A DNA stretch of 64,000 nucleotides from Gautieria morchelliformis (Eukaryota; Basidiomycota; Agaricomycetes; Gomphales; Gomphaceae): the NCBI GenBank assembly GCA_015179125.1, contig WHVA01000094.1, forward strand, positions 212,803 to 276,802, written 5' to 3'. How positions within the stretch are numbered: position 1 is the stretch's first letter; each line of letters opens with the position of its first letter. The notes under the pieces were generated by a model. That model did not search any database. It was not told where the DNA came from and was given only the letters and a program-made list of their open reading frames with translations. Shown here piece after piece: positions 1-64,000 of this stretch. Both the position numbers and the translations under genes were made by a program.

Positions 1-465
1 ACACGACAGATCCTCACGCCGGCAGACTTTGCCTTATTGAACGACCTGCGCATCAAAGCTGCGACGGACGCCGTCCAGGCAGGTGGTGGGTCATCTACAA
101 AACGGAAGCTAGCAGAGCTTGAGGCGACCAAGAAAACCATGTCTGTGCACAACACCGGTCTGATGAGCGACACGTTCGTCTCTGAAAATGATATACTGGG
201 TCCTCGGAAGAAGGCCAAGGCTGATTACGAGGAACGGTTGGCTTCAATCCAGAAGGGCAGAGAGGGTCGCGAAAAATTCGGCTCTGCGAAGGGCAAGAGA
301 AAGAAGGATGCCCCGAGTAGCTCTACGAATCGTGAGAAGGCAAGGAATAAGCCGATCATGATGATCATGGCGAGCGGAGCAGTGAAAGGAAAGAAAAAGG
401 CTTCATTGCGGGATAAGCAGAAGAAGTTGAGAGCTCATGTGGATAGATCGAAGAAGGGTGGTTAG
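1..465 (+). CDS. SDA1: SDA1 family protein, C-terminal part (5' end outside window)
   Basis: The reading frame is open from base 1, so the gene enters from the left edge and only the last 154 codons are present. The fragment is very basic. It contains the order typical of the SDA1/SDAD1 C-terminus: a KRKLAELE segment, a KKAKADYEERLASIQKGREG stretch, an SSSTNREKARNKP block, a run of methionines (PIMMIMASG) and a final lysine-rich SLRDKQKKLRAHVDRSKK tail. In yeast, SDA1 acts in the nucleus in 60S pre-ribosome maturation and export and in actin organisation; that role is known from the family, not visible here. The stop is followed by a short spacer before the lipase gene on the same strand. Confidence 0.85.
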   Translation, partial: TRQILTPADFALLNDLRIKAATDAVQAGGGSSTKRKLAELEATKKTMSVHNTGLMSDTFVSENDILGPRKKAKADYEERLASIQKGREGREKFGSAKGKRKKDAPSSSTNREKARNKPIMMIMASGAVKGKKKASLRDKQKKLRAHVDRSKKGG

Positions 466-712
466 TTTGGAGGCCCGGGTAATGGTTTTCTGTTGTTTGC
501 TGGAGATCGTGCACAGGACAAATACAATTTGCGGGCGACGACTGAGCTAGGTGCGATTTTAGGCGAGGGGTGTAATTGTGAAGCTAGGACTCGAAGGTTG
601 TCTCTGTCTAAGTTCAAGGTAGCAAGGTAGACTGAGAATGGATTGCCATGTATGTGACAATCACCTTCCGTCACGCCTCAAGGTCGACTTTTCTCTCTTA
701 AGTATTATCACC

Positions 713-3691
713 ATGCCCTCGAGATGGTTAGGCATGGCTCACTCGCTGACATATACCGCGTCTAGACTAACAAGCTTTGGGTTTGGAGTTGCCAAAGCCT
801 CCACGAAACTTGGTGTCAGCAGTTCAGTTAACCTCACGTGCAAAACACCTGGCTTAATTATGTTCAGTTCTCCGTCGCGCGACATATCGCTAGCATTGTC
901 TCAATACCCTTAATTACGACCTCCCTGGATCATCTTGAAAGCTTGAGTCTTCTCCCCATACTTCTCGGCGAATCCATAGCATCGACGTCGCTGGCCGCAG
1001 CCTCAACTTCATTAGACGCTATTTCCAACCTTTTAGATGCAAACGACGAAGCATCGTTCTCGCTCGCAACATTTGTCACGCTAGTTCGAACCGAATGGGC
1101 AGACCATGGACCGGTTGGACGGAGTGTTACAGAGGTCGCGCGAGCTGTTGCCGCATGGGCAGCCATACAGGGCTTTACAAAGCAATGGAGCGAAGAGCGG
1201 TGGCTCGGAGGTACTACAGAGCTCACACAACGCGACTTCAAACCTCCTGAGAAGTCTAATGGGAAAACTCAATTTGAGCCCCCTGGCCATCGACGCACAA
1301 TTAGCCGAGTGAGCGTGACGGACGACGTGATCATTCCCGAACAACTGAGTCAAGTGATATCAGCGGACATCGGCAGGAAAGACACACCAGTTGATGCAAA
1401 TTCATTAACAACTGCTCCTTCCGGTGGCACACCTCGGATCGACTCGTCTGTGTCGTTTCACTCAAACTACGAGACGTGGATGGATCTTCGTCGACTTTCG
1501 AAAATGGTGCTTGCGGGCTATGGGGGAGCCGGACTTCTCTTCTTTGGTACACCTTTACAACCAACTGAACCCAAGCCCAGTTTTTCACAATCATCCGCAT
1601 ATGAGAACCGCATTCCGTCTTCCTGCACAGATAACGAAGTCAAAGACATGGAGGAAGATATCCTTATCAACCTCGTTGAAGATGCTGAGGCTGAAGCCAT
1701 GTCACCACCCATGCGAAACGTAGCTGTTTCAGATGTACCGTCTTTTGAGTCAGCTTCGAACCGTACATCCCACCACCGTTCGGGTATCATCAACCCCACT
1801 CTAGCGCAAAGCTCTGCCACCCCTTCGTCGTCATATTCATGGTGGAACGTTCTTTTGGGAAAGCATGATCGCGAGATCTTTGAAGGATACGCATTCACGC
1901 CTGCCGATGATTCAGATAAAGCCACCAATCACTCCTCACCCGGTCCTTCCTCAGAACTGTCCTCCCCCACCCATAGCCGGCTACATCTCCTGTCGTCAAC
2001 GTACGGCATACCAGACATACCCACCGTAGCGTCCGACGGTACCCACAAAAAGGAAGGACCAAAACCTCCGACAGCAATCATTGGTGACATGCGTCATATG
2101 CCTCGGTTCTGGGTCCTGACAGATCATGGGAGGAAGCAAGTAGTCCTCGTTGTCAGAGGTGTGTTTGATCACTTCTGCATTGAGATGCGTTTGCTTGGAA
2201 GGCATCTGTAGAAATCAAATTGAGCTGACATGCCTGATTACACACCAGGGACCATGTCGTTCAATGAGCTAGCGGCGGTGGGCACCTCTTCCGATGTTTG
2301 TTTCTTCCATTTAATGTTGTCTGGGTTTTTCCTTCAGGATCTCACCTGTGAGCCAGAAAATTTTGAACCTGCAACGGCATCTTCTCCAGCAATTTCCAAA
2401 CCAGTAGGTGATTTTCATGTCTCTAAGCCTGATTCCACGGAGATGTGTCGGCCGTCGCGAACAAACAGCAGCACTGTTGTTGTCCCGTTTCCAGTTGAAA
2501 ATTCCTCCACCGGCAAATGTGATGTATCCAATTCTTCTATCCCCCCGACCTCAGAAACCTCGCCACACCATCACTGGACGGCGAACTATGTTAATGATGA
2601 AGCTCAGACCAGCGGTGTACCAATACGGACTGTTCCTGAAGTTGGTGAAATTTTTGCTGAAGACGATGCGCCGTCCTATCAAGTCCACGGCGGGATACTC
2701 CGTTTGGCACGTGCAATGGGATCCAAAGGCAAGCCTGTGCATGAGGCCGTTTCTGCAGCTTTATCTCGGAATCAAGGTTACGGTTAGTGCCAGAGAACAT
2801 ATTTGTGTTATAGCACTGAGGTTGATGATTGGTAGCACTTGTATTATGTGGACACTCTCTTGGTGCTGGAGTGGCTTCGCTGCTTGCTTTGGTGGGAACC
2901 TTTTGTGCTTGGACTGCATTAATCACTGGGTTACTAAAAATATCAGTATAGATGTGGGCAGATCCGATTAGCTGTCTCACAGTACCTTCAAGTGGTTTAC
3001 CATCAAATCGCCGTGCCTCTGTATACTGCTTTGCCCCGCCGTTCGTATCTGCCGTTTATTGTTGTTGCGACCCTTGAAATCGCTTTGATAGGTGTATAGC
3101 CTCACCTTCACTCTCCCGTCTCTGCAAGAACCTCATCACGTCGATCGTGTATTCCTTCGATGTAGTCTCCCGCCTTTCTTTAGGATCAATGCGTGACCTC
3201 ACCAAGGCAGCCTTTTGGCTCTGCGAGGGGCAGGGCGAGGAGAGCACTGTGAGCTTACTGCGCCGAGCCCTCAAGGGGAAGTTGGGCTTTGGGGACATCG
3301 TGGAAGATACGGAAGATGACAAGAAATGGGTCAGTTTTACATATACTCGCAGAGGCTTAGGGGCTGAGGTTTATGGCAGTTCATCGCGGTGCGCAAGACA
3401 CTCGAGGCTAACATGTACTTTGCACATCTCTTTCCTCCAGGTAGAGTATGGTGGGCGGTGCGCAACGAGTCACTGCACCCATCTCACCAGACCCCCGAAG
3501 CGGGCACACGGCTCCGCCTGTATGAAGTGCAACAAGTGGAAAAAGTATTTCGACAGATTGAGTTCAAAGGAGACATGCTCAGGTGAGTTCCGTAAAGCCT
3601 GGCCCACGCGCATTTGACGTCTCTTGTCCATATTTGTAGTTCACATCTACCGCATCAATATGATCGCATGCTGACGGAACTTGAGCTTTGA
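713..3691 (+). CDS. class 3 (diacylglycerol-type) lipase, multi-exon
   Basis: Serine hydrolase of the lipase_3 fold, closest in layout to sn-1-specific diacylglycerol lipases. The long second exon carries a Ser/Thr-rich N-terminal region and reaches FWVLTDHGRKQVVLVVRG. The next exon gives TMSFNELAA and the next DLTCEPENFEPA. Removing introns near 2159-2248 and 2278-2337 joins these in frame. A later junction (about 2784 to 2845) creates GYALVLCGHSLGAGVASLL, whose GHSLG is the nucleophile elbow. Downstream SIVYSFDVVSRLSLGSMRDL supplies the Asp region. The last exon, SSHLPHQYDRMLTELEL, supplies the expected C-terminal His. The ATG at 713 is the most plausible start, but the first splice (about 813-867) is not firmly placed. 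Membrane lipid turnover is inferred from the family. Confidence 0.83.
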
Positions 3692-3812
3692 TTATGATAC
3701 CGTGCTTTCCGGTTGATACACCAGTGTATGATTAGCCGCCATGTAGCCAAAACCCTCTCAATACAGTACAGACATGCAGAATACCTTTAGCGAACTTCCA
3801 CTAGTGAAGGAG

Positions 3813-4294
3813 TCATTCTCCGGTCTCGTCCCGAGGACGATAGGTCATTCCACGGCCTTTGATGTCGTCGTCAATCTCCTCTGGAATCCGCCCTATCACG
3901 CGTGCGGCGTACATTCCTCGGACATACTTCGCTGCAGGGACGGGAACCCTAGGAACTTGCGCGAAATGCATGACGAGATGTCACTCACAAGTGCGCTGCC
4001 ACCGCGCCACCCAGCTTGCCTCCGGGTCGATGACGGCAATAACACCATCGAATTGTGCAGATGTGCAGCTCGATATCCGCTCATGGTTCACTTTCAGCTT
4101 GGTGCACTTATCATCAGTACAGGGAAAGGTGAATATGTGCCAGAGGTACTCGGCACCTGAAGAATCTCCTCGCAGTTGGGACAACCGACTTTTCTGAAAT
4201 CACCTGGAGTCTGTACGATAGAGCAGAGAAGACAAGCACGAAGCTGGCGGCTGCGTGCATGGCCTGGAATGACGGCTTCGCCTTGTAGGGACAT
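3813..4294 (-). CDS. SPT4: transcription elongation factor Spt4
   Basis: Small zinc-binding partner of Spt5 in the DSIF complex that clamps RNA polymerase II. From the ATG at 4294 the protein reads through RQLRACLLCSIVQTPGDF and GCPNCEEILQ, giving the two CxxC pairs of the Spt4 zinc finger. It continues with STSAQFDGVIAV-like sequence (SSCTSAQFDGVIAV) and the WVARWQRT block. Two introns (about 4108-4146 and one spanning about 3925-3985) restore the frame into SKYVRGMYAARVIGRIPEEI, with a final GRGMTYRPRDETGE. Length and motif order match the family. It ends tail-to-tail with the lipase gene, about 120 bases away. The first intron donor (GTGCCG) is weak. Confidence 0.93.
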
Positions 4295-4642
4295 TAGGGC
4301 ACGGGGGCAAAGTCGTTTATAACTTTGGGTTATACACTAGATGCCGGGCCCAAGCCCGGGCTTTGGGGCGGAGCCGGGCCTGCATATCACTACTCTTGAT
4401 ATAGGAACGGGCCAGCATGTAAATAACAAGGTAAACACACAAAAGAAAGAAGGATTTCTATTTTTATTTTTACAAAATAGGTGAAGAGGGGGAATCGGAA
4501 CTGCCGTGAAAAGCGGCAGCACTGCTTCGACTATCGTGTCCATAACTTCGACAGGTTTCTCGCTATCACCGACACCTACCACCAGTAGTAAGAAATGCAT
4601 TCTGCATCCCCCCGACGTGTTGCGAAAACAAACATTTCACTA
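4295..4642. other. intergenic region between SPT4 and the first AA7 oxidase
   Basis: No gene is supported. It holds the Spt4 promoter and the 3' flank of the oxidase. Bases 4341-4382 are a GC-rich, partly self-complementary stretch (CCGGGCCCAAGCCCGGGC core). Bases about 4550-4642 resemble 9228-9314 downstream of the second oxidase copy (shared TTTCTCGCTATCACCGAC), so the duplication includes this 3' flank. Confidence 0.5.
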
Positions 4643-6428
4643 TTAGAACCCCTCTACGAACTTGAACACATCCTCAGGATCCACAGCTCTCTTTATGCTC
4701 TCTAGTCGCTCGACGTGCTCCCCAAAGTATAGTCGACGCCACTCGTCATGGGTCAGCGTCGGATCCATGTAGTTCGGGTACGCCCCACGGGGCTTGCGTT
4801 CCAGGGCCGACACCATGCCATCAACAAATGGAATGCCGTCTTTCGGGTACGGCGGTGTGATAGACGAGGCGTACAGCTGGTACACAAGGAACGCATCCCG
4901 GTGCGCAAATGCAGTAGCGTCGGCGGGCACCGCGTTGATTGCACTCTTGCCTCCGCCGTACACTGCGCACGTCGTCAGCTGACCCTACAGCTTCTCGCAT
5001 GGCTACTCACGGTCGACCTGCGCGAACCAGGTCGTGTTGCTCCTCGATCCCTCCGCTGCCAGATAATTCACCCAGGACGTGATCGAAGCATTCGAGTCAG
5101 GCTGGCTCGTTATGATAGACTGCCACCGATTCAGTACAGAATACATTTATACGTAGACAAAGAAGTCACCTTGGCAAAAAATGTATCATGCTACGCGCCC
5201 GTCAGCACAAATGCAGAGAACAAAGGTGAAACCTACATACACTATCAGGTTGAGACGTGCTGATCGTCCCGTTATCGTTCGCTAACGCAGCCAGTCCCTC
5301 GATCCATCCCAGTGCATTGACCGTCATATTTGCAACCTTCGGGAGCGTGACCACGAACGGGTTAATCACTTTTCTGAACTCATCCTCGGTTCCGTAGTAG
5401 TTGCCCGAGAACTCCGTCGAGACTGTCCCAAGTTGGCCGGGGATCGCTACGAAGAGAGCTGCCATCGCGAGCTCATTCGGGACCGTCGTTGCAAATGCTT
5501 CCCAGGCCGCATAAGCCGCGACTGTCTCGGGTATGCTGAGCGGTTCGAAGGTGATCACATAGCGTACTGTCGTGGGCGGGGCAGGCAGGGTCAGGTATGT
5601 CCATGCCGTGACGAGTCCGAATGAGGGGCCACCGCCTCGGAGTGCCTACGCGTGAACATTCGATCAGTGCCATCCATACGAGTTCGGACTACGTACCCAG
5701 AAGAGGTCCGTGTGCGAGGTGTTGGAGGCCGTCACCAACGTCCCGTTCGCGAGGACGACTTCTGCAGACACGACCCTGTCCAACAACAGCCCACCAATTC
5801 TCGCAAATTTTCCAAATCCACCATACAGGGTATGTCCTCCCGTTCCAACCTACCATCAGAAATTCAATAGTCGCCCAATCACACGACTCCAAGACGCCAC
5901 GCACATAAGGACACGACCCATGCGGCAACGCGCGTTGTCCTTGGTCAAAGATGCCCGTCGCGAGTTCCCCCAGTCTGTTTCCTGTCTGGACAACAGCTGT
6001 CCCGTCAGAATTGAGCGTGAGCCCCTTCATGTTTTCCATGTTGATGACCACGTCCCCCGATAGGCCGTAAGCAGCGTAGGAGTGCCCCCCTGACTTTGCA
6101 GAGACGGAGAGCTGGGCTTTCCCTGCGCACGCCACGACAGCCTGGATTTGGCTCACCGATGTGCTAAACACGACGACATTGTCAGAAATACAGGAACATG
6201 CGTACAGGGACTGCAGGTAAGTAGTTACGGGATAACGACGAAGGACGGGTCAGTACGGATTCGTAGGTTGAAGGGCTCCGAGGCATTCAAGTAACCTGGG
6301 GTTGACGGTGTGAATACCACGAGGTCAGAAATCATGGAGATACACTGTTGTGCAGAGTGTACGTGATTTCCCAGCGCCGCCACCGAGGCGAATACAGACC
6401 CTGAAATCAGCATTGACAATCTCGCCAT
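4643..6428 (-). CDS. secreted FAD-linked oxidase, AA7 / berberine-bridge type, copy 1
   Basis: Flavin-dependent oxidase of the glucooligosaccharide oxidase/BBE group (CAZy AA7), probably secreted and oxidising carbohydrates to lactones with release of H2O2; the substrate is inferred only. Seven exons (6229-6428, 5905-6163, 5697-5849, 5241-5645, 5170-5190, 5011-5119, 4643-4962) join in frame to about 488 residues. The N-terminus is a hydrophobic signal (MARLSMLISGSVFASVAALG). KSGGHSYAAYG gives the histidine, and PHGSCPYVGTGGHTLYGG the cysteine, used for bicovalent FAD attachment. ALRGGGPSFGLVTAWTY is the substrate-domain entry. The C-terminal BBE segment contains YPNYMDPTL and the EHVERLESIKRAVDPEDVF end. 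It is near-identical in its 3' half to the copy at 9315-11101. Confidence 0.9.
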
Positions 6429-6783
6429 GTCGTGGCTTGTCTTCAAGTCTGTTCAACCCCCTTCAGCACCTATCGTCCCAGGCTCGGCGCTAGGCTCGAA
6501 GCTTCGACTTCGACTCCTGGGAGCGGCTTGGAATAGCAACAGTGCCGCTGCGCGTCCAGCACAACCACCTGTCCAAATTGTCCTAAAAAATTGACATAGA
6601 GTACTGTCTAGTAATGATTTTCCCAACTGCAGATATGTAAACAGTTACTGCATAATTTATACGGCTGGATGAGCCACTGTTCGACATTCGTGCAGTACAC
6701 GCGTTGAGCTCAAATCGGATTTTAACAGTACGAGATTCCAACTAGTACTCCCTGCATCAGCCCAGTGCCCTTTCAACTTCCCA
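6429..6783. other. intergenic region upstream of AA7 copy 1
   Basis: Presumed promoter of the first oxidase and 3' flank of the phosphoesterase. I see no open frame or RNA gene here, and the sequence does not obviously match the upstream region of the second oxidase copy, so the duplication seems to stop near the start codon. Confidence 0.4.
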
Positions 6784-8247
6784 TCAGTGATCGTGGTGGT
6801 CGTCAGGCGGACTAACTGTCCCTGGCGGCGGGATGACTCCCGGACCAGTGACGGAGCACGCCAGGGCAGCAGTAGTGTTCCCGGGTGCCGCGAGCGGGGG
6901 CATCACCGGGAAATTCGGCGTCTGTTTCGCTAACGCCTCAAAGTCCAAGAAGTCCGTTAAATCGTTCGCATTTGCGTCACGGAAGGTGAGTGCGGGGAGG
7001 TTGAATTTCCGCTCAAGGAGCGCCAGGACAGACGTATGGTCATAGACCATGTGGCTGACGAAATCCCTTTTCGCATACGGCGAGATGGCGATCATGGGCA
7101 CACGGAAGCCATAGCGCTGATAGCCGTCGAATTGGGGCTCATTTGGGTTAATGGGCAGGATGGAGTCGGGTCGCAGGGCGGCAGGAGGCGGGACGTGGTC
7201 AAAGTAGCCGCCGTGCTCGTCGTAGTTGATGATGAAGAGGGTTTTATTCCACAGGGGCGAATTCCCGATGGCATGCGTGATATCGGAAATGAAGGCGTCG
7301 CCGAGGACGACGTTACGCGGATTCTCCTGCTCAACGCTGTTGTTGGGGTCGATGAAACTGAACTGCGGCAGCATGCCGGCTGCAGCGTCGGCGAAGAAAT
7401 CGGATATAGATTTATGGTTGACGGCTTCTGTCAGGTTATCGTTGATGAGGAATAGTTCTGGGGTCGCCCCATTGGGAAACTGTGCAACGTAGTCGGTCCA
7501 GCTGATATTGAACTTGTCGAGCGTATTGAAAATGGTTCCTGCCGCTGGTTGTAGCTGGCTGATGTCCTGGTTGTCCTCGGTAATTCCCAGCGAGGTGGCC
7601 GCGATGAGGTACATACGGTTAGGAAATGTCTGGCCTAAAAGTGAACAAAAAAATCGGTCGGCAATGGGAAACTGTTTTGCCAGGCTAAATGTCGTTGGCA
7701 GGTCTTGCTCGATGTAGTAGCCCATGGCTACTCCTCCGACAAGCAAGGTGCTACCCTGGAAGATTGGGGTAGAGACAAAGCCATCCATGCTTCCGTTGTC
7801 GAAGGCATTGTGACTTGCGGTCCACGTTTGGCTTGGCTGGCTAGGTAGCTGACACGTGTTGGGCATATGAAAAGCGTGTTGAATTGACCCATTGGGATAA
7901 GGATTTGTAGCGAGTGGCTTCCCGTCAGGACCAAGCGTGAAGCCATCCCCACGACCCAGCAGACCGAACATGTTGTCGAAGGAGTGGTTTTCCATCATCA
8001 GCATTATGATATGCTCGATCCCGGGAAGCGTGTCTGTCCCTGCGGGTAATTTGGGATTTGGAAGAGACCCGGGGTGTCGCAGCTCCTCGCGGCCCAAAGC
8101 GCGCAATGCCGCCTGCACACTGTCGTCGAGCTCGGGTGATCCTGGGTTAGGGTCTCCGTCACGGCGACTATGGTTGGCAAGCACGACATTCGCCGCGGCG
8201 CAGAAGCAGACAGCAGCGTTGAAAATGAAACGCATCGGATTCGGCAC
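6784..8247 (-). CDS. secreted phosphoesterase (PF04185 phospholipase C / acid phosphatase type), intronless
   Basis: Single uninterrupted frame of 487 residues, unlike its intron-rich neighbours. A basic start and hydrophobic core (FIFNAAVCFCAAANVVLA) look like a signal peptide. GIEHIIMLMMENHSFDNMFG is the hallmark N-terminal metal-binding motif of the phosphoesterase family. FIINYDEHGGYFDHVPPP is the second, carrying Asp and His metal ligands, and the downstream DHTSVLALLERKFNLP block is also conserved. The family includes bacterial phospholipase C and fungal acid phosphatases, so either phospholipid or phosphomonoester hydrolysis is possible. Several N-x-S/T sites fit secretion. The C-terminus is Pro-rich and ends in a DDHHDH tail. 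It lies between two AA7 copies on the same strand. A broken paralogue lies at 16025-16806. Confidence 0.92.
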   Translation of the reverse strand: MPNPMRFIFNAAVCFCAAANVVLANHSRRDGDPNPGSPELDDSVQAALRALGREELRHPGSLPNPKLPAGTDTLPGIEHIIMLMMENHSFDNMFGLLGRGDGFTLGPDGKPLATNPYPNGSIQHAFHMPNTCQLPSQPSQTWTASHNAFDNGSMDGFVSTPIFQGSTLLVGGVAMGYYIEQDLPTTFSLAKQFPIADRFFCSLLGQTFPNRMYLIAATSLGITEDNQDISQLQPAAGTIFNTLDKFNISWTDYVAQFPNGATPELFLINDNLTEAVNHKSISDFFADAAAGMLPQFSFIDPNNSVEQENPRNVVLGDAFISDITHAIGNSPLWNKTLFIINYDEHGGYFDHVPPPAALRPDSILPINPNEPQFDGYQRYGFRVPMIAISPYAKRDFVSHMVYDHTSVLALLERKFNLPALTFRDANANDLTDFLDFEALAKQTPNFPVMPPLAAPGNTTAALACSVTGPGVIPPPGTVSPPDDHHDH

Positions 8248-8282
8248 CAGCGGTCGCTGGTTAGGATTGAGTGACAGAAACC

Positions 8283-8292
8283 GGGCACTTTA
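8283..8292 (-). promoter_or_regulatory. candidate TATA box for the phosphoesterase gene
   Basis: Read on the minus strand, GAGTATAAAGTG lies about 40 bases upstream of the ATG at 8247. The spacing is short for a TATA box plus leader, so this is a tentative call. Confidence 0.35.
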
Positions 8293-8820
8293 TACTCACC
8301 GCGCAAGTCGATAGACTTGAAGCGAGTATCTATTCTTGCCGCGACACACAGGGTTGACGTCTGAGCCTCTCGTTCCAGCTTCTCAGCAGTGCTGATTCGC
8401 TGAGCTGTCAACGGCGTTCCCAGCTTTATTACAAGTTGCGCACGTGCTCAGCATAGCTGATTTCCCTTGTTACGGTGCTTCTGAGTGAGTGAATTGTTTG
8501 GGGATTCCCTGGGAATGAGAATGAGCTTTCACGAGTGGTGAGGCGACGTTACCTAACACACATCTCTGCGCACAGACACCAGTTGGATTGGCGATGAGGA
8601 CAGATGGCTGGATACAATGGCAGTCAGATTTTCTCACACTTCTTCCGGATACGAGACATCCAGACTTGTCGTCGATTTTGTGCCTTTGTCCAACGTGCAA
8701 GGCGGGAGATATAACTGACGGAATCTGCTAACTAGAGGGAGGGCCGGCGTGCACCCGGCAGACCGTGGCTGATTCCGAATCTGGACGTTACTTTGGTCTG
8801 GATGTGCACATCAAAAGCAA

Positions 8821-8830
8821 GTCTATAAAA
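8821..8830 (+). promoter_or_regulatory. TATA box (TCTATAAAAGC) ahead of a small frame
   Basis: A canonical TATAAAAG lies about 75 bases upstream of the ATG at 8902. It suggests that the following region is transcribed to the right, whatever its coding capacity. Confidence 0.5.
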
Positions 8831-8901
8831 GCTCGCCACTCTTTCACTCACTTTCGACTCTTCCAACCTAAACTTGCTGCTCCGACAAGCTGTAGAGGTA
8901 T

Positions 8902-9187
8902 GGTCGTTTACTTGGTTCTTTTTTCTTCACCGCCAGCACAGTCTCATAGTATTTACAAGAAACTCAAGCCAGCTGCGAGCAAATCCCCAGTCAGGACCGC
9001 AGGAGGTCGCTCAGAGTTCATAGCCCAGCGTATCCCACGGATCGAAGATTCCACCTCTCTGCCACACGTGGAATTTTCGATGGGCATGCCGCCAACCCCT
9101 TACGATGAAGAAACATACGATTTTCTGTCGCAGCTGATCAGTTCAATCCAAACATACGATGTCTTAGGGTGGGATGTGTGTTGTTAG
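8902..9187 (+). CDS. small hypothetical protein (doubtful)
   Basis: An ATG-started frame of 95 codons follows a good TATA box. The N-terminus MVVYLVLFSSPPAQS is weakly hydrophobic; the rest is Pro/Ser-rich and then acidic (TPYDEETYDFLSQLISSIQ). I recognise no family. A GTATGG..CACAG pair at about 8900-8943 could be an intron removing the ATG used here, in which case the transcript may start at a later ATG (9083) and encode only about 35 residues. It sits in the spacer between the duplicated oxidases and has no visible counterpart upstream of copy 1. Confidence 0.28.
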
Positions 9188-9314
9188 GATAAAGATAGAC
9201 TCAAGCCATATGTACTGAAACCTACCAGTTTCTCGCTATCACCGACGTTCTACCGTCAATAGGAAATACATTCTGCATACCTCCGACGTGTTGCGAAAAC
9301 AAATAATTTCATTA

Positions 9315-11101
9315 TTAGAACCCCTCTACAAGCTCGAAGACATCCTCAGGATCCACAGCTCTCTTTATGCTCTCTAGTCGCTCGACGTGCTCCCCAAAGT
9401 ATAGTCGACGCCACTCGTCATGGGTCAGCGTCGGATCCATGTAGTTCGGGTACGCCCCACGGGGCTTGCGTTCCAGGGCCGACACCATGCCATCAACAAA
9501 TGGAATGCCGTCTTTCGGGTACGGCGGTGTGATAGACGAGGCGTACAGCTGGTACACAAGGAATGCATCCCGGTGCGCAAATGCAGTAGCGTCGGCGGGC
9601 ACCGCGTTGATTGCACTCTTGCCTCCGCCGTACACTGCGCGCGTCGTCAGCTGACTCTACAGCATCTTGCGTGTCTACTCACGATCGACCTCTGCGAACC
9701 AGAACGCGGTGTCGCTACTCGATCCCTCCGTTGCCAGGTAATTCACCCAGGATGTGATCGAAGCATTCGAGTCAGGCTGGGTCGTTATGATAGACTGCCA
9801 CTGGATCGGTACAGCATACACCGATATGTAGAGAAAGAAGTCACCTTGGCAAAAAATGTATCATGCTACGCGCCCGTCAGCACAAATGCAGAGAACAAAG
9901 GTGAAACCTGCGCACATTATCAGGTTGAGACGTGCTGACCGTCCCATTGATCGCAAACGCAGCCAGTCCCTCGATCCACCCCAGTGCATTGACTGTCATA
10001 TTTGCAACCTTCGGGAGCGTGGCCACGAACGGGTTAATCACTGCTTTGAACTCATCCTCGGTTCCGTAGTAGTTGCCCGAGAAACTTATCGAAACTGTCC
10101 CAAGCTGCCCGGGGTTTTCTCCGAAGAAAGCTGTCATCGCGAGCTCATTGGGCGCCGCCGTTGCAAATGCTTGCCAGGCTGCAAAGGCCGCAACTATCTC
10201 GGGTACGCTGAGCGGTTCAAATGCGATCACATAGTGTATCGTCGTAGGCGGGGCAGGCAGGGTCAGGTATGTCCATGCCGTGACGAGTCCGAATGAGGGG
10301 CCACCACCTCGTAGTGCCTACGCGTGAATATTCGGTCAGCGCATGCCATCCATACGAGTTCGGAGTATGTACCCAGAAGAGGTCCGTGTGCGAGGTGTTG
10401 GAGGCCGTCACCAACGTCCCGTTCGACAGGACTACTTCGGCAGACACGACGGTGTCCAACAACAGCCCACCAATTCTCCCAAATTTTCCAAATCCACCAT
10501 ACAGGGTATGTCCCCCCGTTCCAATCTACCGTCAGATACTAATTCAATGACCGCCAGTCACACGAGACGCCACGCACGTAAGGACACGTCCCATGCGGCA
10601 ACGCGCGTTGTCCCTGCTCAAAGATGGCGGTCGCAAGCTCCCCCAGTCTGTTTCCTGTCTGGACAACAGCTGTCCCGTCAGAATTGAGCGTGAGCGCCTT
10701 CATGTTTTTCATGTCGATGACCACGTCCCCCGATAGGCCGTAAGCAGCGTAGGAGTGTCCCCCTGACTTTGCAGAGACGGAGAGCTGGGCTTTCCCTGCG
10801 CACGCCACGACAGCCTGGATTTGGCTCACCGATGTGCTAAACACGACAATGTCAGATATACAGGACCGTGCGTACAGGGACTGCAGGTAAGTAATTACGG
10901 GGTAACGATGATGGACGGGTCAGTATGGATCCGTAGGTTGTAGGGCTCCGAGGCATTCGAGTAACCTGGGTTTGACGGTGTGAATACCACAAGGTTAGAA
11001 ATGTTGGAGATACACTGTTGTGCCGAGTGTACGTGGTTTCCCAGCGTCGCCACCGAGGCGAATAGACTGGACACCGAAATCACCATGAATAATTTCGCCA
11101 T
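9315..11101 (-). CDS. secreted FAD-linked oxidase, AA7 / berberine-bridge type, copy 2
   Basis: Tandem paralogue of the gene at 4643-6428 with the same seven-exon layout and all frames intact. The start MAKLFMVISVSSLFASVATLG is signal-like. Exon 2 carries SAKSGGHSYAAYGLSGDVV (His for FAD) and PHGTCPYV (Cys for FAD), followed across an intron by IGTGGHTLYGGFGKF. The last exon differs from copy 1 at only two of about 106 residues (DVFELVEGF against DVFKFVEGF). The 21-base exon near 9843-9863 and its neighbouring intron are also nearly identical to copy 1. The central part (FFGENPGQLGTVSISFSG) is more diverged. Both copies therefore look functional. Secreted carbohydrate oxidation is the family expectation. 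Confidence 0.9.
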
Positions 11102-12535
11102 TGCTGTTGAATCGTGGCTTGTCTTGGAAGCCTTTCTGACCTTCTGACTTGGAGACGCCGGGTAGTGCTGGATGGCCCAAATAGGGAGGGCGCCAGCCAT
11201 TGCTGAAAAGCCAGGTTTTTGATGCTCCACCTCAGGATAAAGCTTAAAGGATAGTCCAAATTCACTGCAAGGCAGCGAAGCTGAGCCGGCGGCCGATAAT
11301 CATGCTGTCTCTTACCTTTACTATTAGCCAGATCCGAGTACCCGTGCCACTGGCTCCTCTGCAGTCGCCATCTAAACGAAGGAAAAGAAATGCCAATGGA
11401 GCTGCTTCCCTGTATCAGAGAGAGAATGATAATTCTGTGTGGCAATCCGGGATTTCTGCTGACTCATCCGCAACGATTCTTATGTCACCAAGTAGGGAAT
11501 TGGTGGACAGTGAAAGGAGTATGCAAAGACAATGGTATAAGAATTATTTAATCAGGGTGTGGCAGCCCATCCGGCGTGTCGACATCAAGATCCATCATCC
11601 CCGACCAAGAAAGCAATCGCCTGGTGCACGGGTTTTTCTTCTTTTTTGGGGGTCTTCCCACCCCGGGCCCTCCTTCGACGGCTTCCACCCCCGTCCTCGC
11701 CACCCCCGTCCTCGCCGACCCTGCCCTCCCACCCACCTCGCACTCCTACCCTCCCCCCACGTCACCCCGCCTGCTCCCCCGGTCTGTCTTAGGCGTGCGT
11801 CCTCGCTGTTCTGTTCTAACTCCCCCACCAGTGGACAGCGCAGCCGCTGACGCCACCTCTCCTGCCTGTCCTCCTACCTGCTCGCCCGTCCAGTCCTCCA
11901 CACCTCCCCGTCCGACGGGCCCTGTCTGTCTGGCGTGCGCATGCCCGCGATACAAACACGCCTCTGGGCGGCGTAGGCGGCTGTCCCCGCACGCATCGTG
12001 GCAGATCTCCCCCCTATATAACATCCCATGTCACCTTTTCCATCAACCAAAATCCTTAGTTCTACTATATTGTATTATGAGTTACATTATCCAAATTCTC
12101 TGGCGATCATTTATAACTCTGGGAATATATCTAGATACTACTTAGAAGTCATGAGGAGTTGATAGCAAATATAAGACCTCATTTTCATTGGATAATTCTG
12201 CAGATATTGCTTTAACAAACACAACTGAAAATACAATTCAAAAACATAAAACATATGGAAGATAAAATCATCTTTTTAAAATCCAGATTTAGAAAATATC
12301 CCGACCCTACCCCTCTCCAACTCCCCACGTCCTCGCCGATGCACCCGGCGCTCCCCACGCTCATCCTCATCACCGTACTGCCTCCGTCACCCTACCCTTG
12401 CGGACGCCGCCTAAACAATACTGGTGGAACACCATCACCAGCCTCCTCGCCTTGCAGAGCCCTTATTTTTCTTCGGGGCAAAGTAGGTCGGATGGGTAGA
12501 AGACCGAGAATCTTCCCCTCTCTCCCCACCGTGCC
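11102..12535. other. non-coding region with strong base-composition swings
   Basis: No gene is supported. Bases about 11650-11980 are extremely C-rich on the plus strand (repeated CACCCCCGTCCTCGCC-like units) and create overlapping spurious frames. Bases about 12035-12295 switch abruptly to AT-rich sequence. A CCTATATAACATCCC element lies at about 12012-12026, but I see no gene in front of it. The region separates the second oxidase promoter from the end of the chimeric kinesin-derived gene and could hold transposon debris; I found no terminal repeats. Confidence 0.4.
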
Positions 12536-15500
12536 TTATCTTCTGCGTGCCCTCCGACGGCGACCGGTGGAGGGCGCGTCGGGTTGGGGGTCAGCCTGTC
12601 GGCCGGCTTCAGCCTGTCGAGTGGCTCGCTCTTCGGCCTCTCTAGCCCAGTTGCAACTGCGATCTCTCTGCCCTGGGCGGCTTGGGGAGCTCTGCCGTGG
12701 AGTGGAAGTTGGCCACCGCGAACGGCCACGGGCCAAGTGCGCGTCGGATTGGGAGTCAGCCTGTCGCGGGGCTTCAGCCTCCCGTGCGTCGCTAGCCCGG
12801 TTCACGCTCCGATATCCCTCTCGTCGAGGTGAACCAGACCGCTGACCAGCATTAATTTCCTCTTGCCCCACGTCCGAACCAGGGTCAGCGCCCTGACGCT
12901 CCTTACGCCTACGACACATTCAGTTAACTCTGATATTTGCCCGTTGCAGAGATTCTTACCTTTGGCGGGCACTCTCTCCCGCATTTGTGGGCGAGTGGCT
13001 AATAAACCATCAGCTATTGGTGTATACAAGGAAATCGCCCAATTCTCACCTTCCGCCTATTATTTGTGCTTGGCGGTGGGATTGGGCCGCCGAGCCACCT
13101 TCTTCTCCGCCTCCGCCTTCTCCGCGAGCCTTCTTCTCCGCCGCCGCCCTCATTAACTTCTCCCGTTCTCCCGGTATCCCCATCGCGCCTCGGCGAGGCC
13201 CGGACTCTCTAAGGGGAAAATTGTTCCCCGCCACGTTGCTTCCTGCAGGTTGGGTGTGGTAGACCGCTGCGGAGCCAAGAAACTCTCGTGGCTTCGGAGC
13301 GGCGGGTTGGGAAGACACAGCTGAAAACGCTGAGGTAACCAGGCGATCCGTGGGCTGGCTGTCGTTTCGGTCAGGCCTACGATACATTCAATTAGCTGTG
13401 ATATTTGCCCGCCTGCAGAGATTCTTACCTTTGCCCGACATCCGCTCGTCCATGTGGGGCGATCAGTGAGCGACCCTGGTTAGTCGGCGAGCCGCTAATA
13501 AACTATCAGCTATGGGTATACAGAAATCACCCAACTCTTACCTTCCTTCTGTCACGTGTGCGTGAGGTTGGGATTTGGGTGAGGGTGAGGTCTCGGCAGT
13601 TGGCGAGCTGCTGATAAACTATCAGCTATGGGTATACAGAAATCACCCAACTCTTACCTTCCTTCGGTCACGTGTGCGTGAGGTTGGGGTTTGGGTGAGG
13701 GTGAGGTCTCGGCAGTCGGCGAGCCGCTAATAAACTATCAGTTATGGGATTACAAGAAAATCGCGCAATTCTTACCTTCCTTCCGTCACTGGTGCTTGAG
13801 TATGGGGTTGGTGGGGTGAGGACTCTGGCTCGGCATCAGCCGCCTCAGTTGCCGAGTCACTAATAAACCATCAGCGCTCAGTACGCAACGAAAGCACCCA
13901 ATTCTTACCTCCCTTCCCTCATGTGCGCCTGGGTGCCCTCTGACGCGGTTTCATCCACCGAGTTGGGGCCATCTGTTAGGTTCTCTACCCTGATGCCTTC
14001 TGCCTTGGTTGACTCAGTAATAGCTTGTAGTCCGGACTGATATTGGACATTTTGTGCCTCGAGTGGGTCTTGCAGCTCATTATTTTCGGGGCTCCCGTCA
14101 CTGTGGCCGGTCTCGACGCTGGGGTCGTCTGTTGACGCGTCGCTAGAGAAAGAACTGAACTCGCTCGAGACGGCATGCGCCTGACTGAGACTGCTCTCTG
14201 GACGGGGCCTCAAAATGTGATTAGGAAGAGTCTTGACTTCTGGGATACGCTCGAGGAGTTTGTTCAAGCCCTCGTCTGGCATGCTGTCTAAGTCCAGTCC
14301 CAAGCGCGCATACGCTGCTTCACGTTGGGCATACGTGCCGTCAACGTCGTCGATCGAGTCTGAGGCAGGTGAGTCGGGGGGAGTGGCAGGCGTTGATGCA
14401 GCGGTGTTCTCCAACTCAGCGCTGGCGCTCTCACGCTGCTTGCGAACAGTTTCTGGGTCACTGAATCGGAAGACATGGTGTTCACCTAGATATCTGATCA
14501 GCACAATACAAATAGCCAAGTTGATTGCAATTTACCGAGAATGATACGGGAGCCAGAACGAAGCGTGTAAGACTACATAAAGACCCCATTAAGTTAGACA
14601 AGCTCAATCAATGCAGGGTACAGCTCACCTGCCCAACTGTCAGCTGCTCGCCGTTGAGGAACTGTGGGTATGAGCCGTGAGGACCATCGACAAGGACGAG
14701 TTACTAAATTCGTACCGTTGTGCTGTTTGGCTGGGCACTAAGCGTCACCTCTCCATCTGTATTGTCGAAGAAACAATGCTCCTCAAGAATGTGGTCGCCG
14801 GTAAGTGGAATACCAGCTGGGTTTTCACTGTCCAATCGACCGACCTGCCATGCGACACGTCAAACTTGTCACCTATAGTGACTGTGTGACACGTACCATG
14901 GTTCGCCCAGGGCGCAGCTGATAGACAAGACATTCACTCATCAGAGGGTCTGGATCAGATATTAGTCACGTGGAATCTGACGAACTGGTCAACTCACCTT
15001 CGTTCTATGTCACCCAAACAAACAATAACCATTATTGAGTACCACAGATTATAAGGAACGAAATACTAACCAAGTTGACCAGGTGAGGCGTCTAGGTAAT
15101 TACATCATCAGCCACAACTTGCCATTCGCGCACCGGTAACGCACCTTAGGCATGTGTAGGCGCGCGTTGTTCTCGACAGTGATTCCGAGGTCTTCCAATG
15201 CTTTCTCGCGCTCCTTCTGCGCTTCTTGTGTACGCACCAGGTCGTCCATGAGCTTCTCGCTGGTCTCAAGCTGCTCCTGTAGCTCTGCCATGCTGATTTT
15301 CTTGATCGTACCATCCTTGGCTCGATACGTGATGATCTGCTTCTCCAGCGGCACCTTGGGGCCCCACTTGTCCCCGCCCGAAGAGCCAAACACTCTTACC
15401 AAGACGTGCGAGAGCAAGAATACAGCCATCGCCATCGGTAAGAGTTCTTGCCAATGTCCACGAACATGATCGATGGCAATCGTGTTCACGATCTAGAATG

Positions 15501-15883
15501 GCGGATCAGCTCTTGCCTTTCACATTAGTGTGGCAACATACCCAGAGGAGATCTGTGAAAGAGGCATTTGACATTGGCACAGGCGGTGCGTTCGCAGCGT
15601 CGATGAGGCTGTCCATCGCGGCGAGTGGTCCGGGGGCGGGTCGAAATGTTGGAGTTGCGGTGGCGAAGGCAAGGGGGATGACAGGGGTGGCGAAACCGGG
15701 TGATGGCTGGGGGAGCAGCTCGAGCACACGTGTTGGGGCCTGGCAAAAAATTGGGGGCGGCAGGACGCAGAAGTTCGTGGCGAAAGTAGCCGTGTCGGTG
15801 TTGTCCGTGTTTGTCGGTGGCGAGGGTGGGATTCCGAGGGTTTGTAGCACGGCTACAACGTAGCCAAGCATCAGATATAACAT
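12536..15883 (-). CDS. chimeric membrane protein with kinesin-3 neck/coiled-coil/FHA region, motorless
   Basis: Sixteen exons joined by hand give one frame of 857 codons. Exons: 15542-15883, 15145-15492, 15071-15091, 14998-15004, 14897-14949, 14716-14844, 14629-14661, 14536-14572, 13909-14485, 13776-13859, 13658-13726, 13542-13610, 13429-13494, 13050-13376, 12960-12998, 12536-12908. Residues 1-114 are hydrophobic at the start (MLYLMLGYVVAVLQTLG) and Pro/Thr-rich. A likely transmembrane segment follows (ELLPMAMAVFLLSHVLVRVF, about 130-149). Then comes kinesin-3 neck and coiled-coil sequence (TYRAKDGTIKK, AELQEQLETSEKLM, EKALEDLGITVE), TPHLVNL and DPLMSECLVYQLRPGRTMVG. A complete FHA domain follows (VGRLDSENPAG, HILEEHCFFDNTDGEVTL, FLNGEQL, SGSRIILGEHHVFRF), then the Unc104 linker (REAAYARLGLDLDS, PESSLSQ, LQAITES). 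No motor domain is present. The tail is Ser/Pro/Arg-rich and built from repeated exons. The FHA domain suggests phosphopeptide or protein binding; function is unknown. Confidence 0.8.
12909..13541 (-). repeat. second-order duplication of intron/exon blocks in the chimeric gene
   Basis: Two intron types recur in the same order. Type 1 (13495-13541 and 12999-13049) ends in TAGCTGAT.GTTTATTAG. It is followed by a short exon ending CAAAG (13429-13494, 66 bases; 12960-12998, 39 bases). Type 2 (13377-13428 and 12909-12959) starts GTAAGAATCTCTGCA and ends in TCGTAG. This indicates that a larger intron-exon-intron block was also copied, in addition to the simple 116-base units. Confidence 0.75.
13495..13908 (-). 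repeat. tandem exon-intron units (69-base exons, 47-49-base introns) in the chimeric gene
   Basis: Read on the minus strand, the stretch contains four introns (13860-13908, 13727-13775, 13611-13657, 13495-13541). Each starts GTAAGA[AG]TTG and ends CTGAT[AG]GTTTAT[TC]AG. They alternate with exons of 84, 69 and 69 bases, all in phase 2. The two 69-base exons encode the near-identical 23-residue module SPTAETSPSPK-PQPHAHVTEG. Each unit is about 116 bases. Because exon length is a multiple of three and phase is kept, every copy adds a module without breaking the frame. Confidence 0.85.
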
Positions 15884-15947
15884 TCTGTACCGCTACAAGA
15901 TGGCGGTTTGCACAGAGGAGTTGTGGGGGGCGCTCCTCGCGCCAGCC

Positions 15948-15957
15948 CTTTATATAT
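15948..15957 (-). promoter_or_regulatory. TATA box of the chimeric gene
   Basis: On the minus strand the sequence reads GGGATATATAAAGGGC about 65-75 bases upstream of the ATG at 15883, a normal distance for a short leader. It supports transcription of the chimeric gene from its own promoter and supports the chosen start. Confidence 0.55.
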
Positions 15958-16024
15958 CCCAAACCAATACAGTAGCGCTTAACTTGCTTAATGCGCGGGC
16001 CGGGCGACGGCTCGAACGGTTCGG

Positions 16025-16806
16025 TGCTTGCCAACGACATTTAATCAGCCTGTGAAAACCGTTTCCTAATGCATCAATTTCTTTGTTCAGTTTTGGGCCC
16101 AACCCGGTATACCTCATGGCAGCCACCTCCAGCCAGAACCGACGGCTGGACCCATTTTCAATACGCTCCACTCGTTCAATCTCAGCTGGACCGAATACGT
16201 TGCTCAGTTCCCCAATGGGGCGACCCCAGAACTCGCCGAGCTGTGCACCCCCCTTCACGCGTAGTGGTGGCATCACGTCGGGGAATCACGATCAAAAGCC
16301 TGGAGGTGGTGGCGCCCGCGAAGCCACCCCAGGCGGTGGCGCCAGGCCCGACGCCCCGGCCAGCGACGAGGGCATCGACGAGGGCAGTGTCGCGCTGCGT
16401 GCAGAGGTGCGCGGCGCGCGATGGGGCATGGTGCGCGGTGGGCGGGCGTGGCGGCAGCGACGGGGCGGGACGGGACGAGATGCACATCGGCATTGTATGG
16501 CACCTGGCCAAGGGATCGGGTCCTGCCAAGTGCTGTCAAAGTCTATATGACATTTATTCGCCGACGCTCCAGCCCGCGTAACGTCGTCCTCGGCGACGCT
16601 TTCATTCCGACCTCACGCATGCCATCGGGAATTCGCCCTGTCGAATAAAACCCTCTTCATCATCAACTACGACGAGCACGACGAGCACGGCGGCTACTTT
16701 GACCACGGAGTCCCGTCTCCTTTGCATCCCAATTGAGTGAGTGCCAATTCAACGGCTATCAGCACTATGGCTTCTGTGTGCCACGATCGCCATCTCATCC
16801 TCGGAT
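16025..16806 (+). pseudogene. decayed phosphoesterase (PF04185) copy
   Basis: Two blocks match the gene at 6784-8247 but in the opposite orientation. Bases about 16025-16235 correspond to its central part (LPTTFSLAKQF, CSLLGQTFPNRMYLIAATS, FNTLDKFNISWTDYVAQFPNG), with a deletion of roughly ten codons and several frame changes. Bases about 16570-16806 correspond to RNVVLGDAFISD, GNSPLWNKTLFIINYDEHGG, FDHV and FDGYQRYGF, again with frameshifts, stops and a duplicated ACGAGC unit. Between them lies about 330 bases of unrelated GC-rich sequence. Neither the N-terminal ENHSFDN motif nor the C-terminus is found. It cannot make the enzyme. Confidence 0.85.
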
Positions 16807-18197
16807 ATAGATCAGGGCGCTAGGTGGACAGGCTGTTGTCGGATTTAACTAACGTCACTAGCTGAGAAGACTTGGAAAGAATATCATCGAATATTTGGAG
16901 GTCGTCCATACGTTGGTTGCCACATCTGTGAGCCGGCCCGAGTGAGTGGTGGAATCGTGCACCGTTGGTGCGGATAACATTAGGCTACGTAGAAGTGAAC
17001 GACAAATTGTAGTTGTTCTGCCACTTACCTCAACCCATCAGGCGCGTGATGACCCAGTACTGCCACCTGGGAAAATCAAGCCTGTCGATTCCGGGAATCA
17101 GAAACTACAAAACTGTCATCGCGCCAGCGAAACGTGTAGAACGCCGGCACACAAAATCGACAGATATTACCACTGTATCAAGGGACTGGGCACGTGTTCG
17201 CTATTCGCAAATTTGATAATTCTGTCTGCCGTCAATTTTTGACGGTTTCAGGATTGAATGCTGTTGACATACCGAAGACATTTGGTCGATTCTGGGTGTG
17301 ACAAAAAGTTTGTCAGTCATACCTGTTTATATTATTCGTGTCTCGCTCGACGTGAAGCTGGGAACGTGATGTTGTAGTTGTTTTCGGCTGAAGGGAAGAC
17401 AGCTGCTATATTACCGCCCCTTGTTCGGTTGTTCCAAGCAGTCGATGAAATTAGCGCATGCAATGTCATAGTCGTCGGAGCAGTCTCAGACCCCCAAATA
17501 CTGCCATCACTGTCCAAGTCACACACATTGTTGCGACGCCCATTTCTCTCATCCAGGACAGGCCACGCAAACCCGCCAAGTTCGGCCCACGAGCATAGAG
17601 CAGGAATGGCTTCGTAAGTGGAATCGAGCCCGAGTTACGAAACAGAAAGCCCCGGGGGGATTGGCCCTAGCCAGTTTTATTGAGAAGTAACATGCACACC
17701 ATCGGCTATGTATTCCTTTGGACCAGAAATAGGGAGGCCAAGCCAGGTTTCATATAAGACTGCTCGGGTAGGGTAGGCCGTTCAAGGACACAGGTGCCTC
17801 TGGGACGTGCTGAAGTTGCTCCGACAACATATCAAGGTATCCCTGACGACCAAAGGCCCACAGTCTGTCCAGGGGAGACGGTCATGTTGGGATTGATATA
17901 TGGATGAGTTCAAGACCCTAACATCGAGAAGAGCGGCGAGCAAGCAAGATGTCTGCGTGAGGAGCAAGTCGTCGCCATTGTTTGTCGCAGAAAGTCATTC
18001 CCCGCAATGAGAGAATATGGAGGAAGGATTGGAGAAGGATTTCGTTTGGAATACTATTCTTACTTGGCTTGGCTGAGCGGGGAAAGTTCGATGAATATTA
18101 CTAAGCGCTGAAAAAGGAAACCTATCCCTTGCCGCAAGCAACTGACTGACTGACTGACCTTGAGCTGCAACCGACGAGCGTTTGTGACGAAACGGCC
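16807..18197. other. long region without a recognisable gene
   Basis: Short frames on both strands resemble nothing I know and have no supporting splice sites or conserved motifs. Small features are an inverted repeat CCGTCAA..TTGACGG near 17229-17245 and a short GACT run near 18140-18158 just upstream of the next gene. The left end may contain more eroded sequence next to the phosphoesterase pseudogene. Confidence 0.4.
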
Positions 18198-19245
18198 ATG
18201 TTTCCACGGAGTGTAGTCTGGTTATCCCTTTTCTCTCTTACTTGCGCCTATAAGGACACCGTCCCCGTCGTTGCCTGGTCATCCCACCTGTATGTCCGCG
18301 CGCACAATTTCGGCGCAGCTAATTGTGATATAATATAGCTCGGACAAGCTCGACTCGCTCGGGGCACGTCCAGAGCCCTTCACACAGACTTCGCATCTGT
18401 TCAACGTGCTCTTGGACGGAGATGACGTGTGCCAATATGATGCGGTTGTGATCGCTGAGCAACCTGGGGTACGCACGCGGTTCTTTGCTCGCATAGTTAG
18501 TTGCACAGCTGAGGACGCCTGGACGCCTGTGCGTAGTTGCATGCCTCTGATCTGCGGACGCTTTCGCGGACGTCGTATCTTTCGACACGTCTAGCTGGTG
18601 CAGCCTCGTCGCTACAAATACCGTATATGCCTCATTCGGGCAGCGATTCCTTGGAGGCGTTTAAGCGTACGCTCGCCGACCGCTGTGGCTCGAGGCGTGT
18701 GGAGCTAGGCCTGGGGCAAGGCGGCGTCGATCTGGAGCAAGGCGTGAAGCATGTCGTGTGCTTGAGCATGCCCCATCTAGAGGACGAGCGCACGGAAAGG
18801 CACGGCGCGATGCGTGACCATGGTGCGTGTAGATGTGCCAGGACAACGTATCTCATGCCAAATATTGTTCACTTCAGAGATCCAACTCTCGAATGACATC
18901 ACTCGTGTGACGACAGCCTTCCCCACTCACCTTGTCCTCTATACCGGGTCCCAGCCCATGGCCAAACGCCAGGACGTCATTTCAGAGTCAGAGGATGACC
19001 CATCCCGTCCCACCGTCCTGTCCAACGCCGATGTCGCTGCCGCACCCATCAACACCACCCTTGCGGTCGGCGGTCTCTTCCAGCGATACAGATTCTTCAC
19101 CCCAGGTCTCATCACCGCGCTCCTCATCGTGTTCGGGCTGCTGATACCTCTACTCATGGTGGGCATCTACGCGCTGGCGAGCATCCAGTCCCCTCTTCGC
19201 ATGGACGCACCGAAAGGGCCCAGTCTGGAGAAAAAGAACCAATAA
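18198..19245 (+). CDS. BIG1: BIG1/VOA1-type V-ATPase assembly protein
   Basis: Type I ER membrane protein of the BIG1 family, linked in yeast to V-ATPase assembly and cell-wall beta-1,6-glucan. Four exons (18198-18289, 18339-18468, 18537-18822, 18878-19245) join in frame to 291 residues. The start MFPRSVVWLSLFSLTCAY is a signal peptide. The lumenal part contains CQYDAVVIAEQPGLHASDLR, SLQIPYMPHSGSD, FKRTLADRCGSR and GVKHVVCLSMPHLED. One transmembrane helix (TPGLITALLIVFGLLIPLLM) is followed by SIQSPLRMDAPKGPSLEKKN and a short cytosolic tail ending KKNQ, compatible with ER retrieval. The segment order and the tail are characteristic of the family. Confidence 0.9.
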
Positions 19246-20260
19246 TCTTGTTCCGTTGACTTGTATTATACAGCTACATGGCATTAATTCACAGACATGT
19301 TTTGAGATTATACGATTACGTGGAGGAGCCGACCCCACAAGCATGCACGGAGACCATTCACGAACTAATTCCACGAGGCCCACTATGAAACTCTTGCGCG
19401 CGCGCCATCGTGTTTTCTACGTGGCAGAATGAAGATTTGAAGGTCTGTATAGTCTCTTAGACGTATAACGTACCCGCCATGCCCCACCCTGCAACAGAGA
19501 AGACCAGCGGGTCATTGCAAAGGTGGTCATATTGTATCATTAAGGCTCGCAGGGCAAATTGAAATTTTAATTGCATACTTATACGCCACAAATGTCTTGA
19601 ATGCCTACTGGCTGATCACCCCAAATCCCGCCTGCTGACCATATAGAAGGTCCATTAGAATGGATACCATGTCCCCCGTCTAAATTAAGCGAGCGCTACG
19701 GTAGTACCCCAGCTATGCATAGTGCTCTGGCGCAAGACTAGACTGGTGCATCCCTGCATGATTCCTTAATATAAGCAATAACTGAGTTTGTACGATCTGA
19801 ATAAGTACACCACAGTATTCCGAAGAGCGGCCGAACCGGTACCGTCGTCGGACCCAATGGTAATAATACAAGGCGTGTCAACCACCCGTAAAACAAGGTC
19901 ATACAGGCGTGGACGCCGTCACGCGTTGCTTCAGGTCGAACGAGTCCTCAAAATGCAGCTGGTTTTAACGGGGACGTAAGCGGGTGGAGCAGGGAAATAG
20001 AGATGAGAGACTTGCGGCATCAGGGCCCATGGGTTTTAGTCTTAGCGCAACATTGCCCTGACTCACCTGCATGGCAGAGGATGTCAACCACAAGACGAGA
20101 CATGCAGGGTCAGGATACACACTTCGGGCTGCAAGGTCTGGGATCCCTGGAATCTGACACCAGAAAAGTGGTGTCCAGTAGAATCAAAAGCGACACTCGC
20201 TTTGGGCTTGTGAAAGTTACGAGCATTCAGGCTGGCCATGCCTAAGCGTCAGTGTTGTAT
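19246..20260. other. intergenic region
   Basis: Contains the 3' flanks of the BIG1-type gene and of the convergent DUF6534 gene. I see only short unrelated frames and no RNA gene. Confidence 0.4.
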
Positions 20261-21484
20261 CTAGAGGGTAAAGTGAAGGTTGGCATACGAGGCCATTAAT
20301 GTGTTTGAGAAGACTGTTCGTGTTTTAGCACGTTGCGGGTTTAAACATATGGCCTCGTACATTTGGCGTAAAACATGAGAAGACCAATCCATATGACTAA
20401 AGAGCGGTGAGTTAATGAAAAGTAAAGGTGTGTGGAACACCAACAGTTCGAGGGCATGGTCAGACACTGTACCAAAAAGAATAAAACATATTAACACGTA
20501 GAAAGAATGATAGGAGGCTGAACATACGCATGCCACTATTGTTATTGCACAGATGCTGCATCGGAACATCAGTACCTTCGATGAGACTGCGCAGTGGTGA
20601 TGTACCAAGTGATTAAACCGGTCTCTGAGACTCGGGATTAACTTGCTAACGGTGCACGAGTATGAGAAGCGGCTCACCGACACTCCAAAAGACAATCTTG
20701 GTGATTAGGCGATCTGTGCTGAAGCACGGCGTGTAACATGTTAGGCGTATGGGCTCGACGGATGGATAGGTGTGCCTACGCTTCGAAGCCCGAGCGTCGA
20801 TGCAACAGATAGTAGCACAGGGAAGCGGTAGTCAAGACGTCGGTGCTTGCGGCTACGACGATGGTCGAGGTGACGAGCCACTGGAACTGGGCCACAAAGT
20901 GCGGGAGGGTCTTGGACTGCATTGATGTGACGCCAACGGCGACGCCGCCAAGACAGCGCAAAAAGACACCGATCCAGCAGATGACGGGTATGATAAGACG
21001 ACCGGACAACACCCAGACTCTGTAGCCAAAAAAGGACTGAATTGGTGTGAGGAGTGTGCGAGACGGGTGTGGGTATTGGAGACATACTTGGACTGATGCG
21101 GTGACGAAGGAGGTAAAGGTGGGCTGGAGATCTATTGACCAAGAAGCCTGGAGGAGGGACGCGGGATTGCCATAGTTGGTGACGGTCAGGGAGTACAGGA
21201 GATGGATGGTAAGGACTGAATGGACGGTCTCGAGTGTCCTGGGGACACATAAAGATGTGCAGCATGGGCAGACGGGAGATTCTCACCACACAAACGCGAC
21301 CTGGAAACGGAGTCAGAGCTGAATGTGATGACATGGATGCTCGTACCAAAGAGCGGAGGACCCAGTGGTCTTTGAAGTTTGCCTGGGCGTAGTTGATGAC
21401 CTGGACAGTCGCGGCGCCGTAGAGGATGAGGGAGAAGATGGACCCGATCTCGAGGGCACCGAGGGTGGCGTCGAGCTGGGACAT
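20261..21484 (-). CDS. DUF6534 multi-pass membrane protein
   Basis: Basidiomycete seven-helix membrane protein family of unknown function. From the ATG at 21484 the first exon reads LGALEIGSIFSLILYGAATV and then HWVLRSL. Small introns lead to VAFVW, TLETVHSVLTIHLLYSLTVT, NYGNPASLLQASWSIDLQPT, FFGYRVWVLSGRLIIPVICW, STIVVAASTDVLTTASLCYYLL and HRRSGFEA. Further short exons rebuild TDRLITKIVFWSVETGLIT and a final IWIGLLMFYAKFFSNTLMAS. This last motif (KxxSNxLxA) is the usual family ending. The 3' exon joins after 20700 are less certain than the rest. No signal peptide precedes the first helix. Function cannot be deduced; the neighbouring P450 is divergent. Confidence 0.82.
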
Positions 21485-21862
21485 TGGGAGGTGGGGGAGA
21501 GAAGGTATGTGCACCGTCGGAAGCGTAGTTTATATATCCATAGTCGTGACATGAATAAGGGATGAGAAGTACCTGGAGTACAGTATGGTGGCGCTGATGG
21601 CCGCGTGAAGCATGTGCCGAGCGTGCCGGCCGGTATTGCCAAATCAGGACCTGCACACTTGCTCACCGTGCCCTGTGCGACAATATACCATGTGGGGCTG
21701 CCTGGTTGTGGGGGCAACTCCAATCTCTGATCTGTCCCGGCGCTGCAGCCTGGAACAGCAACCTTTCCTCCTGCAGGCGTCTTCGGATCACTCGCAGCGG
21801 CAAGCGCCACGTGCACGAGAACACCAATCGCTTGCCGCGCGAGTTGCGTCGAACCCCGTGCT
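21485..21862. promoter_or_regulatory. divergent promoter region between DUF6534 gene and P450
   Basis: About 378 bases separate the two start codons. A TATATA element near 21531-21537 could serve either gene. No gene of its own is visible. Confidence 0.4.
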
Positions 21863-24150
21863 ATGTTTGGCCTACCTGCACTCGTCGTTGCGAGTGGCAT
21901 TGTGAGTCCACACACCGCTCCCTGCCTCTGTCACGTCCGCTAACCACCCCGCCGCTGTCCAAGGCTGCGCATATCCTGTTCAATCGCCTCGAGCCCCGCT
22001 CCATCACAGCGTATCTCGTCCTGCTGCTCGCCTTTCCTTCCTTGCTGTCCGTTCTGCTGTACACTAGCCATCCCAATCCCTTCGCCTCTTTACTCGTCTT
22101 CCCCACCTATCTCTCCTCCTTGGTCCTCTCTCTTCTGCTATATCGCCTGTCCCCCTTCCACCCTCTAGCCAGCTATCCAGGCCCCTTGGTCTGCAGAGTC
22201 TCCAGGCTATGGGCTTGGAACGTAGCTCGACAGGGGAAACAGCACCTCTACTACCACCGTCTTCATGACCGTTACGGCACTCACGTGCGCACGGGTAAAC
22301 CCTCGGACTCCAGCGATTCCTCTCATGTCATTTGCTGACCGTCATTTCCGCAAGGCCCAAATCATTTGCATATTCGCGATGCAACAGCAGTTCCGCCGGT
22401 CCTAGGCCCACAAGGCTTCCGAAAGGGCGGTCGTAAGTGTACTTTTCTGTCCCGTGTTTTGCGTGTCAATTTTGGACTAGGATACTCCGTCGTTAGATTC
22501 CACGGATCGGAGGGAAGCATTCTGCATCTTACTGATCCAAACGAGCATACGCAGCGTCGCCGTTTATGGTCCAATGCCTTTAGCACGTCCGCACTCAAAG
22601 GCTATCAGGTCTTGCTTGCCCGCAGGGTGGAACAGCTCGTGGAAAACCTAGAAAGCAGGGTGGGAATCGTTGATCTCTCTCGCTGGATCAGCTTTTTCTC
22701 GTAGGTCACGCTCACCACTGTTTGCCTGTTGCGCTAACGCTTCCGGTCTCACAGCTTTGACTTCATGGGCGACTTAGGGTAAGAATAACAGCGCCCCCAT
22801 CGTCGTAACTCAAACAAGACCTTGTGCTCAGCTTTGGTGGCGCCTTTAACCTCATGCAACAGGGCCAAGATTCAATGCATTATATGCTCCAAGCCGAAGT
22901 ATTCATTAGGCATGCCTCGCCACAGTCCATGGTCGTATCGCATGTTGCATAGCTAACGCCTGTGCTTCAGGAAAGTCGAGCTCGCCGGGACGATCCCATG
23001 GGTGAAGCCATTCTTGGCACAGATGTTCAAGCGGCAGCGCCCCTCTGGTCTCAATCTCTTCGCCAAAGAAAGCGTGTTGTCTCGCAAGGCAAACGGCACA
23101 GCCCACAAGGACCTGTTGTATTACTTGGTCTGTCTGCCTCCGAGTTGCCGTCGACGTCTTCTGACGATTGGATATGTCAGCTGGGCGAAGAGGGGAGCGG
23201 CACCAAGCCACTCGCCTTGCCCACTGTAATCTCTGACGCAGGCAATCTCATCGTAGCCGGTACAAATACCCCTACGCCCGCTCTTTCCACAAAACGCTCA
23301 TTAAGCATCCAGGGTCTGACACGACAGGAACATCCTTGTCCAACCTGTTTTATTATTTAATGTCACACTCGAAAGCATACGCTCGCCTCCGGGCTGAGAT
23401 CGATACAGCGGTGCCGTCAGAGGCCAGCGTACTCGACGCTGGCCTGTTGTCGGAGCTGCCCTACCTCAATGCTGTAATGTAACCATCTGATCTACATGCT
23501 CATAAAGTTACGACTCTCACTCCGCTCCTTCCCAATAGAGACGAGACATTGAGACTCCAGCCGGCGGTTCCCAATGGAGTGCAACGAGTTCCGCCGCCCG
23601 GAAGTCGTGATACGCTGATTGCGGGGCAGTAAGTGAAATTTTGTGCGTAGTCGGGGATGGCTGAGCTTCACGCCGCGCAGCCTGGTCCCCCCGTCAACCA
23701 CAGTGCAAACATCTACATACAGCGGTGCGATCTTCTCCCCACTTGTTCCCCCCATCTCATTCTAAGAGGAGATTGTCTATAGTCCACCGAGATCCCAGGT
23801 ACTTCTTTCCCAACCCCGACGCGTTCTGGCCAGAGCGATGGCTCCCAGAAGAGCAAGTCGCCACCGAGAACTATAAATTAGAGCACGACGCGTATTTCCC
23901 CTTCAGTTTTGGTAAGTTATCGCCCCGGTTTCGCCGCGCCATTGCCAATAAGCGTATTCCAGGCCCGACGAATTGCATCGGGAAGAACCTGGCCCTCGTG
24001 GAAATGCGTACGGTGACGGCGGCATTAGTGAGGAAGTTTCGATTTGAATTTGCCCCCGGCTGGGATTCGACCCATTGGGAGAAGACGCTCTGCGATAACT
24101 ACGTGATGACGAAGGGGAGCCTGCCGGTTGTTGTGTCACGCAGGGAATGA
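21863..24150 (+). CDS. cytochrome P450 monooxygenase
   Basis: Membrane-anchored haem monooxygenase; substrate unknown. The N-terminal part has two hydrophobic stretches ([17 protein letters not shown] and the segment ending SLVLSLLLY), then the Pro-rich hinge [10 protein letters not shown]. About ten introns split the gene. Joined exons give the C-helix [10 protein letters not shown] region, the I-helix [17 protein letters not shown], the K-helix ExxR as [40 protein letters not shown], and the haem loop [20 protein letters not shown] with the cysteine ligand, split by an intron after FSFG. The ending is [13 protein letters not shown]. One junction (about 22912) works only with a GC donor. The frame is intact, so the gene is probably functional. 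Absence of other biosynthetic genes argues against a metabolite cluster here. Confidence 0.9.
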
Positions 24151-24480
24151 ACCTCTTGAGACTAGCCTGGGAAGGGGAACCTAAAAAGCCTCTGGTTCCA
24201 CCCACTCGTCTAAATTATCGGCTGGGGCACTGGTTTACATAAACCCTTCGGCGAAACTTTTGTGAAAGAATCTACTGATGTACTGTACTTATTTTCAGCG
24301 AGAAGGCGGGAATACATCATACCGTGACTCCGCTTTAAGACGTTTCCCCATAAGATTGATGTTTTGACGGTAGCTCGTTGCATGGTCGGACAGAATATTG
24401 TGCGACGAAAGAGTCTCCATATGTCATATTACGTAAACGCACGCCCCTAGGCTCGAGGCTCTTCCGTCTTCTCGTACCCA
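24151..24480. other. intergenic region
   Basis: 3' flank of the P450 gene and upstream sequence of an F-box-like fragment; nothing else is visible. Confidence 0.35.
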
Positions 24481-24839
24481 TGGCCAAGCTCGCAGACATG
24501 CCCAACGAAATCCACCTCCAATTCTTCGCCCACATGCCCCTCAATGCCCTCATTGCGGCACGCGGCGTCAACCAGCACTGGCGACGACTTGTCCCCCACG
24601 CACACGTCCTGCCTGCGCGCCGCCCGCTCCTCGACCTGTACCTCGACGTGCTCAAACCCCAGTGTTGCCTGCGCACACGGCCGTCGACGTCGAGGGTGCA
24701 CAGACGCCGGCCCTGCGATCGTAAGGGTAAGGGGGGATACCTCGACACGTCACGGTTGCGGGGGCTGCATCAGTGCCTCCCGGAGGGTTTCTGCACCGCG
24801 GCCCTTTTGTTGTTCTACTTTTTACTGTTCGTTTTTTAG
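24481..24839 (+). pseudogene. truncated F-box protein remnant
   Basis: The frame begins MAKLADMPNEIHLQFFAHMP and continues ARGVNQHWRRLVPHAHVLP and ARRPLLDLYLDVL, which is the start of a common basidiomycete F-box protein family. A weaker match (LRTRPSTS, LPEGF) follows and then the frame runs into unrelated hydrophobic residues and stops. The rest of the expected 300-plus residue protein is not found downstream. It could be a short real F-box adaptor, but truncation of a larger family member is the simpler reading. Confidence 0.5.
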
Positions 24840-26225
24840 ACCCGTTCTTTCCTATGTAAGATGGAATAATAAGTGGCCGCTCGCGTTACACTAGCTGCTG
24901 GTCATCTTCAGCAGGGTTCTAGGGACTAGGGCAGGCTGGGCACCGGACATATGGCAGGGGCGCCCTAGGTGGCGGCGCGCGGCAAACGGCCCTGTGGCGC
25001 CACCCTTTTCCGCCTGAGCTACCTGTTGTCCGACTCGGGCACCCAGGTGCTTGCGTGCGACAGCCTAGTCCTAGTCCTGACCACGCGGCGACTCAGCTCC
25101 CTGCGCTATCCACGTCGCACTATAGAGTCACGTGGCTTCTCTTAGACGAGCGAACTGGGCTTTGTGTGCATCAGTTATACCGTAAAGCAAATTGTTCACC
25201 GAGGATGGCTGTGGCAAGTACGACACCCTATACGCGAACTTCGTCGACAAGGCATTTATGGCGGAAACTGGAAGAGGAAGGGGAATTTACAGCTGCCAGA
25301 GAAGACGCCGCTCTGGGACGACTCTGCGACCATTCGCGAAGCTCAGATTGAGCATTGTCTTTGATCTGTCAACCGAAACCGCCGACATTTTTCTCGTACC
25401 AGCCTCTGGCCACTTCCGGTTTTGATAGGCTTCAAGCTTCATCCCTGGTGCATCCGTTGGAATCCGCCGAAGTCACCCGAAACGGAACAAATACAATGTT
25501 AGTGTTGTGGTGTTTCATACAAGTAGCACACAACAACACAGCGTCCATCTGGGCTTGGTCTGCACAGATATCCCAAAGGGCCTCTTCCAATGGTTCTCTC
25601 GTCTTCTTTCAGCTGGCGGCCCTCACTGACCACCGACGACAGTTCGTCAACTACGTTGCCACCACTGAGCTAGCCTGCCCGCCGCTCCCCCTTGACCTAT
25701 ACCAATGACCAGTGAATTCTCTGTATGTATGGTGCCGATATCCTCGAGTTTGCCACTTGAATGGGCCTGCTTGCGCCGCTTTTCTGGATTTTCTGAGGTT
25801 TAGAACTTTTAAGCGATCTGTCAGCCACTATTAATCGAGTATCACTCTTCCCAGCAACTCCCCGGTACATTGTTTGTGATGGCCTGATACACCGAAGTAA
25901 CTCTCATCACTGAGATCGATCATCATCACCCGCCTATATGATTCGGTATCTCTTTTCTCAGCCCAATGCACGCCACTAATATACAATCGGTATCTGCCAA
26001 CGGGAGTACTTGACGCGCCCATGTATATTTTGCGATGGGTGGCGCATCCATAGTCAAATAGTTGTTTACTGATGGGAACACAAATCATTTCAACGTGAGT
26101 GGGTGGGCGGGGTCTTCCCGACAGATATCTTTCCAAAGGGTCCTTCCGCAGAATATTAGAACGGTGAGCGTTTGCAATGTCACCGGTATCATGAAAACAA
26201 CGGAGGTCAAGTTTCATGGTGTCTC
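24840..26225. other. region without a recognisable gene
   Basis: Overlapping plus-strand frames between about 25055 and 25708 and a 158-codon minus-strand frame at 25831-26307 exist, but none shows a known motif or plausible splice structure. The region may contain further eroded sequence of the F-box remnant; I cannot show it. Confidence 0.4.
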
Positions 26226-28706
26226 CTACCAGTGGTCCAACCGCCTGTAGTCCACGACGTCGTACTCCCCACCCGGCTTTAGACGCTTCATCCTCTCCGC
26301 TTGCCACTTCTCAAACCATCTTGCCATTTTCCCTCTCGACTTGGCGCTGTCTACGTTTACTGTCGCGATCATCCTGCTCCAATCCAGGCTTAGCGCAAAA
26401 CATGTAAGTTCGAAGAACGAGGAATGCTCCGAATACGGCACGCCGTACAGCATCAAGGAAGGTGTCGAGTTTCGCATTGGGCGCAGATTGGCGTGAGTGA
26501 ACGTGCGGGCCTGCTCTCGAGATATGACATGCGGAATGCTCGGGAATATGTCGGCACCAGCCTGGGAGGTGTACGTCCATCCCGTAGGCCGAAAACCTAC
26601 CGCCTTGGTCCATTGACCTTTCCATCTTGAAAGGTAATCTTTGAAGTTATCCGAAGTAATCATATGGAGGGGGACGACGTGAACGTCAGCTTCCAACGGG
26701 TCGTCGATAAGCAAGTCTTGCAGTTCGTCGTCTGACATGCATCGGAGTATCCCAGTTTTACGAGGATCACAATACACTTTCGACGAGAGGCGGTTAGCGA
26801 TCGCTACAAAACATGGTCAGAGTGATTTTGGCAAGAATTGACACAAACAAAACCTTTAACTATCCGCTCCTTCCCGATTGAATATGTTCTAGCCACAGTT
26901 ATTCAGAGGTTGATAGACTTATGTGGACCATGACTCACCCTACCACTACAAGGGTACGCTCATCTGGTGTGTTGTCCTTCGCCTTCCCCTTGGCTTTCCT
27001 CGTAGCCCAGTCAGCAAGCCAAGTCTTGTCCTTGTCCGACGTCTCATCGGGATTACTATTTTTGTCCCGAATACTGGGGCCCCGGACAAGGCGGTGAGCA
27101 AGCTCCGCACACGCAGAAATGACCAGCGGCTGCGGAGGAAAGCAATACTGGCCTCGAGTCGTTAATGATGCCGCGTGACCGTATGAACGCACCTACCTTT
27201 GGATCTAAGTATGTGGTATCTAAATATACAGCATCAATTTTCTTCCCCCTTACTTCAGAGTGCAGGACGTGTTGGGGGCACGCTCGAAAATCTCCACAAT
27301 GCAGATATCGGAACACACGTGAAGAACCGACAAAGGGAGACTTGTATGTGCTGTCCCCTGCATCCACAGTCTGCTGACCTTTAAATAAGAATAAAACTGA
27401 GCCGGGACCTAATAGAATCACCATTAAATCAACGGCACCACACGCAGTTGAGTGATACAAATGTAAAGCTTACAATGATTTGCCGGGATGAGTGTAACCT
27501 CCACGCCACCAGTGTCCGGCACTACGGCAGGTACGTCCATTGGAAGAGGGAAAACCCATTTCGGATCCACGTTTAACATGTGAATAATCAGGTTTGCTGT
27601 TGTCTGTGAGCAATATATTGCTCCATTTTTCCAGGAAGAGGATAAATTGGTATAATGGTCGGAATGTGCATGGCTGTAATCGATCAGGGCGCTGTCGAAA
27701 ACGCTAATTCGTCTGACGGCTTACGTGAGGAAGTATGCTGTAACCCCAGGGATCTTGCCATACCGAAACGCATCAACGGCGATGGGCATACCTTGCATGA
27801 CCTATGAAAGACATTATAATTGACGATAATGCGCTATCAAGTCCGAGCATACCTTATAAAATGGTGCAGGTCGTCGACCCCGAGTCAGCTTCTTAGTCTC
27901 GGCCTCCGATGCCTCTTTCCAAGCGGTGTTTTCTTTGTGGCTCGACATGAGAACTGAGAACGCAGTTGATGGCTTTGAAGGGGGAGCAACCGAGGTAACG
28001 AGAGTAGGAGTGCGAGTTTGTGTGGCGGGAAGTGTCTTATGCTTGAGGTCTCGCGAAGGAGACGCAGGAGACAATCCATCGATGCACATGTTCACGTGCC
28101 TCTCTACTTCCTACCCACACCATATGCGTGAGACAGTTTCGGCAGGAAGGAAAGATCGTCAATCACAGAAATGAGCAGTCCATTGAGTTTCTCCCCACAG
28201 ACAGGGCAGACAGTGACATCCCCGTGGTAGCTGCCTTGGCAGAGTTCAACTTTGACCTCATCTACCTCAATTTCCTCATCTTCCTCTTCGTGCAGAAGCA
28301 AGCCTTCGTCATCCCCCGTACCCCACTCACCATATTGCCCCTGGGTCTCCTTGGTGACAGCGGCAATGTCAGACAATTCCTGTGGGTAATCAGCACTAGT
28401 AGGCCATACACCGACTGGTTGAGGAGGTTCAGGCTTGCTTTCCAACAACAACGCGGGTACCCCGAACATTGAGGTATGTGCCATGGTTGGACCGTTGCTT
28501 CTGCCCGCATCATTGGGTAGAGCTTCAGTCATTTCATCGTCGTCGTCAGAAACGACAATAATATCATCGGGCCCTGGAGTGGGGTCTGCGAAGCGCTTTG
28601 ATGTTGCAGGTGCAGACGTGCGGGTCCTCTTTACAGAGGGAGCTGCGAAGAAGTCGAGTAATGTCGAAGACTGTGCCAGTTCCTTGCGTTTTTTAGACCC
28701 TGCCAT
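26226..28706 (-). CDS. PSO2: DNA cross-link repair nuclease Pso2/Snm1
   Basis: Metallo-beta-lactamase/beta-CASP 5' exonuclease for interstrand cross-link repair in the nucleus. From the ATG at 28706 the N-terminus has a basic segment and a PCNA-binding-like STLLDFFA. An acidic region follows, then a UBZ4-type zinc finger: CPVC joined across an intron to ERHVNMC. The catalytic part contains YFLTHAHSDHYTNL (HxHxDH), GAIYCSQTTANLI, PANHCPGSVLFLF, RYLHCGDFRA and DAVYLDTTYLDP. The beta-CASP and C-terminal DRMBL region includes VVVGYSIGKERIVKAIA, VPYSEHSSFFEL and a final DYRRLDHW. About seven introns are needed. Divergent from NEP1 with a 288-base spacer. Confidence 0.93.
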
Positions 28707-28994
28707 GCTAGAAAATTTGGAGCCCCAGCTCTCGAAACATGCAATGAGTAGGAACAAGTCAAAATAAAGACATAAGTAATTGATTTGCCTGGTTTGTCTT
28801 GCTTCTGACCAGCGTAAGCGGTTATGGGTTTACATTATTACATAATATCTACTTGGTAGTTCGCTATCAAACAAAAGCGGCGCAAGTTCCCTCTTTTGGT
28901 CCTTCTGCGTCTAACACTTGTTGTGAGCGTTCTTTATATATCTTTGCGCTCACATCCATCTTTATCTGCCCTACCGTCACGCTCGTCGTGGACT

Positions 28995-30501
28995 ATGTCT
29001 CTCTCTGCAGTTTTACCACCTGCTACGCCTTCACGCAGGCGTCGCCATTCGTCCTCCTTTCCAGAGGATCCTGCAGCAGACGAGGTCGTCAACAGAGCTC
29101 GAAAGCGTCGCCCTCACAGCATGGAGCGGGATACGATCTCTCGTGCTAAGAACAGCCACGTTAAGCCGGATGTCGCGGACAACAATGAGAATGCTGCTAT
29201 TGACGACGAGGAATGGAACGGTATAGCAGATGAGGTCAAACCAGACCGTCTGACCCGTCCTCTGCCTAAGAAGGCGTTTTCTCCTCGTCCTGTTGTTGCC
29301 TCGGCGCATCCAAACCCTCGACCCGCCAATCCCGCCTTGCTCCCCATACAAGCGACCGTTCCACGCACCCCTGTCCAGCGCACAAACACCCGTCGTCTGA
29401 TTGTCGTTCTCGAGAACGCATGTCTCGAGGCGTACCGAGTTGGTGGCTCCGGTCGCTCCACCACAAAGTCTTCAGGCGATGTGAAATACGCACTTCTTAA
29501 TTGCGATGACCACCAGGGTATCCTCGCCAAGACTGGGCGTGACATTGCAGATGCGAGGCCAGATATTACTCACCAGGTATGGATCTCGTGTCACATGATA
29601 GGGTCCATCGGCAGTTGACCATGATCTAGTGCCTTCTCACCCTCCTTGACTCCCCGCTTAATAAAGCAGGTCTCCTCCAGGTATATATCCACACTGCACG
29701 TGGGGTCCTCATCGAGGTCAACCCCCACGTACGTATTCCCAGGACATTCAAGAGGTTTGGCGGCCTAATGGGTAAGTGTGGTCATGAGGTCGTGGCCACT
29801 TCAAAATGCTTCGTTGCTTCTCCCATTGTTGCATTTCCCTTTATGTTTACCCTGACGCGCACTCACATTTTCTTTCTTTCTGCAGTCCAACTGCTCCACA
29901 AGCTCAGTATTCGCGGTGTAAACGGCTCCGACAAACTCCTCAAAGTTATTAAAGTACGTATCCGGCAGACTAATCGTCTGTATTTCATCGATGCTTAGTA
30001 ATATACTTCTGATAGAACCCTGTCACCGACCACTTCCCTCCGAATACCTTTAAATTAAGTGCGTACTCTTCTCTATGGCGTCATGCATTACTAATACTTC
30101 GAACAGCCCTTTCGGGTGATTCCCCAACAGTGCGACTCTCCTCATATCTGCCCTCCCTGCCGCAGACGCACTCCATAGCAGTGTTTGTTGGAGCGATGGC
30201 CAGAGGGTGAGTCATGTCTGGTTCGAAGTGATTCATCTAATCGCTGATGCATGTCATGCACAGACGAGATGATTTTGCGGACGGAATTGTAGACGAAAAA
30301 ATCTCCATCAGTGATTATTCACTGAGTGCATCAGTGCGTTCTGCTTTGCCATGCAGAAACCCCTTACCCCTGATGTCGCACTCTCCTATTAGGTTGCGTG
30401 TGGCAAGGTAGGCAGGCACTTTTCTTACCGCTCTTACTCCTGCTCAAGGCGGCCCTCTCCAGTTCTGCTGCGCACTGGAAGAGATATGGGACGTGGTATG
30501 A
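28995..30501 (+). CDS. EMG1: rRNA small-subunit pseudouridine N1-methyltransferase Nep1/Emg1
   Basis: SPOUT-class methyltransferase of 18S rRNA needed for 40S biogenesis in the nucleolus. The start ATG at 28995 opens a Ser/Arg-rich, acidic N-terminal extension longer than in yeast. The conserved part then reads [112 protein letters not shown] and [11 protein letters not shown] (cofactor-binding knot). The last exon gives [20 protein letters not shown] and ends IWDVV. Seven or so short introns interrupt it, including one close to the stop (30409-30464 area). Confidence 0.94.
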
Positions 30502-30981
30502 TGTCCCAAGATGTATTGACGAAACTCCCCCTTTCAACCGGGGGTTTTTCAGGTGTATGAGTAAGGAATACCGGGATAACTATTCGCGGAGGCTGCAGCA
30601 GGGGCCGTTCAACCGCCCATTGATGCCGTTGCAGACTTCGTATTCATATATCGCAGTGACATTGGAACGTCAGGGTTCGAGATAATAGTTCAGGCGCATG
30701 GCATGGTTGACCACGGTTTCTGACAGAAAGCCGATGACTAGGTGTTCCGCGGGTATCGTAGTACTTGAAATGTATCGCTACATACTACAGACATACACTG
30801 TACTATTGTCCGGGTTGCGGTCCCCAGTGGTGGTGAATTTTTGAATTACCAATTACTCTTTGCCTGTTTCTCAAATTCCTCCAATCTTTACAGCATGTTT
30901 TGATGAATTGCTTGGAGATAATTTTAAACTCCGCTACACACATCCGACGCGTCACCTCAACGAGAGTTTCAAGTCGCCAAC
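30502..30981. other. intergenic region between NEP1 and RPN10
   Basis: 3' flank of NEP1 and promoter of RPN10; no gene or RNA is visible. Confidence 0.35.
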
Positions 30982-32296
30982 ATGCCACTCGAAGCTACTA
31001 TGATGATTATTGACAATTCTGGGTACATGCGAAATGGAGATTACCAACCGACGCGTTTTGCAGCCCAGTCGGATGCAGTAACCACCGTCTTTAACTCCAA
31101 GATTGATTCTAACCCGGAGAACACAGTGGGTTGCATGACCAGTGCAGGGAAGGGGTAAGTGTCCACTATCTCATGGCAATTGGGGACCGAGGCTCATGTG
31201 AGGCCAGTCCTGAAGTCCTGGTAACACATACCAAGGACCTTGGCCAGATTCTCCAAGGGTTACACAGCTCTTCACAACGTATATCTGGCCAGTCGGATAT
31301 TCCAACCTCCCTTAGTGTTGCACAACTTGCTTTGAAGCATCGCCAGAACAAAAACCTCCGACAACGCATCATTCTATTCATTGGATCGCCACTCACCGGT
31401 GCTGGGGCAGACGAGAAGAGCATGGTTCGTTTAGCAAAGAAGCTCAAGAAAAATAATGTAGCAGTTGATGTTGTCTGCTTTGGAGACGAGGAAGGTAGAG
31501 ATTTGAACGAGCCCGTACTGAAGGCGTTCGTGGATAACGTGATTAGTGGCGACAACAGGTGCGTGAGTATGCACTTGGTGTGTTTCTTCGACTTCTCATG
31601 GTACCGTCATAGTCATTTTGTGACCATTCCACCAGGCCCGGACATACTCTCAGATATTATACTGTCTTCTCCGATTCTTAGTGAGGATCTTCCCGGCGGT
31701 GGCCCAGCTGGTGAGGCGTCGGGGTCTGGTGCAGGGGCTGCCAGCAACGACTTCGAGTTCGGCATAGATCCCGCTCTTGATCCGGAACTGGCTATGGTAC
31801 GTTTTATTCACTGATGTATTTTGGTATTGGTGCAGCCTCACGACTGACGGGACTCATATCTCACGACTGACGGGACTCATATCTTATTCCACAGGCCTTA
31901 CGGATGTCCCTGGAAGAGGAGCGGGCGCGGCAAGCTGCCTCAGCTCCTGCAGCAGCCGCAGCGGAAACTGCCACCCTACCTCCTATCTCTGAATCCCCAA
32001 CTTCCGCGCCGGCAGCCCCGTCTTCTACACCACTGCCTGCCACTGCAGAGCCCACCTCAAATTCGACGGACGACCCACAAGCATATGATGACGAGGAGAC
32101 TCTTCTTGCACAGGCGCTGGCATTATCGAAGGAGACTGGCGAGGATGTGGACATGGCAGATGCATCCCCTACGAAGGCGAGTGGATCTGCGGGTGCAGCA
32201 GAGGTCCCAGACGATGAAGAGATGAGTGAAGAGGAGGCCATTGCAAAGGCTATAGAGATGAGCATGCAGGAAGATCAAGAAGATAAAGCGAAATAA
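30982..32296 (+). CDS. RPN10: 26S proteasome ubiquitin receptor Rpn10
   Basis: Base/lid-linking subunit that binds polyubiquitin. The VWA domain starts [20 protein letters not shown] (MIDAS-like DNSGYM) and continues [56 protein letters not shown] and [15 protein letters not shown]. Short introns precede [20 protein letters not shown] and then a Gly/Ala-rich segment. The C-terminal half has ubiquitin-interacting motifs: [32 protein letters not shown] and a final [15 protein letters not shown]. Three UIM-like helices are more than in yeast. One intron carries a perfect 23-bp direct repeat. Confidence 0.95.
31838..31883 (+). repeat. perfect 23-bp tandem direct repeat inside an RPN10 intron
   Basis: The unit TCACGACTGACGGGACTCATATC occurs twice without spacer, at 31838-31860 and 31861-31883, just upstream of the acceptor before ALRMSLEEE. 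It looks like a slippage or recent small duplication with no coding effect. Confidence 0.9.
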
Positions 32297-32621
32297 CGAT
32301 ACTTTGTGGTCAGATGTTATACGCAATGTCAATTGAAAGACAGGGGCGACATGGGTCATATCAAGAAAGAGGAAGGGACAACAAATACTAAGATGAGGGG
32401 GGAATTCTGTTTGTGGGAGGCAGGCTAGAGTTTGAGCTCGACTAATTCTGTTTGTGTAATTGAAGTAGCCTATACTTACGAAGGACTTGCTCAGACTAGA
32501 ATACGCTTGAGCTCGACTTCAGCTTCAGTTAGTAATGCACATGTAGCTGTGCTAGATTTCTTGTTGAAAGTTCAGATTCCAGTGCCTTGACTCGGACAAG
32601 CAAGGGGATTTATAACGAGGG
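32297..32621. other. intergenic region, convergent 3' flanks
   Basis: Lies between the ends of RPN10 and the F-box gene. Contains two similar GAGCTCGACT stretches (near 32434 and 32510); otherwise nothing is visible. Confidence 0.35.
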
Positions 32622-33923
32622 CTAGTATTGCGCATCATGACATGAAGCGACTCGGACATCACCGTACTGAACAGTCACTGAAACTCCTCGTTCTACTAAT
32701 AACGGGTTCATAGCGACCACTTGGTTACAAATCTCATGAACCAAGTCTGGCTCGTGCGCCACTTCGCTCGAAATGTCGATCTCCAGCGTCCGAAGAAATC
32801 CGAAATTCGTTCCTGCGAGAACGCGGTCTACTGGATTCCAAGCTGACCAGTCCGCTGGAACCTCCTCAGGATCATCAGGATCATCAATGAACAATAGTTC
32901 GAGTTGGAGCTGTGCTAATCGGTTGGATGTTTTGACATTAGAAAAAAAACGTTGAAGTCGGGTGGATAACGCAGTGAAGGCAGTGCTTGATATATGCAAG
33001 TTCGCCAAACATAGGGATCGGATATTCGAATTGAACTCCACATTGACTTCCCAACCATGTTCCCTTACTGTATTACTCCAATGTCAGACAAATTTATTCC
33101 AAGTCAATATAGGTGGTCACTCACGCCAGTATTGATGTTTCATGTCAAGACGGAGACGTTTGAGTGAGCTGCCTATAGTCCAGAATAGCCGGTTGACATC
33201 ATCTCCATGGGCGGAGTCGGGTGCCATTATATGCAGGTTGTGGATCTGTGATACCTTCCAAGGAGATCGGGGCCCGAGAAGCAAGGCAAAAAGCACAGAA
33301 TAATCCCCCATGCACAATTGCAGGCCGGAAAGATGTGTTCGCTCGTCTCGAACGTCCTCTTTTAGCGTCCAAAGCTCCAGAGATTGCCTCGGTCCTAATA
33401 TTTCAATGTCATCTAGCGAGAGGTCCTTTAGACCTTTAGCAGCATATAGCAAGTACGCAAGCTCGTCCATCCTGTCAAATCGAGCAAGTTTGATTTTTAC
33501 GTAGTCAATCGAGGGCCGCATGAGTACGCAATGAAGTGCTTGCTGGAGATCCAAGGTGATGGTAGTCCACCACAGGGAGTAAATTGCTATCCTCCGCAAA
33601 TTGCTGAGCTTGCGTAACAGTAAGGGGAGAGCTTTCTCAGTCTCAAGGAAATTCGGCTCCGAATGGTCACTGGGAAGCAACACCAACCATTGAATGTAAT
33701 CGGAAAGATGAGGAGAAGTGATTAAAAGTTGCCCGAGCTGCTCGGTACGTGAAAGTCGTTCTGTGGGTGCTTTGGCGTACAAAGTTATGCTGCGAAAGAG
33801 GTGGCGTTGACTTGAGCGAAGGCATGTACGGCCAACCAGCGAGAAGACAAGTAGGGAATCGCGGTCCTCGCGGCACTCTTCGATGATAGCATTGATCAGC
33901 TCTTGCGGTAGCTTGACTTTCAT
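32622..33923 (-). CDS. F-box-like protein of the basidiomycete expanded family
   Basis: The protein starts MKVKLPQELINAIIEECRED and DSLLVFSLVGRTCLRSSQRH, an F-box-like opening ending in LFRSITL that is common in the large agaricomycete F-box/LRR-like families. The rest consists of irregular leucine-rich stretches (LLLRKLSNLRRIAIYSL, LKDLSLDDIEILG, NLHIMAPDS, SIRSL-like CLANLHIS). A single intron near 33060-33125 joins 268 residues to a second exon of about 145 residues ending VRVASCHDAQY. Such proteins usually act as substrate adaptors of SCF ubiquitin ligases; the target is unknown. Confidence 0.7.
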
Positions 33924-35162
33924 GCTCGTTCACAGACGACGGAGTTCCAAAATGCAAAAACTTCATATACTCCCCGAATAAGGTTCAAGGTTCCCGCGTG
34001 TTTCCGCATGCGGAAATCCAGCGCTTTTTTGCCCCTATTGAAATGACGTCAGCCACTAGCTTTGCTCTGAGAACTGAATTTACTGAATTTACGGCCCACA
34101 CAAAGGATTTCCCCTCATCCACTTGGAAGCCACACATTGGGCCTGGATGGGTTAAAGCTATCATTGCATGGGAGCCGTCATTTGTAATTATCACTGCAAT
34201 TGGTACGGACAGCGCTGAGCCACACCGATGCGGTTTACGTGAAATGTGAATGTTCATATTTTGTCTACAGGTGGTTATCGCGTGGAACTATTGAGAGTGG
34301 CCAAAACCCAAACGTACTTCAAGTTTTGAATTATCTGAAGGATCGACCCTTGAAGTAGATGCGTTTTGATGGTATCAATGTACGAGCATTTTTCTCGTCT
34401 AAATCTACTATTAGAGATAACCTTTTAGAAACATACCCAGTTCTATCCAATAGGTTAATATTCAGTCTTGTTCCATGCTGCCAATATGAACCATCGTTTA
34501 TAGTAAGTTTCGTGTATATACTTCCAGGATAATACGGCGGTGCTTGAATACTATTGCACTCAAAAACGCTAACAACCCTGCTGGTCGTTCGGGAAATCCT
34601 GGCTCTTGGGAGATAATCCACGGTTCTGGAGCGTCCTTATGTGGCCTGATGGCGCCAAGGCTGGTACAGCGACGAGTTTGGAGGCAGGACTACCTGCTGC
34701 CAGCAAACATTTGAGGGTGGTATGTACTTGGCCCCATGCGTATAAGTAATACTACCTGTAAATAATATTTGGCAATTCTTGTCCTCGCAGAGTCAGAGCT
34801 CCCTCCTTTCAACCTTGTCGAGAAAGGCTTGAAAATATATACGGTATATAGGGTTTGCAGATTGACTTGCGTGGGATACGTGTCGATGAGAGCAATCAGA
34901 CGGGATGAGCGTACCTACTTATTGTTTCCATTCGCCTGTCGCGCAATTGAAGCATGCAACTGATGTTGTCGTTTCAAGCGAGCTTAGACTTCAGATCTGC
35001 AGGGCGACAATAGTACAGCATATAATCACTTGTCCTAGGGCCTTCGAGAATACTTAGACAAAACGTATACAACTTGATTGCAGCGAGAGCACGATGAGTG
35101 GAGTGTATTATAAAATAATGCAAGACCTCCCAGTTCCCCTTTCCCCCTTGCTACTACAGCTC
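33924..35162. other. long intergenic region with a SCO1 fragment
   Basis: No intact gene. A 96-codon minus frame at 34331-34621 shows no known motif. Around 34790-34910 is a degenerate copy of part of the neighbouring SCO1 gene (listed separately). Confidence 0.4.
34790..34910 (-). pseudogene. degenerate fragment of SCO1
   Basis: Sequence from about 34790 to 34910 aligns by eye to about 35390-35505 inside SCO1: CTTGAAAA.TATA.ACGGTA, TTTGCAGATTG, GGGATACG and GAGAGCRATCARACGGG occur in the same order and spacing. It corresponds to the exon encoding [20 protein letters not shown] but has substitutions and small insertions. The rest of SCO1 is not visible next to it, so this is a short duplicated relic about 600 bases from its source, in the same orientation. 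Confidence 0.7.
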
Positions 35163-36298
35163 TCACGCTTCATACTGAGGAGCTCTCTCCCCCTTCTCCC
35201 ACTTTGTAACTTCTTCCAGCACGCGCCGGGTGACGTCTTCCGCGGTATTCACCTTGCCAAAGGCCTGTACGAAGCGACCTTCCGGGTCCATGAGGTAAAA
35301 GTAGATGCTATGGTCAACGAGATAGTCGTCCCCAACTAGGCGACATGTTAGGGGTCAGGTACGACAAAACAAGAAGGGCTCGCACGGGTTTCAGCTCCTT
35401 CCTTTGGAGGAGGGCTTGAAAAGTATACACGGTAGGCTTTGCAGATTGCTTTGACATCGGGATACGCGCCAGTGAGAGCGATCAAACGGGGGTGGAAGTC
35501 TATAAAAGGTTTCAGTAGAGACCGCGTGTGGTCCGACGATCCCGGCATACCAAGAGCATATCGACGGACTTGTTCTACCGAGTCGCGTGCAGGGTCCACA
35601 GAGATAAAAACGGGCTTGACGAGACGCAAGGGATTTGAATTGGGTAGTGAGCTCTCTGCAGGCCAGATGGTGCATGCAATATGACGGAGTGAGTAGAAGT
35701 CAAATTTCACGCACCGACGGTTTCAACGACCTTCCCCATTTTGTCGATTTCATCCGGACATATGTCTGGGCAATTTGTGAAACCAAAATAGACGAGAGAG
35801 TATGATCCTGTGGGAATGCGATATTACGGCATGACATGGAGAGAGCTAGCGATGGGTGTACCAAGAAGGTCCTTTTCCGTGAAGGACATTCCATGTTGAT
35901 CAGTAAGTGAGAATGGGCCGCCTACGTCTGGCCTGCCATAGGTTGCAGGTGCACGAGCTTTCTCTGTGAGACGTTTAATAGGTGTGAGTGGCATTGGCAG
36001 GGGCGCGTACGCTTTTCTTCATCCAACCTCTTCTTCTCCTGATTGAAATAATACAGCAAGCCGCCGCCAGCAATCACCAGAACAGCGGCAGCTCGCGGTG
36101 TAAAAACCTGAGATTGGATAACCTGTGTGTAAAGATACAAACAAAGCGAATTGTAGGACGCACGCCGACGGCTGCTCTGTCTTTCGCGGCTTGTGCAGTG
36201 ATTTGCGACGCGTATTCTCTGTATCGTGGCCTCCAACGTGTTCCAGACCTAGAGACAACTCTCACTGGACTTGCCAGCGCGAGCTTTGAGGGCAGCAT
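35163..36298 (-). CDS. SCO1: mitochondrial copper chaperone Sco1
   Basis: Inner-membrane thioredoxin-fold protein that loads the CuA site of cytochrome c oxidase. The start [20 protein letters not shown] is Arg-rich and suits a mitochondrial presequence. A single membrane helix follows ([17 protein letters not shown]) and a charged linker ([12 protein letters not shown]). The soluble domain reads [40 protein letters not shown] (CxxxC copper ligands), [20 protein letters not shown] and the copper-binding His in [20 protein letters not shown]. The ending is [12 protein letters not shown]. Five short introns are needed. Confidence 0.93.
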
Positions 36299-36364
36299 TA
36301 CAACAATTACTGGTACTAGTATTTGACAATCTTAACATTTACATAAGCGCCTTAGCTAACAACG

Positions 36365-37137
36365 TCATGCAGAGACACTCTTCATTGCAACGCAGCTAAT
36401 AACAAGCTGATCCATATATGCTCGATGCTCTGGTTGTGACTGGAGACTAGCTTGTACTGACGGATCAGGGCTGAGCTTGTAATACTGCAAAGCATTGCCA
36501 ATCGATGCAGTTCAATCCTCTCAGGGGAAAAATGCTGACCTTGCGGACAAGCGTCCAGTCAGTGATCTGCTCCAACGAGGACAGCGGAAGAAGATCGCCT
36601 TTCAGCACCAGTCCAATTTTGGATTCGAAATCGTCGAGGGTGAGTGAAGGGGCGCACACACGGACCACCAGGAGAGCTTGCGACGTATCAGAAATGCCAA
36701 AGCGTTTGATCGCTTCAGATATCTGCGAACGATCCGAATATGGATGTTCAGTAGGGAAGATCTACTGTCATACCCACATTATGACCAGGGCTCAGAGCCC
36801 ACAGCACTTCAGAGTGCACAGTTTTGGTGCGCAGTGAGCGCTGGGTATAGGCCAGAATGGCCTGGTAAACGGCCGTCTGCACATGCAAGCGACTAGTAAT
36901 CTATCGCCAATGGTGAGCCAGGGCGGGTGAGACAAGGCGTGCACCAACGAGCTTGGCATCTATAAAGGCATAATTCACGACTTCCCGCTCCCGTCCCCCC
37001 TCTTCTCCAGGGAGGGTAGCTGCTCTTACTAGTCGCTCTTTAAGTCGAGCAGCATTGGTCACGTTCGAGTACAATGCAAGGTGCACGGTCGACACTTCGG
37101 AAGGAAAGTGTGGATACGTGACGGTATGGGTTTCCAT
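36365..37137 (-). CDS. CGI121: EKC/KEOPS complex subunit Cgi121
   Basis: Small subunit of the complex that makes t6A in tRNA and affects telomeres. From the ATG at 37137 the protein reads METHTVTYPHFPSEVSTVHL, NAARLKERLV and VVNYAFIDAKL. Across an intron follow ITSRLHVQTAVYQAILAYTQ and LRTKTVHSEVLWALSPGHN. Then comes an exon with ISEAIKRFGISDTSQALLVV, VCAPSLTLDDFESKIG and LLPLSSLEQITDWTLVRK. A last exon YYKLSPDPS.. ends AMKSVSA. The order of the LHVQTA, TVHSEVLWAL and IxEAIKRFGI motifs is that of Cgi121/TPRKB. The start codon is only 43 bases from the divergent PDI gene. Confidence 0.88.
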
Positions 37138-37180
37138 AACGGACCTCAGTTCGGGTGTTGCCGTTGCTCCCCTACAGTTG

Positions 37181-39299
37181 ATGCTCATGCTAATATTCTT
37201 TTCCCTCTCATGCTCGTTTTTCACGCCACTCTTCTTGGCTGCAATGGCTCTCCCTGTCGAGAGTGCTGCCCCTCAATTCCAGCAACTCACTAGTGCGGAT
37301 TTCTCAAGTACCACTAACCATGGCGTTTGGTGAGTGGAGGTGGATTGCAGGTTAAGATATAAACTTACCTTTGTAGGTTTGTCGAGTATTTCTCTCCGTA
37401 TTGCATCCATTGCAGAAACTTTGCTCCGACATGGAATCGGCTTGTGGAACATGTGCAGTTGCAGGACGATCCTGGCGTAAGACTCGTCCAGGTCAATTGC
37501 GCCACAGAAGGAGGTCAGCGGTATGTCTCCCACCTAACCAAACATGGTTTTGATTTGTGCTATGACAGATCTCTGCAACAATAATGATATACAGGGGTAC
37601 CCTGCTCTCAAACTATATCAAGACGGCAAGATGGTTGAAGACATCAGTACTGAGCGGGATTTTGATCTCCTTCTTAAGTTTGTCGAAAAGCACGCCCGAA
37701 AGAATGGAGCGTCCCCAACTGTAAACCCTAATGGAGTCGTGCAACCTCTCGACAAAAACACCTTCCAGAAAACCATCGACGAAGGTCCGGTCTTCGTCAA
37801 GTTCTACGCTCCATGGTGTGGACATTGCAAGAAACTTGCACCCAGTAAGCGAAGATTAAGTGTGATGCACTAGTTTTCTTACTGACAATTCACTAAGCGT
37901 GGATTCAGTTTGCAGGTCGAATGAAGGGCTTGGTTACCGTCGCGGAAGTGAACTGCGACGACCACGGGTCACTCTGCTCGTCACAGGGTGTTGCTGGATA
38001 TCCAACTATTTTTTTGTAAGCTGCGTGTTGTGTATGAGAAATGCTGCACTAACGCGCTCGCGTCACCAGCTATCAGCATGGCCGCAAACTTGACTATACA
38101 GGTCGCAGGACATTAGATGCTATGGAATATTTTGCCGCTTCAGCTCTAGCACCGTATGTATCTTTGTTATGACATCCCTCTGCACTCAATAAGTTATGAC
38201 CATAGACCACTGACGCATATCGCTTCCTCTGATGTGGCATCTGTTGCTGATCAGCATGATGTTTCATTCCTTCTCATTCATAGCAAGTTAGAACCAGCAG
38301 TTCGGGTTTGTTTTTCTTTATCAGTCATTGATCAACAACGACAGATTAATACTCTCTCTGCGCAGGATATGATGGAGGAAGCTTCCCAACCATTACATGG
38401 CTCTCCGCCCATTTTTTCTGTCGATGCTTCCTCGGATTTACTAGCTTCCCTGTCACTACCAGCCACCCAACCGCTTCCTGTCATAATCTCCTTGAAAGAG
38501 CACTCTTTGGTTCCATATCGACAGCTAGTCGTCTCTCCGTCGTCGTCGATGGAACAGGTTTCGGATTGGTTAGTGACATACTCACTTCCGACAAGTACCG
38601 AGCTAGATGCCGAAAACTTCTCCAAAGTGATGGGTCCTTCGCCCGTACGACCAGGCTCCCCTTCCCGCCTGGTCGTTCTGGGAGCTATTAACACCAAAAA
38701 CCTGGCACACATTGATTCTATAAAGCAGGCGGCCACTGCGTGGCATCGTGGGAAGCAGACGGTCGACAGTGCGCAGGTTGTGTTTGCCTGGATGGATAAA
38801 GAAAAATGGGCCAGCTGGCTGAAAAGCGTGTATGGCGTTAAGAAGGGTCCAGACCCCAATGTCGTCATTGCCGATCATGGCGTGCGTGCATTGTATGACG
38901 AGCTCTCGTTCTTCTAACATTCTGAATAGCGTCTTTTGTATTACGACTCATTCCCTTCGGGCGCACCGGTTACACTGGAACAATCAAGCATTATTGCTGC
39001 TCTTGAGGGTATCTACAGCGGTGTTATGAAGCCCAAGCATTCAGAAAACATTGCTGAACGATTCGCACGTGTGAGTCAATTCTAGCTGTCTGTTGTCTCA
39101 AGCTCACAGTCATATCAAGTGGCTGAACAGCTGCGTGTCGAGTTTTCAGTCCGCTATCGTCCATCATCCAGTGCGATCAGTGTTACTGCTTGTTGTTATC
39201 ATCGTGGGCGTAATTATCGGCATTAAGCGAGCTTTAGAGGAGGATACACGGAAGACGTCCGTGTACAACAACAGCAAATCGGGTGCACGCTTGGATTAA
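37181..39299 (+). CDS. membrane-anchored protein disulfide isomerase (two thioredoxin domains)
   Basis: ER oxidoreductase related to TMX-type PDIs. The start MLMLIFFSLSCSFFTPLFLA is a signal peptide. The first thioredoxin domain has FVEYFSPYCIHCRNFAPTWN (CIHC active site), VRLVQVNCATEGDLCNNNDI and GYPALKLYQDG. The second has FVKFYAPWCGHCKKLAP (CGHC) followed by VTVAEVNCDDHGSLC and GVAGYPTIFFYQHGRKLDYT. Later exons form inactive thioredoxin-like sequence (SSDVASVADQHDVSFLLIHS). A C-terminal helix SVLLLVVIIVGVIIGIKRAL is followed by a short cytosolic tail. About eight introns are present. The two different active sites suggest distinct redox potentials; that is inference. Confidence 0.87.
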
Positions 39300-39538
39300 A
39301 AATTTGCGATGTCTTAAATTATTGTCTTTGGCTTTGGCAGTACCTTTGCATTATTGGTTTGTTGGAATATTATATACATCTACTTTTCGATCCCTGGCTC
39401 GTAAGAAAACAACAGAGTCTAGGCTAACATTTGTAACAGTGAGTGAGGGGTTGAGTGGGGAGGGGGTAATGCGTAGATAGATACAATGATCATGCATATA
39501 GATATACGATGCATATGAGGGAAATGAACGCAGAGTAA

Positions 39539-42500
39539 TCAGCTGGAGCTAATTGTGCTTAAACTAGAAAACGATGTCGGGCTTTCACTGAGAGCGTCGG
39601 TGTGCATTATATCTCGCACTCTTTGCACCACCGCGGGGGGATATCCTCTGTCAATTGGAGGTCAGGGCGAATGTGTGGAAACCAAATTGTAGATCTTACC
39701 GAAACTCCATACGTCGAATTAGATCCATCGCGCGATCGCGTTCGCTAACCCCGAGTTCTGCCCTCACCATCGTTTCCCATGTTGACGGCTGCATGTCCAG
39801 GTCAGCGAGATAACACATGAGGGAGAAACGACGATACCCTTACCTCTCTGTATATTGGTGCCTGCGGAGGAACTTCATTTGGCGATCGTAGAGGCTCGTG
39901 GAGCGCATGATTATTGGGTGCCGCAACTCCCATAGGTGGATCTTCAAGACTCTCGAACATAGCCCGGGCACTCTCAAGGTCTCCAGCAGCAGCGTATCCT
40001 TTGATTGCAGCATTAGCAACATACGCAGTAGGGTGGACATGGGATGAACGTAGTCGCTGTAGGTAAGCGCGAATAAGATCCGGTCGACGATGGGCAGAAA
40101 GTACAGTGAACAGTGCTTCGTATACAACGGCATCTGGTAAAGTCGTCTTTGAGCGTGACGTTGATGGATGTTTTTCAATGGATTCGAAGAGCCCGATGGC
40201 GCCATTCAGATCTTTGCGAGCACACCCGTAAGCATTGATCATGGCAGCCCAATGCGTTCCTTGCACTTCAATAGAAGGGTTCCCGAGAACGCGTTGGAAT
40301 AGTTCCTCCATGGCAGCGGTGTCGATGGGCTGTATTGTACCGTAAGCCTCAAGTAAGAGCTAGAGCGAGAATGGATTAATAACACTATGCGATGAATGCC
40401 AGCAGCACTCGCCTTGTATGTATGTGCGCTGGGCTTGATTTTAGCACTCAAAAGTGCGTTATAATAATGCAGCACACGCTCTCGGTCAGGCTTCGTGTAT
40501 GTGTACAACTGCATCATAGTGTTGTACGGAGGTACTCGGGGCTTATAGTTCGGGGCCGCAGTCATTTCTTTGAAGAACAACTCGGCCGAAGGCGCATCGC
40601 CAACACGACAGCATGCCGCAATAAGGGCCCCATAAGTGACAGATGAGGGTCTAATGCCTTGTTGCTGCATTTGCTGGAATATCATCAGCGCGTGATCCGC
40701 CTTACGAGCTTTGGCCAGTTTGGAGATAATCGTGTTATACATAAAGATGTTCGGTCGAACGTCACGGGCCAGAGCTTCTTCCCACAACTGCAAGGCATGT
40801 GCCGTGTCGTCGGTTGTATCTTTGAGTGAAGATATCAAAGCTCCATATGCGTCCGCTGAGGGCGTACCGCCTTGCTCCATGATGCGTACGCGATGAACAT
40901 GGGCGGCCTCATATTGGCCTGCGTGTGCAAATGCAATGATCATCTGGTCCTCAACGACAAACCACCCTGCTGATTGCCACTTTTTCTGATTTTCAAGCGC
41001 AGCAAGAACACGCTGCGCAGCACCATAAAGGGTGCGAACTTTATCAACGGCGCCCAGTCGACCTAGACCACCAATAAGACGACCAATGGTTTCGGGACTA
41101 GGAAAGATTCCTTGTTGAGCTCCTGATTCAAACCGTTCATAAGCGGTTTCGATAGATACGTTGGGGCTAGCCGGGTACCACTCTTCAACAAATCGCGAGT
41201 GGTATAGATCGATATGCACCCCCCCGGTATACGTCTCCTGTGTAGGGATCGACTGGCCACGTTGCGGCCCGGTGCCGTGAGATTGACCATCAACTCCTTG
41301 CAGTTCCAATAGGCAGGCGAATTGGGGGCCAAGACCACGGAGTAACTGAAGTGACTCCTCACGGCCATGCGTATAGACGAGTGCTCGCATGAGTTTGCGC
41401 GTCACCTTGTGCTCGATTTGATTCAGGTCAATAGAGGTGTCAGCTATGTCTTTGAGTAGGACAACAAGGCCAGGGAACACGAAGTTTGGTGGGGGTGGAA
41501 TTGTTTCCACGGTGGCTTCGGGACTGTCAGGGTCTAATGCGGGTAGTTCAATAGCCACAAACGCCTTGATGAGTGTCACCCAGTCGTCAAGGGTCAGATC
41601 AAGAGAATGTCCAAGTCGTTTGCTTTCCGAGAAGCTGTGGACATACCAAGCCGAAATGGCTGTCTGCGGCTCGAGACCTACTTGTGCGCTCAACGCCGCA
41701 ACGCGCAAGGCAGCCTTGATCGGTAAAGCAGCAGGAGCAGCGGATGTAGGTGAGACAAAGAGGAAAATCCCCGATAACGTTTGGACAAGACCGCGAAGTC
41801 CCTTCTGCTGGTACAACGCCTGGGGCCCAGTAACGGAACCATCTGCTTCATTCTGCCGTAACAACTTGCGCTCTCTGCTGACAAGGCGCTCGGAGACATC
41901 GATGGCGGCGTCAGTCTCGCCTCGCACATGCAACATCTGTACAAGCTCGACGAGCATATTTCGTGCAGGTGCAGTATTTAAAGATAAGCTCCTAGCGTCA
42001 CCGTCAACGCATATAACGTGATTTAAAACGAATTTGAGGAGCTCGGATGCACGACTGGGCTGGACGTCGGGGACCCTATTATGTCGAAATTAGCCCGGAA
42101 GACGACATAGCGGTCAACTGTGCGAATTGGAAGCCGATCCTGAGGGGCAACTTCTAACAGCTTCAGAAATAGCCGATTGAGATCGTCCACTTTGCCCATG
42201 CGCGCAAGTGTGTCGATCATGGCAATCCATGAGAGATGATCTGGGCGAGGTGGAGTTGAGAGAGGTGCATATGGGTTTTCGGCGACAGAATCCTGCGCAA
42301 GAAGTCGATCGAACCACGAGAGCGCGCTCTGTACATCCCCCGCTTCGCAGAAGCCGTTGATAATTGTAGTATAAGTGATTGAGTTCGGCAGTGGCGCATC
42401 CACTTCTTTAAACGCTGGGCCAAGCGGAGTGTCAAGCATGCTCTCGAAGAGATCGAGAGCTGCGGTTGGCTCGCCGCACTTGAAACGTGTCTCTATCATC

Positions 42501-44231
42501 TTGTTCCATACTTGGATTTGACTGTTCTTGGATAAATCGTTCCGTTCCCCAGTTTGCGGTATGGGATCTTGCTTTTGTAGTGTCTTGGGCATCCAATCCC
42601 AAGCGATTCGATTTTGCGCAGAGGCCTCCTTGAAGGCGTTGAAGACCTGCTGTGCGCCGCCAAGGTCAGCCTTGTTGGCAAATACAGTTATAAGGAGAGC
42701 GTAAGTCGCAGGGGAAGGGGGATCGCCTGGGAACCTCTCCATGTGTGCAAAGACACGGAGAGCGGCTTCAATATCCTGATGGAAGGCACATGAGCGAAGC
42801 AAGGCATTGTATTCCGGAAGGCCGAGAGGGAGATTCCTGATGGTGGTGGCAGCCCTAAAAAGCGTGAGAGCGGAAGGAAAGTTGTTCTCGGTGCGAAGGT
42901 GGGCCAGTCGTTGACTGTCCAGAGTATTATCGCCCGCATCCTCACGAGCCGTGAATGTACGTCGACTAATACGGGCTTCGAGGCTGGATATGACACGCTG
43001 TACGTCCGCATCACGAGCACAGAGCGATAAGATCATGATTCTATAGGTGCGTAAATTAGGAATTAGATTGCGCTCAAGCATTTCGTTGTAAAGCTCGAGG
43101 ATCAGAGAGATGGGCTGTCCGACCACACGATTGTCCAAAAGGGCCTGCATGGCCATGTTGTAGCAGGGTACACTGACGCGAGACTTGGCACGATAGCGTG
43201 TAATCTCGTCGAGAACTTTGGGAACATCACGGTCATGGCTGGCTTGGCGAAGCCGCTCGTAGAATGCAAGGTCGTCACCAATGAGAGGCTCATTTAAAGA
43301 TTGAGGTGCGGCCAGGTCGGTCAGGTCAGACTTGACACCTGACTCGGGCAACTCTGGCTCTCCTAAGGCTGAGAGCAACATTGGCGGCATATCAATGTCA
43401 ACATCGGAGGGGGGGATTGTGTGCGCAGAGGATGAATTACGACGGACGAGTACCTGGCGATTTGCACCATCCACGGACGGTAGTGAGTCGTCGGCTGAGG
43501 AAATGGAACGATGCGCTGCAAAGACATGTCGAGCTCGCATCTGGACGACCTGAAGGACACCAAGACCTTCGCCGCGATCAATGCGATCCTGGGACGAAAG
43601 AGAGAGGCTGCGGCTACGTGGACGAGCACGTACCGAGGGCGCCGCAGCCTTGATGCGTACGGGAAGAATTTGGCGTTCGTCATTATCATCTGGCTGGGCA
43701 GAAGACGAGTTTGCCTGGGTGATAGATCGACCAGGACCCTATGAAGTCAAAGAACATAAGTCACAGAGTATGCAAATATGAATATATGAATATGCTCTTG
43801 CCGTGTATCCGCTGTAAAACCTGCTGCCAGCGTTGTACTTTGCGCCGCCAGGGCCTGCACTGCTGCCGCCCCAACCGGAACTAGAACCTAAGCCCCCCCA
43901 TGGTGAGACGCCGCCGCCGCCAGCAGAGCTCGAGGGTGTGGCCTGTTGGTACTGCCAGGCGTTGCGGATTGCCTGGGAAGTCTGATTCTGAACCGCGGCG
44001 GCCGCCCGCGATGTGTGATGGAAAATCTGTGCTGCAACCTTGGGAAACATTACAGCACGAGCAAGGGAATGTTGAGGAGGTCAAGCTAGTATGACCTTTG
44101 AGCCGAGCCAAATTGGCAGGCGTGGCCTGTTGCGGGGTAAAGAAATCTGCACGGTATTTGCCGTCCGGAGTGACCCGAGGCCCGAATACACCCGGTACAC
44201 ACGCACCCACAACAGCTACGCGGTGTGACAT
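39539..44231 (-). CDS. large pentatricopeptide repeat (PPR) protein, probably mitochondrial
   Basis: RNA-binding PPR protein, likely acting on mitochondrial transcripts. The start at 44231 opens MSHRVAVVGACVPGVFGPRV and a Gly/Ser-rich segment (GGGGVSPWGGLG). Small introns, one with a GC donor near 43811, connect GSRFYSGYTGPGRSITQANS to the long exon starting about 43740. Repeats of about 35 residues are clear: VPCYNMAMQALLDNRVVGQP, LIPNLRTYRIMILSLCARDA, PATYALLITVFANKADLGGA, NSITYTTIINGFCEAGDVQS. After a weak GTCGTC intron near 42090 come RPNIFMYNTIISKLAKARKA and IRPSSVTYGALIAACCRVGD, then HPTAYVANAAIKGYAAAGDL. The last two exons end SFSSLSTISSS. It is the second largest gene in the window. 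Confidence 0.87.
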
Positions 44232-44455
44232 GTGTGACGGATCGTATACTTAGTTGTCATGGCTCGATTTGAATGAGCTGTTTGGTGATAGACTGGTTCT
44301 CCTTAACCGTAGAAACTCTTAGGAACACAAGGCTTGGGAAAGTGATTCTTAGATTTATGGGGTACACTACGGCAGACAAAACAGGTCCCGCGACCTCCAT
44401 CCAGCTCGGTACGGGTATGTGTACAGAATTAAGGGGATACATGCATATCGGAACC

Positions 44456-45724
<1,269 letters not shown>

Positions 45725-45839
45725 AGGTTACACTTGTGTGCAGCGTGTAGTTGCGCCTAATTGAGAATTTTTAGTTCCGCGGCGGTCACCTGGATTTGTG
45801 CCAACACATTCGCGCTACGGCTTCCTTTCATCGACTGCT

Positions 45840-48346
45840 ATGGCTCAATATCACTATGATGGCAGCATGGCTGCGTACTTTGTCCTTACCTTCCTTTCTC
45901 TTGTCCTATTCCCCCTTTCATACTCTATTATCCCTGTGACTTCACGTACGTGTTCTACTTCTGGACTACATTTGCTACTTAACGTTACTGTATCAAGGTA
46001 AACCGACGGCGGAGGGGTGTCAATGTCCTGATTGTCTGGAACACAGAGAGAATGTGCGTTTGAGTGAGAGGCCAACTTTACTACGCCCTAAGTTAAGCAA
46101 GACGTGAGTTGTATGTTATTTCTGCTGCCACCTAGTTGATGTCACCATTGTATACAGGGCCGTTATCACCCTCTTGGGATGGATATTGTTTGCTGTGACG
46201 GCCTACAAAGTTGCCAATACAGCTGTTGACAATGTAGTCTATGATCCATTTGCCATCCTCGGAATTAAGTCGGTGTGTACACAACTTGCTTTTTATGGGC
46301 TGCGCTATATCAGTATTTTGGGCCGTAGAGTGCTACCGAGAAAGAGATCAAGAAGCACTATAAACGGCTTTCCGTTAAGTTGTAGGTTCTTTTGATTATC
46401 CAAGCTATGATCACGTCTTTACGGCTGTGCAGCCACCCAGATAAAGTCAAACCTGGAGTCAACGAAACGCTTGAAGCGATCCAGGATCACTTTGTCAACC
46501 TCACTAAAGCCTACAAGTCGTATGTTATCTCTGTTGTTTCACAATCGGTTGTGCCGTTAATGTTATCCTTAGCCTGACCGACGAGACCATTCGGAAAAAC
46601 TTTGAACTGTATGGCCACCCAGATGGCAGGCAGGAGTTCAGCATGGGCATTGCCATTCCCCAGTTCATCATCGAGTCCAAGAATAATATCTGGGTTCTCG
46701 GTCTCTATGGAATAGTCTTCGGTATTGGTCTCCCCATACTCGTGGGCCGCTGGTGGTTCGGCTCCCGCAATGTTACGAAGGATGGTGTACATGCTCGAAC
46801 AGCCGAATTATTCTTCAAGTCCATTAAGGAAGACATGGGGGAGACGGATATCGTATTATCAGTCGGAAACGCGTTGCCTTGGGAGATACCTGTCAAACCC
46901 ACGAAAGCGTCTGTGAGCGCAGTGCATGAATTAAGGCAACAAATCGAATCACGTGTAGGTCGTGAATGGGAGCGGAAAGTCGACGTGAGCTGGTATGCGC
47001 CCCTTCTTACTCGACGCTCATATATTGGGTACAGACCGAAAGCCCTCAAGTCTTACGAGCTCTGACTCTGGTTTACGCACATCTATTACGACTACCGATC
47101 GAGAATAGCCATCTACGACAAGGTGCATAAAATTCGTTACTTTTTACTTTATTCTGATAGCCTCCATAGAACAGAAGGCACTCCTTCTCCATGTCCCTAG
47201 TTTACTGAACTCGCTTCTTAACATCGCCATTGCTCATTCGTGGCTTCTCCCTACGGTTCGCACCATGCATATTCACCAACATCTCGCCCAAGCCATACTG
47301 CCAGGCGCAGAAAAGATGATCCAGTTCCCAGGCATTACTGATACCTTTGAAGACTTGCCAGATTCTCTTGAGGGCCTAATTGAACGTCTAGAGGAGACGG
47401 GGGACCAAAGGTTGGATGTCGTGAAGAAAGCGGGGGAGAAATGGGGAAAACTGGAAGTCGTCGATGCGTCTTACAAAGGTACTATCCAATTTTTCCTTGT
47501 GGTCCGTTCATTGACTAAAAGAATGAGCCAGTCATCGGTGAACGGTTCGTTTCACCTGGCGCGATCGTCCAACTGGTTTTCAAGCTACGCCTATGCCCGC
47601 CAATAGCAAACCCTGAACTACCCAATGGGACGCTACCTGATGTTGACAAGGAGAAACGGGATGCCAAATTCAACGATGAGCGTGATCATGCCTTCCTGGT
47701 CAGCAAAAAGGACTTAGAAGATCTTCCTGCTGGAGAGCTTCTTTCGGGATGGGCGCATGCCCCACGCTGGCCTGTGGTACGTGTCTGTATCTTATCCTTT
47801 TCGCACTTTATTAACTCGGGGGTCGAACCTTGGTTGCCAAAATTTCTTAATCGCACGAAATAGAACCGTAGGCCGCGATGGTGGGCCGTTTTGGGCGACG
47901 ACAAGTCAAACAGAGTTGTTGTGCCGCCATTGCAAGTCTCTGACCTACCTTTTGCGGATCCACACAAGACCCGGAATTACCGAACGTTCAAAATGCAGTT
48001 CCAGGCGCCCCAGGGCGTTGGGTTGTACACATGGCGTATCCATTTTATCAGCGATACGTTTGTGGGGGAAGATGTGTCACAAGACTTGACAGTAAGCCAT
48101 CCTACTTCATTTTGACTACAAAATAATCTAGGAGTATCATAGCTAAAAGTGGAAGACCTATCGTTACTCAACGAGGATGAACAGCACGAGGAAGACCAAA
48201 TTTCTGATCCAGAAGAAGATACACTAGCCGGTCAGATGGCTGCGATGCGGGGTGGGGGTGTGAAGAAGGTAGCTTATGGTAGCGACGAGAGCAGTACAGA
48301 TGACGATGAGGAGGCGGAGAGCGAGAGCAGTGACGACAGTGACTAA
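45840..48346 (+). CDS. SEC63: ER translocon subunit Sec63
   Basis: J-domain protein that recruits BiP to the Sec61 channel. The start MAQYHYDGSMAAYFVLTFLS is a membrane segment. ITLLGWILFAVTAYKVANTA is the second, followed by VYDPFAILGIKS. The J domain is spread over small exons: ATEKEIKKHYKRLSVK, then FHPDKVKPGVNETLEAI (HPD motif), FVNLTKAYKSLTDETIRKNF and YGHPDGRQEFSMGIAIPQF. A third helix is LGLYGIVFGIGLPILVGRWW. The Brl domain follows (SPQVLRALTLVYAHLLRLP, LLLHVPSLLNSLLNIAIAHS, GAIVQLVFKLRL), reached through an intron at about 46986-47033. The tail is acidic (DDDEEAESESSDDSD), as in Sec63 proteins that bind Sec62. Confidence 0.94.
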
Positions 48347-48393
48347 TTAGCATGTGTCTCCCATATATCCCTATTTAAATTTCTGTCTCTGGG

Positions 48394-49990
48394 TTACTGG
48401 TGGGATATAAGTTTCCAGTCATTGGTCCAAATTTCATGGAGAGGCTGTGATATTTCTTCTGCTGGCTCTTGATCCTCTCCCATCGACGCTCGTCCGAATG
48501 CAGCATGTCCGCTGTCTGGACGTTTGAGAGGCTGAACCTGAACATTTTTCAAGTCTACCGAGACTATTTTTCCTAGATAGAGCATGGAGGCTTGCGGGGT
48601 CAATGTTATTGGGTCAAGCCCGAATGCCTGGGAGCAATAAAATCAATCGCATTACACTGCACTGAGGCGATAAAAGTACCTTCCACGCGATAACGGTACC
48701 AGGTAACAACTCCACGGATGCATTGAGCGTAGTATACGTATCCCATTCGGTTTCTATGGCAGCCCAGTTGGTAAGTTGGTGAGGGCTCGGGTCCTGTGCA
48801 GGCGCAGGTTGGGTATCATCCGGTTGTACCGGCTCACTCCTGGGGTGCTCGCGGATAGTGCGTCCTCGATTTGTTCGCCAATCAATTTCTACGCTTGTCA
48901 CGAGGAGGTTCTTTGGAAGATCTTCTCTTTCCGACGGTGGAATGAAGGTTGGGCCCGAAGGGATCATGACTGACGACGAATCAGAGACAACTTTTGGGGG
49001 AACTGCGCATTTCCCGTTTTTTGTGAAGCCTTTGCTCTTCTTCGCATTCTCAATACTGGCGTGAGCAGTGATGGATACCGTTGCGGAGAAGGGACGCTGC
49101 CCGGAAGGTTGTGTTGAAGACTCCAACACGGCGGCATTCCCATAAGGGAGTGGGTCCCCAGTCGACTGGGTCAGAATTTCCTCTTGGGCTGAAGGTTGAG
49201 CAGTGGCAGATTTGCGTTTTAGTTTCCTGCGCTTGTTCCTTGAATGCGTCGACGCCTTCCCCAAGCCAGGCGGTACAGTTGGCTGCTGCGTGCCACCGCT
49301 AGTTTCAAGGAAAGGTCAATTAACAGCAAAATAAGACGCAGCAACTCACGTCACAACGACAGACGCAGCTTGCTGTCTAATGGCATGTGGAATGCCTTTT
49401 GAGTTAGGGTGTGTATTATTCGAAACCTTGTAGCTAGGAGGTAACTTTGAATCTTCTGCACCAGAATCACTGGAAGACGATAAGGAGCTAGAATCCGAGG
49501 AAGAATCTGAAGAAGAAGAATCTGAAGTATAGCTTGAAGACCCGCTGTCCTCGCTGCTGATTGAGAGTCTACGACGTTTCGGTGATCCTGCGACCTCTTA
49601 TAACACAAGTAAGCGAGTAGTATGGGCGCGGTGCTGTGCTAGACGCACTTTCGAGGTTCGCCTTGCGTTTCAGCGTGTCCACCCCAGGAGATTCTCGCGC
49701 CTTGACGCTGTCAGCGTTATGATGTAAGCCGCCGGGTGAAGACGAAGTAAAATTCCCTACACCAGTATGTCTCCGTCGCGCACCAAGTCGATATCACATT
49801 CGTCAATGAGCTCGAAGTCGTCTATCTCAAGAATGAGCTGCGCTGGTGAAATATCCAGTCCTTTCAGAGCCGGAAGCTGTGTACAAATAACGAGTTTTAG
49901 AGACGGGACGTCAGCAACATGTTGAGGGATGAGGAACCACACGCGAAACGAAGGGAGCCGCGCAGACGACTGCAGACGAATTCGTCGCAT
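48394..49990 (-). CDS. coilin-like nuclear protein
   Basis: The start MRRIRLQSSARLPSFRVWFL opens a ubiquitin-like N-terminal segment (LDISPAQLILEIDDFELIDE, DLVRDGDIL) resembling coilin N-termini. A Ser/Asp-rich low-complexity stretch follows (SSEDSGSSSYTSDSSSSDSS), then basic sequence (RNKRRKLKRKSA), a short ITAHASIENAKKSKG region, and WAAIETEWDTYTTLNASVEL with LLPGTVIAWKAFGLDPITLT, matching the tudor-like C-terminal end of coilin. Four introns. Coilin organises Cajal bodies in animals and plants; a fungal role is unclear. The N- and C-terminal blocks and the serine-rich centre support the call, but identity is low. Ends 47 bases from SEC63, tail-to-tail. Confidence 0.65.
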
Positions 49991-50104
49991 TTGCAGCCGT
50001 ATCAAGCTTACAAATATTATTCTCGCGTGAGAGCCGCTTACGTACAGTAAAGTTTTCTTCCTTTGCTCCACCTCCACCTCCACCCATTTTTCTTTCCTAC
50101 CACA

Positions 50105-52028
50105 ATGGCCAAGGATAAGTCAGGAAAGAAAGCAAAGACAGAATCCACGACTGTGGTCTCGAAGCCGTCCAAAGGCGACCTGAAAAAGTCAGCCAAGGAC
50201 AAGACACCTATTTCCTCCAAGGAGATTCTCGCAAACGGATCTGGAAAGGTGAGTAGTGTCCGTTCCTTTTTACGAAGTCTTCTTACTCATTTATCCTTAG
50301 AGTAGCAAACAAAAAGTAGGGAAGGCTGTCAAGGCACCCCCACCTCCGCCTAAGGAATCCAGTGAAGAATCTTCCGAAGAGTCTTCCGAAGATGTGGCCC
50401 CAACAGTTAAGACGGCCAATGGCAAGGCACCACCTGCACGTCCTGTACATTTACACATGATGCGTTGAACTCATACATATCACAGGCCAAAGAGACGTCG
50501 AGTGAATCCTCAGACGAGTCCGATTCCTCGTCCGAGGTGGAGAAGCCAAAGTCGTCGCAGGTGAAACAAAAGAGCACTGCTAAAGTTTCCTCAAGTTCTT
50601 CGAGCAGCTCGACTGAAGATGAAGTTCCGGCAAAACCAGCACCCAAAATTGCGCCACCCCCTGCCACACCCGCATCAAAAAGCAAGAAACCGGCCGCCGA
50701 GCCATCGTCAAGCTCTTCTTCCTCGGAAGAGTCTTCCGATGACGGAGATGGTCAAGCGCCAGTTGCATCCAAACCAGCACCTAAGGCTTCTGCTGCTGCA
50801 CCGAAAGGTGCTATTCCTGTGTCAAGGGCCGTCGCTCCAGCTGGAACAGACTCTGACTCTTCAGATTCTTCATCAGAATCCGAGGACGATGACGCACCTA
50901 AGCTGATTGTCTCTAAGGCGAAAAAGTCTAATTCGTCGTCTGAGTCTTCTGATGACGATGAAGACGTCGACATGGCAGACGCCGCGGCCCCGGCCGTTCC
51001 AAAAGGTAAGTTCGCCTCATTAGCTGTAATCGTACACTGACTCGAGGACAATATCAGGAAAGCGGAAAGCGGAGGACGACGGACCTGTCCCAGTGAAAAA
51101 GGCCAAGGTGGCTGCTGAAAGTGCTGACGCAGATTCTGAAGAGATCAAGACCTTGTTTGTCGGTCAACTGTCGTGGAATGTCGACAACGATTGGCTCGCC
51201 AGCGAGTTTGCAGACGCCGGTGAGGTCGTTTCGGCTCGCGTCCAAATGGACCGTCAGAGCGGACGTTCCCGGGGATTTGGGTATGTCGAATTCGCCACAG
51301 CGTCTGCTGCACGCACGGCCCTCGAGAAGTTCCAGGGGAAGGAAGTCGACGGGCGCGCAATCAAGCTTGACCTCTCTACGCCGCGTCAGCCGAACCCCGC
51401 CGCTCGCGCTAAGCAGTTTGGCGACGTCGCCAACGCGCCCAGCGGCACGCTGTTTGTCGGCAATATCTCCTGGAATACGACGGAAGATATGCTGTGGGAA
51501 CACTTCGGACAGTATGGCGAAGTCAGTTCGGTCCGCATCCCGACGGATCGGGACACGGGAAAGCCCAAGGGTTTTGGATATGTCGAGTATTCCGATGTCG
51601 AGAGTGCAAAAAAGGGGTACGAGGGTGCGAGCGGGTCTGAAATAGATGGGAGGTCCATCCGACTGGATTATTCCCAGCCAAGAGATTCCAGCGGCGGGGG
51701 CGGAGGCGGATTTGGTGGCCGTGGTGGCGGCAGGGGTAGGGGCGGCGAGCGTGGCGGAAGGGTGAGTTCGTTCTCGTCTAGCCAGCTGCGAATTCTTACT
51801 TTCGTCTCGGATCTAGGGTGGCGGTCGTGGGTTTGGTGACCGCGGAGGTCGTGTGAGTCAAAACATGCTGCCGTCCTTAAACCACTTAACTAAACTTATG
51901 TTGCAGGGTGGTGGTCGGGGACGTGGTGGAGATCGCGGTGGCCGTGGTGGAGGCCGTGGTGCCCCTCGCGGCGGGGCCCGCACGGGTGGTATTACTTCAT
52001 TCGCCGGCAAGAAGACGACCTTTGATTA
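50105..52028 (+). CDS. NSR1: nucleolin-like protein (Nsr1/Gar2 type)
   Basis: Nucleolar RNA-binding protein for pre-rRNA processing. Layout is textbook: Lys-rich N-terminus (MAKDKSGKKAKTES), long alternating Ser/acidic blocks (SSEESSEESSEDVAP, SSSSSEESSDDGDG, SDSSDSSSESEDDD), a basic GKRKAEDD segment, RRM1 (LFVGQLSWNV, RSRGFGYVEF), RRM2 (LFVGNISWNT, KPKGFGYVEYSD) and a C-terminal RGG domain (GGFGGRGGGRGRGGERGGR). Introns near 50248-50301, 50440-50486, 51006-51058 and two inside the RGG region are removed. The ending is ITSFAGKKTTFD. The protein is about 550 residues. Confidence 0.9.
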
Positions 52029-52225
52029 AACCTGCTCATTTATGCCACTTTATCATCTGCTTTGTTACGCATTGCTCTCTTCGCACGTCGGTTATCTGTA
52101 CATTCGTCTCATTCAGACAAAAAAACAACACTGTGCAGGAAGAAATTATGCAGGCCATTGAACAAGGGTATACTAGGGGACAATACACAGTTACTGGATG
52201 CAAATATACCTTTTTAATGTTAGTG

Positions 52226-54261
52226 TCATGAGATTTCTTCAAGTTTGCCTTGTTGCTGTGCCTTGCGTATCGGATTCACACCCATGCCAGACTTCTCTAG
52301 CCTTTCGAATAGGACAAAGAGCTTCTCCGCCTCAACCTCCTTCTCCTCTTCTGTCATTTCGTCCCCAGGACTAGGTCGGTGTTGATTACGGATGCCTGTG
52401 ATGGGGTTGATGGCCACACCTTCCGCATCAGTTGCGCTTTCCGGGGGCGCCATTATGCCCTTGTTGAACAAGAACCCGGCGCAATTACCGTAGCCAATTT
52501 GTCCCGCAAGCGTAGACGCTGACAGGAAGCATGAGCATGCGGATGATTGATCAAGATCAATGAACTCACCGTCAGAGTCGCATATTGTGAAGAGGAGCTC
52601 GCCAATGCTATCCTTGATGCGCGAAAAGTACACACAAGACATGAGCCTAATACACCGCCCTAATAAGTCCTCTCTTTCTTCCAGCGGTTTCGTCCGATCT
52701 CTGCAAGCATGCACATTCAGTCGGGGCTCACAAAATTGACTACTCGAAACAACACGCACAAGTCGGACGGCAGCACCCATGCCTTCATGCGGAGTCTGGC
52801 CGATTCGTCTCCCGCCGCGAGCCGGGTGAGCAGGACGACGAGCGGCGTCAGCGTGTCGTCCAAAACGATGCCCTCGCTCTTGCACAGCTGGCGCGCCGCC
52901 GGGTCGTCCGGGTCGCCCGGGACATAGTGTGCGGTGGTGATGTCGAGCAGGTCCCATGCGCGCTGTACCGTGTCGCGGCGAGCCACGGCGTCTCTCGGCG
53001 CGGGCGGCGCGGGGGAAGACGGTCTCGACGAGGATTGGGAGCGGCGGCCCGGGGCGAGTGCGGAAAGCGCCTTGTGGAACTTGTCCGAGGGCAGCGAGCG
53101 GGGTGTGGAGGTGGGGGAGGGGGCGGGGGAAAACCAGCGGGAGGCCAACGGGGCAACAGGGATGGTGATCAGGGCGTGTATGACGTGAGTTAGAGGCTGG
53201 GCGAGGGGACAGGGGAATGTTGGAGGAAGGCCATTGAACGCCCGTAGCAGAGGGGGGAGGAGACTAGCTTGGATGTGAGTAGATGCCAGGAGTTCGGGGA
53301 TCGATACGTACTTTTCCAAGTTGGCGTTCCATAGTTCTCGCATACTCCCGGATTGAGGGGTGTCTTGCCTACCTTCGCCCGTGTCCTCCTCTGCCTCGAC
53401 CATGCGAGGATATTGCAGAAGAAGGTTAAACGTGAACTTTAAAGTGTCGACCATAGCCTCCTTGGCCATGGCCTGCCCTGATAGTATAGAATTCATGAGT
53501 GAGTCCAGCCTTTGACTCATGATGTCGACAATCCGAAGTTCTTCCACAAGTCTCCGTGTAAATGGGGTTTGTTTGACCGTTGTCAAGAAGAGAATACGAG
53601 AAGCGAGAAAGATAGACTGCGGCGACGGTGATCGCTGATTGCGCGTGATATTAGTTCCGAGGACGACGACAGGGCGCAGTCTCACCTCGAGCATCTCGAC
53701 GCAGGCCTCACCACCCCGGATGTCTAGCCAGGAATCCCGCCCAGTGTCGATGAGGAGAAGAGCGTTGGCCACGCATCGCATGGCCTCATGGGCCGCCTCC
53801 GCATGGCTCTCGCGAGAGTCAGTACCTAAAGTGAGGAGGATTTGCAGGTTCTACCGGCGACAGTCAAGCCCCGACGAGTCGCGGGAGGGGTTTACGTACC
53901 TGTGGTGCGACGATGACGCGCGAGGCAGTTGGATTGCGGCCGAGTGTCTTGAGAGCTAACAGCGCTAAGGGGGTGTCTGCGACGTGCCTTGTAGCGCAGT
54001 CAATTGAATACAACGGGTCACGCACCTCGCTGAAGCAACCGCGCTTTGCCGTCTTTAACGTCATTTAGCAACGCTTGCACGAGCTGCTGCTTCTCCTCGG
54101 GGCTGAATGCATCGATGGGCGCTGGAGGCGCGAGTGAGAAGCGAGCGGCAGAGAAGGGTGAGTATGCTACCGTTTATGATGTTCTGGATAGCTGAGAGGA
54201 CGCGAGACCTCGAGGAGGCCTGTGTGAGCTCGAGATAGGAGGAAACAAGGGGATTAGGCAT
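52226..54261 (-). CDS. RIC8: synembryn Ric8, G-alpha chaperone/exchange factor
   Basis: Armadillo-fold cytosolic chaperone and non-receptor exchange factor for heterotrimeric G-alpha subunits. From MPNPLVSSYLELTQASSRSR the exons give SPEEKQQLVQALLNDVKDGK, LLALKTLGRNPTASRVIVAP, HEAMRCVANALLLIDTGRDS and IRGGEACVEMLEV. Then come MVDTLKFTFNLLLQYPRM, LLPPLLRAFNGLPPTFPCPL, QPLTHVIHALITIPV and LDDTLTPLVVLLTRLAAGDE. The end reads ASTLAGQIGYGNCAGFLFNK and EKEVEAEKLFVLFERLEKSG with a final RKAQQQGKLEEIS. These blocks match fungal Ric8. A Pro/Ser-rich insertion (PAPSPTSTPRSL region) lies in the middle. Confidence 0.9.
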
Positions 54262-54458
54262 GTCCGCAAGATCAGAGATTGTACGTGGGTTGGATCGGCA
54301 TCCGCAAAGGGTTGGTGCTGGTGGTAAGAAGACACGGCCTGGGAATCAGATGGAATTGGGCTGGCTGAATCAACTGCTTCCGCGGCGTAACTACGGTTGC
54401 TAGCCCGACAGTGAAATCCGTGCTCTGAGATTGATCATCGCTTACGTAAGACAGCACG

Positions 54459-54883
54459 ATGTGGTCCACACACAGGCTCCTTGACGGACACGTCCACAAG
54501 CCTCTCATCCGCTTCCTGGGCAAGCGGCTCCCGTCTGCCAGTGGGACATACTTCTTCGCTGCCACCGCCGTTGATTAATCCATCTTTTCAGATCCCCAAC
54601 TCCCCCATCCTCATCCATTGGCCCCTCCAGACATTGCCTCTCGCTTCAGCAGCAAGGGCCACGCCTCACATCCCACCCCAAAGTCGCCAGGCCATCCATC
54701 AGCCGGCTCCACTTCGTTCAAGGAGTTCTGGGAGGCTCCAGCTCGCTTCTGGGCGCCGTCTCGTGAAGTCGGTCCTGTTGAAATTGAGGCAGTACTGGTC
54801 AGTATCGCTTCCCATACATCTTGTCTCCTTCGCTCAAGCTATCGACCTCGGACTGCCAGAGCGGCGGCGCTTCTCTCACATAA
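54459..54883 (+). CDS. KGD4: Kgd4/Ymr31-type small mitochondrial protein (2-oxoglutarate dehydrogenase subunit)
   Basis: Small protein of about 105 residues in three exons. MWSTHRLLDGHVHKPLIRFL and GKRLPSA are joined across an intron at about 54538-54588 to NPQLPHPHPLAPPDIASRF. Then come a low-complexity link and SFKEFWEAPARFWAP. A last intron (about 54798-54857) gives IEAVLSGGASLT. The HKPLIxFLGKR start, the PHPHP motif, the FWEAPxRFW block and the terminal SGGAS are the pattern of YMR31/MRPS36-like proteins, now known to anchor E3 to 2-oxoglutarate dehydrogenase. The basic N-terminus fits mitochondrial import. Ends 70 bases from the RPC1 stop, tail-to-tail. Confidence 0.75.
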
Positions 54884-54953
54884 TTGAATAGAAAGACACA
54901 AGCCACCTGCTGTACATTGGTTGGATAAATTATGCTTCGTAGACGCCCCTGCT

Positions 54954-60413
<5,460 letters not shown>

Positions 60414-60560
60414 GGCATTCGGCTCGAAAGGCAAGGAGCTGAGTTTGAACCGGGAATACGGCTTTCGCCGAACCTCCCAGTTCGGCAACTACCGTGGACA
60501 CGACTCGACGCGTACGCGTTTCGATTCCCGTCCAAGTCTTTCTCGTCACATCTACCTAGC

Positions 60561-61719
60561 ATGTCCCGTACATCGTATGACAGGTCAATGGTCTTTATTA
60601 TGCTACATATGCTAGTTCTAAACCTATGCTGCCTCTAGATATCTCACCGTCTTCTCTCCAGAGGGTCGTCTGTACCAAGTCGGTGCGAATTGTCCCCTTG
60701 GACTGCGAGGCAACCACTGATTCCGCCATATGTTTCCTCAACCAGAGTACGCCTTCAAGGCAATCTCAGGGTCCGGCCACACGGCTGTCGCCGTAAGGGG
60801 AAAAGACACGACTGTGGCTATTACTCAGAAGAAAGTCCCCGTGCGTTACGCAATCGTCTTTGGACGTTGAGGACACTTACTGACTCGTGTTTCATAGGAC
60901 AAGCTTCTCAATTCCGATACAGTTACCCACCTATTCAGCATTACACCGACAATCGGGTGTGTGATGACTGGCCTGATTGGTGAGTACCTCTTGCCTCTCC
61001 GCATGCCTGTCACTCAGCTGCACCGTAGCCGATGCTCGCGCTCAGGTTTCGCGTGCACGCGCTGAAGCAGCTGACTGGCGGTACAAGTATGGATACGAGA
61101 TAACGCCAGATGCCCTCGCACGTCGCCTCGCCAATATCAACCAGGTCTACACCCAACGTGCTGCTATGCGGCCCCTGGGCATCGGTGTGTATGTCCTCCT
61201 TTCTTCACGTACGCTCTCCTCACACGTTACACGCTGCAGCCATGATACTCATTGGTTCTGATCCCGAATTTGGACCCCAGGTTTTCAAACTTGATCCAGC
61301 GGGTTACTTCGTTGGTTTTCATGCAACGGCTGCCGGACAGAAGCAACAGGAGGCAATGAATCACCTGGAGAAAAAATGGAAAAGGCTGGCAGCAGATACC
61401 GAACGAAGTGGAGGCGGCAGCGGCGGCGGCGGCGCACCTGGAGAAATCGACGCAAAGAAGGCGGGTGATACTCTGGGGCGTGCGGAGGTCATCGATGTGA
61501 GTTGGATGATATTATGCAATCCTTTATTACTGATTCTTGAATAAGGTCGCAATTGAGGCAATCTCAACGGTGCATTCCACGGACTTCAAAGCAGGCGAGG
61601 TAGAAATTGGGATTGTGTCATCGTCATTAGATGAAGACGAGAAAACTCGAGGCAAATGGCGTGTCATGGGGACAGACGAAGTAGAAAAGTGGCTACTGGC
61701 ATATGGAGAGAAGGACTAG
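60561..61719 (+). CDS. SCL1: 20S proteasome subunit alpha-1 (Scl1/PSMA6)
   Basis: Outer-ring alpha subunit. MSRTSYDR joins across an intron to [20 protein letters not shown], the alpha-subunit signature. Further exons give [80 protein letters not shown] and [15 protein letters not shown]. Then come [53 protein letters not shown] and an ending [11 protein letters not shown] Gly-rich insert ([11 protein letters not shown]) lies in the loop before the last exons. Five or six introns. Confidence 0.95.
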
Positions 61720-61889
61720 CTTAGAAGAATACATATCTAATACCACTTTAAACCTATGTACAATAAAGCGGTAAGGGTACAGGCCGGCGGAGCAGGCGCC
61801 TTGTCTTGCGACTGACATGGCAACACGCCGCGGTCCTATGAGGGCGCTGATGGGCCTCGGTCCTTGCTGTAAGCCAAGGTTTCAGTATG

Positions 61890-62574
61890 TCATTCCTTAG
61901 ACTCTGATTTGCCGTTCGTCAACGGTGCTTCTTCGGCCCCATTTAACGCAGCTGTAGGAGGGTCTTCTAGGTGAGGTGCAAGTGCAGGAAAGTGCTCTGC
62001 AAGAGCAACGTTGAGCAATGATTTATATGACTGGGCGATCATTTGTGTAAGTAAAGCACCTAGAACATTGAGAGATGTCGATACCTGTATGGCAGCAATC
62101 TTTCCATTCATGAACTGGTTTTCGACTGCAGCACGCTCGATACGCTCCCGCGTTAGATTCATAGGATTCCGCCCGCTATCGATGTCGCTGCACAAGATCA
62201 GATATACCATACGATCAGCTTGTAACCCAAAGCTTTCTTACGCTAGGACTTGGAAGGGGATTAATGTCTTTACGTCCTGAGCGAGGTCCTCGATCGCTGC
62301 CAGGTGCTGCACGACCTCGTTCCTTCACCTAGTCAATATCGCGCCGCTCAATCTAGAACAGGCGTGCTCACACGCGAGCTCCAACAGGCTTTGGCGGAAT
62401 AACGCCATCCAAACCAGGTTTCTCCTTTGTTGAATCATGAAGTACGGTGGTACCAAGGTTATACAGGGAGTGTGCAAGACCAAGAAGTTCGTCGTGAACA
62501 GCGCCGAGTTCTTCAGGGGGTGGTGATTGGGAAGAACGTGGAGAATGCGGGTCTCCAGCGGAGGGCGTGGCCAT
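61890..62574 (-). CDS. MED10: Mediator subunit Med10 (Nut2)
   Basis: Middle-module Mediator subunit linking activators to RNA polymerase II. From MATPSAGDPHSPRSSQSPPP the protein continues LLGLAHSLYNLGTTV and GVIPPKPVGAR. Exons then add VNEVVQHLAAIEDLAQDV, IPFQVL, DIDSGRNPMNLTRERIERAA and VENQFMNGKIAAIQ. After an intron at about 62031-62085 comes SYKSLLNVALAEHFPALAPH, with an acidic end GKSESKE. The YIDxGxNPxxxTRERIER and GKIxAxxSYxxLL motifs are diagnostic. The Ser/Pro-rich N-terminus is longer than in yeast. Confidence 0.88.
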
Positions 62575-64000
62575 CAGAGAGTGAGGTCAAGTGATCGCAA
62601 GCGTGCTAGAGGCTAGGGTTTTGCTTGGTAGAAACTATCCTCCCTGTAGGACATAGGACCGACCTAGTTGTTCGCCGCGGCTGAGCCTGGGAAAATCCAC
62701 AACTCTCGTCACAGGCGCCCGGCCGCCATATTCCACCACGAGGAGCCCACCGTGGCCTCGGAGCTCACTACAGCTCCTGGAAAACTCGCTGGCTGCTGAA
62801 TCGTTACTTGTTATGGTGATTTTTTGTTGTCTGGTGACTCGTCTGTGAGACTGTGACCAACTTGCTGCTGGTACTTCAAGTGCCAGACTGTTGCATAGAT
62901 CTGAGTCTGCTCTGTTTACCTCGTGTTTGGTCGATATTCAGTTGCACGCTTATAAACTCGCAGGTTTCACCGTAACAGGAAATGTGATCATTTGAGCCTT
63001 CAAAGGGCTTTGGAGAAAGTCTGATGGGCATCGCTTCGACTCTTTCGACTTGGGTGGAGTCACTAATGATGGGACACGACACATGGATCCGCGCGCGCGT
63101 ACTCGAGTCCCTCGGAGATCCTTAGATACTTAATTAGAGTAGTGCCACTCAATCTGTATAAGAAGTCCAAACTCATCCGGATCGAGCCTCGAAGGGGCAG
63201 CGCCAAATTATCCCAAGTCATGGGTTTAAATACATCAGCCTTGAGTACATCACTCAGCGTCATAGTCAGCAGATGTTGGGATGTGACCGGGCGACGCGAC
63301 CTGCATCGGACACAGAAAAAGGTTGGGTACTAGACGCATATCGGGAACTCTAAGCAGATGTGAGCATAGCTTGTCCACCTACAGACTAGTGGCAAGGACA
63401 CAGTATACAGTATCTGGGATATGGAGCATCGCGTGGCAATTGAACAGTGTGCATGCCATTATGTAAGTTGTTCTTCCCCGACTGAAAGGAGGGAGGGTTC
63501 TGTCGACACAACCTGGTCAGGATTTACAGTATCTGGTGCGTATTATGATGGATTATGTTAGATATGCTTATTCATGTCCTTCTTGGGTTTACCCTGCACG
63601 TTCGTCATCATTCTCGGATTATGTTCGTTTCTATCCTTACCGCGGCCTCCTGAGCCCGTGTTTATAATCGCATATGTCCTTATATATTTCCCCCTTTTTT
63701 CCGGTGTACTTGCCTTCTTTCTTTACCCCTTCTCAGTCCTCGCCTGCCTTCGGTTGAGGTACGTCTTTCGCTACACGTTCTGTTTGTGTACGTTCAGGCT
63801 GATTGTCATGCTTCCATCTCTGCGTCGGCTTCTTTCTTTATCCCTTCTCAATCCTCGCCTGCCTTCCGTTGAGGTACGTCTTTCGGTACACGTTATGTTT
63901 CTGTACTTTCAGGCTCATTGTCATATTTCCTTCTTTGCCCCCCTCTGCAATGCCCCGCTTACTTTTGCAGAGTAATTCTCGATATCGTACGTGTTTTTCA
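62575..64000. other. region without a supported gene up to the window edge
   Basis: Promoter of MED10 at the left; the rest shows only short frames. A 133-codon hydrophobic plus frame at 63574-63975 overlaps a tandem duplication and has no known motif. GTACGT..TTCAG pairs inside the duplication look like introns, so this may be the 5' untranslated region of a gene beyond the edge. Confidence 0.4.
63714..63943 (+). repeat. 115-bp tandem duplication containing intron-like sequence
   Basis: CTTCTTTCTTTA.CCCTTCTC at 63714 recurs at 63829, and the following CCTCGCCTGCCTTC.GTTGAG, GTACGTCTTTCG.TACACGTT and CAGGCT.ATTGTCAT blocks repeat with a few substitutions. Each unit holds a GTACGT donor and a TTCAG acceptor about 40 bases apart. 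Confidence 0.85.

Follow-up and report, generated by a model that had tools for sequence, protein, structure and literature searches.

The window analysed here, a 64,000-nucleotide stretch of the Gautieria morchelliformis genome (G000:C1048:212803-276802), carries on its minus strand a gene model that we rebuilt from an ATG at 15883 to a TAA stop at 12538-12536. The model comprises 16 exons and 857 codons, its 15 introns are all GT-AG and 47-66 nt in length, and it exactly reproduces the single frame with consensus splice sites that a sequence-only reading had joined by hand. The analysed genome amounts to 122 Mb; C325, C178 and similar labels refer to contigs of this same genome, and the letters a, b and c to separate copies on one contig. 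Tandem FAD-linked oxidase (BBE) genes lie at 4555-6428 and 9228-11101 and are 90.6% identical over 1.9 kb; Pfam confirmed BBE and FAD_binding_4 in the second of these oxidase genes (9.2-11.1 kb). A phosphoesterase gene with a 501-aa frame occupies 6787-8289, and the phosphoesterase relic noticed earlier, which consists of inverted pieces at 16129-16796 just upstream of the chimeric gene, is 94% identical to it over 109 bp. Ordinary genes, recognised by Pfam as DRMBL, EMG1, VWA, PPR repeats, RRM, Ric8 and Rpb1 frames, are found between 26 and 60 kb.

The spliced 857-aa protein contains Kinesin_assoc (PF16183, E 2.7e-16) and FHA (PF00498, E 6.3e-6), both above the Pfam cut-off, and its closest PDB entry by sequence is the CC1-FHA structure of KIF1A (4egx, E 4.3e-34); the individual exons give nothing above the cut-off. 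Together with a linker that aligns with contig C325, these matches bear out the neck, coiled coil, FHA domain and linker originally read from the letters. The motor domain (PF00225) was not found in the protein by Pfam at E up to 0.1, the only motor remnant being the last motor exon in diverged form, and the absence of an upstream motor holds for the whole contig: all 33 motor-domain matches found genome-wide are on other contigs. KIF1B, DUF3694 and PH are likewise absent from the protein according to Pfam, with only remnants of PH exons and introns remaining, as are FAD_binding_4 and BBE. Two hydrophobic stretches are present, at aa 1-19 and aa 131-149 (Kyte-Doolittle 19-residue means of 1.71 and 2.04, respectively), and a membrane topology of the predicted product is plausible.

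The kinesin-3 body and its parent gene

The kinesin-derived body matches C325:60504-62004 with 87% DNA identity, directly after the motor-domain matches of that contig (C325:59487-60319). Motor, Kinesin_assoc, KIF1B and DUF3694 domains were identified on C325 by Pfam and PH was identified on hand-joined exons, whereas FHA is shown there by alignment only, the whole coding sequence of this gene not having been spliced. KIF1B has three matches genome-wide, one in a 687-aa frame on C325 and two on C648 in frames of 101 and 162 aa. Within the window gene, the neck/coiled-coil part and a linker, assigned by Pfam and alignment, take up the rest of exon 2 and exons 3-5 (14897-15398) and include a 7-nt microexon (15004-14998). 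The FHA domain (aa 258-324) follows in exons 6-8 and the beginning of exon 9 (14484-14844), and the post-FHA kinesin-3 linker forms most of exon 9 (13981-14485), up to the end of the DNA match to C325. Seven introns in the kinesin body, including those that flank the microexon, occupy positions identical to those of the parent, with GT and AG intact in the window. The proposal that the middle of a kinesin-3 gene was moved at the DNA level with its introns is thus upheld, and a processed (retro)pseudogene is ruled out by the same seven introns. At the start of the coiled coil, a 24-nt deletion has removed eight codons, most of the NETWEQKM motif behind the neck, so that pairing with the parent is less sure.

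In the 3' part, exon 16, most of exon 14 and the final ~70 nt of exon 9 show no kinesin homology. The PH-domain introns of the parent (L029 296-493) form the basis of the cassettes that make up exons 10-13 and 15, and the cassette region (12909-13908) contains exons of 84, 69, 69, 66, 327 and 39 nt, every one a multiple of 3. The last exon (12536-12908) encodes a low-complexity basic tail ending in the TAA stop; beyond about 12866 the only match is a weak one of 70 bases to C178:48043-48130 (69%, E 1.4e-4). When exons 10-16 (1024 nt) were simulated as Markov copies, 0.2% of these stayed open in the model's frame and 0.35% in any frame, in a test that ignores the freedom of splice-site choice.

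Promoter, first exon and membrane helix

The TATA box recognised in the sequence-only reading lies inside a core promoter block (15884-15987) that is common to a family of loci with a hydrophobic first exon. The promoter core occurs in 12 of the 16 stretches searched, the window included; it is partial in C238 and C926 and reduced to 14 bases in C178b, and its part at 15954-15884 is 85% identical to C47. Exon 1 (15542-15883), defined by the rebuilt model and by matches to other loci, encodes the N-terminal hydrophobic segment and a Pro/Thr-rich stretch; as a candidate for a known Pfam family it gave no match over the cut-off. Its last 55 nt match an exon of an FAD-linked oxidase ending in TSHTDLFR, and 15596-15504 matches C252, C707, C47, C173, C1004 and C445 at 69-81%. 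The order of 15987-15884, parts of 15746-15602 and 15596-15504 is kept at other loci. When the first exon of C411 was used as a query, 13 matches, the query locus among them, were obtained at E up to 1, and none has stops; nine had E < 1e-3, and the eight of these other than the query are 38-67% identical to it. Such matches lie on C173, C264, C926, C639, C1004, C445, C707 and others. By sequence comparison, the 5' exon and promoter belong to a local hydrophobic-first-exon family linked to pieces of FAD-linked oxidases. On C264, a 185-aa frame (L074 18-572) carries a two-helix first exon; inspection of 1.2 kb by eye revealed neither an oxidase nor a kinesin reading there, so this locus is possibly a relative of the donor exon without chimeric structure.

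Intron 1 (15493-15541) is chimeric. Its first 38 nt align with the intron behind the FAD-linked-oxidase exon ending in TSHTDLFR in C707, and it ends in the acceptor of the kinesin intron preceding the last motor exon, CATTCTAG; because one part is oxidase intron and the other kinesin intron, the join is placed inside introns. Behind it lies the last kinesin-3 motor exon (15444-15492; KIKNKAVVNEDPNAKLVRELKEEL in the parent), aligned in diverged form with deletions of ~9 and ~18 nt, and then a former kinesin-3 intron (15399-15443) that has lost its donor and acceptor AG and is now part of an exon, where it supplies most of the helix.

The hydrophobic stretch at aa 131-149, LLPMAMAVFLLSHVLVRVF (15444-15388), is therefore encoded by the intron behind the last motor exon together with the beginning of the next exon. 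A membrane helix had been suggested in foreign 5' sequence; a helix-like stretch does exist, but it is derived from kinesin, and a foreign source is ruled out by its alignment with the motor-end exon and intron. Donor and acceptor are present in the intron of C325 at this site, whereas the acceptor AG has become GG in the window, C178a and C178b. In these three copies the former intron is open and hydrophobic in frame despite unlike deletions (16+9 nt in the window and C178a, 4+9 nt in C178b), and the parental intron, in the frame of the next exon, already reads CLIAMFRMYGLLTSYVLARV. A second, native helix lies ~100 residues into the exon-1 relatives in C411, C173a and C264, and the piece in C707 also has one; comparison with these four shows that exon 1 of the window is without it. 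It seems from these alignments that a kinesin intron became a membrane helix in the window gene.

Related stretches elsewhere in the genome

Eleven contigs carry kinesin-3 pieces, in 16 stretches altogether, and the 5' block of the window gene recurs in many of these; the count of 16 consists of 14 of the 16 distinct stretches compared (not C238 or C926, and weak in C47) plus C178a and C178b. A single unique fusion is thereby ruled out, and what had been described as one new gene is instead one of many such stretches. The parts retained differ among loci: the window and C178 retain neck to FHA, C707 the neck and the beginning of the FHA linker, C648 and C720 the KIF1B-to-DUF3694 region, and C173, C411, C1004 and C445 DUF3694 and later parts, this domain being over the Pfam cut-off in C173a and C411. 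C252 and C707 have the same unusual order of pieces, with the KIF1B region ahead of the motor end. A 485-bp repeat array on C648 (L073, C648:209207-210817) contains a FAD-oxidase piece and a KIF1B-region kinesin-3 piece in each unit.

The window and C178a share a collinear block of ~5 kb, with gaps, which would be explained by segmental duplication. C178a has a stop in exon 1 and has lost the donor behind exon 6, and at its intron-1 acceptor site there is a near-perfect palindrome of ~94 bp (L031 about 3684-3778) formed by the start of exon 2 and an inverted copy of it. Its FHA exon is interrupted by a long-terminal-repeat insert (C178:49478-55985; L030/L031) with a 5-bp duplication, GTGCC; stretches of C707 are 98% identical to this insert. 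C178b has an ATG at the aligned start and a 2-nt deletion, and its match stops after exon 6, while C707 also has a 2-nt deletion and its match stops in exon 5. Among these four copies, the whole frame and all sites are kept only by the window. Further afield, the frame is broken in C173b (84% identity) and in C648a and C720 (91-93%), C173c and C1004 have one stop each in the compared part, and C648b is in frame over its 0.3 kb at 92% identity.

Coding evidence and alternative explanations

The coding gaps common to the window and C178a are multiples of 3 in six cases out of six (24, 3, 3, 30, 6 and 3), while among non-coding gaps the figure is 8 of 35 (p 7e-4 by Fisher's test, in a comparison selected once the data had been seen); 15 of the 35 come from one diverged flank, and C173b was used in two of the non-coding comparisons. 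Over all loci, 24 of 36 gaps in kinesin exons are multiples of 3 (p 2e-4 against the same non-coding set). Gap lengths were typed by hand from alignments, with the exon-2 start left out, and gaps judged common were counted once (C173c with C173a; 78 and 15 in C411, C1004, C445 and C173b; the 15-nt gap of C648b and C720 with C648a); one 1-nt gap of C720 is possibly doubled, as its two aligned stretches overlap. By locus, the proportions are 5/5 in C173a, 4/4 in C411, 4/4 in C445 and 5/7 in C1004, and these four keep the kinesin frame at 75-86% identity, C1004 over 98% of its aligned columns. No private coding gap is present in the window copy; this says little, because the dead C178a has none either.

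Substitutions give a different picture from gaps. On the window branch, which carries 41 substitutions, nonsynonymous codons number 32, where neutrality predicts a mean of 29.05 (sd 2.68): amino-acid change there proceeds at the neutral rate, and purifying selection is not apparent. As the probability of finding no stop by chance on it is 0.54, we reject the stop-free kinesin body as proof of function. Omega is 0.86 for C325-window and 0.94 for window-C178a, 0.78-0.80 for the neck-FHA part of the window against C325 and C178a, 0.70-1.0 for KIN3 against older fused copies, and 1.18 for exon 1 of window-C178a (0.49-1.18 over all exon-1 pairs). C173a-C173c gives 2.06, counted from 6 S and 36 N changes, and C173c has one stop. 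For C1004-C445 the value depends on the frame that is read: 2.88 (1 S, 8 N, one stop) or 0.55 (8 S, 12 N). C707 against C325 has an omega of 0.11 over 119 codons, from which we infer a late departure of the C707 piece from a kinesin gene under constraint. This mixed coding evidence can be accounted for in two ways: by a protein family that changes fast and has many dead members, or by a family of pseudogenes that were once coding.

We lean towards the reading that the window holds a chimeric gene which belongs to a local family in decay and was formerly translated and kept in frame. Sequence comparison shows an intron-to-intron join between the kinesin-3 (Unc104) gene of this fungus and the promoter and first exon of a lineage-specific hydrophobic-protein family that is linked to oxidase exons. 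The last motor exon, neck/coiled coil, FHA domain and linker were retained, and motor core, KIF1B, DUF3694 and PH were lost. Splice sites have disappeared from the intron behind the last motor exon, which is now part of the open frame, and cassettes from PH introns are repeated in the 3' part. In the window's clade, the exon-1 helix of the relatives is gone and a nearby helix was apparently supplied by the exonized intron. The product would be a single-pass protein with an N-terminal signal, a short outer part, the helix at 131-149 and a cytosolic coiled coil and FHA domain, and it was probably translated, with its frame maintained, at an earlier time. Were it still produced, its simplest role would be to anchor the FHA/coiled-coil module at a membrane and to bind the partners of the FHA region of kinesin-3. 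The window copy, which belongs to a mosaic family, has a real but unproven chance of present activity.

A serious competitor, to which we nevertheless give less than even weight, is that these loci are pseudogenes, mosaics of gene fragments spread via Helitrons or segmental duplication, and that the window frame was kept by chance. The neutral substitution pattern and the chance of a stop-free branch agree with it, as do the mosaic piece order of C707 and C252 and seven or more broken relatives (C178a, C178b, C707, C173b, C173c, C648a and C720, with one stop in C1004). The genome is also rich in Helitron helicase-N domains, matched by all 150 scored candidates of the 865 found genome-wide, many in frames of >1000 aa, and capture and copying of kinesin and oxidase pieces by Helitrons is possible for this reason. 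Helitron-borne fragments have a 5' TC, a 3' hairpin and CTRR ends; at the few copy boundaries inspected, however, no common element terminus was seen, and the limits of the copies vary among loci. Also against pseudogenes are the in-frame gaps at several loci, and the cassettes, all multiples of 3, in a 3' frame of 1 kb that is open at P of about 0.002. The available part of a study of Helitron fragment capture in Pleurotus ostreatus (PMC4289320) describes a similar situation, with mosaic fragments in a Helitron-rich fungal genome; the likeness of the window family to that case lies in these two features.

The reading of a formerly translated chimera could be widened, tentatively and with more doubt than attaches to either account above, to a lineage-specific, fast-diversifying family of membrane proteins. 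Such a family would combine one signal/membrane exon with shifting oxidase and kinesin-3 parts, its frame being kept while residues change at or above the neutral rate (as the omega of C173a-C173c would suggest), and the helix lost from the window member would have been replaced by a translated kinesin intron.

The function suggested in the sequence-only reading, that of a dominant-negative or cargo-side partner of the real kinesin-3, appears unlikely. The neck coiled-coil and FHA region does resemble KIF1A CC1-FHA, and a kinesin-3 gene with all domains is present in the genome; however, a dominant-negative effect would need pairing or common partners with kinesin-3, the loss of most of NETWEQKM probably alters pairing with the parent, and omega in the neck-FHA part is as high as given above. 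That a kinesin-3 gene was split by an assembly error, with its motor placed elsewhere, is highly improbable: nothing was found in its favour, the kinesin-3 gene lies on another contig, C325, at 87% identity, and the junction and promoter recur twice on C178.

The formerly translated chimera we prefer resembles kinesin-3 proteins (Unc104/KIF1A; Kin3) in its neck coiled coil, FHA domain, linker and the intron positions of the local parent, but differs in having a membrane exon in front and no motor core, KIF1B, DUF3694 or PH. Young exon-shuffled chimeric genes of the jingwei type have a foreign 5' exon and fast protein change. Both features recur in the window gene, which differs from that type in that many loci are involved, parental introns are retained and an intron has apparently become a membrane helix, and in being known here from sequence alone. 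The likeness to FAD-linked oxidases (BBE) is confined to the end of exon 1 and its splice donor, the 857-aa product having no FAD-binding or BBE domain. For comparison, the part of PMC8950801 consulted describes a single kinesin-3 in Schizophyllum commune (Kin3), with motor, FHA and PH; among the open-licence papers listed, titles and the beginnings of abstracts yielded no membrane-linked kinesin-3 fragment. The locus offers an apparent conversion of an intron into a membrane helix and, if translated, a membrane-held FHA/coiled-coil module from a motor protein that could draw motor partners off the motor. The joining of genes intron to intron can be read here within a single genome, which contains both sources as well as intermediate copies, and, as expected of exon shuffling, two sources are identified (C325 and the hydrophobic-exon/FAD family) and the introns are kept.
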